Below, in pieces: positions 1-64,000 of a stretch of DNA of 64,000 nucleotides; the stretch's first letter is position 1, and each line of letters starts with the position of its first letter. The notes below the pieces were generated by a model, which had not been told where the DNA came from, did not search any database, and was given only the letters and a program-made list of their open reading frames with translations. The stretch covers positions 1-64,000 of the forward strand of contig NZ_JAAFKD010000015.1 in assembly GCF_013299165.1 (NCBI RefSeq). The letters run 5' to 3'. The DNA comes from Microcoleus sp. bin38.metabat.b11b12b14.051. Its GTDB lineage: Bacteria; Cyanobacteriota; Cyanobacteriia; Cyanobacteriales; Microcoleaceae. The translations under genes and the position numbers were made by a program.

Positions 1-2050
1 CAGAGTAATTGTAAGTGCCGAAAGTTTCGTCACACACATAAGTTCCACCGCCAAAGATATCTGGGAAAGTGAATGCAGGCACTTCTATGTCGCAAACCTC
101 ATCCAAGATTTTCTTGTTGAAGTCCAGCACCCTGTCAATTTGACTTTGCAGTCCCAACAGTCCAACCCCGGAGTAATTGTAAGTGCCGAAAGTTTCGTCA
201 CACACATAAGTTCCACCACCAAAGATATCTGGGAAAGTGAATGCAGGCACTTCTATGTCGCAAACCTCATCCAAGATTTTCTTGTTGAAGTCCAGCACCC
301 TGTCAATTTGGTTTTGCAGTCCCAACAGTCCAACACCAGAGTAATTGTAAGTGCCGAAAGTTTCGTCACACACGTAAGTTCCGCCACCTTCTATCAGCGG
401 GAATTCTATGTCGCAAACTTTCTTGAGCATCATTTTGTTGATACCCAGAATTACATTTTGCTGCTCATACAATCCCTTCAGCCCTTCGCCAGCGTAGTTG
501 TAAGGGATGGTAGCGCCGTCACATTCAATGAATCCGTTATTCTTGAATTCCGGGAATCTGTCGTCATCCTCCTTTTTCTTTTTCTTGAGTTTGTCCTTGA
601 TATCTTTGCAGCATTTGTCAATATCTTCTTTCGTCTTTTCTGCTGTTTTGAGAAGCTTTTCTAGTTGCGTGTCTATGGAGGTCAAGTCTGCTGTTGCTGT
701 AGTGGTGATTGTTTGTGGCAGACTGATTGTTTGCGGAAGGACGGCGAGCACTTGTTGGCTCTGTGGTATTTGAGCGGTTGCAGCCAACCCTAGTGGTATT
801 TGAGCAGTGGCAGCTAATCCTATAGGAATTTGGGCGGTGGCGGCTAATCCCATAGGAATTTGGGCGGTGGCAGCCATGCCTTGAGGAATTTGAGCGCTAA
901 CAGCCATGCCTTGAGGAATTTGAGCGCTAACAGCCATGCCTTGAGGGATTGCGACGGCTGTTTTTAAGGACAATCCGCTCATAGCTTTTGCCAATCCTTC
1001 CACAGCCGCGCCTATTAAGGTTATCCCTAATAAGATAGGCCCTAACAGTTCTGCGACACCTTCTGTGGTGACTCGCGGAGTTTTTGCGGAGGTTTCTGTA
1101 CTGAGAGCCGTTATCTCTGCGATCGGAACTAACAATTCCACGACATTTTTCATGATCGGATCAACAATCCCATTTTTAAAGGTTTCTGGGATGGCTGCAA
1201 TCATTCCTGCAAGAGGTGTTACCAGTTTTGAAATTTCTTGTAGTAACGGCTTGAAATCTGGCTGTGATTCCTGGATTAGTAACTTCAATCCTTCAATATC
1301 TAGGTCTAGTTTTTTCAGGAAATTTACAATCGGAGTTAATAAGTTTACGCCACCTTCTGAGACCTGATCTAGTGATTTTGGTCTGGCTATCGCCGAGGTA
1401 TCTGCTGAGATTGGCGCAATATTTATGCGCCCTGCTGCTTTTCCTCCTGGAGTTAATGGGGCTCTGGGGCTAGGTTTCTCCGGCGATTTGATTTGTGGCA
1501 TTACGGGCGATCGCGGATTTCCCGAAGGAGATAACGGATCTGCCCTTCCGATGCCGCTACCAAAATCTATTTCTGGCGAGGACGAAGGCTGAAGAATGGG
1601 AGCCGGCTTGGTTCGACTTGCTGCCGTTGCCGGATTAAAATTTGCATTGTCTCTGGGGTCACTTATCCCTGTTGTGGGGGTCTGGAGGCTGACGCCCGCG
1701 ACCACTTTCGCTCCTATTGCTCCCAGTGCGCCGAGTCCTTGCCTGCCTAAATTTCCGAGAGCTTGTCCCGCGCCGTAAGCGATTCTGGCCGCGCCTGGAG
1801 CGGCTGGCTTCAATCCGGTTGGCGCGCTTGCTACGACTTGTGCGACTTTAGCCCCGACAGAGCCGGTGGCGGCCACTTTTGCTGCTGGGACGATCGGTGC
1901 CGCTGTTGCCGCTACCACACCGATGCCACCCGCTGTTTTTGTCGCGGTGGCAACACCGACGGCCGCCTTCGTTCCGAGCGCCGCCCCAGCAGCAACTTTT
2001 GCCTTGATGACGATCGGTATCAAAGGAATTGCAAGAGCGGGTGCTGGCAT
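1..2050 (-). CDS. Large repeat-rich structural protein, C-terminus outside window
   Basis: One open frame runs from an ATG at 2050-2048 to the left edge without a stop: at least 683 residues. Its start overlaps the stop of the upstream gene by one base (TAATG). The N-terminal ~130 residues are rich in Ala, Val, Gly and Ile, then comes a Pro/Ser-rich stretch. Around residues 370-430 lies a ten-residue motif repeated about six times (consensus AQIPxGxAAT). It is followed by a DKCC...KKKKKEDDD charged segment. The C-terminal part has a 56-residue repeat with fixed Cys (TYVCDETFGTYNYSG, then DEVCDIEVPAF), two full copies and flanking partial ones. No known domain is recognised. Size, repeats and position suggest a virion or tail component; that is inference. 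Confidence 0.7.
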   Translation of the reverse strand, partial: MPAPALAIPLIPIVIKAKVAAGAALGTKAAVGVATATKTAGGIGVVAATAAPIVPAAKVAATGSVGAKVAQVVASAPTGLKPAAPGAARIAYGAGQALGNLGRQGLGALGAIGAKVVAGVSLQTPTTGISDPRDNANFNPATAASRTKPAPILQPSSSPEIDFGSGIGRADPLSPSGNPRSPVMPQIKSPEKPSPRAPLTPGGKAAGRINIAPISADTSAIARPKSLDQVSEGGVNLLTPIVNFLKKLDLDIEGLKLLIQESQPDFKPLLQEISKLVTPLAGMIAAIPETFKNGIVDPIMKNVVELLVPIAEITALSTETSAKTPRVTTEGVAELLGPILLGITLIGAAVEGLAKAMSGLSLKTAVAIPQGMAVSAQIPQGMAVSAQIPQGMAATAQIPMGLAATAQIPIGLAATAQIPLGLAATAQIPQSQQVLAVLPQTISLPQTITTTATADLTSIDTQLEKLLKTAEKTKEDIDKCCKDIKDKLKKKKKEDDDRFPEFKNNGFIECDGATIPYNYAGEGLKGLYEQQNVILGINKMMLKKVCDIEFPLIEGGGTYVCDETFGTYNYSGVGLLGLQNQIDRVLDFNKKILDEVCDIEVPAFTFPDIFGGGTYVCDETFGTYNYSGVGLLGLQSQIDRVLDFNKKILDEVCDIEVPAFTFPDIFGGGTYVCDETFGTYNYS
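4..507 (-). repeat. 168-bp in-frame tandem repeat
   Basis: Near-identical units begin at about 4, 172 and 340, with a decayed fourth unit to about 507. The period of 168 bp equals 56 codons, so the repeat keeps the reading frame of the large leftward gene. The first two units differ at very few bases, which points to recent duplication or gene conversion. Confidence 0.85.
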
Positions 2051-2658
2051 TACTCCTGTCCTCCGAGGCCGTTCCACAGGTCGGTTCGGACTTGCCTGAT
2101 TTCCTTGATAACTGGATCGAGATCGAGGTCGATGTCGATCGCTCCAAGCTGCTGATTTATGTTTTTCAAAGCCTCAATAAATCTCTGGTCTATGTGATCT
2201 TTTATAATTTCTGACTGGCGGGCTTTTTCCGCCATGGTTCGTTCGATCATCGTCGCGATTACGTCGCACGGACAACACATTTCTTTTTTCCTTTTTGGTG
2301 GTGGAGAAGACGCGCCACTGAGAAACGGGGCGGATGGAGCGGCAGGTGTTGCACCGAAGCATCTACCTCTAGTTTCAGGATCGACCGTGAAATAATCGAA
2401 GTTAGGCCCGTTGCAAATAGAGTGTTCTGTACAGTGTTCGTGCCATGCTCCCAGTGTCGAAAAAATAGGGAATGTACTGTATATTTCATTCTCAAAACCT
2501 GATTCCCAAGAAATTGCGCTACCGACAACAACTTTAGTGATGCGACCGTTGACTATAGTGTTTGTAACAATACTTCGCCGACGGTAAGCAATAGGTTCGG
2601 TATCCCATTCACCCTCCCAGTTGTAATGAAGTGTCACGGAAATGTTGTCGCAGCTCAT
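2050..2658 (-). CDS. Hypothetical phage-element protein with CCPC motif
   Basis: This 202-residue protein is not recognised. Residues 1-100 look beta-rich, with several Trp and two Cys/His clusters (HEHCTEHSICNG). A Pro/Ser linker follows, then KKRKKEMCCPCD, and a C-terminal helical segment of about 70 residues with many Glu, Lys and Ile. The CCPC cluster could bind a metal, but nothing proves it. The stop overlaps the start of the next gene by one base, so translation of the two is probably coupled, and their products may act together. The Cys-rich character is shared with the downstream repeat protein, which carries CC and CDI motifs. Confidence 0.6.
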   Translation of the reverse strand: MSCDNISVTLHYNWEGEWDTEPIAYRRRSIVTNTIVNGRITKVVVGSAISWESGFENEIYSTFPIFSTLGAWHEHCTEHSICNGPNFDYFTVDPETRGRCFGATPAAPSAPFLSGASSPPPKRKKEMCCPCDVIATMIERTMAEKARQSEIIKDHIDQRFIEALKNINQQLGAIDIDLDLDPVIKEIRQVRTDLWNGLGGQE

Positions 2659-2669
2659 ATTTTATTTGT

Positions 2670-3008
2670 TTAATTCATTGCTGCATCAATCTGTGATGCG
2701 GTTACTTGCCCCGGAGGCAATGCTGCGGTTGTTGGGGGTGGCAATTGAGGAGCGGGTCTGGGTGTTCTCGTCTCGCTACCTCCCCATCCCTGTTGCTGGT
2801 ATTCCCGAAAGGCTCGAAAAGAATCATTCATTTTTTCAATCCCTTTAAATACCTTCCTCCTGCCTTGATCGATGACACTCGCCTCCGCTCCATAACCAAT
2901 CCCTCTATACGAATTGTTCGGCGTGACTATATTTTGAAGCGAAAGTACATTGGTTATCGATCGCGATCGCCTGATAGCTCCCTCGGGTGAAAATGTGTTT
3001 CGTTTCAT
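2670..3008 (-). CDS. Small hypothetical phage-element protein
   Basis: 112 residues, not recognised. The N-terminal half is basic and polar (MKRNTFSPEGAIRRSRS). The middle is helical (FKGIEKMNDSFRAFREYQQQ) and the C-terminal ~35 residues are a Pro/Thr/Ala-rich tail. It begins one base after the stop of the upstream leftward gene and ends 11 bases before the next one. This packing, rather than any domain, is the main argument that it is a real gene of the same transcription unit. A scaffold-like or connector-like role would fit a small basic protein with a disordered tail, but that is only a guess. Confidence 0.55.
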   Translation of the reverse strand: MKRNTFSPEGAIRRSRSITNVLSLQNIVTPNNSYRGIGYGAEASVIDQGRRKVFKGIEKMNDSFRAFREYQQQGWGGSETRTPRPAPQLPPPTTAALPPGQVTASQIDAAMN

Positions 3009-3009
3009 A

Positions 3010-3363
3010 CTAAATCCTATTGACGGTGCAAACTCTCACTTGCGCTGTTCCGCCGATAGAAACAGCCGTTACATTTCCTTTAATCTCGCCCCCATCTTCA
3101 ATTAGCAAGTATCGGTTGAGAAGTGGGTGCGCGGTATTTGAAGTTGTCGCCGCGAACCCATGCCTGATCCAAACTTCGGTATTCGGAGCAGATACTGATT
3201 GTATATAAATCTTGAGTATTCGGCGATTCTCGTTTGCACTGGCGAGAGTTGTTGCGCTAGCGCTAACAGTGATTGTTTGGCACGATTCCTCGCCAAGCGT
3301 TTCTATTGCTGTGTTTCCTATCGGCCCGTTGAGATTGTTCGAGCAATCTGAAATCCTACTCAT
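3010..3363 (-). CDS. Small beta-rich phage structural-type protein
   Basis: 117 residues. The central motif SASATTLASANENRRILKIY, followed by a segment ending in GGEIKGNVTAVSIGG, resembles small phage decoration or head-fibre proteins. In these an 'A-N-x-N-R' turn precedes a hydrophobic strand and the chain ends in a short beta-sandwich. The 6372-6707 product has the same layout (ALAANANRANYSLFNAG), so the element encodes two proteins of this type. Assignment rests on pattern similarity only. It sits in the leftward block, one base from the next gene and about 90 bases from the gene before it. Confidence 0.6.
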   Translation of the reverse strand: MSRISDCSNNLNGPIGNTAIETLGEESCQTITVSASATTLASANENRRILKIYIQSVSAPNTEVWIRHGFAATTSNTAHPLLNRYLLIEDGGEIKGNVTAVSIGGTAQVRVCTVNRI

Positions 3364-3455
3364 ATCGCCTCCTTCTTAGAGGTTTGAGTGTGTAATTAAA
3401 TGCGCGGATTTGCGATCTTTGCATAAACTCTAACGGCGCGTACATCCTGCGTAGT

Positions 3456-4022
3456 CTAGGTGACGTAATTGTAGACAACGTTGTTGTGGTCTTGCAAGAA
3501 GGATGACTTTTCCACAACAAATCCCGTGATTGAAATCCAGTCATTTTGTTGCGTCGCTCCTGTGTTGTTGGCTAGTAGTCCGTGTCCCCGGTCAACCATC
3601 TTCGCTATTATTTTCCATCCGAAGCTGACGCCGTAAAATTCTAGGTCGGTAAAGTATTCGTTTGCTCCTGTTAGAAATATTGGTTTGACATTAAATATGT
3701 CGATCAGTCCAACTTCAAAATCTTGATTAGTTGGACTTCTCAATAATATTTGCAGTCCTTTTTTGGGGTTGCTGCGAAATAGTTGCGCCTTTTGTTCGCG
3801 TCTCGCCGTTGTGTCCGCAGGGTCGTCGATCGGCACCCAAGTTTCCGTCAGTGAATCGATGTAGGCGGCACATCGAATCACTGCCATGTACCCTTGGTAG
3901 TTAATGGGCTCACTGAGTACAGATGCCGTACTCGGCGTGTACAGAACAGCCTCTTGGTTTGGCGTTGCAGCCGTCATTCTCGCCGCAACTTGCGCGATTC
4001 TGTCCGGCATATCGATAGCCAT
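3456..4022 (-). CDS. Hypothetical phage-element protein
   Basis: 188 residues with no recognised domain. It begins MAIDMPDRIAQVAARM and continues as a mixed alpha/beta protein with many Asn and aromatic residues (LIDIFNVKPIFLTGANEYF, DLEFYGVSFGWKIIAKMVD). It lacks a signal peptide and membrane segments. The start overlaps the stop of the upstream Gly-rich gene by one base (TAATG), a junction also seen at 2050 and 6707. That repeated junction style supports a single co-evolved operon. Length and composition suit a structural or tail-completion protein, but this cannot be shown from sequence alone. Confidence 0.6.
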   Translation of the reverse strand: MAIDMPDRIAQVAARMTAATPNQEAVLYTPSTASVLSEPINYQGYMAVIRCAAYIDSLTETWVPIDDPADTTARREQKAQLFRSNPKKGLQILLRSPTNQDFEVGLIDIFNVKPIFLTGANEYFTDLEFYGVSFGWKIIAKMVDRGHGLLANNTGATQQNDWISITGFVVEKSSFLQDHNNVVYNYVT

Positions 4023-4831
4023 TAATTCCTCTTGAATCTAGCTGAAGGTGTTCCCGTGGCAGGAGCTTGACTGGAAGTTCCTTGAGAAAAACTGGCTGCG
4101 GGACGCTCTGGAGCAACAGAGATTTGCGCCTCACCTGCTCTGGGTTGCCCGGAGCTAAATGCGTTTTGAGTGGCTTGTCCGGCTTGCCCTGCCAACTTCA
4201 AACCCGTTGTTAGCGCGCTTTGGGCGACCTGAGGGGCTTGTTTTATGGCTTGCTCCCCCGCTGTTCCTATTCGCCCCTGGATTTCTTTGAGCGTTTTGTT
4301 GTCCTTCCCGTATAGTAACTCAGCGCCTTTCCTCGCTGTGTTAACAAATGCGTTACCAGCTCCGGCTTTTAGATTGGTGAGGTCTTCGCTGACTTTCTCT
4401 TCAAAGGGTCTAATAAATATTTCTATCCCTTCTCGCTTTTTCTCTGCTAGTGCTGCGTCAGCAAGTTTTTGCGAATCTGCTAGAGAGTCCCCTGGTCTCC
4501 ATTCTTCATGGGTGCTTGGGTCTTGGATTTCGGGGATGTAGCCAGGTGGGTAGGGTTTCCCTGTCTCTGGGTTGATAATAATTGGCTGACCGGATTTGAC
4601 GGTTGCATAAACCGTGGTGTAGCCCATTCCGCCACCAAGGAGGTAAGTGTTTCCGCCACCACCAGATCCACCTTGGCCTCCAGGGACGCCACCAGCTCCA
4701 CCACCGTATCCACCTTGCGCTCCAGGAGCACCATTAAGCGAACTGAAGTCCCCCTTGCCTAATTGAGCTGCTTGTTGCGGGTTGTAGATTGGTGTTACCC
4801 GAGGCTGGTTCGTAAAAGCTCCTGCTGCCAT
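4022..4831 (-). CDS. Gly-rich hypothetical phage-element protein
   Basis: 269 residues. Residues 35-70 are strongly Gly-rich (GGYGGGAGGVPGGQGGSGGG) and precede a short conserved-looking segment (GQPIIINPETGKPYPPGY). Then come a long charged helical region (about 115-165) and a low-complexity Ala/Gln/Ser/Pro tail. This looks like an elongated or flexible structural protein. It is translationally coupled to the downstream gene through a one-base overlap. No enzymatic motif is visible. Collagen-type Gly-X-Y periodicity is not maintained, so it is not called collagen-like. Confidence 0.6.
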   Translation of the reverse strand: MAAGAFTNQPRVTPIYNPQQAAQLGKGDFSSLNGAPGAQGGYGGGAGGVPGGQGGSGGGGNTYLLGGGMGYTTVYATVKSGQPIIINPETGKPYPPGYIPEIQDPSTHEEWRPGDSLADSQKLADAALAEKKREGIEIFIRPFEEKVSEDLTNLKAGAGNAFVNTARKGAELLYGKDNKTLKEIQGRIGTAGEQAIKQAPQVAQSALTTGLKLAGQAGQATQNAFSSGQPRAGEAQISVAPERPAASFSQGTSSQAPATGTPSARFKRN

Positions 4832-4842
4832 TTTTTACTCTC

Positions 4843-5193
4843 CTATACTAAATTTGGATTGGGCATGGATTGTCCTTTCCTGACGAGTATCCGAACTTGA
4901 AAGATGTACTGCTCGAATGGACGGGCGATGCCGTCTGAGACGACCTCTACGAGGGAAACTTCTGGCCCAAAAATTGCTAGCTGGCTATCTTGGCTTGTAT
5001 CTTGGTTTTCCCAAATACGCAGGAATAGTGCTGTGAAGATTGATTCCGAGGTGTTAACTGCGATCGGAGCCAGCGGCGTGAAAGCGACAGGGTTTCTTGT
5101 GCTTATCAAATCCGCCTTTACAAAGGTTACGCCCGTAGCGGTTTGTGTTGCTCCATTCCCGAAAAACGCGGTCAGCGGTTTGTCTATTGCCAT
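4843..5193 (-). CDS. Hypothetical structural protein, paralogue 1
   Basis: 116 residues, beta-rich and unrecognised. It starts MAIDKPLTAFFGNGATQTAT and matches the upstream neighbour (5194-5535) along most of its length. Shared features are GATQTAT near residue 15, a K-[AS]-DL segment, ENQD or RNQDQSSDSQ[LF], and a C-terminus ending LPNPNL or MPNPNL. The two are therefore a tandem duplication. Spacing between them is zero bases: the upstream stop directly abuts this start. Small paired proteins of this size in a tail region could be fibre adaptors or minor virion proteins; that is inference. Confidence 0.6.
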   Translation of the reverse strand: MAIDKPLTAFFGNGATQTATGVTFVKADLISTRNPVAFTPLAPIAVNTSESIFTALFLRIWENQDTSQDSQLAIFGPEVSLVEVVSDGIARPFEQYIFQVRILVRKGQSMPNPNLV

Positions 5194-5535
5194 TTAGATT
5201 AAGTTGGGGTTTGGGAGCGTTGATATTGTGTCATCCTGGTATATCTCTATTTGGGAAATATACTTTCGCTGCCACTTGTTAAATCGGAATTCGAGACTTT
5301 GCTCGAATGATTGGATCACGAATTGTGAATCGGATGATTGGTCTTGATTCCTCAGCCATCTCAGCACGAGTGCTAGTGCTGATTGCTCGCTGCGATTCTC
5401 GGCTGCCGGGGTGAACTCGTAGCTCGGAGTGAGGCCTGTTGGCGCAACCAAATCACTTTTTAGGATGATGATTTGAGTGGCGGTTTGAGTGGCGCCTGCG
5501 CCGAAAAAATTGGTAAATAATGGTTCGCTAGGCAT
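5194..5535 (-). CDS. Hypothetical structural protein, paralogue 2
   Basis: 113 residues, paralogous to the following gene (4843-5193). The N-terminus MPSEPLFTNFFGAGATQTAT and the C-terminus ISTLPNPNLI align with it, while the middle has diverged. The protein is rich in Gln, Ser and Arg and has no membrane or signal segment. It lies between the tail-fibre-like gene (3-base gap) and its paralogue (no gap), so it is probably made together with both. The function is unknown. The adjacency to a fibre gene makes a fibre-attachment or chaperone role conceivable. Confidence 0.6.
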   Translation of the reverse strand: MPSEPLFTNFFGAGATQTATQIIILKSDLVAPTGLTPSYEFTPAAENRSEQSALALVLRWLRNQDQSSDSQFVIQSFEQSLEFRFNKWQRKYISQIEIYQDDTISTLPNPNLI

Positions 5536-5538
5536 CTA

Positions 5539-6366
5539 TCAAGCTCCATGCCAGACAATTACATTTATTGGTAGCCCTACTAACTGGGAAGCTGATACAG
5601 CGGGAATCCCAATAAAGGTGTTTACGATTCGAGGGGTGTTGGCGAACCAGCCACCACCCCCAACGAAAATGAATCGGGTTCCCGAAGTACCTAAAGTTTC
5701 CCTGACTTGAGCGAAAAGCCCGATTACTTTCTCGGGCGCAATAGACCCCAGCGAAATATTCGATTCCACGCCGATGGCCGCAACAACTCCGGTTAACAAG
5801 GTCGATCTGACAGCATGAAACTTAATTTCGTGAGCTCCTATCGCACTTGTCACCTCTGAATCTCTTGCCACACCAGCCGGAATATCGGCATCAACAAGAG
5901 CTACAGTGCTCTGCCTGTATCGCCCGTCCCCCTCAGTTTGTGTGAGGTAAGTAGGATGCGGATCGGCAGCAGCAACATGAGAGGCGATCGCACTTGTCAC
6001 CTCTGAATCTCTTGCGATAGCAGCCGGAATATCGGCATCAACAAGAGCTACAGTGCTCTGCCTGTATCGCCCGTCCCCCTCGGTTTGTGTGAGGTAAGTA
6101 GGATGCGGATCGGCAGCAGCAACATGAGAGGCGATCGCACTTGTCACCTCTGAATCTCTTGCGATAGCAGCCGGAATATCGGCATCAACGAGTGCTACGG
6201 CGCTTTGCCTGTATCGCCCGTCCCCCTCAGCTTGCGTGAGGTAAATGGGATGTGGGTCGGTGGCAGCGACGTGATTTGCGATCGCATTTGCCACTTCTGT
6301 ATCTCTCGCGATACTTGCCGGAATTTGTGGCTCTGTAATTCCATTCAGGTTGCTTAATGTTCCCAT
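5539..6366 (-). CDS. Tail-fibre-like protein with 49-residue repeats
   Basis: 275 residues. After a short N-terminus, a unit of about 49 residues is repeated more than three times. Each unit contains HVAAADPHPTYLTQ, EGDGRYRQS and VDADIPAAIARDSEV. The DPHP-x-YL motif followed by an E-GD-RY segment is common in phage tail fibres and in phage-like receptor-binding proteins, where it forms trimeric stalks. The C-terminal ~90 residues (ATGVESNISL-like and FIFVGGGGWF segments) differ and would be the tip. The DNA repeats (about 147 bp) are almost identical in the middle copies, so copy number may change by slippage. The family assignment is by motif recognition. Confidence 0.7.
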   Translation of the reverse strand: MGTLSNLNGITEPQIPASIARDTEVANAIANHVAATDPHPIYLTQAEGDGRYRQSAVALVDADIPAAIARDSEVTSAIASHVAAADPHPTYLTQTEGDGRYRQSTVALVDADIPAAIARDSEVTSAIASHVAAADPHPTYLTQTEGDGRYRQSTVALVDADIPAGVARDSEVTSAIGAHEIKFHAVRSTLLTGVVAAIGVESNISLGSIAPEKVIGLFAQVRETLGTSGTRFIFVGGGGWFANTPRIVNTFIGIPAVSASQLVGLPINVIVWHGA

Positions 6367-6371
6367 TTTTA

Positions 6372-6707
6372 CTAGCTAATAATGGATTCGGAAACCATCA
6401 CACTTGCCGTCCCCGCTGTGGTTATTAAGCTAATTGCACCCGTATATCGATAATTACTCGGCTCCGAATTCCAGTGAAATCCTGCCGGAATTGCTACCTC
6501 GTAAGCCGCTGAAGTGACCGTAGTCCCTTCTCGGAAAAGCACCGTTCCCGGCCCCGCATTGAAAAGCGAATAGTTCGCTCTGTTCGCATTCGCCGCCAAA
6601 GCTACCGATGCCGTTGTTGTAATCGCGGTTGCCGTAGTGGTTTTCGCTTGTCGAGCTTGCGGTGGCTGCTGTTGCTGCGTGGGATTGAGATTATAAATCG
6701 CGGCCAT
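6372..6707 (-). CDS. Small beta-rich phage structural-type protein
   Basis: 111 residues from ATG 6707, which overlaps the stop of the upstream HTH gene by one base. A longer in-frame start at 6764 would lie inside that gene and is less likely. After a Gln/Thr-rich N-terminus comes ALAANANRANYSLFNAGPG, then VLFREG and a C-terminal beta segment. The 'N-x-N-R ... N-x-G-x-x-x-[VL]' layout recurs in small proteins of phage structural operons. The 3010-3363 product shares it. A coat- or fibre-associated role is inferred; no catalytic motif is present. Confidence 0.6.
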   Translation of the reverse strand: MAAIYNLNPTQQQQPPQARQAKTTTATAITTTASVALAANANRANYSLFNAGPGTVLFREGTTVTSAAYEVAIPAGFHWNSEPSNYRYTGAISLITTAGTASVMVSESIIS

Positions 6708-6931
6708 TAATCCTCCGGCTGTGAATCTATGATGAATATTTTCTTCCTGAAAGTTACGGCGCAAAGCACTCTTTTTCTAAGGAAACGCAGTACCTGGGAT
6801 TTGCTTAGAAAATACTTGGCGCAGTAATCTTTGAGTGGTATGCAAGGAGGCGGATCAACTTGTGTCCCCGCCGAACCGTATCGCGTAGCTGGGTAATACG
6901 TGCGGTTGTTTTTCCCGTCCCTTCTTTTCAC
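6707..6931 (-). CDS. Small helix-turn-helix (excisionase-like) protein
   Basis: 74 residues. The segment PLKDYCAKYFLSKSQVLRFL reads as a winged-helix or MerR/excisionase-type HTH: a hydrophobic helix, a short turn, then a recognition helix with Ser-Lys-Ser-Gln. It is followed by RKRVLCAVTFRKKIFIID, the usual basic strand of such domains. It is the first gene of the leftward block and overlaps the next start by one base. It could direct excision or control the operon promoter just upstream. Assignment is moderate because the domain is short and no integrase lies directly beside it. Confidence 0.55.
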   Translation of the reverse strand: MKRRDGKNNRTYYPATRYGSAGTQVDPPPCIPLKDYCAKYFLSKSQVLRFLRKRVLCAVTFRKKIFIIDSQPED

Positions 6932-6961
6932 CTACATACGGTCGTTACATTCATTAATAAT

Positions 6962-6987
6962 AAAAAAAAAGCCCGCTATGTGCGGAC
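6962..6987 (-). terminator. Rho-independent terminator of the RHH gene
   Basis: On the minus strand a 6-bp stem (GTCCGC / GCGGGC, one G-U pair) with a 5-base loop is followed by nine T. It lies 44 bases after the stop of the ribbon-helix-helix gene and just upstream of the leftward structural block, so it separates the two units. Confidence 0.8.
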
Positions 6988-7030
6988 TTGCAACAACTGT
7001 TTATACAGTTAAAAATATTTCTTTATTTCT

Positions 7031-7204
7031 TTATTTCTTTGTTTCTTCATTGGTTGGCTGGTTACAGTGCTGCTGCAAGTATGCCTCTATGCAGTCCTGC
7101 ACGATTTCCCACATTTTTCTTTTCCTTTGGACGCTGGCTATTTTTAGCTGGTTGTGAACGTCCGCACTAATCGCGACAGTCATTTGAATTTTACCTGTGT
7201 TCAT
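7031..7204 (-). CDS. Ribbon-helix-helix DNA-binding regulator
   Basis: 57 residues, ATG at 7204-7202, stop TAA at 7033-7031. The sequence IQMTVAISADVHNQLKIAS is a typical RHH start: an alternating beta strand, then the first helix. It is followed by a basic turn (VQRKRKM) and a second helix (WEIVQDCIEAYLQQH). Such proteins bind operators as dimers and act as repressors of plasmids, phages and TA modules. It lies alone between the divergent structural blocks and has its own terminator, so it is a good candidate for the element's regulator. It is too short for most gene callers to report by default, but the fold pattern and context support it. Confidence 0.75.
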   Translation of the reverse strand: MNTGKIQMTVAISADVHNQLKIASVQRKRKMWEIVQDCIEAYLQQHCNQPTNEETKK

Positions 7205-7391
7205 TTTGCTGTATTTATTTATTTCTTTATTGCTTTCTTTATTTTATGCACTTACCTCGCCTGTTGCAAGGGTCTGCGAAGTGTCGTCGCTTTGCTTTTA
7301 CCTTTAAACCCGACGAGCAATTTTCGCTCCAAAAAACGGACGTAGACACGACTTTTAGTTAGGCTTTAAGGGTCAACAAACAACCTCAATC
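7205..7391. promoter_or_regulatory. Divergent control region of the phage-like element
   Basis: An AT-rich gap separates the leftward RHH gene from the rightward block. It must hold the promoter of 7392-11218 and of the RHH gene. No confident -10/-35 pair or clear inverted operator could be picked by eye. Confidence 0.4.
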
Positions 7392-7727
7392 ATGCAAGTC
7401 TCACCAAGCGAAATCTTCGCAGGCTATACATTCGATATCACTACAAACGAAATTCGCATCCCTCTCGCTGCTCTCCCCGGTCTCACCGCAGCCGAAGCAA
7501 ATGCCGCCACAGGGAACGGGATGGAGTTAATTCGGCAAATTGTCGATCGCACCCACAGCCAACTAGCATCGCTAGCCCCAACGGCGAGACCGACGAAGGC
7601 TACCGTGGCGAAACCCAATCCGTCGATCGCCTCTGGAGTAAATGTCGCCCCCGGCACCTTGCGACAAACCTACAATCTGGCTTTTGACTTGCAGCCAACA
7701 GCACTTGAACTAGCAAGCGAGGTCTAA
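7392..7727 (+). CDS. Hypothetical protein, first gene of rightward block
   Basis: 111 residues, not recognised. It begins MQVSPSEIFAGYTFD and contains an alternating polar/hydrophobic segment (IRIPLAALPGLTAAEANA), a short helix with Arg-Thr-His, and a disordered middle. It starts about 190 bases after the RHH gene and ends 3 bases before the next gene. Small leading genes of phage modules often encode scaffold or assembly chaperones, which is one possibility. No motif decides it. Confidence 0.5.
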   Translation: MQVSPSEIFAGYTFDITTNEIRIPLAALPGLTAAEANAATGNGMELIRQIVDRTHSQLASLAPTARPTKATVAKPNPSIASGVNVAPGTLRQTYNLAFDLQPTALELASEV

Positions 7728-7730
7728 AAT

Positions 7731-8657
7731 ATGGCAAGACCTGAAGGCATTACCTTTCGAGGAAGCAATTACCTCCCCGACTGGGGAGGCCCGACTCAAA
7801 CATTTAATTACAAGTACACATTTAAAATTCCTGACGGCACTACCGATGCAATGATTAACGCAATCATTGCGGCCGTCGGCGGAAGCGTGATCGATACCAG
7901 GGGGGTACCCTGTGAGGATGAAGAGGGGTACTCGTGGACTCCTCGGAAGCTCAAATTTTGGTTTGAGGCGGGGAAAACAGTAAGCATTCCTGTTCCCAAC
8001 AAAACTAACTTGGTTGCAGCATCGGCTGCCATTGCAACGCAATTACGCCAAATTGCTCCGGTTATTTGCGTATCACTTGAGGGCGAGACTTGGCGGAATA
8101 TTATGGATTTGATAGAAGGTACTGGTACTACCACTTCTACCATACCAGCGGTACCTCTTCCTATTGCCAATACTCCTGCGGGGCAGAAGGAAACTTCCTA
8201 CGTGGGCAGCATGAATTACGAAACCGACGGCCCATTTGAGATGTCTTCCAAAGCCTTTAAAATGGCTACGAACTTGGCGGGGAACGCCCCTTATGCCCAA
8301 TATACAGACGCAATCAATAACTGCTTGATAGCTAGTGGCAGTCCAGTCAACACATCAAGCGCTAGATGCCCTGGGTTCCGCCAAATAACTTTTGATCATA
8401 GGCGGTTCAGAGTCGTGATGCTCCAAAACCGCAGGGTTGTCAAGAAAGATGGTGACGGGCCTGGTGCGGAATCGGAGGTTACTATCGCTAAATCAGAATT
8501 ACTTGTTCCCATGAGCAGCCGAAATCCTGAGTTGATCAGGGCTTGCGGATTGGCTTTGCGTAGCGTGCCTCACACTATGTGCTTGGGGTACCGAGGGGAG
8601 TGGGACAAGCGATTTTCCTCTAAGAATCCTGGGGCTCTCTCTGCTCCCACTCCGTAA
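7731..8657 (+). CDS. Hypothetical protein, largest of rightward block
   Basis: 308 residues, not recognised. It has no signal peptide, membrane segment or nucleotide-binding motif. The N-terminal ~130 residues look mixed alpha/beta (FNYKYTFKIPDGTTDAMINA, then a segment WTPRKLKFWFEAGKTVSIPV). A middle linker rich in Thr, Pro and Ile follows, then a region with Asn-Tyr-Glu-Thr and a basic stretch (DHRRFRVVMLQNRRVVKKDG). As the longest product of the block it could be a major virion or tail protein, but it shows no HK97-type signature that I can identify. It abuts neighbouring genes at 3 and 2 bases. Confidence 0.6.
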   Translation: MARPEGITFRGSNYLPDWGGPTQTFNYKYTFKIPDGTTDAMINAIIAAVGGSVIDTRGVPCEDEEGYSWTPRKLKFWFEAGKTVSIPVPNKTNLVAASAAIATQLRQIAPVICVSLEGETWRNIMDLIEGTGTTTSTIPAVPLPIANTPAGQKETSYVGSMNYETDGPFEMSSKAFKMATNLAGNAPYAQYTDAINNCLIASGSPVNTSSARCPGFRQITFDHRRFRVVMLQNRRVVKKDGDGPGAESEVTIAKSELLVPMSSRNPELIRACGLALRSVPHTMCLGYRGEWDKRFSSKNPGALSAPTP

Positions 8658-8659
8658 GG

Positions 8660-8986
8660 ATGTTGTACCGGGCAAGTTACGTTACGGATGCGGGCAAAAC
8701 TTATTTTTTCGTTTCCTTATCAGTCTCTGCAAAAGATTCTTTTTTGCCCGCAATTTTCAAAAGCAATGCTTCGCAAGGCGCGGGATTTTGCGCTTTGCCG
8801 ACAACTATCAAACCAAGGGAAGCACTGCTTGTAGACACTTCCGGGGGCGAACACAAGATTCAGTATCCCTTTTCTCCGGGAAGCTCAGAATGGTTTGAAC
8901 TCTGGGATGACATAAGTCAAAATCCAGAAATAATCTCCAGTCAGCGAATTGGAGAACGTGTGCAATTAAGCTTGAGGAATTTATGA
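8660..8986 (+). CDS. Hypothetical phage-element protein
   Basis: 108 residues without a recognised domain. The sequence alternates strands and turns (ASYVTDAGKTYFFVSLSVSA, then FCALPTTIKPREALLVDTSG) and closes with QRIGERVQLSLRNL, which suggests an all-beta fold. It overlaps the next start by four bases (ATGA), so the two are translationally coupled. A minor virion or tail-tip component is the likeliest role by position only. Confidence 0.5.
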   Translation: MLYRASYVTDAGKTYFFVSLSVSAKDSFLPAIFKSNASQGAGFCALPTTIKPREALLVDTSGGEHKIQYPFSPGSSEWFELWDDISQNPEIISSQRIGERVQLSLRNL

Positions 8987-9240
8987 GATTTATTCTGCTC
9001 AAAACCGAGTGCAATTCGGATGGGACTATTTCGTTTTTTGGGGCCAACCAATCAATCCGGCGTGCGTCAGGCAACTCTATCAACTGGATAGACTTGAAAG
9101 AGGCTAAGACTAACACGATCGAGCCGGACTTGTGCGACTTATTGTCTTTTGACGATGCCGACTCCGCTGCCGATTTTTTGAATGAGGCTGAGATGGTCGG
9201 CGTAGAAAATATTGTCGTCATTGGCGTTGACGCTGAGTGA
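8983..9240 (+). CDS. Small acidic hypothetical protein
   Basis: 85 residues, strongly acidic in its second half (DLCDLLSFDDADSAADFLNE). The N-terminal half is beta-like (RFILLKTECNSDGTISFFG). It shares ATGA and GTGA overlaps with both neighbours, so it belongs to the coupled chain. The function is unknown; small acidic proteins in phage modules sometimes act as chaperones or DNA mimics, but nothing specific supports that here. Confidence 0.5.
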   Translation: MRFILLKTECNSDGTISFFGANQSIRRASGNSINWIDLKEAKTNTIEPDLCDLLSFDDADSAADFLNEAEMVGVENIVVIGVDAE

Positions 9241-9635
9241 GCAGTGTTGGCAAAATCAGCACCAGGAAAACCATTAGGGGAGTAGACATAAAACTCCGCT
9301 ATTCATTGGATGATGGGGGTGAGGGGCTTGTTAATCAGAGGCAATATTTTGATGACTCTGGTTCACTTTCGACACCAATCACCCCCGCTTTATTAACGAG
9401 GCAAGTAACTGGCTTTAACAGCCCTGGAATAGAGAGAGTCGGCAAAATCGAGCCTCGCCACATAATCACCTGTTTTGCTTCGCAAACCAATTTATCTGGG
9501 GAAAGTAATTTTAAGGTTGTGATTCCTTACGCTCCCGGCGACCCTGGTCACATTGAGCAGATTCAAGAGATTGCAGGCTTTCAGTCCCAGATTGGAAATC
9601 CTTTGTCTCTGGCGTATTATGGTGAATCCTCCTGA
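9237..9635 (+). CDS. Hypothetical phage-element protein
   Basis: 132 residues with a GTG start that overlaps the upstream stop (GTGA); no upstream ATG is available in frame. The protein begins with a basic segment (SSVGKISTRKTIRGVDIKLR) and contains a strand-rich centre and an Arg-His-Ile-Ile-Thr-Cys segment. It ends near a Gln-rich helix (HIEQIQEIAGFQSQIG). It is not recognised. The stop overlaps the next ATG by one base (TGATG). Coupling on both sides supports its reality more than its content does. Confidence 0.5.
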   Translation: MSSVGKISTRKTIRGVDIKLRYSLDDGGEGLVNQRQYFDDSGSLSTPITPALLTRQVTGFNSPGIERVGKIEPRHIITCFASQTNLSGESNFKVVIPYAPGDPGHIEQIQEIAGFQSQIGNPLSLAYYGESS

Positions 9636-9967
9636 TGCTGACAATCATTTTCGACGGTCAGGTTCCGCCCGCAACTCCGACTTACACCGACTATTTCTCT
9701 GATGCGGTTTTCCTGATTTTCCAAAGCGATACCACTGGGGAATACGTAGAGACTGGGGAATTCATAGAGGTTGCTGTCGCCTTGTTTTCTAGGCTTCAAT
9801 TTGTCCCATTATTGGAAAGATTGTGCCTTGATTTTCCCGACACGATCAACAGTATCGACTTAATCCCAATCCCAAAACTGTATCGTAACGATTTATTCCC
9901 GATGCGTCTACTGATTAATCCGAGTATCTCTTTTCACGCACGAATATATGCTGTCTCAGAAAATTAA
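9635..9967 (+). CDS. Hypothetical phage-element protein
   Basis: 110 residues, not recognised, with many hydrophobic and aromatic residues in beta-like spacing (LTIIFDGQVPPATPTYTDYF, VFLIFQSDTTGEYVETGEF). A tail of LLERLCLDFPDT and PIPKLYRNDLFPM follows. It starts on the last base of the previous stop and overlaps the next gene by 20 bases. It has no signal peptide. A tail-associated structural role is plausible from position and is not shown directly. Confidence 0.5.
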   Translation: MLTIIFDGQVPPATPTYTDYFSDAVFLIFQSDTTGEYVETGEFIEVAVALFSRLQFVPLLERLCLDFPDTINSIDLIPIPKLYRNDLFPMRLLINPSISFHARIYAVSEN

Positions 9968-10298
9968 GAGAAGCTCGACTGGGCAATTCGAGGTGACTTA
10001 CGAACACTTGCCAGAATTTAAACTAGCCTTGAATTTCAATCCTATAATCCAACGTTTTAACCTTCAAGGCAACTTTTGCCTGCTGCATTGGCAAGCCAAA
10101 CCTTTTGGACTCCGGCGATGGGGTATTTACGATGGCGAAAAAGACTCCTATTTTGCTTGCGAATGGAATCAGGTTGAGGTGTTGAAAAACCCACGATGCT
10201 TGCAGGTTGATGAGGCTCTTGTGACCACGGTGCCGACAGCCGTGCTGTGCTTTGAATCAGCGAGTGTTTTGCCCGCAATGTATACAAGGATAGGATGA
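9948..10298 (+). CDS. Hypothetical phage-element protein
   Basis: 116 residues, not recognised. It starts MLSQKIKRSSTGQFEVTYEH and contains several Trp and Tyr residues in a pattern of short strands (FCLLHWQAKPFGLRRWGIYD). It ends with an Ala/Val-rich segment. The start lies 20 bases inside the previous gene, which is usual in this block. No transmembrane helix or enzymatic motif is seen. It is the last gene before the small membrane proteins, so it would be the final structural-type gene of the module. Confidence 0.5.
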   Translation: MLSQKIKRSSTGQFEVTYEHLPEFKLALNFNPIIQRFNLQGNFCLLHWQAKPFGLRRWGIYDGEKDSYFACEWNQVEVLKNPRCLQVDEALVTTVPTAVLCFESASVLPAMYTRIG

Positions 10299-10301
10299 AA
10301 A

Positions 10302-10583
10302 ATGGAGAAACAGATTGAGCTACTTGCTGTGATCCTTGCATCCGTAAGCATCTTAGCTATGAATATAAATGTTGTGCAGAGCGGGCAAGGCACGTTGCGG
10401 AGGCTCGTCCTTAACCAAAAGAAAATTGATGCGGTTCGGAGTTTGAATGCGGTTTTGCAGGGGCGCATGAATGATGTGGAAAAATTTTTATCGGTCAATT
10501 ACGGATACCAAGTCCGTGGTGTTGTCGAGGGCGTGATTAACGAATTGAACAAGGATTACGATAATGACGACACGGGATTTTAG
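10302..10583 (+). CDS. Small membrane-anchored protein, holin- or spanin-like
   Basis: 93 residues. One hydrophobic helix (residues about 6-26, LLAVILASVSILAMNINVV) is followed by a long charged helix to about residue 70 and an acidic end (NKDYDNDD). A single N-terminal membrane anchor with a soluble helical tail, directly before a two-helix membrane protein and a cell-wall enzyme, fits an accessory lysis protein. The next gene starts 20 bases inside it. The lysis role is inferred from order and topology, not from a recognised family. Confidence 0.5.
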   Translation: MEKQIELLAVILASVSILAMNINVVQSGQGTLRRLVLNQKKIDAVRSLNAVLQGRMNDVEKFLSVNYGYQVRGVVEGVINELNKDYDNDDTGF

Positions 10584-10761
10584 TGACAAACTCTCTTATC
10601 GAATGGTTGTCGGTTCTGTTAGCCTTAGCGCTGTTATTTTTTCCGTCGGAACGGTAGGGCTAGCCTTTACTTCTGGGGTGGTTCCAGAGCAGTTAGTTGC
10701 CCTAGGCGTGGCATCTTTTTCAATACTAGGCGGCCTGTTAGCGCCTTCACCAAGAAATTAG
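10564..10761 (+). CDS. Holin-like small membrane protein
   Basis: 65 residues with two hydrophobic helices. The first is near residues 14-35 (VVGSVSLSAVIFSVGTVGLA) and the second near 42-60 (LVALGVASFSILGGLLAP). A charged N-terminus (TTRDFSDKLSYR) precedes them. Size, two transmembrane helices and position just before an L,D-transpeptidase-like gene match class II phage holins, which let the lysin reach the wall. No family signature exists for confirmation. Confidence 0.55.
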   Translation: MTTRDFSDKLSYRMVVGSVSLSAVIFSVGTVGLAFTSGVVPEQLVALGVASFSILGGLLAPSPRN

Positions 10762-10774
10762 TTTGTGAACAAAC

Positions 10775-11218
10775 ATGGCACACTCTTTACTTTTTGAAAT
10801 GGCCTTAGCCAACAGCAATAATTTGCTCGAAGGGCTTCTTAATTTAACCTACCCAGATGGAAGCGTGATTCGCTATCGGGCGACATCAGGCTGCGCCGGG
10901 TGGCAGCGATATGGCGATGAATGGGTGCGAGGAAAAGGGCCTATTCCGGCAGGGGAAAAATATCAGATTCCAACCCTTGGCTATTGGCTGGACACTAGAG
11001 GCGTTGAGGGATTGTTTTACCACATCACGCCTGATCCGGTAGTAAGTGGTAGCAAGATTCGTGCAGAGTTAGGAATCCATTTTGATGCGAATCTACCCGG
11101 TACTGCTGGGTGCATTGGATTAATGAATCTGGAAGGGTGGCAGGGATTCTGTCGTCGCCTCTCACAAATCGCGGCCTTGGGCGTCGAACATCTCCCGCTG
11201 ACTGTTCGGTATAAGTAG
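10775..11218 (+). CDS. L,D-transpeptidase-like peptidoglycan enzyme (lysin candidate)
   Basis: 147 residues without a signal peptide. The motif H102-FDANLPGTA-GC113-IGL matches the His...(S/T)xGC[IV] active site of L,D-transpeptidase-type folds. It is closest in spacing to the short DUF2778/Tlde1-like group that cleaves or edits peptide stems. The N-terminal part (GSVIRYRATSGCAGW, then GKGPIPAGEKYQI) is the usual lead-in of these proteins, with the substrate-side PIPAG turn. Following two small membrane proteins, it is a likely endolysin exported through a holin. It is the last gene of the rightward block and is followed by a terminator. The enzyme class is fairly certain; the role in lysis is inferred. 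Confidence 0.65.
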   Translation: MAHSLLFEMALANSNNLLEGLLNLTYPDGSVIRYRATSGCAGWQRYGDEWVRGKGPIPAGEKYQIPTLGYWLDTRGVEGLFYHITPDPVVSGSKIRAELGIHFDANLPGTAGCIGLMNLEGWQGFCRRLSQIAALGVEHLPLTVRYK

Positions 11219-11246
11219 CTCGCTTGTGAGTTCGATCGCAAAAAAC

Positions 11247-11270
11247 GCCCAGGAGTTCTTGGGCTTTTTT
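11247..11270 (+). terminator. Terminator of the rightward block
   Basis: GCCCA...TGGGC stem with internal G-U pairs, followed by six T, 29 bases after the stop of the transpeptidase-like gene. Confidence 0.8.
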
Positions 11271-11364
11271 GTGTGGGATGTGGTACGATTTTAGTCCATA
11301 TTTAGTCCAAGTTCTGATTGAGTAACTCAGAACTCTTGCGTAGTGCTATTTCCATATCTAGACT

Positions 11365-11412
11365 CAGAGGTCTGCAAAACCTCCACCCCCAGTTCAAATC
11401 TGGGTGCCGCCT
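11365..11412 (+). other. attR: displaced 3' half of tRNA-Cys(GCA)
   Basis: The sequence reads as anticodon stem-loop (GAGGT, loop CTGCAAA, ACCTC; anticodon GCA), then a T arm (CCCAG, TTCAAAT, CTGGG) and the 3' acceptor strand TGCCGCCT. The matching 5' half (GGCGGCA... with a D arm) is absent: the preceding bases (GTGCTATTTCCATATCTAGA) do not fit. This is the standard remnant left when an element inserts into a tRNA gene and brings its own 3' end. It marks the right boundary of the phage-like element. Confidence 0.8.
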
Positions 11413-11536
11413 TTATTTTTATGCGTTTTTCAAGGTCTGAAACAACGGATTTGCAAGGTTTCCAGGATTGTAACAGAGTGTATATCACGTACAATCAACT
11501 ATAATCAAACACAGAAGGTAATGCAGGTTTAATGCC

Positions 11537-12214
11537 GTGGAAAATCTAGAACGCGGGCGACTCAACCAGGCGAACGGCCGATTAAGAGCGGCGAAAGCTG
11601 GGGTGGCCATTGTTCAAAGGTGTGATCGCCTGTATCTACAAGCAACACTCCCACCAAAGACCGACTCCGGTAAGGTCGTTTCTCATCAGCAACAAATCGC
11701 CCTTGGGATTTACGCAAGCCCTGCTGGAATTTCTTTTGCGGAGAAGGAATCCCGAAAGTTAGGCGTTCTGCTTGCCTCAAAGGAGTTTCTTTGGAGCCTG
11801 TATGTAAGTAAGAAGGAGTGTGAGCTTGAAACGATCGCCAATTGGATACAAAAATTTGAAGAGTCGAAGCGCCAGACGGTTTCAGTCACTACATGGAAGA
11901 CCGACTACGCGCGACCATTTGGATTGTTGCCTGCTGACCAACCAATTACTACTGAGACTCTGTTAAGTGCTATTTCTCGAACTAAACCAAATTCTCGTCA
12001 GCGCCGCCGATTTTGTTTTGCCTTTCGTCAGTTAGGCCAGATTTCTGGACTAGAAATTGATGTTAAGGATTTGGTTGGGAATTACTCGCCTCCAACCTAC
12101 CTACGGTTCCAATTCCCCTTATGGTTCTTGAAGGCTTCTAATACCAAAGCCTTTTCTTCCACACTAAAAGCGTTCGGTTCGGGGTCACTTTGCCAGTTGT
12201 ATTTTATTTGGTAA
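11537..12214 (+). pseudogene. Truncated tyrosine integrase, N-terminal part only
   Basis: Residues 1-185 (GTG start) match the N-terminal and core-binding region of large cyanobacterial tyrosine site-specific recombinases: basic start (RLNQANGRLRAAKAGVAIVQ), LYLQATLPPK, HQQQIALGIYASPAGISFAE, then the helical segment ending DVKDLVGNYSPP. The catalytic domain with R-H-x-x-R and Tyr is missing. After about position 12105 the frame continues into unrelated sequence and stops. It therefore cannot recombine DNA. It lies 125 bases beyond the tRNA-Cys remnant, outside the phage-like element's right end, so it probably belonged to another element inserted at the same site. Confidence 0.75.
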
Positions 12215-12760
12215 ATCCGCAGGCATTCCTTTAAACGGAGAGATGCGAAATCCACTAATTATTTTAAATTTAATCCCCCATTCAATCGCTGCATTTACGT
12301 AACTCAAGACTCGTTTTGTCCTAATGTTAGTAGTATCGCCAAGCAACCACGCGCGCAATTACAAAGCATCATCCTCAGACAAAGTTTGCTATGGACAGCG
12401 GTCAATATAAGCTTGAACGGTCACTAAATAGTGAAAAATTGTGGGCTTGACAGCAGGTTTTTTGAATTTCAAGTACCTCTGAAACAACTGAGTCAAAGTC
12501 TGTTCAGGTTTGAGTTTGACAGTCTCAATGACAGTCTAGTGAGTTTGGGATTTGTACTTTTTGAGGATAGGGTCAAAACCCTCGAACTTGATATCAGATT
12601 CAATCAGTTGGGCTTTGGCTTGTGCCAGTTACCAGTTTTCAGGGGTGTCAGACAGGTTGAGGTACAGGTACTTGCAGTTGCCCCCGCCAGATTTACGGGG
12701 GCAAATGCAAGCGCAGCCTACCACTGCGAGTCTGGACAACTACCGCTCCTTTTTTCGCCG
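12190..12760 (-). pseudogene. Decayed tyrosine integrase, opposite strand
   Basis: Reading leftward, a second integrase of the same family can be traced in pieces: LYLNLSDTPENW, QAKAQLIESDIKFEGFDPIL and KKYKSQTH. An in-frame TAG follows, then LTQLFQRYLKFKKPAVKP and VTVQAYIDR. After a frame change come NAAIEWGIKFKIISG and FKGMPADLPN. The stop codon, at least two frame changes and the lack of a catalytic C-terminus show it is dead. Its 3' end meets the end of the other truncated integrase, so a deletion probably joined two elements tail to tail. Confidence 0.7.
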
Positions 12761-12903
12761 TACTACGCGTCTGGGTCGTGGTAAAATGTCAAAATCAACG
12801 CGAGAATGTTAGCAATTTGGAGAGAAATTGGAGACAAAATTGGGAACAAACATCTGTGCCGAGGGTGAAACCCTTTGCCAGTATAGGGTTTCCAGAGTCG
12901 TGC

Positions 12904-12951
12904 TTGCAGCTTCCCATGCTGAACGTCGTGGGTTCGAGTCCCACCGTCCGT
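12904..12951 (+). other. tRNA 3' half, probably Gly(CCC): old attachment site
   Basis: An anticodon-arm-like stem (GCAGC, loop TTCCCAT, GCTGA; position 33 T, 37 A) is followed by a perfect T arm (GTGGG, TTCGAGT, CCCAC) and an acceptor-like CGTCCG. No complementary 5' acceptor or D arm lies upstream. If the fold is right the anticodon is CCC (Gly). It resembles the tRNA-Cys remnant 1.5 kb to the left and would be the scar of a second integration event. Confidence 0.55.
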
Positions 12952-12997
12952 TTAAAATTAATTTTCATAATTCTAATTAGTCTTATCCAGTCGATAT

Positions 12998-13945
12998 ATG
13001 GCTACTTTCTTAACCGCTGCACTATATAAATTCGTTGAACTACCAGATTTTGCCGACCTGAAAGCACCTCTAATAGATTGTTGCAACAAAAACAACGTCA
13101 AAGGCACTATCTTGCTGGCAACAGAAGGCATCAACGGTACTATTTCCGGTTCATCTGAAGGTGTACGCGCAGTGCTAGAATTCTTGCGTAGCGATCGGCG
13201 TTTTGCCGATTTAGTTCACAAAGAATCTTTCTCACAAAAAGCACCGTTTTACCGCCTGAAAATCCGCTTGAAGCGGGAAATCGTCACCATGGGAGTACCG
13301 GATATTAATCCATCCCTCATGGCTGGCAAATATGTCAAACCCGATGAGTGGAATAAGCTGCTGGACGATCCTGATGTTGTAGTCGTTGATGTACGAAACG
13401 ACTTCGAGGTATCGATGGGTACTTTTTCAGGCGCTATCAATCCCAAAACAAAAAGCTTTTCTGACTTACCTGAATGGGTGCAGCAAGAAAAGGCTTTGCG
13501 CGATAAACCCAAGGTGGCAATGTTTTGCACCGGCGGCATTCGCTGCGAGAAATCTACAGCTTTTTTGCGCTCTCAAGGCTTTAATGAAGTCTATCATTTA
13601 GAAGGCGGGATTTTAAAATATTTGGAAACTGTACCGGAAGCAGAAAGTCGTTGGGAAGGTGAATGTTTTGTCTTTGATGAACGGGTTTCTGTTGTTCATG
13701 ATTTAAAGCCTGGTAACTACGAACTTTGTCGCGGTTGTCGCCAGCCGATTAGTGAGGAAAATCGGGCTTCTGAATTTTTTGTGTTGGGCGTGAGTTGTCC
13801 TCATTGTCATGACTCGAAAACAGAAACCAAAAAACAAGCTTTATCCGAGCGGCAACGTCAGATTGAGTTTGCTAAGCGTCGCAATCAACCACATATCGGC
13901 GCCCGCTATGATGCGAAGGAAAAACCCGATGGTGGAATAGATTAA
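12998..13945 (+). CDS. trhO: tRNA uridine(34) hydroxylase TrhO (rhodanese family)
   Basis: 315 residues, the usual length. TrhO hydroxylates U34 of certain tRNAs in an oxygen-dependent step toward 5-alkoxyuridine. Residues 1-100 form the ferredoxin-like N-terminal domain (GTILLATEGINGTISGS). Residues 115-220 are the rhodanese domain with the active Cys177 in FCTGGIRCEKS and the conserved GGILKYLE. The C-terminal part holds two Cys pairs (CRGC, CPHC), a probable metal site. The ATG at 12998 follows the tRNA remnant by about 50 bases, so a promoter would have to lie in the mobile scar. Older databases call this family YceA or UPF0176. Confidence 0.9.
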   Translation: MATFLTAALYKFVELPDFADLKAPLIDCCNKNNVKGTILLATEGINGTISGSSEGVRAVLEFLRSDRRFADLVHKESFSQKAPFYRLKIRLKREIVTMGVPDINPSLMAGKYVKPDEWNKLLDDPDVVVVDVRNDFEVSMGTFSGAINPKTKSFSDLPEWVQQEKALRDKPKVAMFCTGGIRCEKSTAFLRSQGFNEVYHLEGGILKYLETVPEAESRWEGECFVFDERVSVVHDLKPGNYELCRGCRQPISEENRASEFFVLGVSCPHCHDSKTETKKQALSERQRQIEFAKRRNQPHIGARYDAKEKPDGGID

Positions 13946-13948
13946 TAG

Positions 13949-14418
13949 TATGAGCGCTAGGCTCCAAGAAACCGGGTTTCTTTGAAAAATATCGCTGGGT
14001 GGCGTGAAATCTAGAAAGAAACCCGGTTTCTGATTCCTCTAGTATGAGCACTCAGCTCCAAGAAACCGGGTTTCTTTGAAAAATATCGCTGGGTGGCGTG
14101 AAATCTAGAAAGAAACCCGGTTTCTGATTCCTCTAGTATGAGCGCTAGGCTCCAAGAAACCGGGTTTCTCTGAAAAATCTGGTTGGGTGGCGTGAAATCT
14201 AGAAAGAAACCCGGTTTCTGATTCCTCTAGTATGAGCGCTAGGCTCCAAGAAACCGGGTTTCTCTGAAAAATCTGGTTGGGTGGCGTGAAATCTCAAAAG
14301 AAACCCGGTTTCTGATTCCTCTAGTATGAGCACTAAGCTCCAAGAAACCGGGTTTCTCTGAAAAATCTGGTTGGGTGGCGTGAAATCTCAAAAGAAACCC
14401 GGTTTCTGACTCTCAAGG
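13949..14418 (+). repeat. Five tandem 94-bp repeats with palindromic core
   Basis: Units start at 13949, 14043, 14137, 14231 and 14325, exactly 94 bp apart. Each contains AGAAACCGGGTTTCT and its near-complement AGAAACCCGGTTTCT, about 40 bases apart, around GGTGGCGTGAAATCT. Copies differ at few bases in blocks, suggesting recent expansion. No gene is visible inside. Confidence 0.9.
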
Positions 14419-14474
14419 CTGCCTTACTCCTGATGACAAATGACAATGACAAATGACAAATGACAAATTACTAT

Positions 14475-15131
14475 ATGTTAGGAAGATACCCAATTTTATA
14501 TTCCTTCCGCCGCTGTCCCTATGCGATGCGCGCGCGCTTGGCGCTGATGGTTAGCAATCGCCTGTGTGAGTTGCGGGAAGTTGTTTTGCGAGACAAACCG
14601 CAAGAAATGTTAGATGTATCTCCGAAAGGTACGGTACCGATATTGATTGATGTTGAGGGGCGCGTACTGGCTCAAAGTATTGATATCATGTTATGGGCAT
14701 TGGAACAACACGATCCTGAAAAATGGTTGAGGCCACAGGAAGGTTCTGTTGCAGAAATGCTGGAACTTATCGCTCAATTTGATTATGGATTTAAATATCA
14801 TCTTGACCGTTATAAATACCCTGAGCGTTATGCTAATGTTGATGCTCAAGTGCATCGGGATGAAGGTGCTGTATATCTGGAGAAACTTAATGTAAAGTTA
14901 AGGGCGACTAAATATTTGTTTGGTGATAATGTAGCATTAGCCGATATGGCGATCGCACCTTTTGTCCGTCAATTCGCCCATACCGATAAAAATTGGTTCA
15001 GCCAACAGCCTTGGAATCCTCTACAAGCTTGGTTGACAGCCTTCACTGACTCTGAAATTTACGCCAGTGTGATGCAGAAATACCCGCAATGGGAATCGGG
15101 GAATCCAGGCGTTGTTTTTGGGCGATCGTAA
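14475..15131 (+). CDS. Glutathione S-transferase N-terminal domain protein
   Basis: 218 residues from this start; an in-frame ATG at 14460 lies within an ATGACAA heptamer run and is less likely. The first ~75 residues are a thioredoxin-like GST N-domain: ILYSFRRCPYAMRARLAL with a CPYA motif, then PKGTVPILIDVEG (cis-Pro) and the Ser-containing AQSIDIMLWAL glutathione-contact helix. The C-terminal part is all-helical. The CPYA motif is like that of glutaredoxin-2 or omega/DHAR-type enzymes, so thiol-transferase activity is more likely than classic conjugation. It stands alone between repeat arrays. Confidence 0.8.
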   Translation: MLGRYPILYSFRRCPYAMRARLALMVSNRLCELREVVLRDKPQEMLDVSPKGTVPILIDVEGRVLAQSIDIMLWALEQHDPEKWLRPQEGSVAEMLELIAQFDYGFKYHLDRYKYPERYANVDAQVHRDEGAVYLEKLNVKLRATKYLFGDNVALADMAIAPFVRQFAHTDKNWFSQQPWNPLQAWLTAFTDSEIYASVMQKYPQWESGNPGVVFGRS

Positions 15132-15145
15132 TTACCTATTAAACT

Positions 15146-15206
15146 GTTGGTAGTGAGGAATGCAAGTCCTTAGAATTGGAAAGGACTTGCATTCCTCACT
15201 ACCAAC
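15146..15206. repeat. Perfect 26-bp inverted repeat
   Basis: The arm at 15146-15171 (beginning GTTGGTAGTGAGGAATG) is exactly complementary to 15181-15206, with a 9-base loop. A third, single arm with one change lies at 15247-15272. Related GTAGTGAGGACT...AGTCC sequences occur near 29483 and 61815, so this is an interspersed palindrome of the genome. It may also terminate the upstream GST gene, although no T run follows. Confidence 0.85.
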
Positions 15207-15333
15207 CTGGGGGTTTGATCGTTCGGACTTTAGTCCGCATCCAAGATAGGACTTGCATTCCTTACTACCAACCAATGTTATTCTATTCCCTCGGGCGTTA
15301 GTGTATTCTAATAGATATTGTCAGGCTGAAATT

Positions 15334-18300
15334 ATGATTGATGTTGGTTCGTTAGTTCGATCGCCCAAAAATGATTTGGGAATCGGAAAAGTCGTTGAGG
15401 TATCGCGCACCGATGCCGTAATCGAATATTTTTGCTCAGTAAAAAACCGTTTCCGCAAAACTGTACCCTTGGGTTTGCTGCAAGAAGCCAGACTTCAGCG
15501 ACAAACTCGCTGCTACCTCTGGAGCACAAGTCACCAAAGGTGGATAATTGGCCGAGTTTATGACTGGGATGAAGATAAGTTAGAGTACGAAATTGACCTC
15601 CCCGACAGCCAAAGTTTGCAAGCGGTGGAAACCGAGCTTTACGTTCGCTGCAATATCCCGATCGCCGATCCGATCGACATTTTAGCAGTCAAAGGTCAAG
15701 AAACCCCGTATTTTCACGATCGCCGCTTGGCATTTGTGCAGTCTGCGATCGAACAGCGCGCCGTCAGCCGCGGTATGACGGGGTTAATCTCTGCGAACAT
15801 AGACCTCTACCCGCACCAGGTTGAAGTCGTGCGGCGCGTCCTAGAAGACCCGATCGTGCGCTATTTGTTGGCAGATGAAGCAGGACTGGGAAAAACCGTA
15901 GAAGCCGGGACAATTCTCCGCCAATTTTTGCTCGACGATCCCAACGGGCGCGCTGTGGTAGTGGTTCCCAAATATTTGCTCGAACAGTGGCGCCAAGAGT
16001 TAGAAAATAAATTCTATTTGTCTCATTTTGCCGATCGAGTGCAGCTTGTGGGCCTTAGCGAAATCAATCAAGTTAGCCGCAACGCTAATCTGGATTTTCT
16101 GATTGTTGATGAAGCGCACGAGCTTGCTGCAATGGCACATTCGAGCGATCGCAACCAGCAACAATCCTTTGAACTCTGTCAGAAACTCGCTGACAAAAGC
16201 AAAAACTTATTGTTATTATCTGCAACGCCAGTCATTGGCCGCGAGCAAGATTTTCTGGCAATGCTGCACTTGCTAGACCCCACAACATACCGTCTTGACG
16301 ATCTCGAAAGTTTTAAAGCACAGGCCCAAAACCGTCAGGAAATCGGTCGCGCGTTGCTGGATTTCCGAGAAACAACACAGCCTGCTGTTTTGCAACAAAA
16401 ACTAGCTGAACTCCGCACTTTGTTGCCGAAAGATGATTATTTGCTGGGGTTGGCAAAGGAGTTAGAAAAATGTTTGAAAATAGCAGAAACTGCCGAACAA
16501 TCTCGCTTAGTTAGAACTATTCGCACTCACGTTAGCGATACCTACCGCCTGCACCGCCGAATGCTCCGCAACCGCCGGGATGCGGTGGAAGATGTGATTT
16601 TCGATCGCGATACTGTTCCGAAAACAGAGTACGATTTGAATGACGAACAGTGGTCTGAAATTCAAGCTGTACTCGATAAATGGCGCGCTGCTGCTCCGAA
16701 ATCTAGCGAATATCAGAGAATTTTTCTGCTGTTTTTCCGCGCTTCCGGTACTTGGCTGAATGTTTTGGAAGCGGTTATCAAAGCTCGGTTGCAGAAAAAA
16801 TCGACTCCAGAGCTCGATCGCGAATTCGGACAAAGCGACACGGCAATTTTGACCAAAACAGCACTGTTTCCCGAAGAAAGGGAACTGCTGGAAACCTTGC
16901 TCAACGCGATAGCAAAGCCCCAAGAAGGACTCGATCGACCGAGTTTGTTACGAATTGCCATTTTGCGATTTTTGGCAGTTGCTTTGAAGGTGCCGCGCGA
17001 GTATCACAGCAATCCTCGCGATTTGCTATCGAGAATTCAACAGCAAATTAAACGACCGATTCCGGGCGAGCGTTTCCCGAAAATTGTGATTTTCACGAGT
17101 TTTACCGCCACTTGTCAAGAGATTGCGGAAAATTTAGCTAAAATCTTTGGTAAAAAGGCGATCGCCAGCCATGACGCGAGCAAGTCTGCGGATAATGTGG
17201 AAGCCAGTCTCAAGCGGTTTAAGACTGAGCCGCACTGTTTTATCTTAGTGTGCGATCGATCGGCAGAAACAGGCGTCAACCTGCAATTTATTGATTGGCT
17301 AGTTCACTTCGATTTACCGTGGTTTCCCAACCAGCTAGAACAAAGACTCAGCAGAGTCGATCGCATTGGTAGCAAAATGGGAGTACAATTTTGTTTGTTT
17401 GCAGGCCCGGATCTGCCGGAGAGTCCCCACGAAGCTTGGTTTCAAGTGTTAAAAGATGGGTTTGATATCTTCAACAAATCTCTAGCCAGCCTTCAGTTTT
17501 ATGCTGACAAAAAACTGCTCCAGCTTGAAGAAAAGTTGTTTCTTGAGGGAGCGAAGGGCTTATCCAGCCAACTAGAATCGATTAAAACAGAAATCGAACA
17601 AGAGAAAATCAAAATAGACGAACAGTATGTTCTCGATGAAATTGATATTCTCGATGACACCGCCTCTCAATATTTTGAATCCCTCGACAACTGCGATGCT
17701 CGCCATAAAGAAATGCAGCGGGCGACGGAAGGTTGGATCTGTCAAGCTCTCCACTTCCAACAAATCGAACACCCTAGTATATCGGGGTTGATGCGCTATC
17801 AACCTACTCAAAAAACATTGATTCCCTCGAACGATTTGAGAACTCGATTGATTCCTTATTGTCAGCAGTACGGTAGCTACAACCGCCGCATTGCTCATCA
17901 ACATACGGATGTCGTTCTTTACCGAACAGGAGAGGGATTAATCGATGCACTGGGCGCTTATGTTCGCTGGGACGATCGGGGTCAAGCTTTTGCAATGTGG
18001 CGTCATGATGAAAGCTGGGATGCTGCGGAAGGTAAGGAGTGGTTCGGCTTCCAATTTAATTATTCTATCCAGACTGATGTGCAGCCTGCGGCTGAAGTTT
18101 TGCAAGCACAAAATATCGACAATTACAACTTGAAAGCTTTGCAGCGGCGCGTTGATGCTCTGTTTCTGCCAACTTTTGAAACGGTGTATGTAGACGCTCG
18201 CAGCGAACAGATGTCTCTGGTTGAAGATGCGGAACTTATGAATATTTTGCAGCGGGCTTACAAGGGAAAAGGCGGCCCGAATCGGGATTACAATTTGTCG

Positions 18301-18669
18301 AAAAATCGCACTTCGTTGATTGACAGTTTTGTCGATCCGCTGGATTGGGATGATTTTTGTCAAAAGGGGCGGCTAGTATCTGAGGAATTGCTGCGCGGGC
18401 GTCAGGCTTTTGGGGAAATCTGCAATAGTTCCGCTGTCAGTGCTGCTATTCAACTCGAAAACCGGGTGAATCAATTGCAATTACGTTTGAACCGACTTTC
18501 TAAATCGGAACAGCTTTTAGAATCTGTTTTGGCTGAGGAAATAAGTACGGAAAGTGCGTTAAATCAAGCGGTTTTAGCGGGAATTCGCCGCCCGCACCTG
18601 ACTCTTGAGTCGGTGGGATTTATTGTGATTTCTGGGCGCGCTCCTGTGAAAGCTGAGGATGAGGGATAA
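15334..18669 (+). CDS. SNF2-family helicase, DpdE-like
   Basis: 1111 residues from ATG 15334 (MIDVGSLVRSPKN); an earlier ATG at 15253 falls in repeat DNA. An N-terminal ~150-residue beta domain precedes a superfamily 2 ATPase core with LADEAGLGKTVEAG (Walker A), VDEAHELA (motif II), LLSATPV (motif III), and in the second lobe GVNLQFIDWLVHFDLPWF plus QRLSRVDRIG (motif VI). A ~350-residue C-terminal region with coiled coil follows. The N-terminal domain and overall layout resemble DpdE, the SNF2 protein of the Dpd system that inserts 7-deazaguanine into DNA. No other dpd gene lies in the window, so the role here is open; a solitary RapA/HepA-like remodelling ATPase is the alternative. Confidence 0.7.
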   Translation: MIDVGSLVRSPKNDLGIGKVVEVSRTDAVIEYFCSVKNRFRKTVPLGLLQEARLQRQTRCYLWSTSHQRWIIGRVYDWDEDKLEYEIDLPDSQSLQAVETELYVRCNIPIADPIDILAVKGQETPYFHDRRLAFVQSAIEQRAVSRGMTGLISANIDLYPHQVEVVRRVLEDPIVRYLLADEAGLGKTVEAGTILRQFLLDDPNGRAVVVVPKYLLEQWRQELENKFYLSHFADRVQLVGLSEINQVSRNANLDFLIVDEAHELAAMAHSSDRNQQQSFELCQKLADKSKNLLLLSATPVIGREQDFLAMLHLLDPTTYRLDDLESFKAQAQNRQEIGRALLDFRETTQPAVLQQKLAELRTLLPKDDYLLGLAKELEKCLKIAETAEQSRLVRTIRTHVSDTYRLHRRMLRNRRDAVEDVIFDRDTVPKTEYDLNDEQWSEIQAVLDKWRAAAPKSSEYQRIFLLFFRASGTWLNVLEAVIKARLQKKSTPELDREFGQSDTAILTKTALFPEERELLETLLNAIAKPQEGLDRPSLLRIAILRFLAVALKVPREYHSNPRDLLSRIQQQIKRPIPGERFPKIVIFTSFTATCQEIAENLAKIFGKKAIASHDASKSADNVEASLKRFKTEPHCFILVCDRSAETGVNLQFIDWLVHFDLPWFPNQLEQRLSRVDRIGSKMGVQFCLFAGPDLPESPHEAWFQVLKDGFDIFNKSLASLQFYADKKLLQLEEKLFLEGAKGLSSQLESIKTEIEQEKIKIDEQYVLDEIDILDDTASQYFESLDNCDARHKEMQRATEGWICQALHFQQIEHPSISGLMRYQPTQKTLIPSNDLRTRLIPYCQQYGSYNRRIAHQHTDVVLYRTGEGLIDALGAYVRWDDRGQAFAMWRHDESWDAAEGKEWFGFQFNYSIQTDVQPAAEVLQAQNIDNYNLKALQRRVDALFLPTFETVYVDARSEQMSLVEDAELMNILQRAYKGKGGPNRDYNLSKNRTSLIDSFVDPLDWDDFCQKGRLVSEELLRGRQAFGEICNSSAVSAAIQLENRVNQLQLRLNRLSKSEQLLESVLAEEISTESALNQAVLAGIRRPHLTLESVGFIVISGRAPVKAEDEG

Positions 18670-19391
18670 TCTCAAATCTGCTTAATTGTACGCAGTAATT
18701 TTAGACAATTGGAGGACACAGCAGTGCTGTGTCCCTACAAGGGGTTGTACGTGCAGCGCGCATCGCTGGCTACACATACAGCCCATTCCCAGTAAGTGAA
18801 GTACAGATCGAGCCGAGGTTGGGATGCGCTGTCATCCGCGGATTAATCGATCGGCTGTATTTGATAAAAGTGGAATGGGCTGTATTTAATTTATGATGAG
18901 AAATACATTTTGTCAGGCAAAAGTTATTAACCAGTAAATGCGTATATTTTTCGTTTAATTTCAGATATATTTTGCATTTAATATCAATTCAAAAATGCCT
19001 ACTAATTACTAATTTCTGCAACTTATTGAGCGGATACCAAAACCAGAAAAAGTACGCGCGATCGAAGCTATCCCTCTTCCTGAATCGCTCACCGCCCGTG
19101 AAAAATTTGTCAAGGGATCTCGAAATTTGAATATCAAAAATTGCGAGATCCCTTCCCTGAGAAAAAGTCGTCAAGGGATCTCAACTATTGGAAGATGTCA
19201 AAAGTGCGTTAGCGAAGCCCTCGAACGAGGATCGCCCGCCGCCTGTGAAAAAGTTGTCAATGGATATCGACGTTTCGATACCAAAAGATCACTAGCGCCA
19301 TCTTTTGATAGCGAAAGATGTTGAATGACGAAATGTGATATTTTGTGTTATTATGCCTATAGTAGTTGACTGAAATAGGTGACTCAACATC
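18670..19391. other. Intergenic region with palindromes and HIP1-type repeats
   Basis: No gene is seen. It holds the palindrome GGACACAGCAGTGCTGTGTCC (about 18712-18732), a pair of inverted GCCCATTCC/GGAATGGGC segments, and from about 19080 the first copies of the repeat family that separates the TA modules (ATC-rich GGGATCTCGA...TTCCCTGAGAAAAAG). Confidence 0.7.
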
Positions 19392-19646
19392 ATGAATATA
19401 TCCTTAACTCCTGAATTAGAGCAATTTGTTCAGTCAACAGTCAAAAATGGTAGATATTCATCCGCTTCAGAAGTTATACTGGCTGCATTACGATTGCTAA
19501 AAGAACGGGAAGTTTTAGTAGTTTTGAATCCGAGTTCGTCTGAGGTAGAGCAGAAATCCAGTTATGACTTTTCTGATTTGGTGGGACGATTAACTTGGCG
19601 GGGAGATGCGGTAATAATGCAGAGGAATCTACGCGATGAATGGTAA
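19392..19646 (+). CDS. Antitoxin with ParD-like N-terminus and VapB-type tail
   Basis: 84 residues. Residues 1-38 are a ParD-type ribbon-helix-helix (MNISLTPELEQFVQSTVKNG, then YSSASEVILAALRLL). The C-terminus (YDFSDLVGRLTWRGDAVIMQ, RNLRDEW) is instead the tail usually found on antitoxins paired with PIN-domain toxins. It overlaps the following PIN gene by 11 bases. It should bind its own promoter as a dimer and cover the toxin with its tail. The mix of modules suggests recombination between antitoxin families. The toxin partner is broken, so the antitoxin may now be orphaned or protect against a homologous toxin elsewhere. Confidence 0.75.
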   Translation: MNISLTPELEQFVQSTVKNGRYSSASEVILAALRLLKEREVLVVLNPSSSEVEQKSSYDFSDLVGRLTWRGDAVIMQRNLRDEW

Positions 19647-20014
19647 TCGCTATGTGTTAGATACAAATGCTATCGTGGCTCTGCTTCAAGGAAATATTCA
19701 ACGATTGAGAATTACTTAAAGATGCTGAGTGGCTGGGAGTTTCAGTTATTAGTCAAATTGAGTTTTTAGTGTTTCCTGGGCTAACTCAAGACGATCGTCA
19801 GATTTTTGAGCAGTTTCTGCAACGAGTGGAGGTTCTTGGTTTAGCGGCGATTGATGCTGTTTTGATAGATAAAATTATTGAAATTCGCCAGCAATATCGC
19901 TTGAAACTACCGGATGCGGTTATTGCGGCAATCGCAATCCAAAATTCAGCAAATTTGGTGACGGCCGATCGAGAGTTTGCTAAGGTAACAAGTTTAACTG
20001 TAATTAATTGGTAG
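19636..20014 (+). pseudogene. PIN-domain (VapC-type) toxin, frameshifted
   Basis: The ATG at 19636 starts MNGNRYVLDTNAIVALLQGN, the first acidic motif of a PIN ribonuclease (LDTN). After codon 23 the frame hits a stop (TAA 19717-19719). Removing one A at about 19708 restores QRLELLKDAEWLGVSVISQI and continuous reading to 20014, including the later acidic residues (DAVLIDKIIEIR, LPDAVIAAIA, VTADREF). One inserted base therefore inactivates an otherwise intact toxin of about 125 residues. Known family members cleave tRNA or rRNA. Loss of the toxin with the antitoxin kept is a common route of TA decay. Confidence 0.85.
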
Positions 20015-20034
20015 CGATCGCCCTTTCTGGAAAA

Positions 20035-20360
20035 CAAGACTCAAGGGATCTCGACCTTTCGATACCAAAAAAGCTATCGCCCGTCTAAGAGTGAAAAAGT
20101 TGTAAATGGCGATCGACTATTGCAAGAGACCAAAAGTGCGATCGCCTTTCCCTGAGAAAAAGTTGTTAAGAGCGATCGACTATTGCAAGATGTCAAAAAG
20201 AGCGAGATCCCGTCTAAGAGTGAAAAAATTGTCAAGGGCGATCGACTATTGCAAGATGCAAAAAGAGCGAGATCCCGTCTAAGAGTGAAAAAGTTGTAAA
20301 GGGATCTCAACTATTGCAAGATACCAAAAGTGCGAGATCCCGTCTAAGAGTGAAAACCGT
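20035..20360. repeat. HIP1-containing repeat array between modules
   Basis: About five units of 60-68 bp. Each combines GGGCGATCGACTATTGCAAG, an AT-rich TGTCAAAAAGAG segment and TCTAAGAGTGAAAAAGTTGT or TTCCCTGAGAAAAAG. GCGATCG and GGGATCTC alternate as variants of the same core. The same family recurs at 19080-19340, 21060-21175, 21795-21840, 22487-22590 and 23260-23485, always between the small gene modules of this island. Confidence 0.85.
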
Positions 20361-20496
20361 CGCTATAATTAAGATAGATCGCGTTTCCCTATTTTTATCA
20401 AGGTAGTCTAGTTTCCCTTCGTTAACGGTAAATTAAATCAAAAGTGAATCACAATTAGATTTACAATGATTAAGCAGCTATGAGGAACGTGGAAAT

Positions 20497-20841
20497 ATGG
20501 CAAAATTTCCCAATGAACTTGCGGAAATCATCTGGAATTTAAAACGTCAGTTACTAGATATTATTGATGCAGCAACAACAGCAGAATTGACCTTGTTTGA
20601 ACTATTTGGAGAAACGAATGACACGATCCCATTTTTGGATGAACTCAAAAGCGTGGCTGAACGTGCTGCACCTTGGTTTTCGCGGTTGTCTAATTTTCAG
20701 TTACGCATAGCTGAGTCTCAACCCACGATTCCGCCTGATATGCTAAACTTAGTAAACCAATCTATTGAACGCATCCAAAGGGAAATTCCGGCAATGGAAC
20801 GGAGTATTCAAGAAGTGAAAACGGAGTGGAACTTGCCATGA
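20497..20841 (+). CDS. Hypothetical helical protein of small two-gene module
   Basis: 114 residues, predicted almost entirely helical, with no recognised domain and no membrane segment. It contains amphipathic stretches (FPNELAEIIWNLKRQLLDII) and a Pro-rich turn before a C-terminal helix with many Glu, Arg and Gln. The stop overlaps the next ATG by four bases (ATGA). It sits in an island of toxin-antitoxin pairs and has the same two-gene, repeat-bounded layout, so it may be half of an unrecognised TA-like pair. The sequence alone cannot say which half. Confidence 0.55.
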   Translation: MAKFPNELAEIIWNLKRQLLDIIDAATTAELTLFELFGETNDTIPFLDELKSVAERAAPWFSRLSNFQLRIAESQPTIPPDMLNLVNQSIERIQREIPAMERSIQEVKTEWNLP

Positions 20842-21053
20842 CTAGCCAACCCCACATTCCCGATCCAGAAACAGCTAAGAGATTATTGGCATCTTTGCGC
20901 CACAGTCGTTTAGCGATGGAAGCTGCTACGCTGGAATTAGAAGATATCACGATGCAGTTAGAAAATAATAACAGGCAAAAGCGTTTGGTACGCTTGAGAC
21001 AGTCGATTAAGGATGCTGAAGCAGAGTCAAGTTTTTTGCAGTCAACTAGATAA
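20838..21053 (+). CDS. Small coiled-coil hypothetical protein
   Basis: 71 residues from ATG 20838 (a GTG four codons earlier is possible). It is helical with heptad-like spacing (ETAKRLLASLRHSRLAMEAA, LELEDITMQLENNNRQKRLV), consistent with a short coiled coil. It overlaps the stop of 20497-20841 by four bases, so both products are probably made together and may bind each other. Function unknown. Repeats of the island's common family follow directly. Confidence 0.55.
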   Translation: MTSQPHIPDPETAKRLLASLRHSRLAMEAATLELEDITMQLENNNRQKRLVRLRQSIKDAEAESSFLQSTR

Positions 21054-21228
21054 TAGATTGTGCGGAAAGTGCGATCGACCTTTTGATGTCAAAAAGAGCG
21101 ATCGCCCTTCCCTGAGAAAAAGTCGTAAAGGGCGATCGACTATTGCAAGATGCTAAAAGTGCGATCGATCCTAATCTCAAAGATGCTATCATAGATGAAC
21201 AGTTACTATGTCTTTATGGGTAAATGAC

Positions 21229-21423
21229 ATGAACGCTAAAGAATTGCTCCTTAAAGAAGTGGATAATATTCCAGAATTTATATTAGAAGAAGTTTGGGAT
21301 TTTCTGCAATTTCTAAAAGTAAAATATGATAAAAATAAGTTAGAATCAAGCCTGCTCAGTGAATCGGCTTTGCAAAAAGACTGGTTAAAGTCAGAGGAGG
21401 ATGAAGCATGGCAGAATTTGTAA
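21229..21423 (+). CDS. DUF2281-like antitoxin
   Basis: 64 residues from the ATG at 21229; an upstream in-frame ATG at 21208 is possible. The sequence MNAKELLLKEVDNIPEFILE followed by EVWDFLQFLK is the typical start of DUF2281/VapB-like antitoxins: an N-terminal helical region of the form 'E-hh-E-[VI]-hDF'. The C-terminal part is charged and ends DEAWQNL. It overlaps the MazF-type gene by 16 bases, the standard antitoxin-toxin coupling. It would neutralise that toxin. The pairing of DUF2281 with a MazF/PemK toxin rather than PIN is common enough in cyanobacteria not to be remarkable. Confidence 0.75.
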   Translation: MNAKELLLKEVDNIPEFILEEVWDFLQFLKVKYDKNKLESSLLSESALQKDWLKSEEDEAWQNL

Positions 21424-21740
21424 AAGGTGATGTGGTAGTTGTTCCATTCCCATTTTCAGATTTAACACAAGCCAAGCGCCGACCGGCTTTGGTTATAGCA
21501 ACTTTGACAGGAGACGATCTAATTCTTTGTCAAATTACTAGCCAGAGAATCGCCGATCGCTATGCTATCACTCTGGAAAGTAGTGATTTCAGCGAGGGCG
21601 GACTTAACCAAATTAGCAATATTAGACCTAATCGCTTGTTTACGGCTGACCGAGAAATTATACTTTATAAAGCTGGTAAGCTTAAGCCTGAGAAGTTGAA
21701 CGAGGCGATCGCTAAAATCGTTGAAATTATTCAGCAGTAA
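21408..21740 (+). CDS. mazF: MazF/PemK-family endoribonuclease toxin
   Basis: 110 residues, full length for the family. Residues 5-30 show the MazF start KGDVVVVPFPFSDLTQAKRR followed by PALVIA. The central DDLILCQITSQ contains the conserved Gln-Ile-Thr-Ser with the catalytic Thr. The C-terminus NIRPNRLFTADREIILYKAG is also typical. These toxins cut mRNA or other RNA at short sequences to arrest growth. All key residues (Arg in KRRPA, Thr/Ser in ITS) are visible, so it is probably active. The antitoxin gene overlaps its start. Confidence 0.9.
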   Translation: MAEFVKGDVVVVPFPFSDLTQAKRRPALVIATLTGDDLILCQITSQRIADRYAITLESSDFSEGGLNQISNIRPNRLFTADREIILYKAGKLKPEKLNEAIAKIVEIIQQ

Positions 21741-21908
21741 TTCTCTATTGTCAAGCGTTCCGTCTGTTCAAAATGCTGTTTGACTAGATTGTGTTGTGCG
21801 ATCGACCTTTCGATGCTAAAAGTGCGATCGCTGGAAATCCGCTCTAAAATGTCATTGTGCTCTTACCTCGGCTACAATAATCCTCATACCGTCGTCTAGA
21901 GAAGCTTT

Positions 21909-22157
21909 ATGCCAGAAGTTGCACGATTTTACGGAATTATCATCAAAATTTTCTTTGGGGATCACCCACCTCCTCATTTTCACGCAGTTTACGGTGAGTA
22001 CAATGCTTTGATCGGCATTGAGTCTTTAGACATTATTGAAGGAGATTTACCGAATCGGGCCCAAAAGCTGGTATTAGAATGGGCTGCGTTGTACCAGAAA
22101 GAACTGCTGGATATGTGGAATAGCCAAGAATTTAGTAAACTTCCACCGTTAAAATAA
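21909..22157 (+). CDS. DUF4160 protein (TA-like module, first gene)
   Basis: 82 residues. The pattern MPEVARFYGIIIKIFFGDHP followed by PPHFHAVYGEY is the signature of DUF4160: a short strand pair, then H-x-PPHFHA. The C-terminus has LVLEWAALYQKELLDMWN. This family is regularly followed by a DUF2442 gene, as here (12 bases apart), and the pair is viewed as a likely toxin-antitoxin or regulatory system. Biochemical roles are not settled. It is bounded by the island's HIP1 repeats like its neighbours. Confidence 0.8.
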   Translation: MPEVARFYGIIIKIFFGDHPPPHFHAVYGEYNALIGIESLDIIEGDLPNRAQKLVLEWAALYQKELLDMWNSQEFSKLPPLK

Positions 22158-22169
22158 CTGTGATTTTTT

Positions 22170-22466
22170 ATGAAACCTGAGCGCATTGTTTCGGCTAAAG
22201 CTATTGATGATAATACCTTGATGGTTAAGTTTACTAATCTTCAAATCCGCAAATATGATATTTCTAAATTATTAGACAATCCCATGTTTGCTCCGTTATG
22301 CAATCCTGCATTTTTCAGGAGTTTTAGAGTTGAACCGGGTGGTTTTGGACTGATTTGGAATGAGGACATCGATCTCAGTGAGTATGAACTTTGGCAGAAT
22401 GGAATCAGTTTGACTGATGAGGAAATTGAGCGATACATTGAATCTATACATCGTGTTGCTCACTGA
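22170..22466 (+). CDS. DUF2442 protein (TA-like module, second gene)
   Basis: 98 residues. KAIDDNTLMVKFTNLQIRKY is followed by DISKLLDNPMFAPL and FGLIWNEDIDLSEYELWQNG, the standard DUF2442 pattern, in which a small alpha/beta domain ends with the 'W-x-x-DIDL-x-x-[DE]-x-L-[YW]' motif. It starts 12 bases after the DUF4160 gene and is therefore probably co-transcribed. DUF2442 proteins are suggested to act as the antitoxin or DNA-binding half; no helix-turn-helix is apparent here. The C-terminal extension (SLTDEEIERYIESIHRVAH) is helical. Confidence 0.8.
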   Translation: MKPERIVSAKAIDDNTLMVKFTNLQIRKYDISKLLDNPMFAPLCNPAFFRSFRVEPGGFGLIWNEDIDLSEYELWQNGISLTDEEIERYIESIHRVAH

Positions 22467-22671
22467 GAAACAATGCCTGATACTGTTAGGCGATCGACCT
22501 TTCCATGTCAAAAAGAGCGATCCCGCCGCCTGTAAAAAGTAGTCAAGGGATCTCGACCTTTCGATGTCAAAAAGAGCGATCGCCTTACCTAGCTTAGCTT
22601 AAACAGCAGTTGACAAAAAATGACAATATTTGCCATAATTGAATAGTTAGAGATGTAAAGGTTTACAAACT

Positions 22672-22929
22672 ATGACAACACTCAACATCTCGCTGCCCGA
22701 ATCGATGCGGGAATTTATCAGCGAACAGGTTGCCAAAGGTGGGTACAGTACCACCAGCGAATATATCCGACACTTGATTCGCCAAGAATTAGAACGAGTG
22801 GCAAAAATACAACTTGAGACATTACTATTGGAAGGGTTAGATAGTGGTGAATCTATTGAGATAACGGATGAGTGGTGGGAACAAAAACGCAGTGAACTTG
22901 TTGAAAAAGTTCGCAAACAAAAGACATGA
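22672..22929 (+). CDS. parD: ParD-family antitoxin
   Basis: 85 residues. MTTLNISLPESMREFISEQV and YSTTSEYIRHLIRQEL form the ribbon-helix-helix DNA-binding domain of ParD. The C-terminal region (IEITDEWWEQKRSELVEKVR) is the toxin-binding tail. It overlaps the ParE gene by four bases (ATGA). It should repress its own promoter together with ParE. Putative promoter elements upstream (TTGACAAAAAATGACAATAT at 22610-22629) resemble a -35 start, but the -10 is not certain. Confidence 0.9.
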   Translation: MTTLNISLPESMREFISEQVAKGGYSTTSEYIRHLIRQELERVAKIQLETLLLEGLDSGESIEITDEWWEQKRSELVEKVRKQKT

Positions 22930-23246
22930 CCAGACGAATTGTAATTAGACCAAGGGCTAGTGTTGACCTTGATGAACAGTTTGCTTATATCGCTGGAAAT
23001 AATTTTGATGCTGCATTGAAATTCTTTGATGCGGCAAGGCAAACTTTCTCACAATTAGCACAAATGCCTGGTATTGGTAGCCTTTATAATATTGAAAATC
23101 AGCGTCTGGTTGGTTTGCGGAAGTGGGCTGTCAGGGGATTTGACAAGCATCTAATTTTTTATGTAGAAAGGGATGAATGTATTGAGATTGTAAGGCTACT
23201 TCATGCTGCTCGCGATATTCCAGAGATTTTAGGAGAGGAAGAATAG
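22926..23246 (+). CDS. parE: ParE/RelE-superfamily toxin
   Basis: 106 residues, full length. The pattern RRIVIRPRASVDLDEQFAYI is the ParE start (paired strands, then a helix). The helix pair with ALKFFDAARQTFSQLAQMPG and the C-terminal strands KHLIFYVERDECIEIVRLLH followed by AARD are characteristic. ParE toxins poison DNA gyrase rather than cutting RNA. All core elements are present, so it is probably functional. The stop is followed within 15 bases by the island's HIP1 repeats. Confidence 0.9.
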   Translation: MTRRIVIRPRASVDLDEQFAYIAGNNFDAALKFFDAARQTFSQLAQMPGIGSLYNIENQRLVGLRKWAVRGFDKHLIFYVERDECIEIVRLLHAARDIPEILGEEE

Positions 23247-23259
23247 TTATTAGAAATTG

Positions 23260-23485
23260 CGATCGACCTTTCGATGCCAAAAAGAGCGATCGCCCTTGGC
23301 GCGTGAAAAAGTCGTAAAGGGCGATCGACTATTGCAAGATGTCAAAAGTGCGATCGCCCTTCCCTGAGAAACAGGAGTTAAGGGCGATCGACCTTTCGAT
23401 GTCAAAAAGAGCGATCGTCCTTCCCTGAGAAAAAGTTGTCAAGGGATCTCGACCTTTCGATGTCAAAAAGTGCGATCAACCGCTA
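23260..23485. repeat. HIP1-containing repeat array, right edge of TA island
   Basis: Four units with TGCGATCGACCTTTCGATGT, CAAAAAGAGCGATCG and TTCCCTGAGAAA blocks. They belong to the same family as at 20035-20360. The array closes the island against the downstream peptidase gene. Confidence 0.85.
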
Positions 23486-23498
23486 GATGATATCATCT

Positions 23499-26400
23499 TT
23501 ACAGTATTACGTAATTGCTTGGATTTTGATGTTTGCCACCCTGTTCAACTTGAAAGTGCAAATGAACTCCAGAGGAGTTGCCTGTAGTGCCAACACTTCC
23601 AATCTGCTGGCTGCGTCGAATCTCTTGACCTACTGCGACATTGACGGAATCTAAATGCATATAGAGAGTAGTCAATCCATCACCATGATCGACGATCACC
23701 AGATTGCCAAAACCACCTTCTTTCCATCCTGCCCAAATGACCTTTCCTGCTGCCACTGCATAGGCTGGCGGATTCGTTCCACTAGGAGGAGCAAGATCAA
23801 TGCCCCAGTGTGTGCCTGTAGCATTGTGGCCAGACGCGCCATATAGTTGGCTAATTGTGTAGGTAGTTTTCATCGGACTTACAAACTCCTTTCTCTCACG
23901 CCTCCTCAGAATTTCTAGCTCTTGACGAAGAGCATTAAGTTCCTGTGGCTTTTGATTGTTAATTGTGTTAATCCTGGCTTGGACTTGAGAAAGTTCTACC
24001 TCCAGTTTTGTCTTGGCTTGATAGAGTGGATCAATAACAGTGCTTTCTAGCTTTTTGATCTCTTCCTCAATACGGTCAGCATACCACCTATCCCCAACCC
24101 ACCAAGATTTCCGATACCTTTCCATATCGGCTTTCTTTTGATCCCGCTCAGACTCGCTTGAGGAAATTTTTTGATTGTATTTCCCAATTTCCAGCGGTAT
24201 CTGAATTGTTCGACTATAGAGACCAGGTAGTTCTTTTTTGAGAGAATCCAACTCTTTTTCAAGCTGATTGACTTTAGAAGCAGTTGTGTCAACCAAGTTA
24301 ACCAATTCATCTCCTGTTTGCCCAGTCCGAATTGTAACCCCTTTTCCACTAACAGGCTGAGGATTGGGAGAGGGCGAAGTTGGCGAAACCGATCGCCCTT
24401 TTGTCTCATAAACAGTCACCTGCTGACCATTCCAGATCATAATCGCCCGTTCAAATTCCTGCCGGAAGACACCGCCGCCCTGATCCTGAACACCAGTAAT
24501 AGCAGCACCCACTTGCGAATACTGGCTAGCAGCATACAAGAACTTCTGACGCACATCATCTGTAGGACTCGATGCAGTTGCAGGCTTGGTTCCCGCCCCC
24601 CAGATCAAACCGTTGGTAGAGACTGTACCGACAACAGTTGCTCTAGCCGTGTTTGGGTCAATTGAAAGTTTCCGGCGATCGGAAGTATATGCCGTCAGTT
24701 GCCCATTTTCCAACGTCAAACCGTACACTTCCCGCGAACCCAGATCGCCTATATTGCGAACAGTACCCGTCGCCACATTGAAAGCAACCAGGCGATCGTT
24801 CAACGGACTACTAGAACTACCAAGCGTTGCAAAAATCTCATTAGCCCCGTTGAAAACCAAATCTCCACTGCTAGGCCCGCCCAAATTGCCAATCAAATTC
24901 ATCTGACCATTATCAGGCGAAATCTGAAACAAATTGCCATTTATATAATCGGCCCCGTAGAGTCGGCCATCAGGAGAAAACGTCAGAGAATTGAGAGTTC
25001 CCCCCGCCAAGGGCCCGACATATCGTTCCGCACCCGTAGAGGGATTAATCTCATACAAACCATCAAAGAAAGTAGAGCCGTAAAGCTTCCCATTTGGAGC
25101 AACCGCCAAATCAGTAAAAGCGAGACCTTGATAGATTGGATTTTGTGCACCCGTCGCCGTATTAACCTGCAATATCTGTCCGCTACTGGTAGACAGGTAC
25201 ACAGTATTAGCAGTTGGTTGCTGTGGGGGTTGTTGTGGGGGTTGCTGTGTCGGCGGAAGTAAGGGTGGCTTACTTCCAGGATAGCCACCTGTCCAAGCAC
25301 TCGGCATCCAATAAGTACCGCCGTTATATCGGAAGCGATACCACAAAGCATCTGCGGCCCCTGTCGTCAAATCACTTAGCTGTTCGCCGTAAGTCCAACC
25401 ATCAAAAGTTAAAGTATCGCCATACTTCACAGCGAAATTACTTCGATCGCTCGTATTCGGACTATTGCGAAGAGTAATCCCATTCGACGATACCACCCAA
25501 GCAGTAAAGTTTTCATTCACAATATTGACAGCCCGTTCACTGGGTGTCACTATCCCATCACCGCCCCAAGTTGTCGGTTGGAAGAAAGCTTTAGGTTTAT
25601 AAACCTCCGGCATTGTTTTCTTAGCCAAATCCACCGCAGCCAACGTATTCAAGAAACCAAAACCCGTCTCATCATCCCATCCGGGAGTCCCCAAATCCCT
25701 CGCCGTTTTCTCCAAAATATCAATGACTTGGCGATAGTTCAAAGCAGGATTCGCCGCCCAAACCAAAGAAATTGCACCCGAAACCTTAGCCGTCGCTACC
25801 GAAGTCCCCGCCATCGTACCCAAATCGTCGCCCGCAGTCGATAAAGCTGGGTGTTCAGTCGTGCCGCCGTCAGCCACAATATCCAAACCACGACCAAAAC
25901 TAGAATAGATCGATCGCCCGTTAATATCCCCAGCACCAACCGTAATAATATTATCAAACTCCTGGGAAGCTTGACCCAGAACCGACATCACGCCGCCATC
26001 ATTACCCGCCGCAGCTACCAGCAAAACACCATTTTGACGCGCATATTCGATCGCACTTCTTTCTTGCGGTGTCAACTCATAGCGCGTCGTCACACTCCCG
26101 TCAGCATTCTTCTGAGTCAAATCCAAACTGAGATTGGCGATCGCATTTTTCTGTCCAGAAGCCTTCGCAGCATCCACAAAATCTACCAAAGAATCAGCCC
26201 ACTTACCAGAGTCGATCGCCCTTCCCACCCATTTCGGCGCAGTCTTGTTGATTGCGTCAATAATCCCCAACATAAAAGTACCGTGCTCGCTGCCTTCTCC
26301 AGCCTTCAGCAACGGATTATTATCCCCACCCACATAATCGCGGCCCTGCTTGATATTCGCGTAATTAAAGTAGGGACTATTCGCATTGACGCCAGTATCG

Positions 26401-26870
26401 ATCGATCCTACCAACGGCTGAGAAGCCAACGGAAAATTTAGGAATTGCCGAATTGCATTCGGATCTTTCGGATTTGGCGAACCCGGATCGATCGGAATTA
26501 GAGCGATCGGCAAAGTCTCAAACGCACCACCCGGATTGTAAGGTGATTGAGTGGCAATCCCATCATGGTACAGACCCAGCGGGTCAAAATCAATCAGCGG
26601 CGGTAGATTGTTAGTTGGTGCAGAAGGGGCGATCGGACAAACACCGCTATCCGCCAAAAAATTAGGTAAATGTAAATCAGGTAGCGACAAAGAACCCAAT
26701 AACTGATGCAGCGGATCGAAATCATCCAGCCATCCCCCAACACCCGCACTCGGAGTCACAATTCTTTCCAACACAAAAGTTCGGCGCGGTTTCCGCTTTT
26801 TCCCCGACTGAGAATTCCCAAAACCTTTAGCCTGTTTGCGTTTTTTGTCGCCAAAATTTAGCCAACCCAT
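23499..26870 (-). CDS. Subtilase (S8) fused to M23 (LytM) endopeptidase
   Basis: 1123 residues from ATG 26870, preceded by AAGGTGG; an earlier in-frame start at 26933 lacks this site. The subtilisin domain spans about 150-410, with Asp158 (SIDTGVN), His196 (EHGTF), Asn290 (AAGND) and Ser357 ([12 protein letters not shown]). An SH3-like segment follows ([13 protein letters not shown]), then a WD/NHL-like six-strand repeat region ([20 protein letters not shown]), a coiled coil, and a C-terminal M23 peptidase with [24 protein letters not shown] and [10 protein letters not shown]. No clear signal peptide is seen; the N-terminus is basic. A protease joined to a peptidoglycan endopeptidase is unusual and implies work at the cell wall. 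The enzyme families are certain; the export route is not. Confidence 0.85.
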
Positions 26871-27683
26871 AATCTTTCCACCTTGATTAATATGAATTTT
26901 TATCGCAAGAACTCGATCGAATGTCTCCCACATTCAACCAAAATTCTTACTTGACAAAAATCTGTAAGTAATATTGTGAAAAATTCTGTTTGTTTGAAAA
27001 TTTAGGCAAATTTGACAAATTTTTCGTATTGGCGATCGCTTTACATTTGCCGCGCTTTGCTAACGGTCTTGCTGGCGATCGAGCCAATACTTTGTCAATG
27101 CTTAATTTTTCGATTTTTTTTGCTTCTTCATGGTTATCCTACAGCAAAAACCCTTTTTCAATCATAAAGTTTTTGTAAAGTTATTCTGGCAACTTAATTA
27201 GGGCTGACTCCTCAACCTAGTTTTTACCCAAATATGGGATTGTAGCCTTTAATATCCATGAAAAACCGGGTTTTCGGCGGTCAGCGCTACACTCGCAAAA
27301 TAGTTATAATTTGCACTTGCTTTTTTTCTGATTTCTGATATTATGAGCGCAGAGGTGAAATTTGGAATGAGGTCTAAAGCCCTAGCAAATATCACTCAAG
27401 CTTCTTCAAAAACTACTCTCCAATTTCCCTGCTTCTTTGAAACAGGGGCAATATCTATTGGAAACTTGACGTTTTCAGGATGGTTTAGGTCGATCCTCTT
27501 CGTTGATGAGCCTCCCGTAGCGGCGGGCTTCGCTAACGCACTTTTGCTCTCAAAAAGAGGCGACAACAAAGTCCCCGGACTATCCAGGGGATTTAGGGCG
27601 ATCTGAATCTGACGGGGAAAGGGGAAATTTGAAAACACGCGCTAAGGGCGATCGCACTTTGTCAGCCAAAGTAACAGTATGCT
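26871..27683. other. Intergenic region, no supported gene
   Basis: The stretch is AT-rich with two HIP1 sites and a GTTTTTGCTG...-type low-complexity part. Short open frames near 27343-27638 on both strands show no family features. A fragment CCCGTAGCGGCGGGCTTCGC at about 27515 is a common cyanobacterial palindromic repeat. Part of the HIP1 repeat family is seen at about 27640. Confidence 0.6.
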
Positions 27684-28709
27684 ATGGAACTCAAATCAGC
27701 GGTGCAGTGGATACCTCATCCAGACGGTCATTGGATACTTCGCAATCCCGAAGACATGACTTTCATGGAAGTTGACGACTTTGACAAACAGGTAATCTTG
27801 CAACTAAGCAAACAACCCATAACTAACACTCTCGTTGAATATGACATCGATTTAGAAGATGTCCAAAATCTCTTGAGAAGCTTAGCACAAACGGGAATGC
27901 TAGAAGGCACAAAACCGCCGAAAGCCAAATTCAATCTCCTATCTTTCACAATTCCCCTAATCAATCCCGATGTCTGGCTGTCGAAACACATAGACAAACT
28001 GCGCTGGATTTGGACGTGGGAATTTGGCTTTTTTCTGTGCGCTTTCATCGCATCTTCCGCCGCCGCGTGGTTTGGTTCCTCAGCGGAAGTTGTTGTCTCG
28101 CACCAGCAGTTATGGACAGCCGGGAAAGTTCAGACCATTATCACATTGGTCTTGCTGACAATCGTGGTAATATCTTTACACGAACTCGGTCACGCTTTCA
28201 CGCTCAAACACTACGGCGGCATTGTTAAAGAGATTGGATTGTTGTTTATGTGTTTCATCCCTGGATGTTATACAGATACTAGCGATCAATACAGTTTAGT
28301 TAAGCGAAAACAGCGGGTTTTAGTCGTGGCGGCGGGAGTTTTGATTCAATTTACAATTTGGGCTTGTGCTGTTTGGGTTTGGTTATTTTCTGAGTCTAAT
28401 TCTGTTTGTCATCAAATTAGTTATTTGTTGATGGTGGCGGCTTTGCTGACTGTAGCAATTAATTTGAATCCCCTCAACCGATTTGACGGTTATTATTTGT
28501 TGGTTGCTGGAACTGGAATCAACAATCTGCGTCAAAAGTCCTTTGATTTTTATGTTAATTTGTTGCGGAGGGAGGAGATGGAGGCAGAACTAAGTGATAG
28601 ATTGGTTTTGGCTGCTTATGCGCCTTTGAGTATAATTTATACGGTTTTTGCTTTGAGTTACTTGATGTCTTTGATGGGGAATTTGGTTTTGCGGGTTTGG
28701 AGTTTGTAA
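27684..28709 (+). CDS. Site-2 protease (M50) with PqqD-like N-terminus
   Basis: 341 residues. Residues 1-75 look like a small winged domain of the PqqD type (WIPHPDGHWILRNPEDMTFM) and are followed by a linker and several membrane helices. The zinc motif is HELGH at 166-170 (ISLHELGHAFTLKHYGG) and the third ligand lies in NLNPLNRFDGYYLL near 260-272, so both M50 motifs are intact. Such proteins cleave substrates within the membrane. The combination with a PqqD-like domain recurs in RiPP-type export or maturation loci and in solitary cyanobacterial genes. No precursor peptide or transporter is evident nearby. Confidence 0.8.
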   Translation: MELKSAVQWIPHPDGHWILRNPEDMTFMEVDDFDKQVILQLSKQPITNTLVEYDIDLEDVQNLLRSLAQTGMLEGTKPPKAKFNLLSFTIPLINPDVWLSKHIDKLRWIWTWEFGFFLCAFIASSAAAWFGSSAEVVVSHQQLWTAGKVQTIITLVLLTIVVISLHELGHAFTLKHYGGIVKEIGLLFMCFIPGCYTDTSDQYSLVKRKQRVLVVAAGVLIQFTIWACAVWVWLFSESNSVCHQISYLLMVAALLTVAINLNPLNRFDGYYLLVAGTGINNLRQKSFDFYVNLLRREEMEAELSDRLVLAAYAPLSIIYTVFALSYLMSLMGNLVLRVWSL

Positions 28710-28782
28710 CCGCAGATTAATCACGGGCGGGACGCCCGTTCCACAAATGCAAGTTGATTATTTTAGTTAGGGGTTTACTGAA

Positions 28783-29475
28783 ATGAATGTTTGTCAAAAG
28801 TTGGGAATTGTTTGCGGAAGTTTTAGTTGGGCAGTTTTTAGTTCATGTGTTTCTGTAGAAGCTGCTACTCTGACTCAAACTTATACTGTAAATCTGGATT
28901 CGCAGCCGTTAAATAGCAGTACAAATGTGGTTTTGCCGAAGTTTAATTCGCTGTTGGGTACTCTGTTGAGGGCTTATGTTACTGTTAAGTCTACTGTTAA
29001 TAATAGTGTGAGCATTACTCCTTTGACTGGAGATTTTACGGGGACGGCGGCGACTAATGCAAATATTGCTGTGAATATTCCGCTGTTGAAGGTTGACCCG
29101 AATTTGACTTTGAGTGTTTTGGCGAGTCCGCCGGAAACGAAGATTGCTAGCGGTGGTACGGGAAGTGTTAGCGGTTCGGGTTCTGGTAGTGTGTCAAAAA
29201 GTTATATTTCGTCGCAGTCTCTGAGTTCGTTAAGTGGATGTGATGGTGATACTTTTATCGCAGCTTTGATGACAACGGGTTTGACTAAAATTATGGGGAG
29301 TCCGGCTAGAGGTAGTTTTGGGGGTCTGGTGTCGGCTAATACTACAGTTAGTGCAATTTATGAGTATGAACCTTTTGCTGATGCTGCTGTGCCGGAACCG
29401 ATGACGGCGGCTGGTACAATTCTGGCGGCTGGAATGGGTTTATTGTGGAAAAGAAGCAGGACAAAAAAGGTTTAA
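28783..29475 (+). CDS. PEP-CTERM sorting-signal protein
   Basis: 230 residues. An N-terminal signal peptide (residues 1-28, ending VSVEAA) is followed by a Ser/Thr/Gly-rich beta domain. The C-terminus has VPEPMTAAGTILAAGMGLLW and then a basic KRSR. That VPEP box plus hydrophobic helix plus Arg tail is the PEP-CTERM signal recognised by an exosortase, which anchors or exports extracellular proteins. The middle part resembles the choice-of-anchor domains of cyanobacterial surface proteins but no specific one is claimed. It stands alone. Confidence 0.85.
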   Translation: MNVCQKLGIVCGSFSWAVFSSCVSVEAATLTQTYTVNLDSQPLNSSTNVVLPKFNSLLGTLLRAYVTVKSTVNNSVSITPLTGDFTGTAATNANIAVNIPLLKVDPNLTLSVLASPPETKIASGGTGSVSGSGSGSVSKSYISSQSLSSLSGCDGDTFIAALMTTGLTKIMGSPARGSFGGLVSANTTVSAIYEYEPFADAAVPEPMTAAGTILAAGMGLLWKRSRTKKV

Positions 29476-29559
29476 TTTGGTTCGTAGTGAGGACTTCAGT
29501 CCTTTCTATGTGTGTGAATAAGAGACTTATTGCATGATTTTTGGATTGAGACAAAAACC

Positions 29560-30180
29560 TTAGCCGTAGGGTGCGTCGCATCGAAAATTATCAATAAAAA
29601 TTGACAATCTCACAGCGACGCACCTGAAAAATAGTTGAGCAAACAGACCAAATACTTCTTTTTTGTAGCAATAATTGAGATAAATGATATTAGTTGAATC
29701 AATCCTGGGATGGTGTGTCGCTTCTATATGGTTGGATTGGTTCGGCGTATTGTTCGCAAGCGACACACCCTACGATTTTTACTGGTTGATGTTGAATCAC
29801 TCCTGGGATGGTGCGTCGCTACTATATGGTTTCGATTTGTTCGGTATATTGTGGAAGGCGACACACCCTACGATATTTAGTTGTGGAGGTTGAATCACTC
29901 CTGGGATGGTGCGTCGCTACTATATGGTTGGATTTGTTCGGTATATTGTGGAAGGCGACACACCCTACGATATTTAGTTGTGGAGGTTGAATCACTGCTG
30001 GGATGGTGCGTCGCTACTATATGGTTGGATTTGTTCGGTATATTGTTCGCAAGCGACACACCCTACGATTTTTAGTGGTGGAGGTTGAATCACTCCTGGG
30101 ATGGTGCATCGCTACTATATGGTTGGATTTGTTCGGTATATTGTGGAAGGCGACACACCCTACGATATTTACTATTGTTG
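29560..30180. repeat. Tandem ~98-bp repeats with inverted GCGTCGC cores
   Basis: Five units start near 29691, 29789, 29887, 29985 and 30083. Each has a TGGGATGGTGCGTCGCTACT element, ATGGTTGGATTTGTTCGG, a GTGGAAGGCGACACACCCTA element and a GATTTTTAGTGG-type spacer. The GTGCGTCGC and GCGACACAC ends pair as an imperfect palindrome. A related unit lies at 29567-29635. Open frames here are by-products of the repeats. Confidence 0.85.
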
Positions 30181-30197
30181 GTAATAATAAATGTATG

Positions 30198-30222
30198 AAA
30201 AAAACCCGCGCTGGCGGGTTTT
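30198..30222 (-). terminator. Terminator of the GH57 gene
   Basis: Perfect stem AAAACCCGC / GCGGGTTTT with a four-base loop, followed by seven T when read leftward, 30 bases beyond the gene's stop. Confidence 0.85.
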
Positions 30223-30251
30223 AATCTATCGAAAATTGCCTTTAAATTGGC

Positions 30252-31841
30252 TTAGAGCGATCGATAAACGCGATAATTAATCTCGGGGAAGATGTTGTCT
30301 ATCTCCTGAACCTTCTCCAACCAGCCGGAATCCACTTTGCCTTCTTTCACTTCATCGTACAGCTTGTGAAAGCGCATTAAGTGCGATCGCGTCCGCCGCA
30401 CCGCATAGGGTACCATCGTCCCTGTACGCATGATAAACGCCCAGTCAGACGATTGAGCTAACAGCACTTCCCGCGCTGCTTGATTCAACGCCCGCAACTG
30501 CAACTCATCCTCTGCTTCCATGTTTCCCAACTCAATCATTCGTTCCGCTGCTTTATGTAAGTGCGGATAAATCCAAGCGTTGGTATCGTTCAGCCAATAT
30601 TCGTGGAAACCGCGGAAACCCCAGCTAGACTGGGAAGGACGGCACACTTGCTGAGTCGGATTTCCCCGCAAATAATCGGCTAGGTGCGTCATTTCGTAGG
30701 TATTTTGGTCGTACCAACTCTTGCGGAATAAGTAATCTAAGAACCAAGGCCCTTCGTACCACCAGTGACCGAAAAGTTCGGCGTCGTAAGGCGATACAAT
30801 AATTGGGGGACGCTGCATGATGCCGTTGAGGTGTTCGACTTGCCGTTCCCGGTTGAAGGCGAAGTTGCTGGCGTGTTCGGCTGCTTTTTCCCGCGCCCAG
30901 TAAGGATCGTATAACTGTTTGTCGCCTAAACCCAATCCGCGACCGGTGATTTTGTGATATTTAATCCCGGTGTTTTTGCGCTGGCCGTTGGGCATGATGT
31001 AGGGTTTGATGTAGTCATATTCGGCTTCCCAACCCAAATCTTTGTAGAATTCCCGGTATTCGGCGGCGCCGGGATAGCCGACTTCGGATGACCAAACTTG
31101 CTGCGATGATTCGTGATCTCGACCAAATGCTGCGACTCCGCATTCGGTGAAAATTGGGGCGTAGCTACCGTAGCGGGGACGCGGGCGGGCGTAGAGGATG
31201 CCGTGTCCGTCTGTGAGAAAATACCGGAGGCCAGCGTCGGCTAACATCCTCTCTAAGCCCTCGTAGTAGGCGCATTCGGGCAGCCAAATGCCTTTTGGTC
31301 GGCGGCCGAAGTTTTGTTCGTAGCTTTCGCAGGCTACTTGTATTTGCGCCCAAACTGCTTCGGGGTACATTTTCATCAGCGGTAGGTAGCCGTGGGTGGC
31401 GCCGCAGGTGATGATTTCGAGGTTGTTTGTGTCTTGGAATTGTTTGAAGGCTTTGACTAAATCTCGATCGAACTTTTCCCAATAATTCCGCACTTGGGAG
31501 AAGTGCGCGGCGTAATGTTCGGCTAAATATCGGAGGTGACCGTTGCCGCTGTTGTGTTCGATTTCGAGATCGGCTAGTTCTTCTAGTTTGGCTAAATGAT
31601 CGTCGAAACGGTCTTGTAGTAAGGGATCGCGCAACATGGCTACCAAGGGCGGTGTCATGCTCATGGTAATTTTAAAGTCGATGCCGTCGCGTTTTAGCCC
31701 TTCAAAGACTTGCAGCAGGGGAATGTAGGTTTCGGCGATCGCCTCAAACAGCCATTCTTCTTCTAGAACGTAGTCGCTTTCGGGGTGGCGGACAAAAGGC
31801 AAGTGGGCGTGGAGAACGAGGGCGAGGTAGCCAATAGTCAT
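30252..31841 (-). CDS. GH57 1,4-alpha-glucan branching enzyme
   Basis: 529 residues from ATG 31841 (MTIGYLALVLHAHLPFVRHP). An upstream in-frame start at 31961 falls inside the leader repeat and is not used. The family motifs are present: HAHLP at the start, catalytic Glu189 in WLPECAYYEG, and Asp353 in IVSPYDAELFGHWWYEGPWF. The C-terminal third is the helical DUF1957 region (WGFRGFHEYWLND). It adds alpha-1,6 branches to glycogen or semi-amylopectin. Expression probably depends on the 382-bp leader it shares with gatB. Confidence 0.9.
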   Translation of the reverse strand: MTIGYLALVLHAHLPFVRHPESDYVLEEEWLFEAIAETYIPLLQVFEGLKRDGIDFKITMSMTPPLVAMLRDPLLQDRFDDHLAKLEELADLEIEHNSGNGHLRYLAEHYAAHFSQVRNYWEKFDRDLVKAFKQFQDTNNLEIITCGATHGYLPLMKMYPEAVWAQIQVACESYEQNFGRRPKGIWLPECAYYEGLERMLADAGLRYFLTDGHGILYARPRPRYGSYAPIFTECGVAAFGRDHESSQQVWSSEVGYPGAAEYREFYKDLGWEAEYDYIKPYIMPNGQRKNTGIKYHKITGRGLGLGDKQLYDPYWAREKAAEHASNFAFNRERQVEHLNGIMQRPPIIVSPYDAELFGHWWYEGPWFLDYLFRKSWYDQNTYEMTHLADYLRGNPTQQVCRPSQSSWGFRGFHEYWLNDTNAWIYPHLHKAAERMIELGNMEAEDELQLRALNQAAREVLLAQSSDWAFIMRTGTMVPYAVRRTRSHLMRFHKLYDEVKEGKVDSGWLEKVQEIDNIFPEINYRVYRSL

Positions 31842-32217
31842 AAAAAGAAATACGGTAAGTGGGAAACTCGGCGACTTTAGTCCCGAGAGGGAAACGACCC
31901 GGGGGACTTTAGTCCCCGTGAACCCCCTTGCGGGGTTGGAGGGGTATGGTTGCCCCTCCAATGGAGATATTATGGTCTCCTTTCTCCCTTGCGGGGTAAT
32001 GTTAGCCTCGACCTGGTTATAAAGGCTTGTTAGACCTGCAACACTGTTTCAGTGACTTTAAAACTGTTTAATTGCAGATGACAGAGCGAAAAACTGGCGT
32101 CGCATTTTCCGGTGTCGTGACCTAAATAACGGCTCCTCGCGATCGAGGGGTCTGGTCAATACAGCTTGCTCGATTTCTCTTACAAGCTCAGTCCCTAAAG
32201 GGCTGAGTTACTGACAA
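31836..32217 (-). repeat. Duplicated leader, copy A (inverted relative to copy B)
   Basis: 382 bp that ends at the ATG of the GH57 gene and is ~98% identical, as reverse complement, to 39792-40174 in front of gatB. Matching runs from TTGTCAGTAACTCAG at one end to TTCTTTTTATGACT at the other, so the shared segment includes both start codons. It holds several stem-loops (CTCAGCCCTTTAGGGACTGAG, GGAGGGGCAACCATACCCCT, CGGGGACTAAAGTCCCC). These would form a structured 5' leader; differences between copies are mostly single transitions that keep the stems. Confidence 0.9.
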
Positions 32218-32303
32218 TGATTTGGATGACGGCAGTTAGGGACAGCTTTAAAATATTTTAAGATTTTATGCTGAAACGGCACACGCAAAGTGCTGTGTTT
32301 TTT

Positions 32304-35300
32304 TTAATTGGTTTTCTCTAACAGACTAAATGCCAGCAAATTCTGATTTTCTGCTTGCTCTCGGATCAGGACTGCTGCTGTTTGAGAGTCTACTGGCTTT
32401 GAGAAAAAGAATCCTTGGGCGTACTCGCATTTTAATCCTTTAAGTATCGATAGTTGTGAGGCTTCTTCGACTCCTTCTGCTACTACATCCATGCCTAAAT
32501 TGTGGGATAAAGTAACGATCGATCGCACAATTTCTGTCGGATCGATGCCTCCTTTGCCGAGGTCGAATTCGCCTCCCATCCTGCTGACAAAAGAGCGGTC
32601 TATTTTTAAGGTATTGGTGGGAAAGCGGTGCAGGTAGGAGAGCGATGAATAGCCGGTGCCGAAGTCGTCGATGCAAAGGTGTATGTTTCGGGCTCTAAGC
32701 TGCACTAGCATTGCGGTTACTGAATCGGAATTTTCGATGAGTACGCTTTCGGTAATTTCTAGTTTTAAACTGCTGCCATCGAGGTGAGTTTCTTCGAGAA
32801 CTCGATCGATATATTCGATTAAATCTGGCTGAGAAAACTGTTTGACGGAAAGGTTGACGCTGACGCTTAAGGGCGGGTTGTTGTGAACTAACTGCTGCCA
32901 ATGACGGATTTGGTGGCAAGCGGTACGCAGTACCCAGCGGCCTAGCGGTACGATCAATCCGGTTTCTTCGGCGATGGGAATAAATTCGTTGGGGGAAACT
33001 AAGCCGCGTTCTGGATGCTGCCAGCGCACTAGGGCTTCAAAACCGATAATTGCGTTGTTGGCGATCGACACGATCGGCTGGTAGTGAATGATAAACTGGG
33101 GGTCGGCCGATAAGGGAGGTAAGCTCGATCGCCCTGATTGGGGAGATTTTGCCGATGGCAGAGAGTCTTCTTCTCTGGCGGGGTCTTTAATAGATTCGAT
33201 CGCCCGCCGCAGGTCGTTTTCTAGCTGCAACAGCTTCAAAGCATGGGCGTGCATGGAACTGTTGAAAACTTCGTGTCGGGCTCGGCCGAGTTCTTTGGCG
33301 CGGTACATGGCGGTGTCGGCGTCGCGCAGCAGGTTTGTCGGTTCTTCGTATTCGCCAGAACTTAAAGCAATGCCGATGCTGGCGGTGATAAATACTTCGT
33401 GTCCATCTAGCAGGATGGGGGAAGTGATTGTCTTTTGCAGGCGGTTGACTATGCCCGTAGCTTCATTTACGCCGTCGATGTCTTCTAGCAACAGCACAAA
33501 CTCGTCTCCTCCGATGCGCGCTACTGTATCTCCGACTCTGAGACAAGCTTCCAGACGCCGCGCGATCGCAACTAGCAGTTGATCGCCGATCGCATGGCCG
33601 AGGGAATCGTTGACTACTTTAAATCGATCTAAATCGAGAAACAGCACCGCAAACAAGTAGTCTTTGCGCCGTTTTGCCAGCCTCAGAGCGTGTTCGAGCC
33701 GATCGGTAAATAGGGCTCGGTTGGGCAATCCGGTGAGGGAGTCGTGAAAAGCGTCGTGCAGCAGTTGTTCCTCGGCTTTTTTGCGCTGCGTGATGTCGTG
33801 GCAGTTGATCACGATGCCCTTGACTGCCGGATCGTGCAGCAAATTGGTTGCTACAGCTTCTACATAACACCAAGAACCGTTGCGGTGGCGCACTCTGTAC
33901 TCCAGTGGGGACTGGCTTCTTTTGGGGTTTTCTATGGCTTTGTGGAGGGTTTGGGCGATCGCAGCGCAGTCGTCGGGGTGAACTGTGCTTAGGGCGCTGC
34001 GCCCGATCGCCTGGTGGGACGAGTAGCCTAAAATGCGCTTGACGGAAGGGCTGATGTAGCGAAAGATGCCTTCGGCGTCGAGAATGATCGTGATGTCTGT
34101 GGCGTTTTCAATCAGCGAGCGAAATCGCTGTTCGCTTTGTCTGAGGGCTGATTCTGCCTGTTTGCGATCGCTGATGTCGAGAGCTACTCCGTCGATGATG
34201 ATGTCGCCGTTTTCGTTTTTGGAAAATCTGGCGCTGTCTTGCACCCACTTGACTTCGCCGGACTTCAACACGATCCGGTACTGGCGATCGCAGGGCAACA
34301 GACTGGCACTCGATGCTGCTACGCTGCTGTCATAGGAGCTTTTGTCGTTTGGATGGATGATTTCGGTCAACAGTTGGGGGCACGCCATCGCTTCTTCTGG
34401 GCCGATCCCAGTAACTTCGCGCACGCCCGGACTGACGTAGGGCATGGAGGTGGTGCCGTTTGGATGCAGCACGGCACGGTATACTGAGCCGGGAATGTTT
34501 GCTGCCATTGTGGTTAGCTGCTGCTGGATGCCGCGGACTTCTGCTTCAGCGCGCTTGCGTTCTGCGAGTTCGGTTTGCGCTTGTTGGTAGAGTTCGGCTT
34601 GGTGGATCGCGATCGCGCACTGATCGGCTATGGCTTCGATCAGGGATAGTTCTTCGGCGCTCCAAAACCGCGGGCGATCGCACTGGTAGAGGCCAATTCC
34701 TCCCAAAAATGAATGCTGGTAGAGCAGGGGCGCGATCGCGACGGCGCGAAACCCCACCAACTCTGCTGATGCTTGCAGGGACGGACACAAGCTTGATAAT
34801 TCTTCGATCGCGACGGTTTCTCCAGCAGCCAGGGAGGTGCGGTAGTGTTGGGCAAATTCGCAATTTAGCCCGATGAGTCCTTGTCTGTCTGCGGCTTTGC
34901 TGATGTAGCGAACTATGATATTGCCGAAAGCATTTGGTTGCAAGATCGTGCAGCCGCTGATTTCAAGAGCTTCGTGCAGTTGATCGGCGGTGGTTTGCAG
35001 CACTTCGTCGAGTACCAGGGTTTCGCGCATGGCTTGCACGATGCGGTTGACGATCGCCTCACGAGTCGCTTGCCGCTGAATTTGGGCGATCGCGAATTGT
35101 TGCTGGCGGCGCATTTTGTATTCTTGGAGCGATCGTTCTAATACTGTTGGCAACCTAAACAGCCGCCCTTTTAATACGTAATCGGTCATTCCCGCTTTGA
35201 TGCACTCTACTGCCGCTTCTTCTCCCAAACTTCCCGTTACTAAAATAAATGGTATGTCTTGCCCTAATTCCTGCATCAATCTCAACACTTCTAAACCGTT

Positions 35301-35579
35301 GAAGGCTGGGAGGCGGTAATCTGACAGCACAGCATCGTACTCGCAATTTTCCAACATTTGTCTGCATTCTGTTGCTGTTTCGGCAGTATCGCACTTAAAA
35401 TTTACTCCTCCCGCTTCTAAGGCGAGCACTATTAATTCCATATCTTCTGCCATGTCTTCGACAATCAACAGTTTTAATGTTGATTCCGCTGTCATTTTCA
35501 TTAAATAGTTTGTCTGTTCGCGATCTAGCATACGGAATTCTTGATTTTTTGATTGGTCGTTCGTGTTGCTAAATTTCAT
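32304..35579 (-). CDS. REC-GAF-PAS-PAS-GGDEF-EAL signalling protein
   Basis: 1091 residues. An N-terminal receiver domain (about 35-150) has LLIVEDMAEDMELIV and the phosphoacceptor Asp in VLSDYRLPAFNG. A GAF domain (about 190-330) and two PAS domains (about 350-600) follow. The GGDEF domain (about 610-775) has the intact motif RIGGDEFVLLLE, and the EAL domain (about 830-1075) has FEALVRWQH plus the DDFGTGYSSLSYL metal-site loop. Both enzymes look active, so the protein may make or break cyclic-di-GMP depending on phosphorylation. A low-complexity linker of about 35 residues separates GGDEF and EAL. The adjacent histidine kinase could phosphorylate the receiver domain. Confidence 0.9.
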   Translation of the reverse strand: MKFSNTNDQSKNQEFRMLDREQTNYLMKMTAESTLKLLIVEDMAEDMELIVLALEAGGVNFKCDTAETATECRQMLENCEYDAVLSDYRLPAFNGLEVLRLMQELGQDIPFILVTGSLGEEAAVECIKAGMTDYVLKGRLFRLPTVLERSLQEYKMRRQQQFAIAQIQRQATREAIVNRIVQAMRETLVLDEVLQTTADQLHEALEISGCTILQPNAFGNIIVRYISKAADRQGLIGLNCEFAQHYRTSLAAGETVAIEELSSLCPSLQASAELVGFRAVAIAPLLYQHSFLGGIGLYQCDRPRFWSAEELSLIEAIADQCAIAIHQAELYQQAQTELAERKRAEAEVRGIQQQLTTMAANIPGSVYRAVLHPNGTTSMPYVSPGVREVTGIGPEEAMACPQLLTEIIHPNDKSSYDSSVAASSASLLPCDRQYRIVLKSGEVKWVQDSARFSKNENGDIIIDGVALDISDRKQAESALRQSEQRFRSLIENATDITIILDAEGIFRYISPSVKRILGYSSHQAIGRSALSTVHPDDCAAIAQTLHKAIENPKRSQSPLEYRVRHRNGSWCYVEAVATNLLHDPAVKGIVINCHDITQRKKAEEQLLHDAFHDSLTGLPNRALFTDRLEHALRLAKRRKDYLFAVLFLDLDRFKVVNDSLGHAIGDQLLVAIARRLEACLRVGDTVARIGGDEFVLLLEDIDGVNEATGIVNRLQKTITSPILLDGHEVFITASIGIALSSGEYEEPTNLLRDADTAMYRAKELGRARHEVFNSSMHAHALKLLQLENDLRRAIESIKDPAREEDSLPSAKSPQSGRSSLPPLSADPQFIIHYQPIVSIANNAIIGFEALVRWQHPERGLVSPNEFIPIAEETGLIVPLGRWVLRTACHQIRHWQQLVHNNPPLSVSVNLSVKQFSQPDLIEYIDRVLEETHLDGSSLKLEITESVLIENSDSVTAMLVQLRARNIHLCIDDFGTGYSSLSYLHRFPTNTLKIDRSFVSRMGGEFDLGKGGIDPTEIVRSIVTLSHNLGMDVVAEGVEEASQLSILKGLKCEYAQGFFFSKPVDSQTAAVLIREQAENQNLLAFSLLEKTN

Positions 35580-35780
35580 TCTTTTTGATTAAGTTTTTCG
35601 ATCCGGATTCTGAGTTTTTATTTTTTTTAACTGAGATTATTTATCAAATTTAACAATTTTCACAACCGCCACCGATGGCTGCCGAAACCGACTGTGACTT
35701 ATTTAACTGTATAATAGTTTTAAATTCTGAATTTAGAACTATTATACTGGTAACTTACGAATTTAGATTGCGGTTTGAGA

Positions 35781-38700
35781 TTATTTGCCTAGTTTAAAGT
35801 AAAATGTCGCTCCTTGAGTAGGTAGGCTTTCTGCCCAAATCGTCCCGCCGTGGCGGTGAATAATCCGCCCGACGATCGCCAAACCGATGCCCGTACCTTC
35901 AAATTCTCTCTGGGAGTGCAGCCGCACAAAAGCTCCAAAAAGTCGATCGGCATATTCAGAAGGAAAACCGACGCCGTTATCCTTGACAAAAATCGTTCCA
36001 TCGGGTAAAGAATCAATAACTATTGTAGCGGGAGCGCGATCGCGGCTGAACTTGACGGCGTTGCTAATCAAGTTGCTGAACACCTGTTGTAGCAAAGTTG
36101 GATCTCCCGTCACCGCCGGTAAATTTCCGACAGCAAATTCAACTTGGCTGTGGGAAGTTTGGGGGTGATCTGTGGCAGTTCGGGGTTTAGTCAATTTAAT
36201 CGCAGTTTGCACCAAACGGGTGAGATCGATCGGAATTTGCATCAACTCGGTGCGGCTCACCCGCGAAAGAGCGAGCAAACCGTCAATCAACAAACTCATT
36301 TTTTGGCTGCTGTCATCAATCACTTCCATATAATGAACAATTTTAGGATCGCTGACAGCATCAGTGGATTCTAACCGCTGTTTCAGCGCATTCACAAAAC
36401 CTGAAATATGGCGCAAAGGAGCGCGGAGGTCATGGGAAACAGAATAGCAAAAAGATTCTAATTCTTGATTGGCAGCCTCTAATTGCTCCGTGCGTTGCGA
36501 CAAAGCTTGTTTTGTCTCAACCAACTCGGTGATATCGCGAGAAGTGCCAATTAAAGCATAAACTTCGCCATCGAGATTTCTCAGGGGAACTTTATAAGTA
36601 TCAAAATAAGTAGTTTTGCGCTCGGACAAAACATATTTTTCCTGCAAATGTAGAGTTTCGCCTGATTCAAATACCCGCAAGTTTTCCTGCACAAATTTTG
36701 TGGCTAGTTCAGTGGAAAAACATTCAAACACCGTTTTGCCCTGCATTTCTTTGGTGCTGTTGAAACCAGCCATTTTTGCCAAAGGTTTATTGACAAAAGC
36801 CTGACGCATATTTTCGCGTTCTACCACAAAAATGCGATCGGGCAAAGCATCAAAAAAAGTCTCTAGTTCGGCAGTACGCTGGGCGACTTGAGCTTCTAAA
36901 GTTTCGTTGAGCTGTTTGAGTTCTGCCTCGGCTCGCTTGCGATCGCTAATATCTTGACCGATGCCGATACATCTGCCGTCTGAGAGACGAATGTTTGCCC
37001 AAGTAGTGTCCAGAATTCGACCATCTCTAACTGTTGTTTTGAAGTCTTCCCAGTTCTCAGTTGCTGCTTTAATTTGAGCGATAACGTATTGGCGGTATTC
37101 TGGCTGCGGATAACATTCGGTAAAGATATCGTGGTTTTTGATATCTGCAAAACTCCAGCCCAGCACTTTTTCCCAGTAGCGATTTACCCACTCTATTTCA
37201 CCGCTATTACCCAAGAATGCCAGCATGACTGGCACGTTATCAAAGATTGTTTGCAGCACTTCTTTTTGCTGTTTTAAGGCTGATTCGGCTTGTTTGCGTT
37301 GCGTAGCTGCTGCCACGGCATCGCTGATGTCGAGTACGGAACCGATGATCTGTTTTATTTGTCCCTCTGGGGTTATTTTAAAGATTGTCGAGCGATCGTG
37401 AACCCAGCGCCATTCCCCGTTTTTGTGTTTGATCCTGTAGTCGATTTCCTGGATTTCGTGGGGGTTGGTGCTGTTTTCCAGCCGCTGCATACCTGCAATT
37501 AAGGCAGCCCCATCCTCGGGGTGAACCAAGGTAGAGATAGCTTCTGAACCCAACTCTTGCAATTCTTCAGGACTGTAGCCGAGCATGGCTGTGACTGCTG
37601 CATTTGCATAGATATTTTGCTGTGCTTCTGTGTCGTAAATGTACAGAAAATTGGGGATGGTTTTAATGATGCTTTCTAAAAGTTCTTGATGTTTTTGCAG
37701 TTCCGATTCGGCTTGTTTGCGGTGTGTCAAGTCTAGCACAAAACTTACCCCAAATTCCTGCGTTCCTTCTAAAAATGCAGCGCCTATCAGCACGGGAACG
37801 CGACAGCCGTCCGAGCGGATGTATTCTTTTTCAAAGGGGACAATCACGTTTGCAGACACGAGCTCGGAGATTTTTTGTTCGTCTAGATGGCGGTACTCTG
37901 CCGGTGTCATTGCTTGCCAGCTAATTTTTTGGGAGGACAAATCGTCTCGCGTGTATCCTACTAGGTTTAAAAAAGCCTGATTTGCGTCGGTAATCTGACC
38001 GTTAATATTCCAAAAAAATATGCCGATGATATTAGAATCTACTACGCGCCTAAATCTAGCTTCGCTTTGGCGCAACTGAGCTTCGACTTGTTTGATTTCT
38101 GTGATGTCGCGGGTGATGCCTAAAACAGTTTCTACTGAATTGTCCTCAGCAAATTCGGGAATTACTCGACTTTGATAGTATTTTTTCCCGTGGGGAGTGG
38201 GAAAGTCAAATTCGATGGTTTCGGGTTTTCCTGTGCGGAAAACTTTGAGCAAAGCTTCGTCCCACAGGTGGCAAAAGTGGGGGGGCATTCCTAATTCTCT
38301 GTTGCTTTTGCCGATAAATTCTGACGGGGGTTTTCCGGTGGCTTGTTGGACTTCTTTGTTGACGTACAGGTGGCGCAGTTCTCGATCGAACCGCGCTATG
38401 ATATCGGTGGCATTTTCGGCGATCGCGCTGAAGGCTTGTTCGCGCAGGTGCAGTTCTTCTTGAGTGCGGTGGTGTTCGGTTATATCTCTGGCAAAAGACA
38501 GAATTGAAACTAATTTTCCTTCTGCATCGATCAGTGCAGAATTGTACCACTCGCAGTAAATTACCGAGCCATCTTTGGTATAGTTGCGGTTGCGACAAAC
38601 GTTGCGGGGTTCTTGGTTCTGCAAGAGTTGATTTGTGGCGGCGCACACTTGCTCGAAGTCGAATTCATAAACTATTGACCATTCGTGCCAATATTTGCCG

Positions 38701-39056
38701 ATTACTTCTGCTGCACTCCAGCCAAATATTTGTTCTGCCACGGGCGACCACCGGACTACCCGAAATTCGCTGTCCCACTCTATAACTGCCATTGGCGAGT
38801 TTTTTAAGTGAAATTCCCGCCGCTCCTGGGCTTGTTTGATTTTGGTTTGCAGTTGCTGGCGCAGTTCCTTGACCCCGGCAAAATGCTGGCTGATTTCCTG
38901 TCCGTTTGCTGCCCCTGCTTTGACTATCTGAGCAATGGTTTCTGCTGTTTGTTTTTCCAGTTCGTTCCAAGCAAGTTCGAGGGCTGATTCTGCCTGATCT
39001 AGGTCAGTGATACTGTTGGCAAACAGTGGGGCACTTTCTACAGGAATTTCTGGCAT
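35781..39056 (-). CDS. Multi-PAS sensor histidine kinase
   Basis: 1091 residues, all cytoplasmic. Six PAS domains can be followed, each starting with an 'h-x-x-h-x-[DN]-x-h-P-x-x-[IV]' pattern (for example KNSPMAVIEWDSEFRVVRWS, FDNVPVMLAFLGNSGEIEWV). They precede a HisKA helix with SHDLRAPLRHISGF, where His is the phosphoacceptor, and an HATPase with VKDNGVGFP and GTGIGLAIVGRIIHRHGGTI. The end carries no receiver domain. The 200-base gap to the downstream REC-GGDEF-EAL gene and the common strand suggest the pair could form a phosphorelay that changes c-di-GMP. Which signals the PAS domains read is unknown. Confidence 0.88.
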   Translation of the reverse strand: MPEIPVESAPLFANSITDLDQAESALELAWNELEKQTAETIAQIVKAGAANGQEISQHFAGVKELRQQLQTKIKQAQERREFHLKNSPMAVIEWDSEFRVVRWSPVAEQIFGWSAAEVIGKYWHEWSIVYEFDFEQVCAATNQLLQNQEPRNVCRNRNYTKDGSVIYCEWYNSALIDAEGKLVSILSFARDITEHHRTQEELHLREQAFSAIAENATDIIARFDRELRHLYVNKEVQQATGKPPSEFIGKSNRELGMPPHFCHLWDEALLKVFRTGKPETIEFDFPTPHGKKYYQSRVIPEFAEDNSVETVLGITRDITEIKQVEAQLRQSEARFRRVVDSNIIGIFFWNINGQITDANQAFLNLVGYTRDDLSSQKISWQAMTPAEYRHLDEQKISELVSANVIVPFEKEYIRSDGCRVPVLIGAAFLEGTQEFGVSFVLDLTHRKQAESELQKHQELLESIIKTIPNFLYIYDTEAQQNIYANAAVTAMLGYSPEELQELGSEAISTLVHPEDGAALIAGMQRLENSTNPHEIQEIDYRIKHKNGEWRWVHDRSTIFKITPEGQIKQIIGSVLDISDAVAAATQRKQAESALKQQKEVLQTIFDNVPVMLAFLGNSGEIEWVNRYWEKVLGWSFADIKNHDIFTECYPQPEYRQYVIAQIKAATENWEDFKTTVRDGRILDTTWANIRLSDGRCIGIGQDISDRKRAEAELKQLNETLEAQVAQRTAELETFFDALPDRIFVVERENMRQAFVNKPLAKMAGFNSTKEMQGKTVFECFSTELATKFVQENLRVFESGETLHLQEKYVLSERKTTYFDTYKVPLRNLDGEVYALIGTSRDITELVETKQALSQRTEQLEAANQELESFCYSVSHDLRAPLRHISGFVNALKQRLESTDAVSDPKIVHYMEVIDDSSQKMSLLIDGLLALSRVSRTELMQIPIDLTRLVQTAIKLTKPRTATDHPQTSHSQVEFAVGNLPAVTGDPTLLQQVFSNLISNAVKFSRDRAPATIVIDSLPDGTIFVKDNGVGFPSEYADRLFGAFVRLHSQREFEGTGIGLAIVGRIIHRHGGTIWAESLPTQGATFYFKLGK

Positions 39057-39791
39057 ATTTTTGAGATTTAGGCAAGTGTTTTTTTGATAAAAATCAATTT
39101 AATTGAAAAATTTAAAAAAATAAATTTATGGTTAAATTATACATTTTAAATTTTTCAATTGTGGGCTGCCCCGGCGTGATTTTAGGCGGCACGCACGATC
39201 GGTTGAGCGTCCCGATCGGCTTTCGGGCGATCGCCCGAAAACTCTCCTCACTCAAGTACGGGTGCCGTGGGGTGCTTAGTATATTTTTGCACGCGATCGT
39301 GGTTTCGGGCGATCGAAATAATACCGATGCGTTCGCCCTGCGGCGGCGGCCGATCTGTAGCAGGGCATTGGTGCACTGCTCCCAGCAGCACGAGGGCGGC
39401 GCCGTCTGGCAATTCATGGTGTGAATTATTTGTCACTAGCGGCCACAGGAGCCGATCTTGTTTGCGAGTTCTGCCTGCGTGCAGTGAAAACCGTTTGATG
39501 GGGATCGAATTAAGCTTAAATCTAGCGCCAGAATTTAACCTGACTTCGGAAGCCTCGCTCTGGCTCGCATCCGCCCGATCGAGCTGTGGGGGACTTTCAC
39601 AATACTCTTCCAAGAACGATCGCCACGGATGACCGGTACCGATACTTGGATTTTTCGCCAGATATGCAAAGGAGTTCAAGCTGGTTGTTGACACCAGTGA
39701 AACCCTGCTTGCCCCGCCCAATAATCTCAAGTCGGTTTGCTCAATAAACAGCTAAGATAAAATATAAAGTTATTCAGTCTTTATAGGTCGC
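39057..39791. other. Intergenic region, no supported gene
   Basis: The stretch between the kinase gene and leader copy B has open frames on both strands (39248-39730 leftward; 39267-39632 rightward). Neither has a recognisable domain, codon pattern or plausible start context. GC-rich segments with palindromes (CGGGCGATCGCCCG, CGATCGTGGTTTCGGGCGAT) may be remnants of repeats. I do not call a gene. Confidence 0.5.
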
Positions 39792-40174
39792 TTGTCAGTA
39801 ACTCAGCCCTTTAGGGACTGAGCTTGTAAGAGAAATCGAGCAAGCTGTACTGACCAGACCCCTCGATCGCGAGGAGCCGTTATTTAGGTCACGACACCGG
39901 AAAATGCGACGCCAGTTTTTCGCTCTGTCATCTGCAATTAAACAGTTTTAAAGTCACTGAAACAGTGTTGCAGGTCTAACAAGCCTTTATAACCAGGTCG
40001 AGGCCAACATTACCCCGCAAGGGAGAAAGGAGACCACAATATCTCCATTGGAGGGGCAACCACACCCCTCCAACCCCGCAAGGGGGTTTACGGGGACTAA
40101 AGTCCCCCGGGTCGTTTCCCTAGGAAGGACTAAAGTCGCCGAGTTTCCCACTTACCGTATTTCTTTTTATGACT
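39792..40174 (+). repeat. Duplicated leader, copy B (upstream of gatB)
   Basis: The partner of 31836-32217 in inverted orientation. The shared sequence runs to the gatB start codon at 40169 and six bases into it. Differences from copy A are few: several single transitions and a short block CTAGGAAGGAC versus CTCTCGGGAC near the 3' end, where pairing with AGTCGCC is kept. The extent and position suggest that both genes now have the same promoter and leader. Confidence 0.9.
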
Positions 40175-41659
40175 GCTGCTGCACCAGTTAAAACTCAGTA
40201 CGAAGCCATTATCGGTCTCGAAACACACTGTCAATTGAGTACGAATACTAAAATTTTCTCCAGTTCTTCTACAGAATTTGGCAATGCCCCAAATACAAAC
40301 ATTGACCCAATTTGTATGGGAATGCCTGGAGTGTTGCCAGTATTAAATCAAAAAGTGCTGGAGTATGCAGTGAAAGCAGGGCTGGCTCTCAACTGCGAAA
40401 TCGCACCTTACAGCAAGTTTGACCGCAAGCAATATTTCTATCCGGATTTGCCGAAAAATTATCAAATTTCTCAGTTCGATTTGCCGATCGCTACTAACGG
40501 TTGGCTGGAAATTGAACTGGTGGACAAAACGGGCAATTCTACTAGAAAAAAAATCGGGATCACTCGCTTGCACATGGAGGAAGATGCCGGGAAATTAGTT
40601 CATGGCGGCAGCGATCGCCTCAGCGGATCTACTTATTCAATGGTGGACTACAACCGCGCCGGCGTGCCTTTAATCGAAATTGTTTCGGAACCGGATTTGC
40701 GCTCGGGCGCCGAAGCAGCCGAATACGGTCAAGAAATACGCCGGATCGTCCGCTATATCGGTGTTGGCGACGGGAATATGCAGGAAGGTTCCCTGCGGTG
40801 CGACGTGAATATTTCGGTGCGCCCCGTTGGTCGAAAAGAGTTCGGCACTAAGGTGGAAATTAAAAATATGAACTCTTTTAATGCGATCGAACGGGCGATC
40901 GACTACGAGATCGAGCGACAAATTGAAGCGATCGAAAATGGCGAAACTATCCTCCAAGAAACGCGGCTTTGGGATGAAAACAAGCAGTGTACTTTCAGTA
41001 TGCGACTCAAGGAAGGTGCCAGCGATTATCGGTATTTCCCGGAACCGGATTTGCCTCCGATCGAGGTTTCCACCGAGCAATTGCACGATTGGAAAGCTCA
41101 ACTCCCGGAATTGCCGGCCTCCAAGCGCCATCGCTATGAATCTGATCTCGCTCTTTCTCCCTACGACGCGCGGGTGCTGACTGACGACAAAGCGGTTGCT
41201 GAGTATTTTGAAAAGTCGATCGCCGCCGGTGCTGCGACTAAACAAGCTGCCAATTGGGTGATGGGCGATATCACTGCTTACCTGAAAAATCAGAAACTGG
41301 CGATCGCAGAAATTCCTTTCCAACCGCAGGATTTAGCCGAACTGCTGGCGCTAATTGATGCTGGCACCATCAGCGGCAAAATCGCTAAAGATATTTTGCC
41401 GGAGTTACTCGCAAGCGGCGGTTCGCCTCAGAAGTTGGTAGAAAGCAAGGGTTTGATTCAAATTTCGGATACAGGGGCGATCGATCGGGCGATCGATGCC
41501 GCGATCGCCGCTAATCCCAAGGAGCTCGAACAGTATCGCGCTGGCAAAACAAAACTGCTGGGTTTCTTTGTCGGTAAGGTGATGAAGGAAACGGGCGGCC
41601 GCGCCGATCCGAAATTGACCAATGAATTGCTGGCAGCCAAGCTTAACACCCCAGGCTGA
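40169..41659 (+). CDS. gatB: Aspartyl/glutamyl-tRNA amidotransferase subunit B
   Basis: 496 residues. GatB is part of the GatCAB complex that turns Glu-tRNA-Gln (and Asp-tRNA-Asn) into the Gln and Asn forms, essential where the direct synthetase is lacking. Family hallmarks are [51 protein letters not shown] and [19 protein letters not shown], then the C-terminal YqeY-like helical domain ([16 protein letters not shown]). The start ATGACTGCTGCTGC is set by the leader, which ends there. It is a lone gene, as is usual in cyanobacteria. Length and conserved residues are complete. Confidence 0.95.
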
Positions 41660-41807
41660 GCACTGATTAAGGGTGTCGTGTAGCGGATTGAGGGGCGGGC
41701 GATCGGTTTATGCTGAGTCCGCCCTTTTTGCTGCACGATATCTTTATAATTAAATATACATTTCTTTACAGTATCTTCATGATTGGGGGTTTCGCCCCTC
41801 ATAACGT

Positions 41808-41880
41808 TCATGTTATATTGTGTTATGTAGATGCACCCTGATGGCAGAGAGAGTTATTGAAGTAACTCTCTCTTTTTTTT
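41808..41880 (+). ncRNA. Candidate small RNA 1 with strong terminator
   Basis: The stem AGAGAGAGTTA / TAACTCTCTCT (loop TTGAAG) followed by eight T at 41846-41880 is a strong terminator 190-220 bases after gatB. The bases before it (TTCATGTTATATTGTG, ATGCACCCTGATGGCA) recur at 42090-42120. TTATAT would serve as a -10, giving a transcript of about 55-60 nt. It may simply be the gatB terminator; the duplicated -10-like sequence argues for an independent RNA. Confidence 0.4.
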
Positions 41881-42087
41881 GTCTTTTTTTTGCGTGCACG
41901 GACGCATCAATACGGATCAGTGGTTTTTCGCCTCCAGAATGCCGGATCGTGGAACCGCCAAGAGCCTAGGGACACGAAGGAATAGACAACAAGAAGCAGG
42001 CAACCGGGCGGGCTGAAGGTTGAAACCGCTGCACCAGCTATAGTTTTTCCTCAAAATTTAACCAGAGTCGTGTTACCCATCAATACA

Positions 42088-42172
42088 TTCCTGCTATCTT
42101 GTGTTGTGCAGGTGCACCCTGATGGCAAGGAGAGTTACCTCAGTAGTTATAGGTCTTTTTTTTATCTTTTGT
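42088..42172 (+). ncRNA. Candidate small RNA 2 (copy of the first)
   Basis: TTCCTGCTATCTTGTGTTGTG and TGCACCCTGATGGCAAGGAG match the first copy 280 bases upstream at most positions, including the -10-like block. The 3' hairpin is not conserved in the same form, although a T run (TCTTTTTTTTA) is present. Role unknown; the sequence shows only the repetition. Confidence 0.35.
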
Positions 42173-42328
42173 TTTCAGGCATTACCGTGTAAATACGGAT
42201 ATAACAGCGGGGGAAAAAGGCAGAATTGGCAGAATTCGATTACCGATTACCAATTAGCGATTACCAACTACCAATTACGGCTTTAAGTCGATTAATATCA
42301 ACTTCAGTTATCAAATAATTTTGACAGT

Positions 42329-43495
42329 ATGAGCGAACAAGCTAGCGATCTAATCAAGCAAGGGATTTTGCAATATCAGGCGCATCAATTTGAGGCGGCG
42401 CTGGATTCTTGGCAGCAAGCGCTGAGGCTGTATCAAGAAGTTGACGATAAACGCCGATCGGGTGCGGCGCTGGGTAATATGGGCGTGGCTTACGAAGGGC
42501 TGGGAAATTACGATCGCGCGATCGACTGTTACCAGCAGCATTTGCTGTTAGCGCGGGAAATTGGCGATCGCCGGGGCGAGGCGAATGCTTTGGGAAATCT
42601 GGGCAATGCTTGCTGTGCCCGCTCAGATTTTTCTGGTGCTATGGATTACCAGCAGCAGCGTTTGGCGATCGCGCGGGAGACGGGCGACACTCGCTCTGAA
42701 TTGGAGGCTTTGGGCAATTTGGCTTTTGCTTGCGATGCAGATGGCAATTTACCCAGTGCGATCGAGTGTTATCAGCAGCAGTTGTCGATCGCGCGCGCCC
42801 ACTTGGACGATCGCATCGAGCGCAGCGCTCTCAAGAGTTTGAAACTTGCTTACAAGTATTTAGCCGATTATGAGAAAGCCGACGAGTACCGGCAGCAGCA
42901 ATTGGCGATCGTGCGAGAATTGTTTTTAACTGATAAACATCAGGATTTTGTCCAACTTGCAGAAACAGTTGGCTTGAATCCCGTCGAAGATTTTGCCGGA
43001 GCCGATTTAAGCGGTTTTGACTTGAATTATGCTGATTTTAATGGCGCAGATTTGCGTAAAACTAACCTCCAAAGTGCCGATTTAACCTTAGCGGATCTTA
43101 GCGGAGCTTTGCTGAGTTTTTCTAATTTAATCGATGCTACTTTGTGCAATGCTAATTTGCGGGATGCTGAACTCAGCAGCGCCAATTTGAGCGGTGCAGA
43201 TTTGCGAACAAAGCTGCCGAGGGCAAATTTAACCGGGGCAAATTTAAGTGGCGCCAATTTGAGCAGTGCTTATTTGCCAAATGCAATTCTAGTCAATGCA
43301 AATTTAACAAATACTGATTTCAAGAATGCTGATTTGAGCGGTGTTGATTTGAGCGGTGCTAATTTAAATGGTGCTGATTTGAGCCGCGCCGATTTAAAAA
43401 ATGCGGTGGTGAAAAATGCGAATCTTACTGGTTGTTTGGGGATTTCGGAAGGGGTAAAAGTTGAGTTGAGGGCGCGGGGCGGGATTTTTGAGTAA
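42329..43495 (+). CDS. TPR and pentapeptide-repeat protein
   Basis: 388 residues. The first ~200 residues are five tetratricopeptide repeats (GNMGVAYEGLGNYDRAIDCY, GNLGNACCARSDFSGAMDY), which form a protein-binding superhelix. The linker FVQLAETVGLNPVEDFAG leads to about 130 residues of pentapeptide repeats (A[DN]LSG), a right-handed beta-helix. It ends GISEGVKVELRARG. The same linker, repeat domain and end occur in 45121-46305, so they are a module. No signal peptide is present. Cyanobacteria have many such proteins, mostly of unknown role. It opens a group of two Uma2 genes and a second pentapeptide gene. Confidence 0.85.
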   Translation: MSEQASDLIKQGILQYQAHQFEAALDSWQQALRLYQEVDDKRRSGAALGNMGVAYEGLGNYDRAIDCYQQHLLLAREIGDRRGEANALGNLGNACCARSDFSGAMDYQQQRLAIARETGDTRSELEALGNLAFACDADGNLPSAIECYQQQLSIARAHLDDRIERSALKSLKLAYKYLADYEKADEYRQQQLAIVRELFLTDKHQDFVQLAETVGLNPVEDFAGADLSGFDLNYADFNGADLRKTNLQSADLTLADLSGALLSFSNLIDATLCNANLRDAELSSANLSGADLRTKLPRANLTGANLSGANLSSAYLPNAILVNANLTNTDFKNADLSGVDLSGANLNGADLSRADLKNAVVKNANLTGCLGISEGVKVELRARGGIFE

Positions 43496-43533
43496 AATGG
43501 CAATATTGGCAATTGTAGAGGAGAATAAAAGCT

Positions 43534-44121
43534 ATGACTTTCGCTACTGCAAAACGATTCTCGATCGCCGAATATGACCGTTTGGCAGAACTGGGCTTTT
43601 TTGAGTCCGATGCTCGATTTGAATTGATTCGCGGAGAAATTATCAAAATGGCTGCCAAAGGTAGACTTCACTCGGTTTGTAACTCGCGGGTGTTTGGAAA
43701 ATTGTATTCGCTGCTAGAAGAAATAGCGATTGTGCGCGGTCAGGAACCGATTATCTTGTCTGATGATACCGAACCAGAACCTGATGTAGTGATTGCCCGC
43801 AATCGCTCTGATGATTATGTATCTTCTCACCCTCTAGCTGCTGATATTTTGTTGGTAATTGAGGTTTCTGATTCTACTTTGAAGTACGATCGGAGAACAA
43901 AGTTATCTCTCTATGCTGAATCGGGGATTTCTGATTATTGGATATTTAATTTAGTAGATATTCAATTGGAAATGTACAGCGAACCTTATCAGAAACAAAC
44001 AGGTGGTTTCGATTATCGACTCAAACGAGTGGTTTTACCGAATGAGGTTGTGGTAATTCCGGGTTTTCCAGAGTTGTCTCTCGATTTATCTGCGGTATTT
44101 CCGCCGCAGGTGGGTGCGTGA
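43534..44121 (+). CDS. Uma2-family endonuclease-like protein (DUF820)
   Basis: 195 residues. The PD-(D/E)XK-type Uma2 pattern is seen: ARFELIRGEIIKMAAKGRLH at 30-50, EPDVVI (the catalytic Asp) near 89-94, and VIEVSDSTLKYDRRTKLSLY near 107-128 with Glu and Lys of the active site. This family is very abundant in cyanobacteria; the enzymes are probably DNA endonucleases but have no confirmed physiological role. The stop overlaps the next Uma2 gene by four bases, so both are co-translated. The two paralogues differ in sequence. Confidence 0.85.
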   Translation: MTFATAKRFSIAEYDRLAELGFFESDARFELIRGEIIKMAAKGRLHSVCNSRVFGKLYSLLEEIAIVRGQEPIILSDDTEPEPDVVIARNRSDDYVSSHPLAADILLVIEVSDSTLKYDRRTKLSLYAESGISDYWIFNLVDIQLEMYSEPYQKQTGGFDYRLKRVVLPNEVVVIPGFPELSLDLSAVFPPQVGA

Positions 44122-44219
44122 ATATGAGGAGTGCGATCGCCCAGGATTCATGGTACAATCCAAAAACGCGATGGCTACGCCCCGGCTTGCGCCTACGAAC
44201 TCCTCAGCAAAATACCGCC

Positions 44220-44888
44220 ATGACCGCTGAAAATTTCTCCTCGCCAGACCAAAACATCCAGCTATCGGGTATCAGCGAGCAAACCTACGAAACCTTGCTC
44301 GCCGAATTCAGTAACCCCTCACTGCGGCTGACATACAATGGTGGCCATCTCGAAATTCTGGAACCTTCGCCAGAACACCAATTTTACAAAACAATAATCA
44401 GTAGATTTGTCGAGACCCTAGCTGAAGAATTCGGAGTTAATATTGCAGCGGTCGGTTCCACAAATTTTCAGCGTGCAGAACTCAGCATTACCAAACCCAA
44501 CGAATGTTTTTACATCCAGAATTTCTGTGCAATTCAAAACCCAAAAAATATCAACACGAGTCAAAATCCGCCGGACTTAGTAGTGGAAATTGATATCGCG
44601 AGTTGTTCGCAAAATAGCTTGCAAGTTTATGCCGATGTCGGCGTGCCGGAAGTTTGGATTTATAATGGGGAACGGCTGATTATCAACAGATTAGAAAATA
44701 GAGCCTACGTTTCGAGCGAGTCCCTGCGGGATAGCTCCGCCGCGCGTAGTTTAGCCTTTCCCGCCGTAAATATTTTAGAAATTGTCAATTTTTTACAACA
44801 AGCAGAAACAATGGATTACTTAGAAGTAGTTAAAGCATTTCGGAATTGGGTAAAAAGTGAAATACTACCAATTAACAAGCTCAGCTAG
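44220..44888 (+). CDS. Uma2-family endonuclease-like protein (DUF820)
   Basis: 222 residues from the ATG at 44220 (MTAENFSSPDQNI). An earlier in-frame start at 44118 overlaps the upstream stop, but its 34 extra codons lie in a common cyanobacterial palindrome (GGCTACGCCCCGGCTTGCGC), so it is probably not used. Family elements are LRLTYNGGHLEILEPSPEH (about 42-60), PPDLVVEIDIASCSQNSLQV with Asp and Glu, and VPEVWIYNGERLIIN. A repeat insertion (GAGTCCCTGCGGGATAGCTC) at about 44720-44755 extends the reading frame by about 11 residues. The gene therefore carries both an added leader and an internal repeat. Confidence 0.8.
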   Translation: MTAENFSSPDQNIQLSGISEQTYETLLAEFSNPSLRLTYNGGHLEILEPSPEHQFYKTIISRFVETLAEEFGVNIAAVGSTNFQRAELSITKPNECFYIQNFCAIQNPKNINTSQNPPDLVVEIDIASCSQNSLQVYADVGVPEVWIYNGERLIINRLENRAYVSSESLRDSSAARSLAFPAVNILEIVNFLQQAETMDYLEVVKAFRNWVKSEILPINKLS

Positions 44889-44934
44889 GACGCGCACCCC
44901 CCAGGTATAGACGAGTCTCAAAAAGGTGAGGTCT

Positions 44935-44985
44935 AGGTTTAGATTTTAGATTTTAGATTTTAGATTTTAGATTTTAGATTGGGGG
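44935..44985. repeat. Heptamer repeat (TTTTAGA)
   Basis: About six copies of AGATTTT in a row. The complementary run (AAAATCT) is at 47838-47870. These are the short tandem heptamers typical of filamentous cyanobacteria. Confidence 0.9.
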
Positions 44986-45120
44986 ATTGAGGGATCGATC
45001 GGTCAATATCTCCTATGAGAGATCGAACTGCTATATAAAAAACCGGATTATGATAAAGTATAAATCAAGAACTCATCAAAATCTCCATCACAGTCTGGCA
45101 GAGCCAGCACTTCTACCGAT

Positions 45121-46305
45121 ATGCGATCGCTAGAGTCTCATAACAAATACCCAGATTGCTTGTGGATGCAACTAGAAGCAATTCCAGTGCCGTCGGTTGC
45201 AGCCCAAACCCAGCAGCTCGACATTCACTTGAGCCTCAATTTTAACGAGCACTGGGAGCCGCTGCTGGGCGGTAGGGTAAAATTTGGCCTGCAAGGCGGG
45301 ACGCTCAAGCTAAGTCTGGAAAACTGCGAAATCCCCGTAGCATCGCGTCAGTTAGTCGGCGATTTCGCGCTGTCATCAATCGAAAGCAGCACAGAAGTTT
45401 TGTTGAACGAAAGTCAGCATGAAAATGCGGAAAATTTGGACGATACAGACGGCACGTTGTGTCACGTTTCTACAGTGGGCGACGATACAAAGCCTGCTTG
45501 GATTTTTTCCTTAAAACGAGGCAAGCCAGTATTAAAAGGTTTGCTCAAAAGTGCTAAAATAGGAGGATTTGAAGCGAAACCACTGCGAATTGCAGCGGTT
45601 TTTGAAGTTGCGAAAGAAGATATCTATCTCACAGATGCGGAGGGTTTGTGGCCGCACGATATCACACCCAATCAACATTCGGTTTTAGAAAGAATCTTGA
45701 CTGTATATTTGCAAGCAAATAAACTGCAACCGGCTCTGAGTTGGGCGCTTTTATCTTACAATTTGCCTGCGGTGGAAGCGCCAGAGGTGGAAATTGTCGC
45801 GGAAGCCGAAGCTCAATTGCAGGAAATGGTCGATCGCATTATTTCCGCTGAAACCGACGATTTTGCCGAACTGGCAAAAATCGCAAACCTCAATCCAGCA
45901 GAGGATTTCGCGGGCGGTAGCTTGCGCGGGACGAGTTTAAGTGCAGTGGATTTTAGCAGCGCCAATCTCCCGGGAGCCAACTTCCGCGGTGCAAACTTAA
46001 ACGATGCGGATTTCAGCGACGCCAACCTGCAAAATTCCAAATTCGGTGGTGCAGATTTGAGCGGCGCTTTTTTAGGAAATGCCGATTTGAGCGGCGCAGA
46101 TTTGTACCGCGCCAGTCTGGCTTTAGCAAACCTCAGCGGCGCAGATTTGAGCGGCGCAAATCTGCTCGAAGTGAACTTAACAAATGCTAATTTCAGCGGT
46201 GCTAATGTCGAGTCAGCCAGGTTTGGGAATAACTCGGGACTGGCGGAGGATGTGAAGCTAAATTTACAGCAACGAGGAGCGATTTTTGAGACAGTTGACA
46301 GTTGA
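45121..46305 (+). CDS. Pentapeptide-repeat protein
   Basis: 394 residues. The N-terminal ~200 residues form a beta-rich domain of unknown type (LDIHLSLNFNEHWEPLLGGR, LKRGKPVLKGLLKSAKIGGF). DFAELAKIANLNPAEDFAGG then introduces about 95 residues of A[DN]LSGA pentapeptides, and the C-terminus is GLAEDVKLNLQQRGAIFE. The last three parts match the end of 42329-43495, so the two proteins share a module with different N-terminal partners. No signal peptide or membrane segment is seen. The start is ATG 45121 (in ATGCGATCGC, overlapping a HIP1 site). The role is unknown. Confidence 0.8.
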   Translation: MRSLESHNKYPDCLWMQLEAIPVPSVAAQTQQLDIHLSLNFNEHWEPLLGGRVKFGLQGGTLKLSLENCEIPVASRQLVGDFALSSIESSTEVLLNESQHENAENLDDTDGTLCHVSTVGDDTKPAWIFSLKRGKPVLKGLLKSAKIGGFEAKPLRIAAVFEVAKEDIYLTDAEGLWPHDITPNQHSVLERILTVYLQANKLQPALSWALLSYNLPAVEAPEVEIVAEAEAQLQEMVDRIISAETDDFAELAKIANLNPAEDFAGGSLRGTSLSAVDFSSANLPGANFRGANLNDADFSDANLQNSKFGGADLSGAFLGNADLSGADLYRASLALANLSGADLSGANLLEVNLTNANFSGANVESARFGNNSGLAEDVKLNLQQRGAIFETVDS

Positions 46306-47191
46306 CAGTTGGTAGTTGGTAGGGGCGGTGCCCCCGTGCCCGCCCTCAGTTGACAGTTGGTAGGGGCGGTGCCCCCGTGCCCGCCCTCAGTTGACGCAAG
46401 GAGGGCGACTTCTATCTGGAATAAAGAGGATTGGAGTAATGAATAGTCTTTTTAAATTTTCCAATACAAGGAAGGGAGAGGCTTTCAATCATTTTTTATT
46501 GTAAAAATTTTGTCTGATTTAAGATATTTGTAGAATTCAACATCAATTAAATAAACCATACAAAATATACCAAGTTAAAAAAACATTGCTACCAAAAATA
46601 AATTAGAGGTTTTTACCTGTAGGGAAACGGCACTGCCGGAGACGGCAATTTATGATTATGACTGATAATTTATAGCGGTTCTCAAAAAAGTGAGGATAGC
46701 CCTGTTTGGCCTGTTTGGCTTATGCCCTATGCCCTATGCCCTATGCCCTATGCCCTGTTTGCCCTATGCCCTATGCCAGATAGTACCTCATATGAGAGCT
46801 TGAAAGGCTATATATACGCTTAATGTAGCAACAATTTGTCACGCATGGTATTAATACTAGCCTCAACTTCTTGAGGAAATACGATAGATTCGCGAGCTAG
46901 AGTAACTTATTTTAGTTAACTACTATTTCCACAACCACACAAAATATCATATTGTGTCCTTCCACATTTTTGCTATCAAAAAAATGGTGCGATCGCTCCC
47001 CTAGCATCGAAAAGTCGAAATCCCTTTACTCGTGTTTCACCGGCGAGAAGTGCGATCGCCCTTCTCACCCAAGTGTAAAGTTTTATTACAGTTATATTTT
47101 TGTAGCTTTAGATACAGAAATATCTGATATAGTCATAAATAGGAACAAAAAAGCAGCCCAACATTAATCAAGGAAAACGGAGGAACCGGAT
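46306..47191. other. Intergenic region with heptamer, tandem and HIP1 repeats
   Basis: It begins with two tandem ~42-bp units (GTTGACAGTTGGTAGGGGCG, GTGCCCCCGTGCCCGCCCTC) and continues with a TATGCCC heptamer run at 46722-46765. A HIP1-type repeat (GGTGCGATCGCTCCCCTAGC, CACCGGCGAGAAGTGCGATC) lies at 46985-47065. No gene is supported. Confidence 0.7.
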
Positions 47192-47386
47192 ATGTCTACC
47201 GAAAATCAAGCCCGCTCTCTGATGATGCGCCACCACCACATGGTGAAGAACCGGCAGCAATCCATGCTCAACCGCAGCGCTACCGAAGTTGGGATGGAAG
47301 ATACCCAATACTGGGGCCACATTCAAGGCAAGCCGCAGCCCAGCCTTAAAGACAGTTACGATCGCAGCAACGCCACCATGAGCTAA
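47192..47386 (+). CDS. Small basic protein, paralogue 1
   Basis: 64 residues, AACGGAGG ribosome-binding site 8 bases before ATG. The first ~33 residues (ARSLMMRHHHMVKNRQQSML) are very similar to the next small gene, while the tail (GMEDTQYWGHIQGKPQPSLK) is specific. The shared core is rich in Arg, His, Met and Gln and probably one amphipathic helix. I do not recognise the family. The two genes are adjacent and in the same direction, so they may be co-transcribed. An RNA- or membrane-associated role would suit the basic helix but is a guess. Confidence 0.7.
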   Translation: MSTENQARSLMMRHHHMVKNRQQSMLNRSATEVGMEDTQYWGHIQGKPQPSLKDSYDRSNATMS

Positions 47387-47448
47387 GGCAAAGCTCAATT
47401 TCCCCAATTGCCCGCAAACCTATTACCTACATTTGGAGAAAACCAGTT

Positions 47449-47589
47449 ATGTCTACTCAACAACAAGCGCGCAGCTTGATGATGCGCCACCAACATCTCG
47501 TCAAAAACCGTCAGGAATCCATGCTGAGCCGCGCGGCTGCTGAAGTTGGTTTAGATACTGGTTCTCAGGCGAGTGTCGATCGCAAATAA
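47449..47589 (+). CDS. Small basic protein, paralogue 2
   Basis: 46 residues, below the size that gene finders often accept, with TTTGGAG 8 bases upstream. MSTQQQARSLMMRHQHLVKN and RQESMLSRAAAEVGL match the preceding gene in 22 of the first 33 positions or more, with conservative changes, so selection on protein level is likely. The tail is short (DTGSQASVDRK). The two genes are separated by 62 bases. It looks like a tandem duplication with loss of the tail, or the reverse. No known family is identified. Confidence 0.7.
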   Translation: MSTQQQARSLMMRHQHLVKNRQESMLSRAAAEVGLDTGSQASVDRK

Positions 47590-47917
47590 CTCATTTTTTC
47601 AACAGCGAGACAGTTGAATCGAGTTGGTTGTTTGCCAGCTAAAAATTAATCATGACAGTGACAAAACCATCGCGGCTTCTTCTTGAGTTCGATCTCTACA
47701 GAAGAAGTCGCGATTAATTTTATGGGGTTGGTTAAACTCAAAAAGTGAAGCAGCACATTTCCACGCATCGGGGCATCGGGTGCGGAACCATAAAATGACG
47801 AAGGAACAACTCTTTCATTCGTCATTTATTGGCAATCTAAAATCTAAAATCTAAAATCTAAAATCTAAAATGATATAATCCCCTCTCAATAGAATAGAAA
47901 GATCTAGGGAGGTCATC
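47590..47917. other. Intergenic region with inverted repeat and heptamers
   Basis: ATCGCGGCTTCTTC (47669-47682) pairs with GAAGAAGTCGCGAT (47701-47714), a possible terminator of the small-protein pair although no T run follows. A heptamer run (AAAATCT) lies at 47838-47870, complementary to that at 44935. Confidence 0.6.
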
Positions 47918-49159
47918 ATGTCGGACTGGAAAGAAATTGGCGGCGGAGTTACAGCACCCAGAGGATATCGAGCATCGGGAATTACAGCGGGTTTGAAGCC
48001 TTCAGGCTTGCCGGATTTAAGTTTAATTTTGTCAGAGGTGGACGCGATCGCCGCGGGAGTCTTCACCACATCCACAGTCCGGGCTGCTTGCGTGGACTAC
48101 TGCCGCCAGCGCTTGCAAGCTAAACCCAGCGCCAAAGCAATTTTGTGCAATGCCGGACAAGCTAATGCTGCTACTGGCGAACTAGGTTTGGCAGATGCCC
48201 TCGAAAGCGCGAAATTGTTGGGAGAAGCGCTGAATATTCCTTCAGAATCGATTCTGTTGGCCTCCACGGGCGTGATCGGACAGCGGATTAAAATGGAGCC
48301 GCTGAGGGCGGGAATTCCGCGATTGGTTGCTGAGGCCTCGGCAACTGGTTCTGATGCTGCTGCTAAGGCTATTTGTACGACTGATTTGGTGCCGAAAACG
48401 ATCGCCCTAGAAACCATGTTTGGCGATCGGCCGGTACGCATCGGCGGCATTTGCAAAGGTTCGGGAATGATTCACCCAAATATGGCAACAATGCTCGCAT
48501 TTGTAACTTGCGATGCAGCAGTATCGTCGCATTTGTGGCAGGAAATGGTGAGTCGGGCGGCTAACAGAAGTTTCAATCAAATTACTGTTGACGGCGATAC
48601 CAGTACCAACGATTCGCTAATTGCTTTGACTAACGGCCAATCTCGCACGCCTGCGATTACAGAAATGGGCCCGGAGGCTGAAAAATTAGAGGCGATGCTA
48701 ACAGAAGTTTGCGTGCATTTGGCAAAGGCGATCGCCCGCGATGGCGAAGGTGCAACTTGTTTGGTAGAAGTGCAAGTTAGCGGCGCCGCCGACGAAGTTT
48801 CTGCGAGTAAAATTGCCAAAACAATTGTCGGTTCTTCTTTGGTGAAGGCTGCTATTTTTGGACGCGATCCGAATTGGGGCAGAATTGCGGCGGCGGCGGG
48901 ACGCGCGGGAGTTCCTTTTGAACAAGAGAATTTGCGGATTCAATTGGGAGATTTTTTGATGATGGAAAACGGACAACCGAAGGAGTTTGATAAATCTGTT
49001 GCGAGTAATTACATGAAGGCTGCGGCTGCTGGTGAATATCTGAAGGAAGACACGGTTTTAATTCAGGTTAGTGTCGGGAATGGCGGCGGTTTTGCGAAGG
49101 CTTGGGGATGCGATTTGAGTTACGACTACGTGAAGATTAACGCTGAGTATACGACTTAA
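47918..49159 (+). CDS. argJ: Bifunctional ornithine acetyltransferase / N-acetylglutamate synthase
   Basis: 413 residues. ArgJ transfers the acetyl group from N-acetylornithine to glutamate in the cyclic arginine pathway, and in bifunctional forms also uses acetyl-CoA. Visible features are TAPRGYRASGITAGLKPSGL at the start, AAGVFTTSTVRAACVDYC, and HPNMATMLAFVT, where autocleavage occurs before the nucleophile Thr. DTSTNDSLIALTNG and FGRDPNWGRIAAAAGRAGV follow. The chain ends near a segment including VNGGGFAKAWGCDLSYDYV-type residues. Start ATG 47918 has GGGAGG upstream. The protein is full length. Confidence 0.95.
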   Translation: MSDWKEIGGGVTAPRGYRASGITAGLKPSGLPDLSLILSEVDAIAAGVFTTSTVRAACVDYCRQRLQAKPSAKAILCNAGQANAATGELGLADALESAKLLGEALNIPSESILLASTGVIGQRIKMEPLRAGIPRLVAEASATGSDAAAKAICTTDLVPKTIALETMFGDRPVRIGGICKGSGMIHPNMATMLAFVTCDAAVSSHLWQEMVSRAANRSFNQITVDGDTSTNDSLIALTNGQSRTPAITEMGPEAEKLEAMLTEVCVHLAKAIARDGEGATCLVEVQVSGAADEVSASKIAKTIVGSSLVKAAIFGRDPNWGRIAAAAGRAGVPFEQENLRIQLGDFLMMENGQPKEFDKSVASNYMKAAAAGEYLKEDTVLIQVSVGNGGGFAKAWGCDLSYDYVKINAEYTT

Positions 49160-49194
49160 GGGCGATCGTAATTTCAGAGGCCGGGGCGAATGGA

Positions 49195-49617
49195 TTTCGT
49201 GGCGACACAGCCCCGGCGATTTCAATCGCGGCAGCCCCGGCGATTGAAATCGCGGCGACACAGACAAAACCCACCTCCGTGGGTTGAAGATGCACGGGCG
49301 ATTGAAATTGCGGCAGCCCCGGCGATTGAAATCGCGGCGACACAGACAAAACCCGCCTCCGCGGGTTGAAGATGCACGGGCGATTGAAATTGCGGCAGCC
49401 CCGGCGATTGAAATCGCGGCGACACAGACAAAACCCGCCTCCGCGGGTTGAAGATGCACGGGCGATTGAAATTGCGGCAGCCCCGGCGATTGAAATCGCG
49501 GCGACACAGACAAAACCCGCCTCCGCGGGTTGAAGATGCACGGGCGATTGAAATTGCGGCAGCCCCGGCGATTGAAATCGCGGCGACACAGGCAAAACCC
49601 GCCTCCGCGGGTTGAAG
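49195..49617 (-). repeat. REP array 1 (five 82-bp units)
   Basis: Units at 49257, 49339, 49421, 49503 and 49585 (position of GACACAG), exactly 82 bp apart. Each contains the hairpin CCCGCCTCCGCGGG followed by TTGAAGA, and inverted GCGATTGAAATCGC elements. Read leftward this is TTCAACCCGCGGAGGCGGGT, the same family as in arrays 2 and 3. It ends 27 bases before the RAYT start codon. Confidence 0.9.
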
Positions 49618-49643
49618 ACAAATTTTACAGATTTTTAATAGAA

Positions 49644-50081
49644 ATGAGAGACAATTTTACGCAGTTATATGTCCATTTTACTTGGGCAACTTGGGATAGA
49701 TTGCCTTTGATTACTCCTGATATTCAACAACTTATCTATGCAGCAATTATTGCAGAATGTCAGAAGTTGGGATGCACTGTGATTGCTGTTGGCGGTATCG
49801 AAGATCACGTTCACCTGTTAACAGGTTTTCCGACTACTTTAGCGGTATTTGAGATAATTAAGCAAGTCAAGGGCAGTTCTTCCCATTTAATCACTCACGA
49901 AATTAAACCGGGTGATTTTTTAAAATGGCAAGGCAGCTATGGGGCATTTACTGTTAGCCGTGATGGGCTCGACGTTGTGACTAAATATATCAAAAATCAA
50001 GCTGTTCACCATAAGGAGAAATCAATGATTCCTCATTGGGAACTGACTCACAAACCACTAGATAATCTCAATCGCCCGTGA
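49644..50081 (+). CDS. RAYT-type (IS200/Y1 family) transposase
   Basis: 145 residues from ATG 49644. This is a HUH endonuclease: VGGIEDHVHLLTGFP has the His-x-His pair (H55, H57), and Tyr115 in DVVTKYIKNQAVHH is the nucleophile. The N-terminal YVHFTWATWDRLPLIT is typical of the TnpA_REP/IS200 family. REP-associated tyrosine transposases act on REP hairpins rather than on classic IS ends. Here REP-like arrays stand directly on both sides with opposite orientation. It lacks a TnpB partner. It is intact in length, so it may still be active on the arrays. Confidence 0.85.
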   Translation: MRDNFTQLYVHFTWATWDRLPLITPDIQQLIYAAIIAECQKLGCTVIAVGGIEDHVHLLTGFPTTLAVFEIIKQVKGSSSHLITHEIKPGDFLKWQGSYGAFTVSRDGLDVVTKYIKNQAVHHKEKSMIPHWELTHKPLDNLNRP

Positions 50082-50082
50082 T

Positions 50083-50520
50083 TCTTCAACCCGCGGAGGC
50101 GGGTTTCGTTTGTGTCGCCGCGAATTCGATTCGCCGGGAATCCGCCCACAATTCTTGAATCCAAAATTTCTTCAACCCGCGGAGGCGGGTTTAGTTTGTG
50201 TCGCCGCGATTTCAATCGCCGGGAATCTCAATCGCCAGCGATTCTTGAATCCAAAATTTCTTCAACCCGCGGAGGCGGGTTTCGTTTGTGTCGCCGCGAT
50301 TTCAATCGCCGGGAATCTCAACCGCCAGCGATTCTTGAATCCAAAATTTCTTCAACCCGCGGAGGCGGGTTTCGTTTGTGTCGCCGCGAATTCGATTCGC
50401 CGGGGCTGTGTCGCCCGCGAATTCGATTCGCCGGGGCTGTGTCGCCGCGAATTCGATTCGCCGGGGCTGTGTCGCCGCGAATTCGATTCGCCGGGGCTGT
50501 GTCGCCACGAATTCAATCAC
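50083..50520 (+). repeat. REP array 2 plus short tandem units
   Basis: Four hairpins CCCGCGGAGGCGGG at 50090, 50176, 50266 and 50356, followed by TTTCGTTTGTGTCGCCGCG and a GATTTCAATCGCCGGGA block. From 50390 about five ~32-bp units (GAATTCGATTCGCCGGGGCT) follow. Orientation is opposite to array 1. Frames through it are artefacts. Confidence 0.9.
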
Positions 50521-50561
50521 CCCGAATCTCCACCACCCGCGAATTCCATCCGCGCGCAATC

Positions 50562-51581
50562 TCAATCACCTACAATTTCCAGCACTATTTTACCCGTTAC
50601 TGAACCTGTTTCTAACAACTCATGCGCGGCTTGAGCTTGTTCTAGAGGGAAAGTTTGACTGACGTGAATTTTCAATAAATTACGATCGCACAAACGAGCG
50701 CACTGCTGCAAAATCTTCGCCTGCTGTTGCTGTTCCTCCACCAAACCTTGCAGCATCGGTGTTAACATTAATTCCAGACTAATTCGCAGATTACGCATTC
50801 TCGCTGTTTTCAAATTGCCTAAAGCCGGATCGGGCTCCAAAATTGTTACCAAATCTCCATAAATCTTCACAGCCGGAATTATTTGGTAAAAACTTTCTCC
50901 CCCGACTGTATCGAAGGCCAAGTCAACTCCTTGTCCCTGAGTCCAAGTCAAAACCTGATCGACAACATCAGTGTTTTTGTATAAAATAACTGAATCAGCA
51001 CCCAAAGAGCTACAAATTTCGGCTTTTGCTTGGGAACTAACAGTGGTGCAAACCTCAGCGCCTTGCAAGGAAGCCAACTGTATCGCGACGTGGCCGACAC
51101 CGCCTGCACCTGCTAAAATTAGCACTTTCTTTGATAACACCTGGCCAGCTTGCAAGCGCCCTCGATCGTAGAGCGATTCCCACGCTGTAATTAAAACTAA
51201 TGGTGCACCCGCCGCCTCAGCAAAACTTAATGCAGCAGGCTTGATGGCGAGAAACCTTTCGTCTACAACGGCAAACTCAGCATAAGTACCGATCGACCCG
51301 CCCAAACCTCCGTTGCAGAAAAAAACCTCGTCTCCGACTTGGACACTCTGCACAGCATCACCGAGGGCCTCTACTACTCCCGCACCGTCGCACCCCAAAA
51401 CGTGAGGACTTTTCTCCGGGTAAAAAGTGCCACGCGATCGCAACTTAGTATCTATCGGATTGAGTCCCGCCGCCCGCAACCGCACCAAAACTTCAGTTTC
51501 TGTTTGTATAGTAGGGGCGGGGATATCTTGCAATTTCAATACGGACGGGCTTCCGGGGGTTTCAAAAACGATCGCTTTCAT
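50562..51581 (-). CDS. Zinc-type alcohol dehydrogenase/quinone oxidoreductase-like
   Basis: 339 residues of the medium-chain dehydrogenase/reductase fold. The GroES-like N-domain shows HVLGCDGAGVVEALGDAV. The Rossmann motif is LILAGAGGVGHVAIQLASL near residue 155-173. The zinc-ligand Cys cluster of classic alcohol dehydrogenases is absent, so it is closer to quinone oxidoreductases (NADPH-dependent, zinc-free). The end GKIVLEIVGD is in the usual place. Substrate unknown. It runs against the REP array and stands alone. The stop is 42 bases from the last 32-bp repeat. Confidence 0.85.
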   Translation of the reverse strand: MKAIVFETPGSPSVLKLQDIPAPTIQTETEVLVRLRAAGLNPIDTKLRSRGTFYPEKSPHVLGCDGAGVVEALGDAVQSVQVGDEVFFCNGGLGGSIGTYAEFAVVDERFLAIKPAALSFAEAAGAPLVLITAWESLYDRGRLQAGQVLSKKVLILAGAGGVGHVAIQLASLQGAEVCTTVSSQAKAEICSSLGADSVILYKNTDVVDQVLTWTQGQGVDLAFDTVGGESFYQIIPAVKIYGDLVTILEPDPALGNLKTARMRNLRISLELMLTPMLQGLVEEQQQQAKILQQCARLCDRNLLKIHVSQTFPLEQAQAAHELLETGSVTGKIVLEIVGD

Positions 51582-51719
51582 AGCGTGATATTAACTCTCT
51601 TGTCGGCTTCACCTGCGATCCTACCTTGTATTTGTTACTCATCCGTGACGATACTTAGTTATTTTTAATAAATAGATTGGCTTCAAGTAACTACTACAAT
51701 TGTCGAGCGGTGCTAATCG

Positions 51720-54700
51720 ATGTTCCAGCTAGATTTATTTCTTTACTTTGAGATTCTTGCATATTTTCTGGGACTATCGGCGAGCTTAGCCTTTGCCTTG
51801 GCGATTTATCTCAAGTGGCAGGGAAGGCCGCCTAGTCTGCCGCCAGCAGAGCAAGACCAGTTTCCACAATTAAACGGCGATTTATCCCCAAAAGTCCAAA
51901 ATCAGAAAAAGTTTTTGATTTTATTCAACTCAAATCCGTTGCAGCCAACTAACAACTTCTTGGGTACACTTTTCAGTATTGGTCGCTCTCTATTCTTCGC
52001 CCAGCAACAGCTCCCAACTGTGAATTCTTCGTCTCTTGTAGGGCTTTCCACCAGCCAAACCCTCAGTCAGAGCCGATCGGGTGGGATCGAGGAAAATCGA
52101 GATGGGCCGAATGCCGAGTGTTCTGCCAAAGTTAACACTTCCCCGCAATTAGAGGAAGACTTGCTGGGCGACATCCTAGCAGGTACTAATTCGCCGGGGG
52201 GAGCAGAATTTTTTGATGCCTTGGTTCGCCACTTAGCCTCAGCACTCGCAGTTCGCAGCGCCGTGGCTGCCAAATCTATGAAGTCGATCGAACGCGCCGA
52301 TACCCCTCCCGATCGATTGCAAGCGATCAGTTTTTGGCTCGATGGACAACAGCAGCCAAACTTTGAGTGCCACACGGCCAATACTCCCGAATCGCTGGTG
52401 TTCGAGCGGGGAATGTACTGCTGTCAAGACTCCCTGGGAGAAACCTTTCCACAAGACCGCAGACCCATAGTGACAGGTGCGTGCAGTTTCCTGGGAGTCT
52501 TGCTCAAAAACTCTTACGCCGAACCTTTAGGCATTATTTGTATTTTCCACGATCGACCTCTGGTACAATCACAGATTGCCAAATTCCAACTAATTCTCAG
52601 CATTTTTGCCTCTCGCGCCGCCGCCGAATTAGAGAGGCAGCGCCTAGAAGCAGCCCTGTGCACCGTAGAAGCCAAATACTGCGCCCTTGTAGAACAGATG
52701 CCCGCTGTCACCTACATTTCTCCCCTCAACCGCAACGCTGCCAAACTTTACATTAGCCCCCAAATCGAGACTTTTCTCGGCTATTCTGTAGCTGAATGGA
52801 AGGCAGACCCCGACCTGTGGCTGAAACTCGTTCACCCAGAAGACCGCGATCGCGTGTTAGTGGAAAACGCAGCACAGAAATTCACCGGTGGAGAAGATAT
52901 TTTTGGTGAGGCGCCGCTTGTTTCAGAATACCGCGCGATCGCCCGCAACGGCAAAGTTGTCTGGTTTCGCGATCGAGCGATCGCCGTTCGCGATGAAGGC
53001 AGTAAATCCGTCATCCTGCAAGGTGCCATGTTTGACATCACCGAGACTAAAGTCGCCGCCAGCGCCCTGCTCGAAAGCGAATATCGCTACTACACTTTGG
53101 CAAAAATACTGCCTGTCGGGATTTTCCGCGCCGACGCTGCGGGAGATTGTTTGTATGTCAACCAGCGATTTTTGGAAATGGCGGGACTGACGGCCGCACA
53201 GGCATTGGGTGAAGGTTGGGGTCAAAGTTTGCATCCCGAAGACCGATCTCGGGTTTTGAGCCAGTGGTATCGCGCCGTGCAAGATAAGTTGCCTTGCAAG
53301 TTAGAATACCGCTTTTGCAACGGCAACCTCACAACTTGGGTATTTTGGCAAGCAGTCCCGGAAATTGACCACAGCGGGGAAGTTCTGGGGTATCTGGGTA
53401 CGCTGACGGATATCAGCGATCGCAAGCAGGCAGAATTCGCCCTGCAACAGGCTGAAGAAAAGTACCGCAGCATCTTTGAAAATGCGATCGAGGGAATTTT
53501 TCAGACGACAGTTGACGGGCGCTACCTCAGTGCTAATCCTGCTTTGGCCAGAATTTACGGCTACCAGTCGGCCGCGGAACTGATCGCAAACATCTGCGAC
53601 ATCGATCGCCAACTCTACGTCGATCCCAGCCGCCGCGTTGAGTTTTTGCGCGCGATCGAAAAACACGGCGCTGTGTCTGAATTCGAGTCCCAAGTTTACC
53701 GCGCTGACGGCACCACCATCTGGGTTTCCGAGAATGGCAGGGCGGTTCGCGACACGATCGGCAATTTGCTTTACTACGAAGGCACTGTCGAAGATATTAC
53801 CCTTCGCAAAATCGCAGAAGAGAAGTTAGTACACGATGCTTTGCACGATACGCTGACAGGTTTGCCCAACCGAGCTTTATTTATGGATCGCTTGGGACAC
53901 GCGATCGAACTTTCCAAACGCCGTCCCGAGGTTTTGTTTGCGGTGCTATTTATCGATCTCGACCGCTTTAAGGTTGTCAATGACAGTTTGGGGCATTTAG
54001 TGGGCGATCGGTTGCTCATTGCGATCGCACAACGCCTGGAAATCTGTTTGCGTGCTGGAGATACCGTTGCCCGTCTCGGCGGTGACGAATTCGCTATTTT
54101 GCTGGAAAATATCAAAAACACTGAGGATGCAATCCAGATTGCCGAACGAGTGCAAGCACAACTCGCAGAGCCTTTTTACCTCAACGAATATCAAGTTTTT
54201 AGCAGTGCTAGCATAGGCATTGTTTGTTCCGGTTTGCCGCAGAATTCTACTACCAGCAGCGAAATGTCTAGTCCTGGAAATCTCCGAAATATCGATGGAG
54301 AACCTTCTGTGTCTTGCTTGTCTTCCGACTCCTCAATTGCCCCGGTACCGTTACAAATATTGTACGATCGACCAGAAGAACTGCTGCGAGATGCAGATGC
54401 TGCCATGTATCACGCGAAGGGATTGGGCAAAGCTCGTCATGAAGTTTTTGACTTAAGTATGCACACTCGCGCCGTCGCCCTTTTGCAACTCGAAAACGAT
54501 TTGCGGCGCGCTTTAGACTCCCAGGAATTTCAGCTTTACTACCAGCCCATCGTCTCTCTAACTAGCGGTACAATCGTCGGTTTTGAAGCCCTGCTGCGCT
54601 GGTATCACCCCCAGCGGGGTTTAGTATCTCCGGGCGAGTTTATTTTAGTAGCAGAAGAAACTAGATTGATTGTACCTATTGGTTGGTGGATGATGCGATC

Positions 54701-55259
54701 GGCTTGCCACCAGATCCACCAATGGCACCAAAAATTCCCAACAAATCGACCGTTGACTGTGAGCGTCAACCTTTCTAACGAACAATTTAAACAGCCGGAT
54801 TTAATCGCTCGCCTGAGCGAAATCTTACAAGAAACTCAGCTTGACCCCCGCACTTTAAAGTTAGAAATTACTGAAGGCGTCATCATGGACAATGCCGAAT
54901 CAGCCGCCGCTATCCTCTCCCAATTGAAAAATTTAGAAATAGAATTATATATTGACGATTTCGGCACAGGCTATTCTTCTTTGAGCCGCCTGCACACTTT
55001 TCCCACTGACGCCTTAAAGATCGATCGAGCTTTTGTCAGCCGCATGACTGAAGATGAAGGAAACGAAGCCATCGTACAGACTATTTTAATTTTAGCCAGT
55101 CATTTAGGCATGGATGTAATTGCTGAAGGCATCGAAACTATTGAACAGCTTAATTTGCTCAGAGCCCTGCAATGCGAATACGGACAGGGATACTTTTTCT
55201 CCAAGCCTGTAGACAGCATCACAGCCACACGTTTGATCGAAAGTCAACCTCAATGGTAA
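51720..55259 (+). CDS. Membrane PAS-GGDEF-EAL signalling protein
   Basis: 1179 residues. One N-terminal transmembrane helix (about 5-33) precedes a GAF-like region (about 140-310), three PAS domains (about 320-700), GGDEF with RLGGDEFAILLE, and EAL with GFEALLRWYHPQRG and DDFGTGYSSLSRL. Both motifs are intact, so it may synthesise and break c-di-GMP. A low-complexity insert (about 45 residues, including SSEMSSPGNLRNIDGEPSV) interrupts the GGDEF domain between its core and last helix. It is a close paralogue of 32304-35579 in the catalytic part but lacks the receiver and has a membrane anchor. Confidence 0.88.
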   Translation: MFQLDLFLYFEILAYFLGLSASLAFALAIYLKWQGRPPSLPPAEQDQFPQLNGDLSPKVQNQKKFLILFNSNPLQPTNNFLGTLFSIGRSLFFAQQQLPTVNSSSLVGLSTSQTLSQSRSGGIEENRDGPNAECSAKVNTSPQLEEDLLGDILAGTNSPGGAEFFDALVRHLASALAVRSAVAAKSMKSIERADTPPDRLQAISFWLDGQQQPNFECHTANTPESLVFERGMYCCQDSLGETFPQDRRPIVTGACSFLGVLLKNSYAEPLGIICIFHDRPLVQSQIAKFQLILSIFASRAAAELERQRLEAALCTVEAKYCALVEQMPAVTYISPLNRNAAKLYISPQIETFLGYSVAEWKADPDLWLKLVHPEDRDRVLVENAAQKFTGGEDIFGEAPLVSEYRAIARNGKVVWFRDRAIAVRDEGSKSVILQGAMFDITETKVAASALLESEYRYYTLAKILPVGIFRADAAGDCLYVNQRFLEMAGLTAAQALGEGWGQSLHPEDRSRVLSQWYRAVQDKLPCKLEYRFCNGNLTTWVFWQAVPEIDHSGEVLGYLGTLTDISDRKQAEFALQQAEEKYRSIFENAIEGIFQTTVDGRYLSANPALARIYGYQSAAELIANICDIDRQLYVDPSRRVEFLRAIEKHGAVSEFESQVYRADGTTIWVSENGRAVRDTIGNLLYYEGTVEDITLRKIAEEKLVHDALHDTLTGLPNRALFMDRLGHAIELSKRRPEVLFAVLFIDLDRFKVVNDSLGHLVGDRLLIAIAQRLEICLRAGDTVARLGGDEFAILLENIKNTEDAIQIAERVQAQLAEPFYLNEYQVFSSASIGIVCSGLPQNSTTSSEMSSPGNLRNIDGEPSVSCLSSDSSIAPVPLQILYDRPEELLRDADAAMYHAKGLGKARHEVFDLSMHTRAVALLQLENDLRRALDSQEFQLYYQPIVSLTSGTIVGFEALLRWYHPQRGLVSPGEFILVAEETRLIVPIGWWMMRSACHQIHQWHQKFPTNRPLTVSVNLSNEQFKQPDLIARLSEILQETQLDPRTLKLEITEGVIMDNAESAAAILSQLKNLEIELYIDDFGTGYSSLSRLHTFPTDALKIDRAFVSRMTEDEGNEAIVQTILILASHLGMDVIAEGIETIEQLNLLRALQCEYGQGYFFSKPVDSITATRLIESQPQW

Positions 55260-55371
55260 TTTGTTAGTTAACGTTTGACTGTTGGCTATTGGCTGTTTCT
55301 AGGAATAAAAACAGAGAGTGGGCTAGTTGTCTTTGGAAGTGAGGCTGATAGACTTACGGAAGTTATAAATT

Positions 55372-56439
55372 TTACCGAATAATAGTCTCCCAAACGCTAG
55401 AGTCATAAAAATAACAAACGTGAGTTTTTCCTAGGAAACGTTGGAGGAGAGAAGAAGATTTTGCATAAACTTTTTTGTAAATCATTTTATCTGAGGGACT
55501 TCCTTTAGGTAACGGAGTCTTAGCTGCCACCCAGTCTTGATTAGAATAGCAGTCAATCCAAGTATTTATTGTTGCATTGTTTAAGCATTTATTTATTTCT
55601 CTCTCTCCCCAATTAGATTTATAAGATAAAACCTTTAAAGTTCCCCCTAAAGTAATGTATCGAAAAGTTTTGTCACTGTGATAATCAGCCAGAGTATCTG
55701 TCGCCACAGCAACACCAAAACTATAAGCTAATATAGTTGCTCTATCATAATTATCGCTCTTCAATACGTCTTCGAGAAGATTTAATACTCTACCACGAGT
55801 CTTTGATCTGATTGTACTACCCTCTGTATCTTCCCCTAAATAGGCTGCGGAAAATTCACAGATATCAATAAGTGAACTGATGGGTAAAAAGCTTGATAAA
55901 ATACTAATAAAAAACCAAAAAGACCATCCTTTCATTGATTCACCAAAAAATCCAATCTTTTTTGCCATCTCCAGCGGAAATTCCGCCCCAAAAAAACTAT
56001 TTGTTTGTCCTATAGCTATCAAAACTGCCGCTAAAATTCCGTAATACCAACCTGTAAATAAAATAGCAGAAATAATAAAATTTATAAATAAAGAAGGAGA
56101 TTCCTTAACGGACAACCAAATAGGAGAAATCAACCAATATATCAAGACTTCACCACCTCTAATAAATTTAGTTTTTTCATCTTTTTGACTCAGTTTATTA
56201 CTAGCGAATACATCCATGTAATAACCTTCATAAATGTCAATTGTTTTGTACAACTCTTGTTTGTTATAAATAGAAAATCTTTTTCCTGTATGTCCTGCTA
56301 TTTTTATTTCACCGTCTTCTTGAACAGTAAAACTCTCTAGCTGCTCGCTTAAAGAGCTACAAAAATTTTCCATAAAGTCATTTTTTTCTTGAGTATTTAT
56401 ACCGGGTACTAAAATTATAACTTCATTAGGAACTGGCAT
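55372..56439 (-). CDS. Membrane-embedded alpha/beta hydrolase-like protein
   Basis: 355 residues, AT-rich relative to its neighbours. It begins PNEVIILVPGINTQEKNDFM, with a strand and oxyanion loop typical of lipases. The nucleophile elbow ILAYSFGVAVATD with Ser240 gives the G/A-x-S-x-G signature. The region between (about 95-195) contains at least two, probably three, membrane helices (SLFINFIISAILFTGWYYGI, WSFWFFISILSSFLPISSLI). The catalytic His and Asp cannot be placed with confidence. The composition and the lack of close relatives known to me suggest acquisition. A lipase or esterase acting at the membrane would fit; the function is not established. Confidence 0.55.
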   Translation of the reverse strand: MPVPNEVIILVPGINTQEKNDFMENFCSSLSEQLESFTVQEDGEIKIAGHTGKRFSIYNKQELYKTIDIYEGYYMDVFASNKLSQKDEKTKFIRGGEVLIYWLISPIWLSVKESPSLFINFIISAILFTGWYYGILAAVLIAIGQTNSFFGAEFPLEMAKKIGFFGESMKGWSFWFFISILSSFLPISSLIDICEFSAAYLGEDTEGSTIRSKTRGRVLNLLEDVLKSDNYDRATILAYSFGVAVATDTLADYHSDKTFRYITLGGTLKVLSYKSNWGEREINKCLNNATINTWIDCYSNQDWVAAKTPLPKGSPSDKMIYKKVYAKSSSLLQRFLGKTHVCYFYDSSVWETIIR

Positions 56440-56535
56440 AAACTTTGAGACCTTATAATAATAAAAAGCGTCTTTAATTCAAGGTTAACAGTTAACAGTT
56501 AACAGTTAACCGTCAACCGTCAACTGTCAACTGAC

Positions 56536-57054
56536 TTAAACTTTCGCTTCCAAAGACTTGAGAAACTCCGTATTTACCCCGGACTCGCGCGTCATGGCTA
56601 TTTTTCCAGTCCGAGCAATTTCCTTAATCCCAAATCTATTTAGAACTTGGACGATCGCCACCATCTTACCCGGATCTCCGACAACTTCCAAAGTCAGGGT
56701 ATCATCACCAATATCCACCACCCGCGCTCTAAAAATCTGAGCTAACTCAATTATCTCCGATCGCGTTCCGCTAGCAGCATTAACTTTCAGCAACATCAAC
56801 TCCCGTTCCACACAGGGAATTTCCGTTATATCCTGAACCTTAAGCACGTTAATCAACTTGTACAGTTGCTTCGTCAACTGCTCGATAATCTGGTCATCTC
56901 CCGGTACAACCATCGTAATCCGAGACACTCCCACTTGCTCCGCCGGGCCAACCGCTAGACTTTCAATATTAAAACCCCGACGCGCAAACAAACCAGCAAT
57001 TCGAGTGAGGACACCCGCTTCATCTTCAACTAAAACCGAAAGAGTGTGTTTCAT
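56536..57054 (-). CDS. ilvH: Acetolactate synthase small subunit
   Basis: 172 residues, the usual length. IlvH binds the catalytic large subunit and gives valine feedback control of branched-chain amino acid synthesis. The N-terminal ACT domain is seen as [20 protein letters not shown] and [20 protein letters not shown]. The C-terminal ACT-like half contains [15 protein letters not shown]-type residues and ends LKSLEAKV. The large subunit gene is not in the window, as in many cyanobacteria where the two are separate. Heptamer-like GTTAACA runs follow the stop at 56486-56510. Confidence 0.93.
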
Positions 57055-57476
57055 TTCTCCAAAAAAGACGCATTTCGTGCACTTCTACTGTCGCCAATTC
57101 GCCTTTTAGCAGAAGTGCACGCCCATTAAATCTGCCTGAGACATTTTATCCCGAGTTATTGGCCGTTCAACTCCGGGAAAAAACCTTGATAAATTTCGCT
57201 TTTACCGCAGTCTCGATCCCCCTAAATCCCCCTTAAGAAGGGGGACTTTGATAACACTCCTGTCCCCCCCTACAACCAGGGGGGTTAGGGGGGATCGGCT
57301 CGATCTCAACCGTAAACTCGCCCCTACCCGTTCTGATGGCACCCGAGCCAAGTTTTTTGTGTACGAACGTACACAATTCGTCGCTAGAATAAAAATATTC
57401 AGGTTTGGTGGCTGACCCAAACCACAATTTTGACATTAATTGGTGTCAAAACTGCGAAGTACCAAGCCACCATAAC
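57055..57476. other. Intergenic region with C-rich repeats
   Basis: It holds CCCCTAAATCCCCCTTAAGA and AGGGGGGTTAGGGGGGATCG segments (57217-57300), which form long imperfect hairpins and are common interspersed elements of cyanobacteria. A GTACGAACGTAC palindrome lies at 57361-57372. No gene is supported. Confidence 0.65.
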
Positions 57477-58289
57477 TTACAGAAAAACCCGGTGTTGCAG
57501 CGAAGGCATTTGGCGCCGGACTTGTTCGAGTCGATCGGGATTAATCTCTGCTACCGCCACACCCGGTTCCTCTCCAGCATCGGCTAAAACCACACCCCAA
57601 GGGTCTACAATCATGGCGTGACCGTGAGTTTGACGGCGGCCGTAGTGGTGTCCAGTCTGCGCTGGGGCGATCGTATAACAAGTATTCTCGATCGCCCTAG
57701 CTTGCAACAAAACCTTCCAGTGATCCTTGCCAGTGTAAGCCGTAAACGCCGCCGGCACGAACAAAACATCAGCACCCTTGTGTGACAAATGCCTGTACAC
57801 TTCCGGGAACCGCACGTCATAGCACACCGAAAGTCCCAGCGTCCCCAACTCCGGCGACACATAAACCGGCGGCAAATCTTCACCAGCTTTCACCGTGCTC
57901 GATTCCCTGTAGGTAATCCCGTCTGGCACATTCACATCAAACAAATGTACTTTTTTGTACCTTGCCACCTCAGTGCCATTTGGATCTACCAGCAAGCAAG
58001 TATTGTATACCTTCCCCCCCTCTGTCGGCACGGGAAATCCGCCGCCCAGAATCGTTACCTGGAACCGCAGGGCCATGGTTTTGATAAATTTTTCGCTTTG
58101 GAGTCCGATCGCCTCTGAAGAAGCAATCTTCTCCTCCTCTTCTCCCATAAACGAGAAATTTTCTGGTAAGGAAACTAACTCTGCACCCCGACGCACTGCC
58201 AGGTCTATTAATTCCTCTGCCTGAACCAAATTTTTTTGCAGGTCAGGCAAGCTAGTCATTTGAATTGCTGCGGCGATATAAGACTTCAT
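57477..58289 (-). CDS. Carbon-nitrogen hydrolase (Nit1-like amidase)
   Basis: 270 residues. The nitrilase-superfamily triad is visible: Glu43 (LPENFSFMG), Lys113 (RYKKVHLFD) and Cys156 (LGLSVCYDVRFPEVYRHL). The end includes ARAIENTCYTIAPAQTGHHY and the chain stops near LQHRVFL. The closest group by these motifs is Nit1/deaminated glutathione amidase, which repairs glutathione whose amino group was lost. An omega-amidase cannot be excluded. The gene stands alone on the strand of ilvH. Length is normal. Confidence 0.88.
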   Translation of the reverse strand: MKSYIAAAIQMTSLPDLQKNLVQAEELIDLAVRRGAELVSLPENFSFMGEEEEKIASSEAIGLQSEKFIKTMALRFQVTILGGGFPVPTEGGKVYNTCLLVDPNGTEVARYKKVHLFDVNVPDGITYRESSTVKAGEDLPPVYVSPELGTLGLSVCYDVRFPEVYRHLSHKGADVLFVPAAFTAYTGKDHWKVLLQARAIENTCYTIAPAQTGHHYGRRQTHGHAMIVDPWGVVLADAGEEPGVAVAEINPDRLEQVRRQMPSLQHRVFL

Positions 58290-58555
58290 CGATTCACAAT
58301 ATTAGTCATTAGTCAATAGTCATTTGTCATTTGTCAGCAGTCATTAGTCATTAGTCAGCAGTCAACAATGCCCTATGCCCTATGCCCTATGCCCTATGCC
58401 CTATGCCCTATGCTCAGATCATGTCACTGAGAAAGGCTATGTATAGTTTGAGAGTTTTGATGTTTGAGTTTTAAATTAACCTTTAACTTACAACTCAAAA
58501 CTCAAAACTCTCAACTTTTTGTCCCCAGATTTTGAAACCTAATTTCGGTCAAATC
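58290..58555. repeat. Heptamer runs before psaJ end
   Basis: ATTAGTC/ATTTGTC-type heptamers (58298-58360) and a TATGCCC run (58368-58412) fill the gap, with an AAAACTC run (58494-58512). The TATGCCC run is the same unit as near 46725. Confidence 0.85.
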
Positions 58556-58684
58556 TTAAGGCATCGGGTGGAAAAGCAAGTCAGGGAAAAAGCGGTTAAA
58601 TTCAATCAAACCGGCAGCTTGAATAGATATCCAGAGGATTGCCAATACTGGCGCGGTCGAAAGAAACTTGACAAAATATTGCAT
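58556..58684 (-). CDS. psaJ: Photosystem I subunit IX
   Basis: 42 residues: [20 protein letters not shown], then [18 protein letters not shown] and HPMP. PsaJ is a single-helix membrane subunit of photosystem I, beside PsaF, that helps bind chlorophylls and stabilise PsaF. The length (typically 40-44), the N-terminal 'KFLSTAPVL' and the FNRFFPD motif are diagnostic. It lies 119 bases after psaF on the same strand, the usual psaF-psaJ operon. Confidence 0.95.
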
Positions 58685-58803
58685 GAATTCTGCTCCTGAA
58701 AATTCGAGACAGTTGGTAATTGCCGATCGCTACTTGTGCTAATTGCTAACTTGCCGTTAATAAATTAACTGTTAGCCCTTAGCCCTCGCTCCATTTCCCT
58801 ATT

Positions 58804-59292
58804 TTAGCGGGGGGAAACAGTAATTTCGTCATCCTTGGCAAACATTTCACCAGTGGTGATTTCTTTGAGAGCTGCCAAAGGCCACAAAAGGCCACTCAGC
58901 ATACATTTGATTGCCACAGGAACGTCGATAATAATCTCTTTTTCCTCTGGAGTCGCTGATTTTTTGGCAATTTGCAGATAAGCCCGGCCTACCCAACCAA
59001 TCCAACCAGCCATATACAAGAACAGCAAGCTAGGAATCAAAAAGTCGCCAGCCTTGTCCAAGCTACCGTCTACGATTAAGTGCGGGTATCCTTCCGGGCC
59101 GCACATAGCTTGAGAATAGCGATCGAATCTTGCCTTGGCAGATGCGGGGTCGCCATTGGTAGAACGTGCATTTTTAGCCAGTTCCTTGAATTCGGGAGAG
59201 TCCTTGCACGGCACCAAATTGTAAGCCGAAGCAACTGGAGCAAAACTGATCCACAGACTAACCACTAAAATTGCAGCAAACAATCGTCGCAT
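58804..59292 (-). CDS. psaF: Photosystem I subunit III (plastocyanin/cytochrome docking)
   Basis: 162 residues. The N-terminal signal peptide (residues 1-23, ending SAYN) targets PsaF to the thylakoid lumen. The mature protein begins [15 protein letters not shown], contains a Cys pair ([20 protein letters not shown]), and ends with a transmembrane helix ([20 protein letters not shown]) and an exposed C-terminus. It forms the docking site for electron donors on photosystem I. The psaF-psaJ order and the divergent tsaD next to it match other cyanobacteria. Features and length are complete. Confidence 0.95.
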
Positions 59293-59627
59293 GAAATTGT
59301 TTCCTTTTGTTACAAAACAATAAGTTTTTTTACAAGCATTTCAACTTGCCGATCCCGAATCCAGATTACCGCACTTGCTGACAGTGTAAAGTCTCCATCA
59401 CAGAGGCGGCAAAGCCCAAAAGAATGAGGGATTCGGGTTTTATAGGTCAGTGCGAGAGCTTAGCAATACCGCGAGAATATTTCACAGCTTGCATTACTTC
59501 GATCGCCAGGGCCTGTCAAACGGCTGCCAAATATCCCGCGAATAACCTGAGAACAGATCGATCCGGGGACTTGCGCCGAATTCGTTAAGCTAGCAATAGC
59601 TAACCTATCAAATAAAATTACCAGTTA
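59293..59627. promoter_or_regulatory. Divergent intergenic region psaF / tsaD
   Basis: The 335-bp gap must contain the psaF promoter and that of tsaD. No gene, repeat array or clear light-responsive motif was identified by eye. A GGCGGCAAAGCCC stretch at about 59405 is imperfectly palindromic. Confidence 0.45.
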
Positions 59628-60716
59628 ATGGCAACCATTTTCGCAATCGAAACAAGTTGTGACGAAACAGCAGCAGCAATTGTTAAGAATCGTCAAGTTT
59701 GCAGCAATGTTGTAGCATCACAAATTAAAATCCACGAACAGTACGGTGGGGTAGTCCCGGAAGTAGCTTCGCGGAGCCATCTAGAAATGCTAAATCAGGT
59801 AATTGCCCAGTGTCTGAGTGAAGCCAACCTGAGTTGGTCAGAAATTGACGGCATTGCAGCGACTTGTGCCCCCGGTTTAGTAGGTGCATTGTTAGTCGGG
59901 CTGACAGCGGCGAAAAGCTTGGCAATAGTCCACCAAAAACCTTTTTTAGGCGTCCACCACCTCGAAGGGCACATCTATGCTTCTTACCTAATCGAACCCG
60001 ACTTGCAGCCGCCGTTTTTGTGTCTGTTAGTTTCCGGGGGACACACTAGCTTAATTTATGTTAAAGATTGCGGCGTTTACGAAACAGTAGGACAAACGCG
60101 CGACGATGCGGCGGGGGAAGCTTTTGATAAAGTCGCGAGATTGTTGCAGCTAGGATATCCCGGCGGGCCGCTGATGGACAAATTAGCCGCCTTGGGGAAT
60201 CCCCAAGCATACCCCCTACCTGAAGGCAGAATTTCGCTACCGGGTGGTGGCTATCATCCCTACGACAGCAGTTTTAGTGGGTTGAAAACGGCTGTTTTGC
60301 AGTTAGTGCAGAAACTACAAAAACTAGATATTAATGCTGGTGGTGAAGGCGTCTTGGCTGCTTCTACAATTAATGATATTGCGGCGAGTTTTCAGGAAAC
60401 TGTAGCGAAGGGTTTAACTAAAAGGGCGATCGACTGTGCGATAAATTTCGGACTCACGACTATTGTAGTCGGTGGCGGAGTTGCAGCCAACAGCGGGCTG
60501 CGATCGCACTTACAAGCAGCAGCAGCCAAAAATAACTTGCGAGTATTGTTTCCCCCATTAAAATATTGCACAGACAACGCAGCAATGATCGGCTGTGCGG
60601 CGGCAGAACACTTGCAGCGAGGGCACACATCGCCGCTGACTTTGGGAGTAAATTCGCGGATGCCCGTTAGCGATGTCATGGAACTGTACAATTTGAATAT
60701 TGACGTTAACAGTTGA
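59628..60716 (+). CDS. tsaD: tRNA N6-threonylcarbamoyladenosine synthase TsaD
   Basis: 362 residues. TsaD, with TsaB and TsaE, transfers threonylcarbamoyl to A37 of tRNAs reading ANN codons. Visible motifs are [17 protein letters not shown] at the start, the metal-binding HHLEGHIYA near residue 107-115, [11 protein letters not shown] (ATP binding), [11 protein letters not shown] and [13 protein letters not shown]. The C-terminus [15 protein letters not shown] is also conserved. The start ATGGCAACC is preceded by ACCAGTTA. Its place beside psaF-psaJ is widely kept in cyanobacteria. The sequence looks complete. Confidence 0.95.
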
Positions 60717-61280
60717 CAGTTGACAGTTGACAGTTGACAGTATTGTAGGGTGCGTCGCCCTCAAAAATACCTAAATTCGATCGACAATCTCGTAGCGACG
60801 CACCTCATACCATAATTGAGTATTTGTAGGGTGCGTCGCCCTCAAAAATACCTAAATTCGATCGACAATCTCGTAGCGACGCACCTCATACCATAATTGA
60901 GTATTTGTAGGGTGTATCGCCCTCAAAAATACCTAAATTCGATCGACAATCTCGTAGCGACGCACCTCATACCATAATTGAGTATTTGTAGGGTGCGTCG
61001 CCCTCAAAAATACCTAAAAGTCGATCGACAATCTCGTAGCGACGCACCTCATACCATAATTGAGTATTTGTAGGGTGCGTCGCCCTCAAAAATACCTAAA
61101 AGTCGATCGACAATCTCGTAGCGACGCACCTCATACCATAATTGAGGAAACAAGCCCAAAAATTTCTTGTAGCAAGACTTTTTATAAATGGTATCTCAGG
61201 TGCGTCGCCCTAAGATTGTCGGTATTTATTTGGGATTTTTTGAGCGCGACGCACCCTACAATTACTTCTTTCTTCCTTCT
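60710..61280. repeat. Tandem 81-82-bp repeats with GCGTCGC palindrome
   Basis: After a GACAGTT heptamer run (60711-60740) five units start near 60744, 60825, 60906, 60987 and 61069. Each has TGTAGGGTGCGTCGCCCTCA, AAATACCTAAAATTCGATCG-type and TCGTAGCGACGCACCTCATA segments, so the ends GGTGCGTCGC and GCGACGCACC pair. A variant unit follows at 61165-61265. It is related to the array at 29560. Confidence 0.85.
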
Positions 61281-61290
61281 TCCTTAACCC

Positions 61291-61794
61291 ATGAAAATCC
61301 GCGACGCAATTGAAAGCGATTTACCCGCAATTGTTCAAATATACAATGCAGCAATACCTGGGAGAATGGCCACAGCAGATTTACAACCAATCTCAGTAGA
61401 AAGCCGCCTCGCGTGGTACAAAGAACATTCCCCAAATTCCTTACCGATTTGGGTAATGGAATCAGACCAAAATATCGTGGGCTGGCTGAGTTTTCAGCTT
61501 TTCTATGGACGCGCCGCCTATCAGCATACCGCAGAAATTAGCCTCTACGTCGCGCCCGATCGCCAACGCTGCAAAATCGGACAAAAATTACTGCAATCGG
61601 CAATTACCCAAAGTCCAAAATTGAGACTGAAAACCCTGATGGCCATAATTTTTGCTCACAATCAGCCTAGTTTAACTTTGTTCCAAAAATTTGGCTTTCA
61701 GCAGTGGGGATATTTGCCACAAGTGGCCGAACTTGATGGCGTGGAAAGAGATGTGATGATTCTGGGTTTGCGCTTGAGTACACAATCGCGATAA
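61291..61794 (+). CDS. GNAT-family N-acetyltransferase (Pat-like)
   Basis: 167 residues. The GNAT pattern is clear: KIRDAIESDLPAIVQIYNAA at the start, then AEISLYVAPDRQRCKIGQKL with the acetyl-CoA-binding Q/R-x-x-G-x-[GA] loop (here QRCKIGQKLL), and ANNQPS-type AHNQPSLTLFQKFGFQQWGY at the end. The closest pattern is phosphinothricin/methionine sulfoximine acetyltransferases. The substrate cannot be told from sequence. Its start follows the repeat array directly, so its promoter likely overlaps repeat DNA. Confidence 0.85.
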   Translation: MKIRDAIESDLPAIVQIYNAAIPGRMATADLQPISVESRLAWYKEHSPNSLPIWVMESDQNIVGWLSFQLFYGRAAYQHTAEISLYVAPDRQRCKIGQKLLQSAITQSPKLRLKTLMAIIFAHNQPSLTLFQKFGFQQWGYLPQVAELDGVERDVMILGLRLSTQSR

Positions 61795-61852
61795 GATTTG
61801 TGGGATGTTTGGAGTGCAAGTCCTATGATTTTTATGCGGACTGAAGTCCTCA

Positions 61853-62602
61853 CTACAAACCTTCTGCTACAATTGTAATTTCATCCAAAGATGCGATCGC
61901 CACATCAGCCTTTTCCAACTGACTAACCTTAGCATTTCCCCAACAAATCCCGATACAGCCAGCCGCGCCCCCATTCTTACCCATCTGAATATCACCCGCT
62001 GAATCTCCCACCATCAAAGTCGCCGCCGGGTTTACTCCCAGTTTTTCGCAAGCTTGCAAAAACAATCTCGGATCGGGTTTATTAAGTTCCGTTGAATCCA
62101 CACCCATTTCTAACTGAATCCATTCGCTTAATGCGTGATGTTTCACAAAATTTTGCACAGCAGCAGTCGTAGCAGCAGAAAGAATTCCCAGTTTTAAACC
62201 CGCTTCCGAAAACTCTTTGATAACTTCCAAGCAGCCGACAAACATCGGAGAAGAAGCACTACTTTTAAACATTTGGTCAGCTTCATCAAAAGCCCGACGC
62301 GCAATAGTTAAAGATTCCAACCATCCCCTGCCAGTTTCAGCGATATATCCCGCCGCCACAATCTCATTTTCTCTGCGACTACCGACGGCCATCAAGCCTG
62401 TGGGGTCAATGTTAGCACCTTCGATACCGAAAGCCATTTGTAAAGGCTCTCCAACGCCAGGAATTTGAGCATCTGCGAGGCGCGATCGCTTAATTCCCAA
62501 TAATCGCAATAACTCCTGAGAATCCTCTAGAGTGCCGTCTTTGTCGAAGATTACGGCTTCGATATTTGAGAAGGTAATGCCCCGACATTTAATAGTTACC
62601 AA
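61853..62602 (-). CDS. HAD-family phosphatase (phosphoglycolate-phosphatase-like)
   Basis: 249 residues. HAD motifs are present: motif I VIFDKDGTLEDSQE (nucleophile Asp, acid Asp), motif II GILSAATTAAV, motif III NKPDPRLFLQA, motif IV MVGDSAGDIQMGKN. The cap domain (about 20-125) is of the helical C1 type. Such enzymes hydrolyse small phosphorylated metabolites; phosphoglycolate phosphatase is a frequent guess but cannot be told from beta-phosphoglucomutase-like members here. The start is an ATG at 62602. It lies beside a REP array, which fills the gap to the kinase gene. Confidence 0.85.
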   Translation of the reverse strand: MVTIKCRGITFSNIEAVIFDKDGTLEDSQELLRLLGIKRSRLADAQIPGVGEPLQMAFGIEGANIDPTGLMAVGSRRENEIVAAGYIAETGRGWLESLTIARRAFDEADQMFKSSASSPMFVGCLEVIKEFSEAGLKLGILSAATTAAVQNFVKHHALSEWIQLEMGVDSTELNKPDPRLFLQACEKLGVNPAATLMVGDSAGDIQMGKNGGAAGCIGICWGNAKVSQLEKADVAIASLDEITIVAEGL

Positions 62603-62679
62603 GAATTTGAACTCCAGAGTTTATATATTTTTTGTATTGTCTCATGTTGTGTTCTTTTTGGCAATTATTTTTAGATAAC

Positions 62680-63355
62680 ACGGCGGTTGAAACCGCGTCT
62701 ACACAAACAATGTCCGCATAAGACGGCGGTTGAAACCGCGTCTACACAAACGATGTCCGCCTCCGCGGACTGAAGAAAAAAAAGGTAATTTTAAACGTCA
62801 TTCTTGAACCCGCGGAGGCGGGTTTCGTTTGTGTCGCCGCGGTTTCAACCGCCGGGTTTCCTATGTATCGCCGCAGTTTCAACCGCCGATTTTCTTCAAC
62901 CCGCGGAGGCGGGTTTTGTTTGTGTCGCCGCGGTTTCAACCGCCGGGTTTTGTTTGTATCGCCGCAGTTTCAACCACCGATTTTCTTCAACCCGCGGAGG
63001 CGGGTTTTGTTTGTGTCGCCGCGGTTTCAACCGCCGGGTTTTGTTTGTATCGCCGCAGTTTCAACCACCGATTTTCTTCAACCCGCGGAGGCGGGTTTCG
63101 TTTGTGTCGCCGCGGTTTCAACCGCCGGGTTTCCTATGTATCACCGCGGTTTCAACCGCCGATTTTCTTCAACCCGCGGAGGCGGGTTTTGTTTGTGTCG
63201 CCGCGGTTTCAACCGCCGGGTTTCCTATGTATCGCCGCAGTTTCAACCGCCGATTCTCTTCAACCCGCGGAGGCGGGTTTTGTTTATGTCGCCGCGGTTT
63301 CAACCGCCGAGTTTCCTATGTATCGCCGCGGTTTCAACCGCCGAGTCTTATCTCA
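62680..63355 (+). repeat. REP array 3 (six 91-bp units)
   Basis: The hairpin CCCGCGGAGGCGGG occurs at 62809, 62900, 62991, 63082, 63173 and 63264, exactly 91 bp apart. Units continue TTTTGTTTGTGTCGCCGCGG and TTTCAACCGCCGGGT. Two related units in opposite sense (GGCGGTTGAAACCGCG, ending GTCCGCCTCCGCGGAC) precede it at 62680-62776. No transposase is near. Because 91 is not a multiple of three, all three frames of the array stay open and look alike. Confidence 0.9.
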
Positions 63356-63362
63356 AAATAAT

Positions 63363-64000
63363 TCAAAATCGTCCTGCTAAATTGGCGACAATTAATGCTA
63401 ATTGAATAGGCTTCATAGGCTTAGCAATATGTGCTTGAAAACCCGCTGCGATCGCCCTTTCGCGTTCTTTATCCCCAGCATACGCAGTCAGCGCCACCGC
63501 TGGGATTTCTCCTCCGGCTGACGCAGCAAGGGTTCGCACCTCTCGAATCAAAGAATACCCATCTTCTTCTGGCATCCCGATATCCGAGATTAGCACGTCA
63601 TATCTGCCCGGATTCTCAATCAAAGCCGCGATCGCACTTCTAGCAGATGCAACTGCCAAAACCTCCGCCCCGTAGCCTTCGAGCACAAATTCTAAGAGCT
63701 CGCAGGTATCAACCAGATCGTCCACAACTAAAATGTGCAAACCCTCCAAAGAAGGGACATCATTACTCGGTATATTTACAGACGCAAATATAGTTGGCTG
63801 TAAATCGATCGCCTCTGTCAACACTTGAGTCAACTCTCCCAACGGCAATCTCATCGTAATTGTAGTTCCTTGTCCCTCACCCGGACTTTCTGCTTGCACC
63901 GTTCCCCCGTGCAATTCTACCAGATGACGCACGATCGACAAACCCAATCCCAGCCCTTGATTAGTCTTCGTACTGCTAGAATCGCCTTGATGGAAACGAT
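63363..64000 (-). CDS. Hybrid histidine kinase, C-terminal part
   Basis: The gene continues beyond the right edge; 212 codons are visible. The last part of an HATPase domain (QGLGLGLSIVRHLVELHGG, then TVQAESPGEGQGTTITMRLP) is followed by a linker and a receiver domain. The receiver has LHILVVDDLVDTCELLEFVL, the acceptor Asp in YDVLISDIGMPEEDGYSL, and the conserved Lys near the end (AHIAKPMKPIQLA). The order HATPase-REC shows a hybrid kinase. The final residues LIVANLAGRF complete the receiver. Sensor domains lie outside. Confidence 0.9.
   Translation of the reverse strand, partial: RFHQGDSSSTKTNQGLGLGLSIVRHLVELHGGTVQAESPGEGQGTTITMRLPLGELTQVLTEAIDLQPTIFASVNIPSNDVPSLEGLHILVVDDLVDTCELLEFVLEGYGAEVLAVASARSAIAALIENPGRYDVLISDIGMPEEDGYSLIREVRTLAASAGGEIPAVALTAYAGDKERERAIAAGFQAHIAKPMKPIQLALIVANLAGRF

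Follow-up and report, generated by a model that had tools for sequence, protein, structure and literature searches.

Both arms of an inverted repeat upstream of a GH57 gene and of gatB are members of a multi-copy, ORF-less HEARO family (IscB-type omegaRNA), and the ORF-less copies, in this genome as well as in a sample of the genus, lie far more often exactly on start codons than control ATGA sites do. At gatB and GH57, empty sites in relatives show that insertion was clean, immediately 5' of ATGA and with no duplication of the target. HEARO/IscB elements themselves are already known; distinctive here is that the ORF-less HEAROs of this genome are mostly located exactly on start codons.

The DNA studied is from Microcoleus sp. 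bin38.metabat.b11b12b14.051 (GCF_013299165.1, contig NZ_JAAFKD010000015.1, positions 1 to 64,000); this whole stretch of 64,000 nucleotides is referred to as the window. Self-comparison of the sequence located the inverted repeat at 31836-32217 / 39792-40174, with arms composed of a 330-nt part (98% identity) and a 48-nt part (100%). This bears out the first-pass annotation, which had described an inverted repeat of about 98% identity upstream of GH57 and gatB that encloses two signalling genes, the latter now confirmed by Pfam. The features are:

31842..32215 (-): ORF-less HEARO element at GH57, 374 bp (copy comparison and empty GH57 sites in relatives)
39794..40168 (+): ORF-less HEARO element at gatB, 375 bp (copy comparison and empty sites in relatives)
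31838..31841 (-): ATGA target / TAM-like motif, the GH57 start codon plus A (empty sites, gene start)
40169..40172 (+): ATGA target / TAM-like motif, the gatB start codon plus A (empty sites, gene start)
32216..32231 (-): predicted guide region of 16 nt in the host sequence 5' of the omegaRNA at GH57 (left boundary and IscB omegaRNA layout, PMC9640706)
39778..39793 (+): predicted guide region of 16 nt in the host sequence 5' of the omegaRNA at gatB (left boundary and IscB omegaRNA layout, PMC9640706)
31996..32215 (-): omegaRNA core, Rfam RF02033 HEARO, 134.4 bits (covariance model)
39794..40013 (+): omegaRNA core, Rfam RF02033 HEARO, 136.3 bits (covariance model)
30252..31841 (-): GH57 1,4-alpha-glucan branching enzyme gene (Pfam GH57/BE_C; ATG at 31839-31841)
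40169..41659 (+): gatB, Asp/Glu-tRNA amidotransferase subunit B (Pfam GatB; ATG at 40169)
32304..35579 (-): enclosed bystander gene, EAL/GGDEF response regulator with GAF/PAS/GGDEF/EAL domains (Pfam, gene order in relatives)
35781..39056 (-): enclosed bystander gene, PAS histidine kinase (Pfam, gene order in relatives)

Both window copies cover positions 1-211 of the 211 positions of the HEARO model (gathering cut-off 83 bits), the omegaRNA family of the IscB/IsrB nucleases. At the gathering cut-offs these two were the only Rfam matches in the whole window, and no riboswitch or other known RNA was found. An assignment to riboswitches or shared cis-regulators finds no support, with no ligand-binding Rfam family in the window and unrelated downstream genes. 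An embedded IscB/IsrB ORF is absent from both copies, which are therefore classed as ORF-less HEARO derivatives. On the stem-loops that the few differences between the arms were said to keep, the analysis covered the family as a whole: among 35 ORF-less members, 30 of 58 predicted pairs carry compensatory double changes, a sign of a conserved omegaRNA fold in the family. In the other copies, the left end reads GTC[AG]G and the right end comes directly before ATGA. The repeat seems to reach into both start codons because GH57 and gatB each begin with ATGACT; the additional shared letters, ATGACT at one end of the arms and TT at the opposite end, belong to the host and agree by chance. Thus, both arms do end in start codons, as had been described, but the mobile unit stops before ATGA. 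At the gatB copy, the promoter search gave one weak match (39697-39725) upstream of the element; an internal promoter within this copy and a terminator at it were not found.

A search for further genomic copies, as proposed in the first-pass annotation, returned 11 near-full-length copies of the repeat with 92-100% identity and many diverged ones (blastn, same genome), so that the two arms are not an isolated pair, and the RF02033 search yielded 35 HEAROs above the Rfam cut-off genome-wide. Together with the empty sites in relatives, these 35 HEAROs support the suggested mobility of the repeat. The IscB ORF is absent in 33 of the 35 and present in two (L020 and L030), which encode intact IscB proteins of 423 aa with RRXRR and HNH domains (NCBIfam NF040563, 470.2 and 465.9 bits; cut-off 175). 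The right flank is ATGA in 33 of the 35, while L033 has ACGA and L010 is a truncated element; most element ends were located by patterns containing ATGA or [AG]TGA, which builds part of this rule into the result. For the few ends that did not conform, placement was by eye, and the final counts rest on curated ends. Ten Y1 transposase matches were detected in the genome. None of these 10 loci shares the element ends (longest common exact stretch 19 nt), so that none stands out as the mobilising TnpA.

HEARO/IscB elements are reportedly inserted immediately 5' of ATGA/GTGA, as Weinberg is said to have described in 2009, and this trait was found in the copies of this genome, in the genus sample and at the empty sites of the two genes. 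In relatives with empty gatB and GH57 sites, the native left flank of each site adjoins its own start codon, which shows that the elements went in cleanly just 5' of ATGA with no duplicated target, and sequence closely resembling the gatB guide region adjoins ATGA at empty sites (e.g. in genomes G020 and G003). The GH57 site is occupied in 5 of 25 genomes (25 of 27 matches used; partial L237 and L238 left out) and the gatB site in 5 of 26 (26 of 29 matches used; left out were L265, which is partial, and L266 and L267, which are second copies at 78%). By start context, GH57 occupancy is 0/6 for ATGG and 5/19 for ATGA. The gatB start codon hosts three element types across genomes, typed by the last 75 nt, and at two further genes one start codon carries differing element pairs with 58% and 73% identity (L174/L201, L144/L157). 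The order and orientation GH57(-), EAL(-), HK(-), gatB(+) are unchanged in two named relatives, one with both sites empty and the other with gatB alone occupied, by another element type. The postulated flipping of the enclosed segment is thus unsupported: gene order is kept, the native flanks are at their own start codons, and copies are missing in relatives without a trace of inversion, which the first-pass annotation itself had named as structural grounds against its reading.

Among the ORF-less copies of this genome, 26 of 32 were placed exactly on a start codon by the automated test, and 28 of 32 when the tiny genes psaI and petL, recognised as genes by family search, are included (32 of 33 copies counted; L010 left out). 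Control ATGA sites fall on start codons in 26 of 349 cases overall and in 26 of 94 non-coding cases. In the genus sample, 31 of 49 ORF-less copies are on start codons and a further 10 are upstream of a sense gene by at most 150 nt; this sample consists of best-scoring matches, 35 of the 49 come from four genomes, L172 and L182 each represent an insertion also counted among the copies of this genome, and two of 51 loci were left out (L155, contig end; L198, truncated element). Against the non-coding control, Fisher tests of the own and the genus ORF-less copies gave p 3.8e-8 and 4.3e-6. The right flank in the genus sample is ATGA in 45/49, GTGA in 3/49 and ATGG in 1/49, and the start-site elements lie in sense with the downstream gene. 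Copies of this genome off start codons are L011, L020 and L057; L009 sits at a 51-aa ORF and its call is undecided. Elsewhere in the order, judgement by eye placed many ORF-less copies of other genera away from start codons. IscB carriers are on start codons in 6 of 14 cases and in 5' UTRs in another 2, classified from longer flanking stretches, with some of them ending in GTGA whereas the control is ATGA only (14 of 17 counted, 15 from the genus and 2 own; left out were L181, contig end, and L191 and L208, no end recognised). This lower start-codon bias is not predicted by a pure targeting rule.

The target genes (Pfam/NCBIfam) include those of a lysine-tRNA-synthetase-type protein, ribosomal L18, trigger factor, Clp protease, PsaI, PetL, YbaB, PadR and others, and the family search revealed no evident common function among them. 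That a promoter or leader arose to regulate GH57 and gatB jointly, as had been proposed, finds no support: the same subfamily precedes 11 genes without evident common function. The idea of a 5' leader at start codons holds as to position, but this position is general across copies and not special to the two genes. Loss of a Shine-Dalgarno sequence was rejected as a general key effect (among own start-site copies, SD-like 4-mer in 5/29 native flanks vs 3/29 element ends).

We consider it likely that these are IscB-dependent mini-elements for which the start codon serves as ATGA target and the guide lies in the host 5' UTR. In favour are the RF02033 matches, the two intact IscB genes, the clean empty sites, the excess of copies on start codons, the use of one start codon by different element types, the kept omegaRNA fold and the RRXRR matches throughout the genus; against it stand the less biased IscB carriers, the want of a Y1 locus with the element ends and the off-start copies of this and other genera. 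In IscB omegaRNA the guide is the 5' segment, according to PMC9640706. The geometry of left-flank 5' guide plus ATGA, predicted from sequence, fits target recognition by an IscB RNP. Mobilisation of the ORF-less elements in trans would come from a Y1 transposase of the IS200/IS605 type via a TCAT/ATGA target, and their omegaRNA would work with IscB encoded elsewhere in the same genome. If the 5' guide is host sequence, its synthesis would require read-through from a host promoter into the element, which would be transcribed as part of the 5' leader. An ATGA start codon would meet three needs: the target/TAM motif, a promoter just upstream, and a coding sequence left intact. The RNP may recognise the empty allele (guide + ATGA) and favour copying the element back, so that it is retained, and the downstream gene would then be translated from a leader about 375 nt longer, ending in the U-rich right end of the element.

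That the bias arises at insertion, with a transposition machinery that prefers translation start regions (e.g. ATGA plus unpaired AU-rich surroundings or active transcription) and a guide RNA irrelevant to it, is a serious possibility, albeit short of a probable one. The young subfamily (11 copies, at least 91% identical), which was found in one of 29 genomes, this one, with at most 24 candidates scored per genome, is on start codons in 11/11 cases, compared with 48/70 of the other ORF-less copies (17/21 own, including psaI and petL, and 31/49 genus; one-sided Fisher p 0.023). That the youngest copies are the most biased counts for targeting, because under slow purging the bias would be strongest in old copies. 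Likewise, 11/11 would be improbable (0.0012) if all ATGA sites in sense 5' UTRs had the same chance (control: 26/48). However, IscB carriers, including the two of this genome whose right ends are nearly the same as those of the ORF-less copies, are less biased (vs 28/32 own ORF-less, p 0.003; vs 59/81 of all ORF-less, p 0.034; not significant vs the genus sample alone, p 0.22). Moreover, no target motif beyond ATGA was established; inspection of the sequence around own start-site copies, made with no control set, showed it to be A/T-rich.

Insertion at any ATGA followed by retention only, in which in-gene copies are lost, copies outside transcribed leaders decay for want of a guide transcript, and those at start codons remain, is possible but somewhat doubtful. 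It would fit that 10 of the 18 genus copies off start codons precede a sense gene by no more than 150 nt, that the omegaRNA structure is conserved, and that RRXRR matches, some of them not intact IscB, occur in 29 of 29 genomes of the genus; against it, the young family has no copies off start codons. Domestication as a useful gene leader, the idea of the first-pass annotation extended to all copies, e.g. by IscB binding its omegaRNA and so controlling the mRNA, appears improbable. In line with it are the elements, 80-84% alike, that three genomes have at the start of trigger factor, the identical rplR elements of two genomes, and the location of the omegaRNA before a translated gene, an arrangement also seen in IscB loci, but occupancy is patchy, as at GH57 and gatB, and the target genes have no evident common function. 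That one promoter was copied between GH57 and gatB by gene conversion or segmental duplication, leaving an invertible segment in between, might account for the 98% identity and inverted orientation, but has practically no probability and was rejected in view of the other 33 HEAROs, the empty sites, where native flanks are intact right to where the element inserted, and a gene order unchanged in two named relatives.

To return to guide-dependent mini-elements, the guide of an IscB-type omegaRNA is its 5' end, outside the element, and a mobile element must therefore secure its transcription. Landing on start codons, if true, would secure this via the genes' own promoters and account for the fit of an NTG(A) TAM to these elements. 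Many cyanobacterial genes may then carry a hidden, structured leader of about 375 nt, gene callers may misplace starts at such genes, and HEARO copies may be more than decayed remnants. Rather unlikely as a whole is the most far-reaching version: mini-transposons insert between promoter and AUG, with the start codon as target and TAM, host transcription makes the guide RNA, the translation-initiation leader is replaced, and dozens of genes, essential ones included, have the guide RNA of a Cas9 ancestor as 5' UTR, which IscB could bind and regulate.

The elements resemble HEARO / IscB-IsrB OMEGA elements (IS200/IS605 superfamily) in the RF02033 omegaRNA, the intact IscB in the same genome and the lack of target duplication at the two sites examined, but the window-type copies have no ORF and, in this genome, lie mostly exactly on host start codons. 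The right flank ATGA fits the TAMs of IsrB, given as NTG for CwIsrB and DsIsrB of cyanobacteria and NTGA/TTGA for DtIsrB in PMC9581776. In the literature searched, including passages of PMC9581776, PMC9640706, PMC9755519, PMC8400943 and PMC8987985, no statement on start-codon insertion of HEARO/IscB elements was seen; other sources could mention it. Like MITEs and non-autonomous IS derivatives, the elements are short, ORF-less, multi-copy and presumably moved in trans, but they lack target duplication at the sites examined and have a structured guide RNA. Many stand-alone omegaRNA loci per IscB gene were reportedly observed by Altae-Tran in 2021 in Ktedonobacter racemifer; this genome likewise has many omegaRNA loci per IscB gene, and differs in their start-codon position, which was not seen in the literature searched. 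TldR and other TnpB-derived regulators are RNA-guided and descended from transposon nucleases. They are thus comparable as RNA-guided kin of such nucleases, whereas here two of the nuclease genes found look intact and a regulatory role is hypothetical.

The inverted repeat described in the first-pass annotation was recovered by repeat search in the window. Its two copies, one at the gene of the GH57 branching enzyme and one at gatB, are mobile units with a HEARO RNA (Rfam RF02033, cut-off 83 bits), which belongs to the omegaRNA family of the IscB/IsrB nucleases:

31842-32215, minus strand, mobile unit at GH57 (copy comparison)
31996-32215, minus strand, HEARO RNA RF02033 (Rfam, full length, 134.4 bits)
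39794-40168, plus strand, mobile unit at gatB (copy comparison)
39794-40013, plus strand, HEARO RNA RF02033 (Rfam, full length, 136.3 bits)

Besides these two HEAROs, no family attained the cut-off in the Rfam scan of the window. HEARO is the 5' UTR guide RNA (omegaRNA) of IscB (PMC9755519). The motif ATGACT, common to one end of both repeats, represents the first letters of both host genes. Two shared bases at the opposite end are read as agreement by chance, because all 35 HEAROs of this Microcoleus genome begin with GTCAG (34/35) or GTCGG (1/35) at the same place. The GH57 frame is open into the element (31842-31961) as far as a TTG at 31961, and a gene caller could therefore wrongly add element-coded N-terminal residues (569 aa from this TTG vs 529 aa).

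At empty sites that relatives show upstream of gatB (26 genomes compared, this one included) and GH57 (25 genomes), the native left flank abuts the start codon, and in comparison to these sites the window elements lie exactly between flank and start codon, without duplication. Occupied sites were found in 5/26 (gatB) and 5/25 genomes (GH57), and the window subfamily was present at these two genes only in the genome studied here. Judged by the 75 nt that immediately precede the start, gatB carries a second element type in the genomes G001, G017 and G018 and a third in G002, and GH57 carries another type in G003, G012, G027 and G028. GH57 was occupied at 5/19 ATGA and 0/6 ATGG starts, numbers too small to build on.

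Measured by GatB, the named relatives closest to this genome are Lyngbya sp. CCAP 1446/10 (93%) and, next, Microcoleus sp. EPA2 (91%), in a search that may omit the genome's own records; this is consistent with a Microcoleus-like cyanobacterium. Five named relatives were compared for gene order, and both of those possessing all four genes showed GH57 (-), EAL (-), HK (-) and gatB (+) in unchanged order and orientation; thus, there was no sign of the proposed flip of the enclosed segment. In one of these two (L063) both sites are empty (GH57 start ATGG), and in the other (L064) another element type occurs at gatB and the GH57 site is empty. For the co-regulation of GH57 and gatB, likewise proposed, nothing speaks beyond the shared leader.

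A search of the whole genome for copies, as suggested in the first-pass annotation, was made by blastn (7.07 Mb, 64 contigs) and gave 11 copies of nearly full length (92-100%) together with many diverged fragments. The genome contains 35 HEAROs above the cut-off (2 more were listed below it), four matches to RRXRR, the IscB-type domain, and ten to Y1 transposases. Two RRXRR genes (in L061 and L062) encode an intact 423-aa IscB with HNH (NCBIfam NF040563, 466-470 bits); each adjoins a HEARO within an element of ~1.6 kb, the last 22 bases of which are those of the window copies. No IscB gene accompanies the other 33/35 HEAROs, and the ORF-less copies with a recognised end (n=32) measure 312-447 bp. 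The further RRXRR matches are located at G000 C26:40799-41404 (L041/L060) and C29:50677-51144 (L042/L059); one, with 4 in-frame TAA, is judged by its sequence to be decayed, and one lies in an open 326-aa frame and perhaps represents a different subgroup. A Y1 (IS200-like) transposase gene is located in the window at 49656-50000, 9.5 kb from the gatB copy, and has no ends in common with the elements. Near another Y1 match, in L052 (contig C7 of G000), 12 nt from the 3' part of the element are repeated at intervals of 67 nt (~2100-2410 of L052), which looks like a tandem array.

In this genome the ORF-less elements were found predominantly at start codons. The flanks of each insertion were joined to an empty site and classified automatically, and a single gene caller served both copies and control. 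By this procedure, 26/32 ORF-less copies of this genome and 31/49 of the genus sample coincide precisely with a start codon, compared to 26/349 (all) or 26/94 (non-coding) of the ATGA sites in the window, which were the control. PsaI (38 aa) and PetL (33 aa), identified by Pfam and NCBIfam behind two further copies, raise the number for this genome to 28/32. Of the remaining genus copies, 10/49 precede a sense gene by ≤150 nt, 4/49 are intergenic elsewhere and 4/49 lie within called genes. Directly behind the right end, ATGA follows in 33/35 copies of this genome (ACGA at L033; L010 truncated) and in 45/49 of the genus sample (GTGA 3/49, ATGG 1/49), a rule partly built in, because most ends were located by patterns with ATGA or [AG]TGA. 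The genus sample of 66 loci is not random: it comprises 26 best hits (one each for 25 genomes, but two for G025), to which G011 (20), G013 (10), G028 (7) and G006 (3) add another 40, and it includes two insertions common with this genome (L172, L182). Genes with an element at the start include those for a class II tRNA synthetase, taken for lysS, ribosomal L18, trigger factor, Clp protease, YbaB, PadR and a HicB-like protein.

All 11 copies of the window subfamily lie on start codons. Among the best ≤24 candidates per genome in 28 other genus genomes, none exceeded 90% over a length comparable to the 375-bp query; among the matches listed, the best full-length one reached 87% and partial ones 90% over 267/375 or 91% over 209 positions, so that these copies are probably recent.

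Some single loci deviate. L034 (C1:119614 of this genome) and L165 (G007) have the same left flank, and the right flank of L165 shows 43 extra nt, ATGA first, before the same gene; recombination between two elements at adjacent ATGA sites may have deleted the intervening stretch. The HEARO L011 (G000 C16:156546) lies away from a gene start with left and right flanks alike, as if inserted between tandem repeats. By eye, L161 (G017 C15:23274) seems to lie within a toxin-like (addiction module) frame; the script classified this copy as 5' UTR.

HEAROs occur in 29/29 genus genomes (1-40 copies each), as do RRXRR matches, and in 59/120 genomes drawn from the order. By script, 29/68 order-wide loci were IscB carriers; L271, L298 and L323 resemble such carriers by eye beyond these 29. 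The positions of non-carriers were tallied by eye and uncontrolled, with the rest of the 68 loci in neither class:

Gene start directly at the element-like end (10): L282, L293, L297, L308, L310, L322, L329, L332, L333, L334
Off the exact start (13; L302 and L309 shortly upstream of it): L270, L276, L283, L299, L301, L302, L307, L309, L311, L314, L315, L327, L330

When 35 ORF-less copies were aligned, double compensatory changes occurred at 30/58 predicted pairs; therefore, the omegaRNA fold was kept at the level of spreading lineages. Such a fold would be compatible with use in trans by IscB, without proving the use of each copy. The 5' part of the IscB omegaRNA is the guide (PMC9640706), and an NTG TAM is accepted by IsrB proteins of two cyanobacteria (PMC9581776). 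We infer that the last ~16 nt of the host 5' UTR would serve as guide, which a host promoter would therefore have to drive. An ATGA start codon would provide TAM, target and promoter and leave the gene undamaged, and the RNP would then act against empty alleles.

The bias towards start codons may be set at insertion, by targeting, and the young family indeed shows the strongest bias (p 0.023). It may also be set by retention: IscB carriers (6/14 on start codons, 2/14 in 5' UTRs) are less biased than the ORF-less copies of this genome (p 0.003) or all ORF-less copies (p 0.034), with p 0.22 against the genus sample alone.

HEARO/IscB elements and stand-alone omegaRNAs are of a kind already known, and the original description of HEARO reportedly included adjacency to ATGA/GTGA. 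The start-codon position of ORF-less copies was not found in the literature searched, some key papers being outside this search. In Limnospira, HEARO RNAs were set aside as remnants, and a study of their location was called for (PMC8400943).
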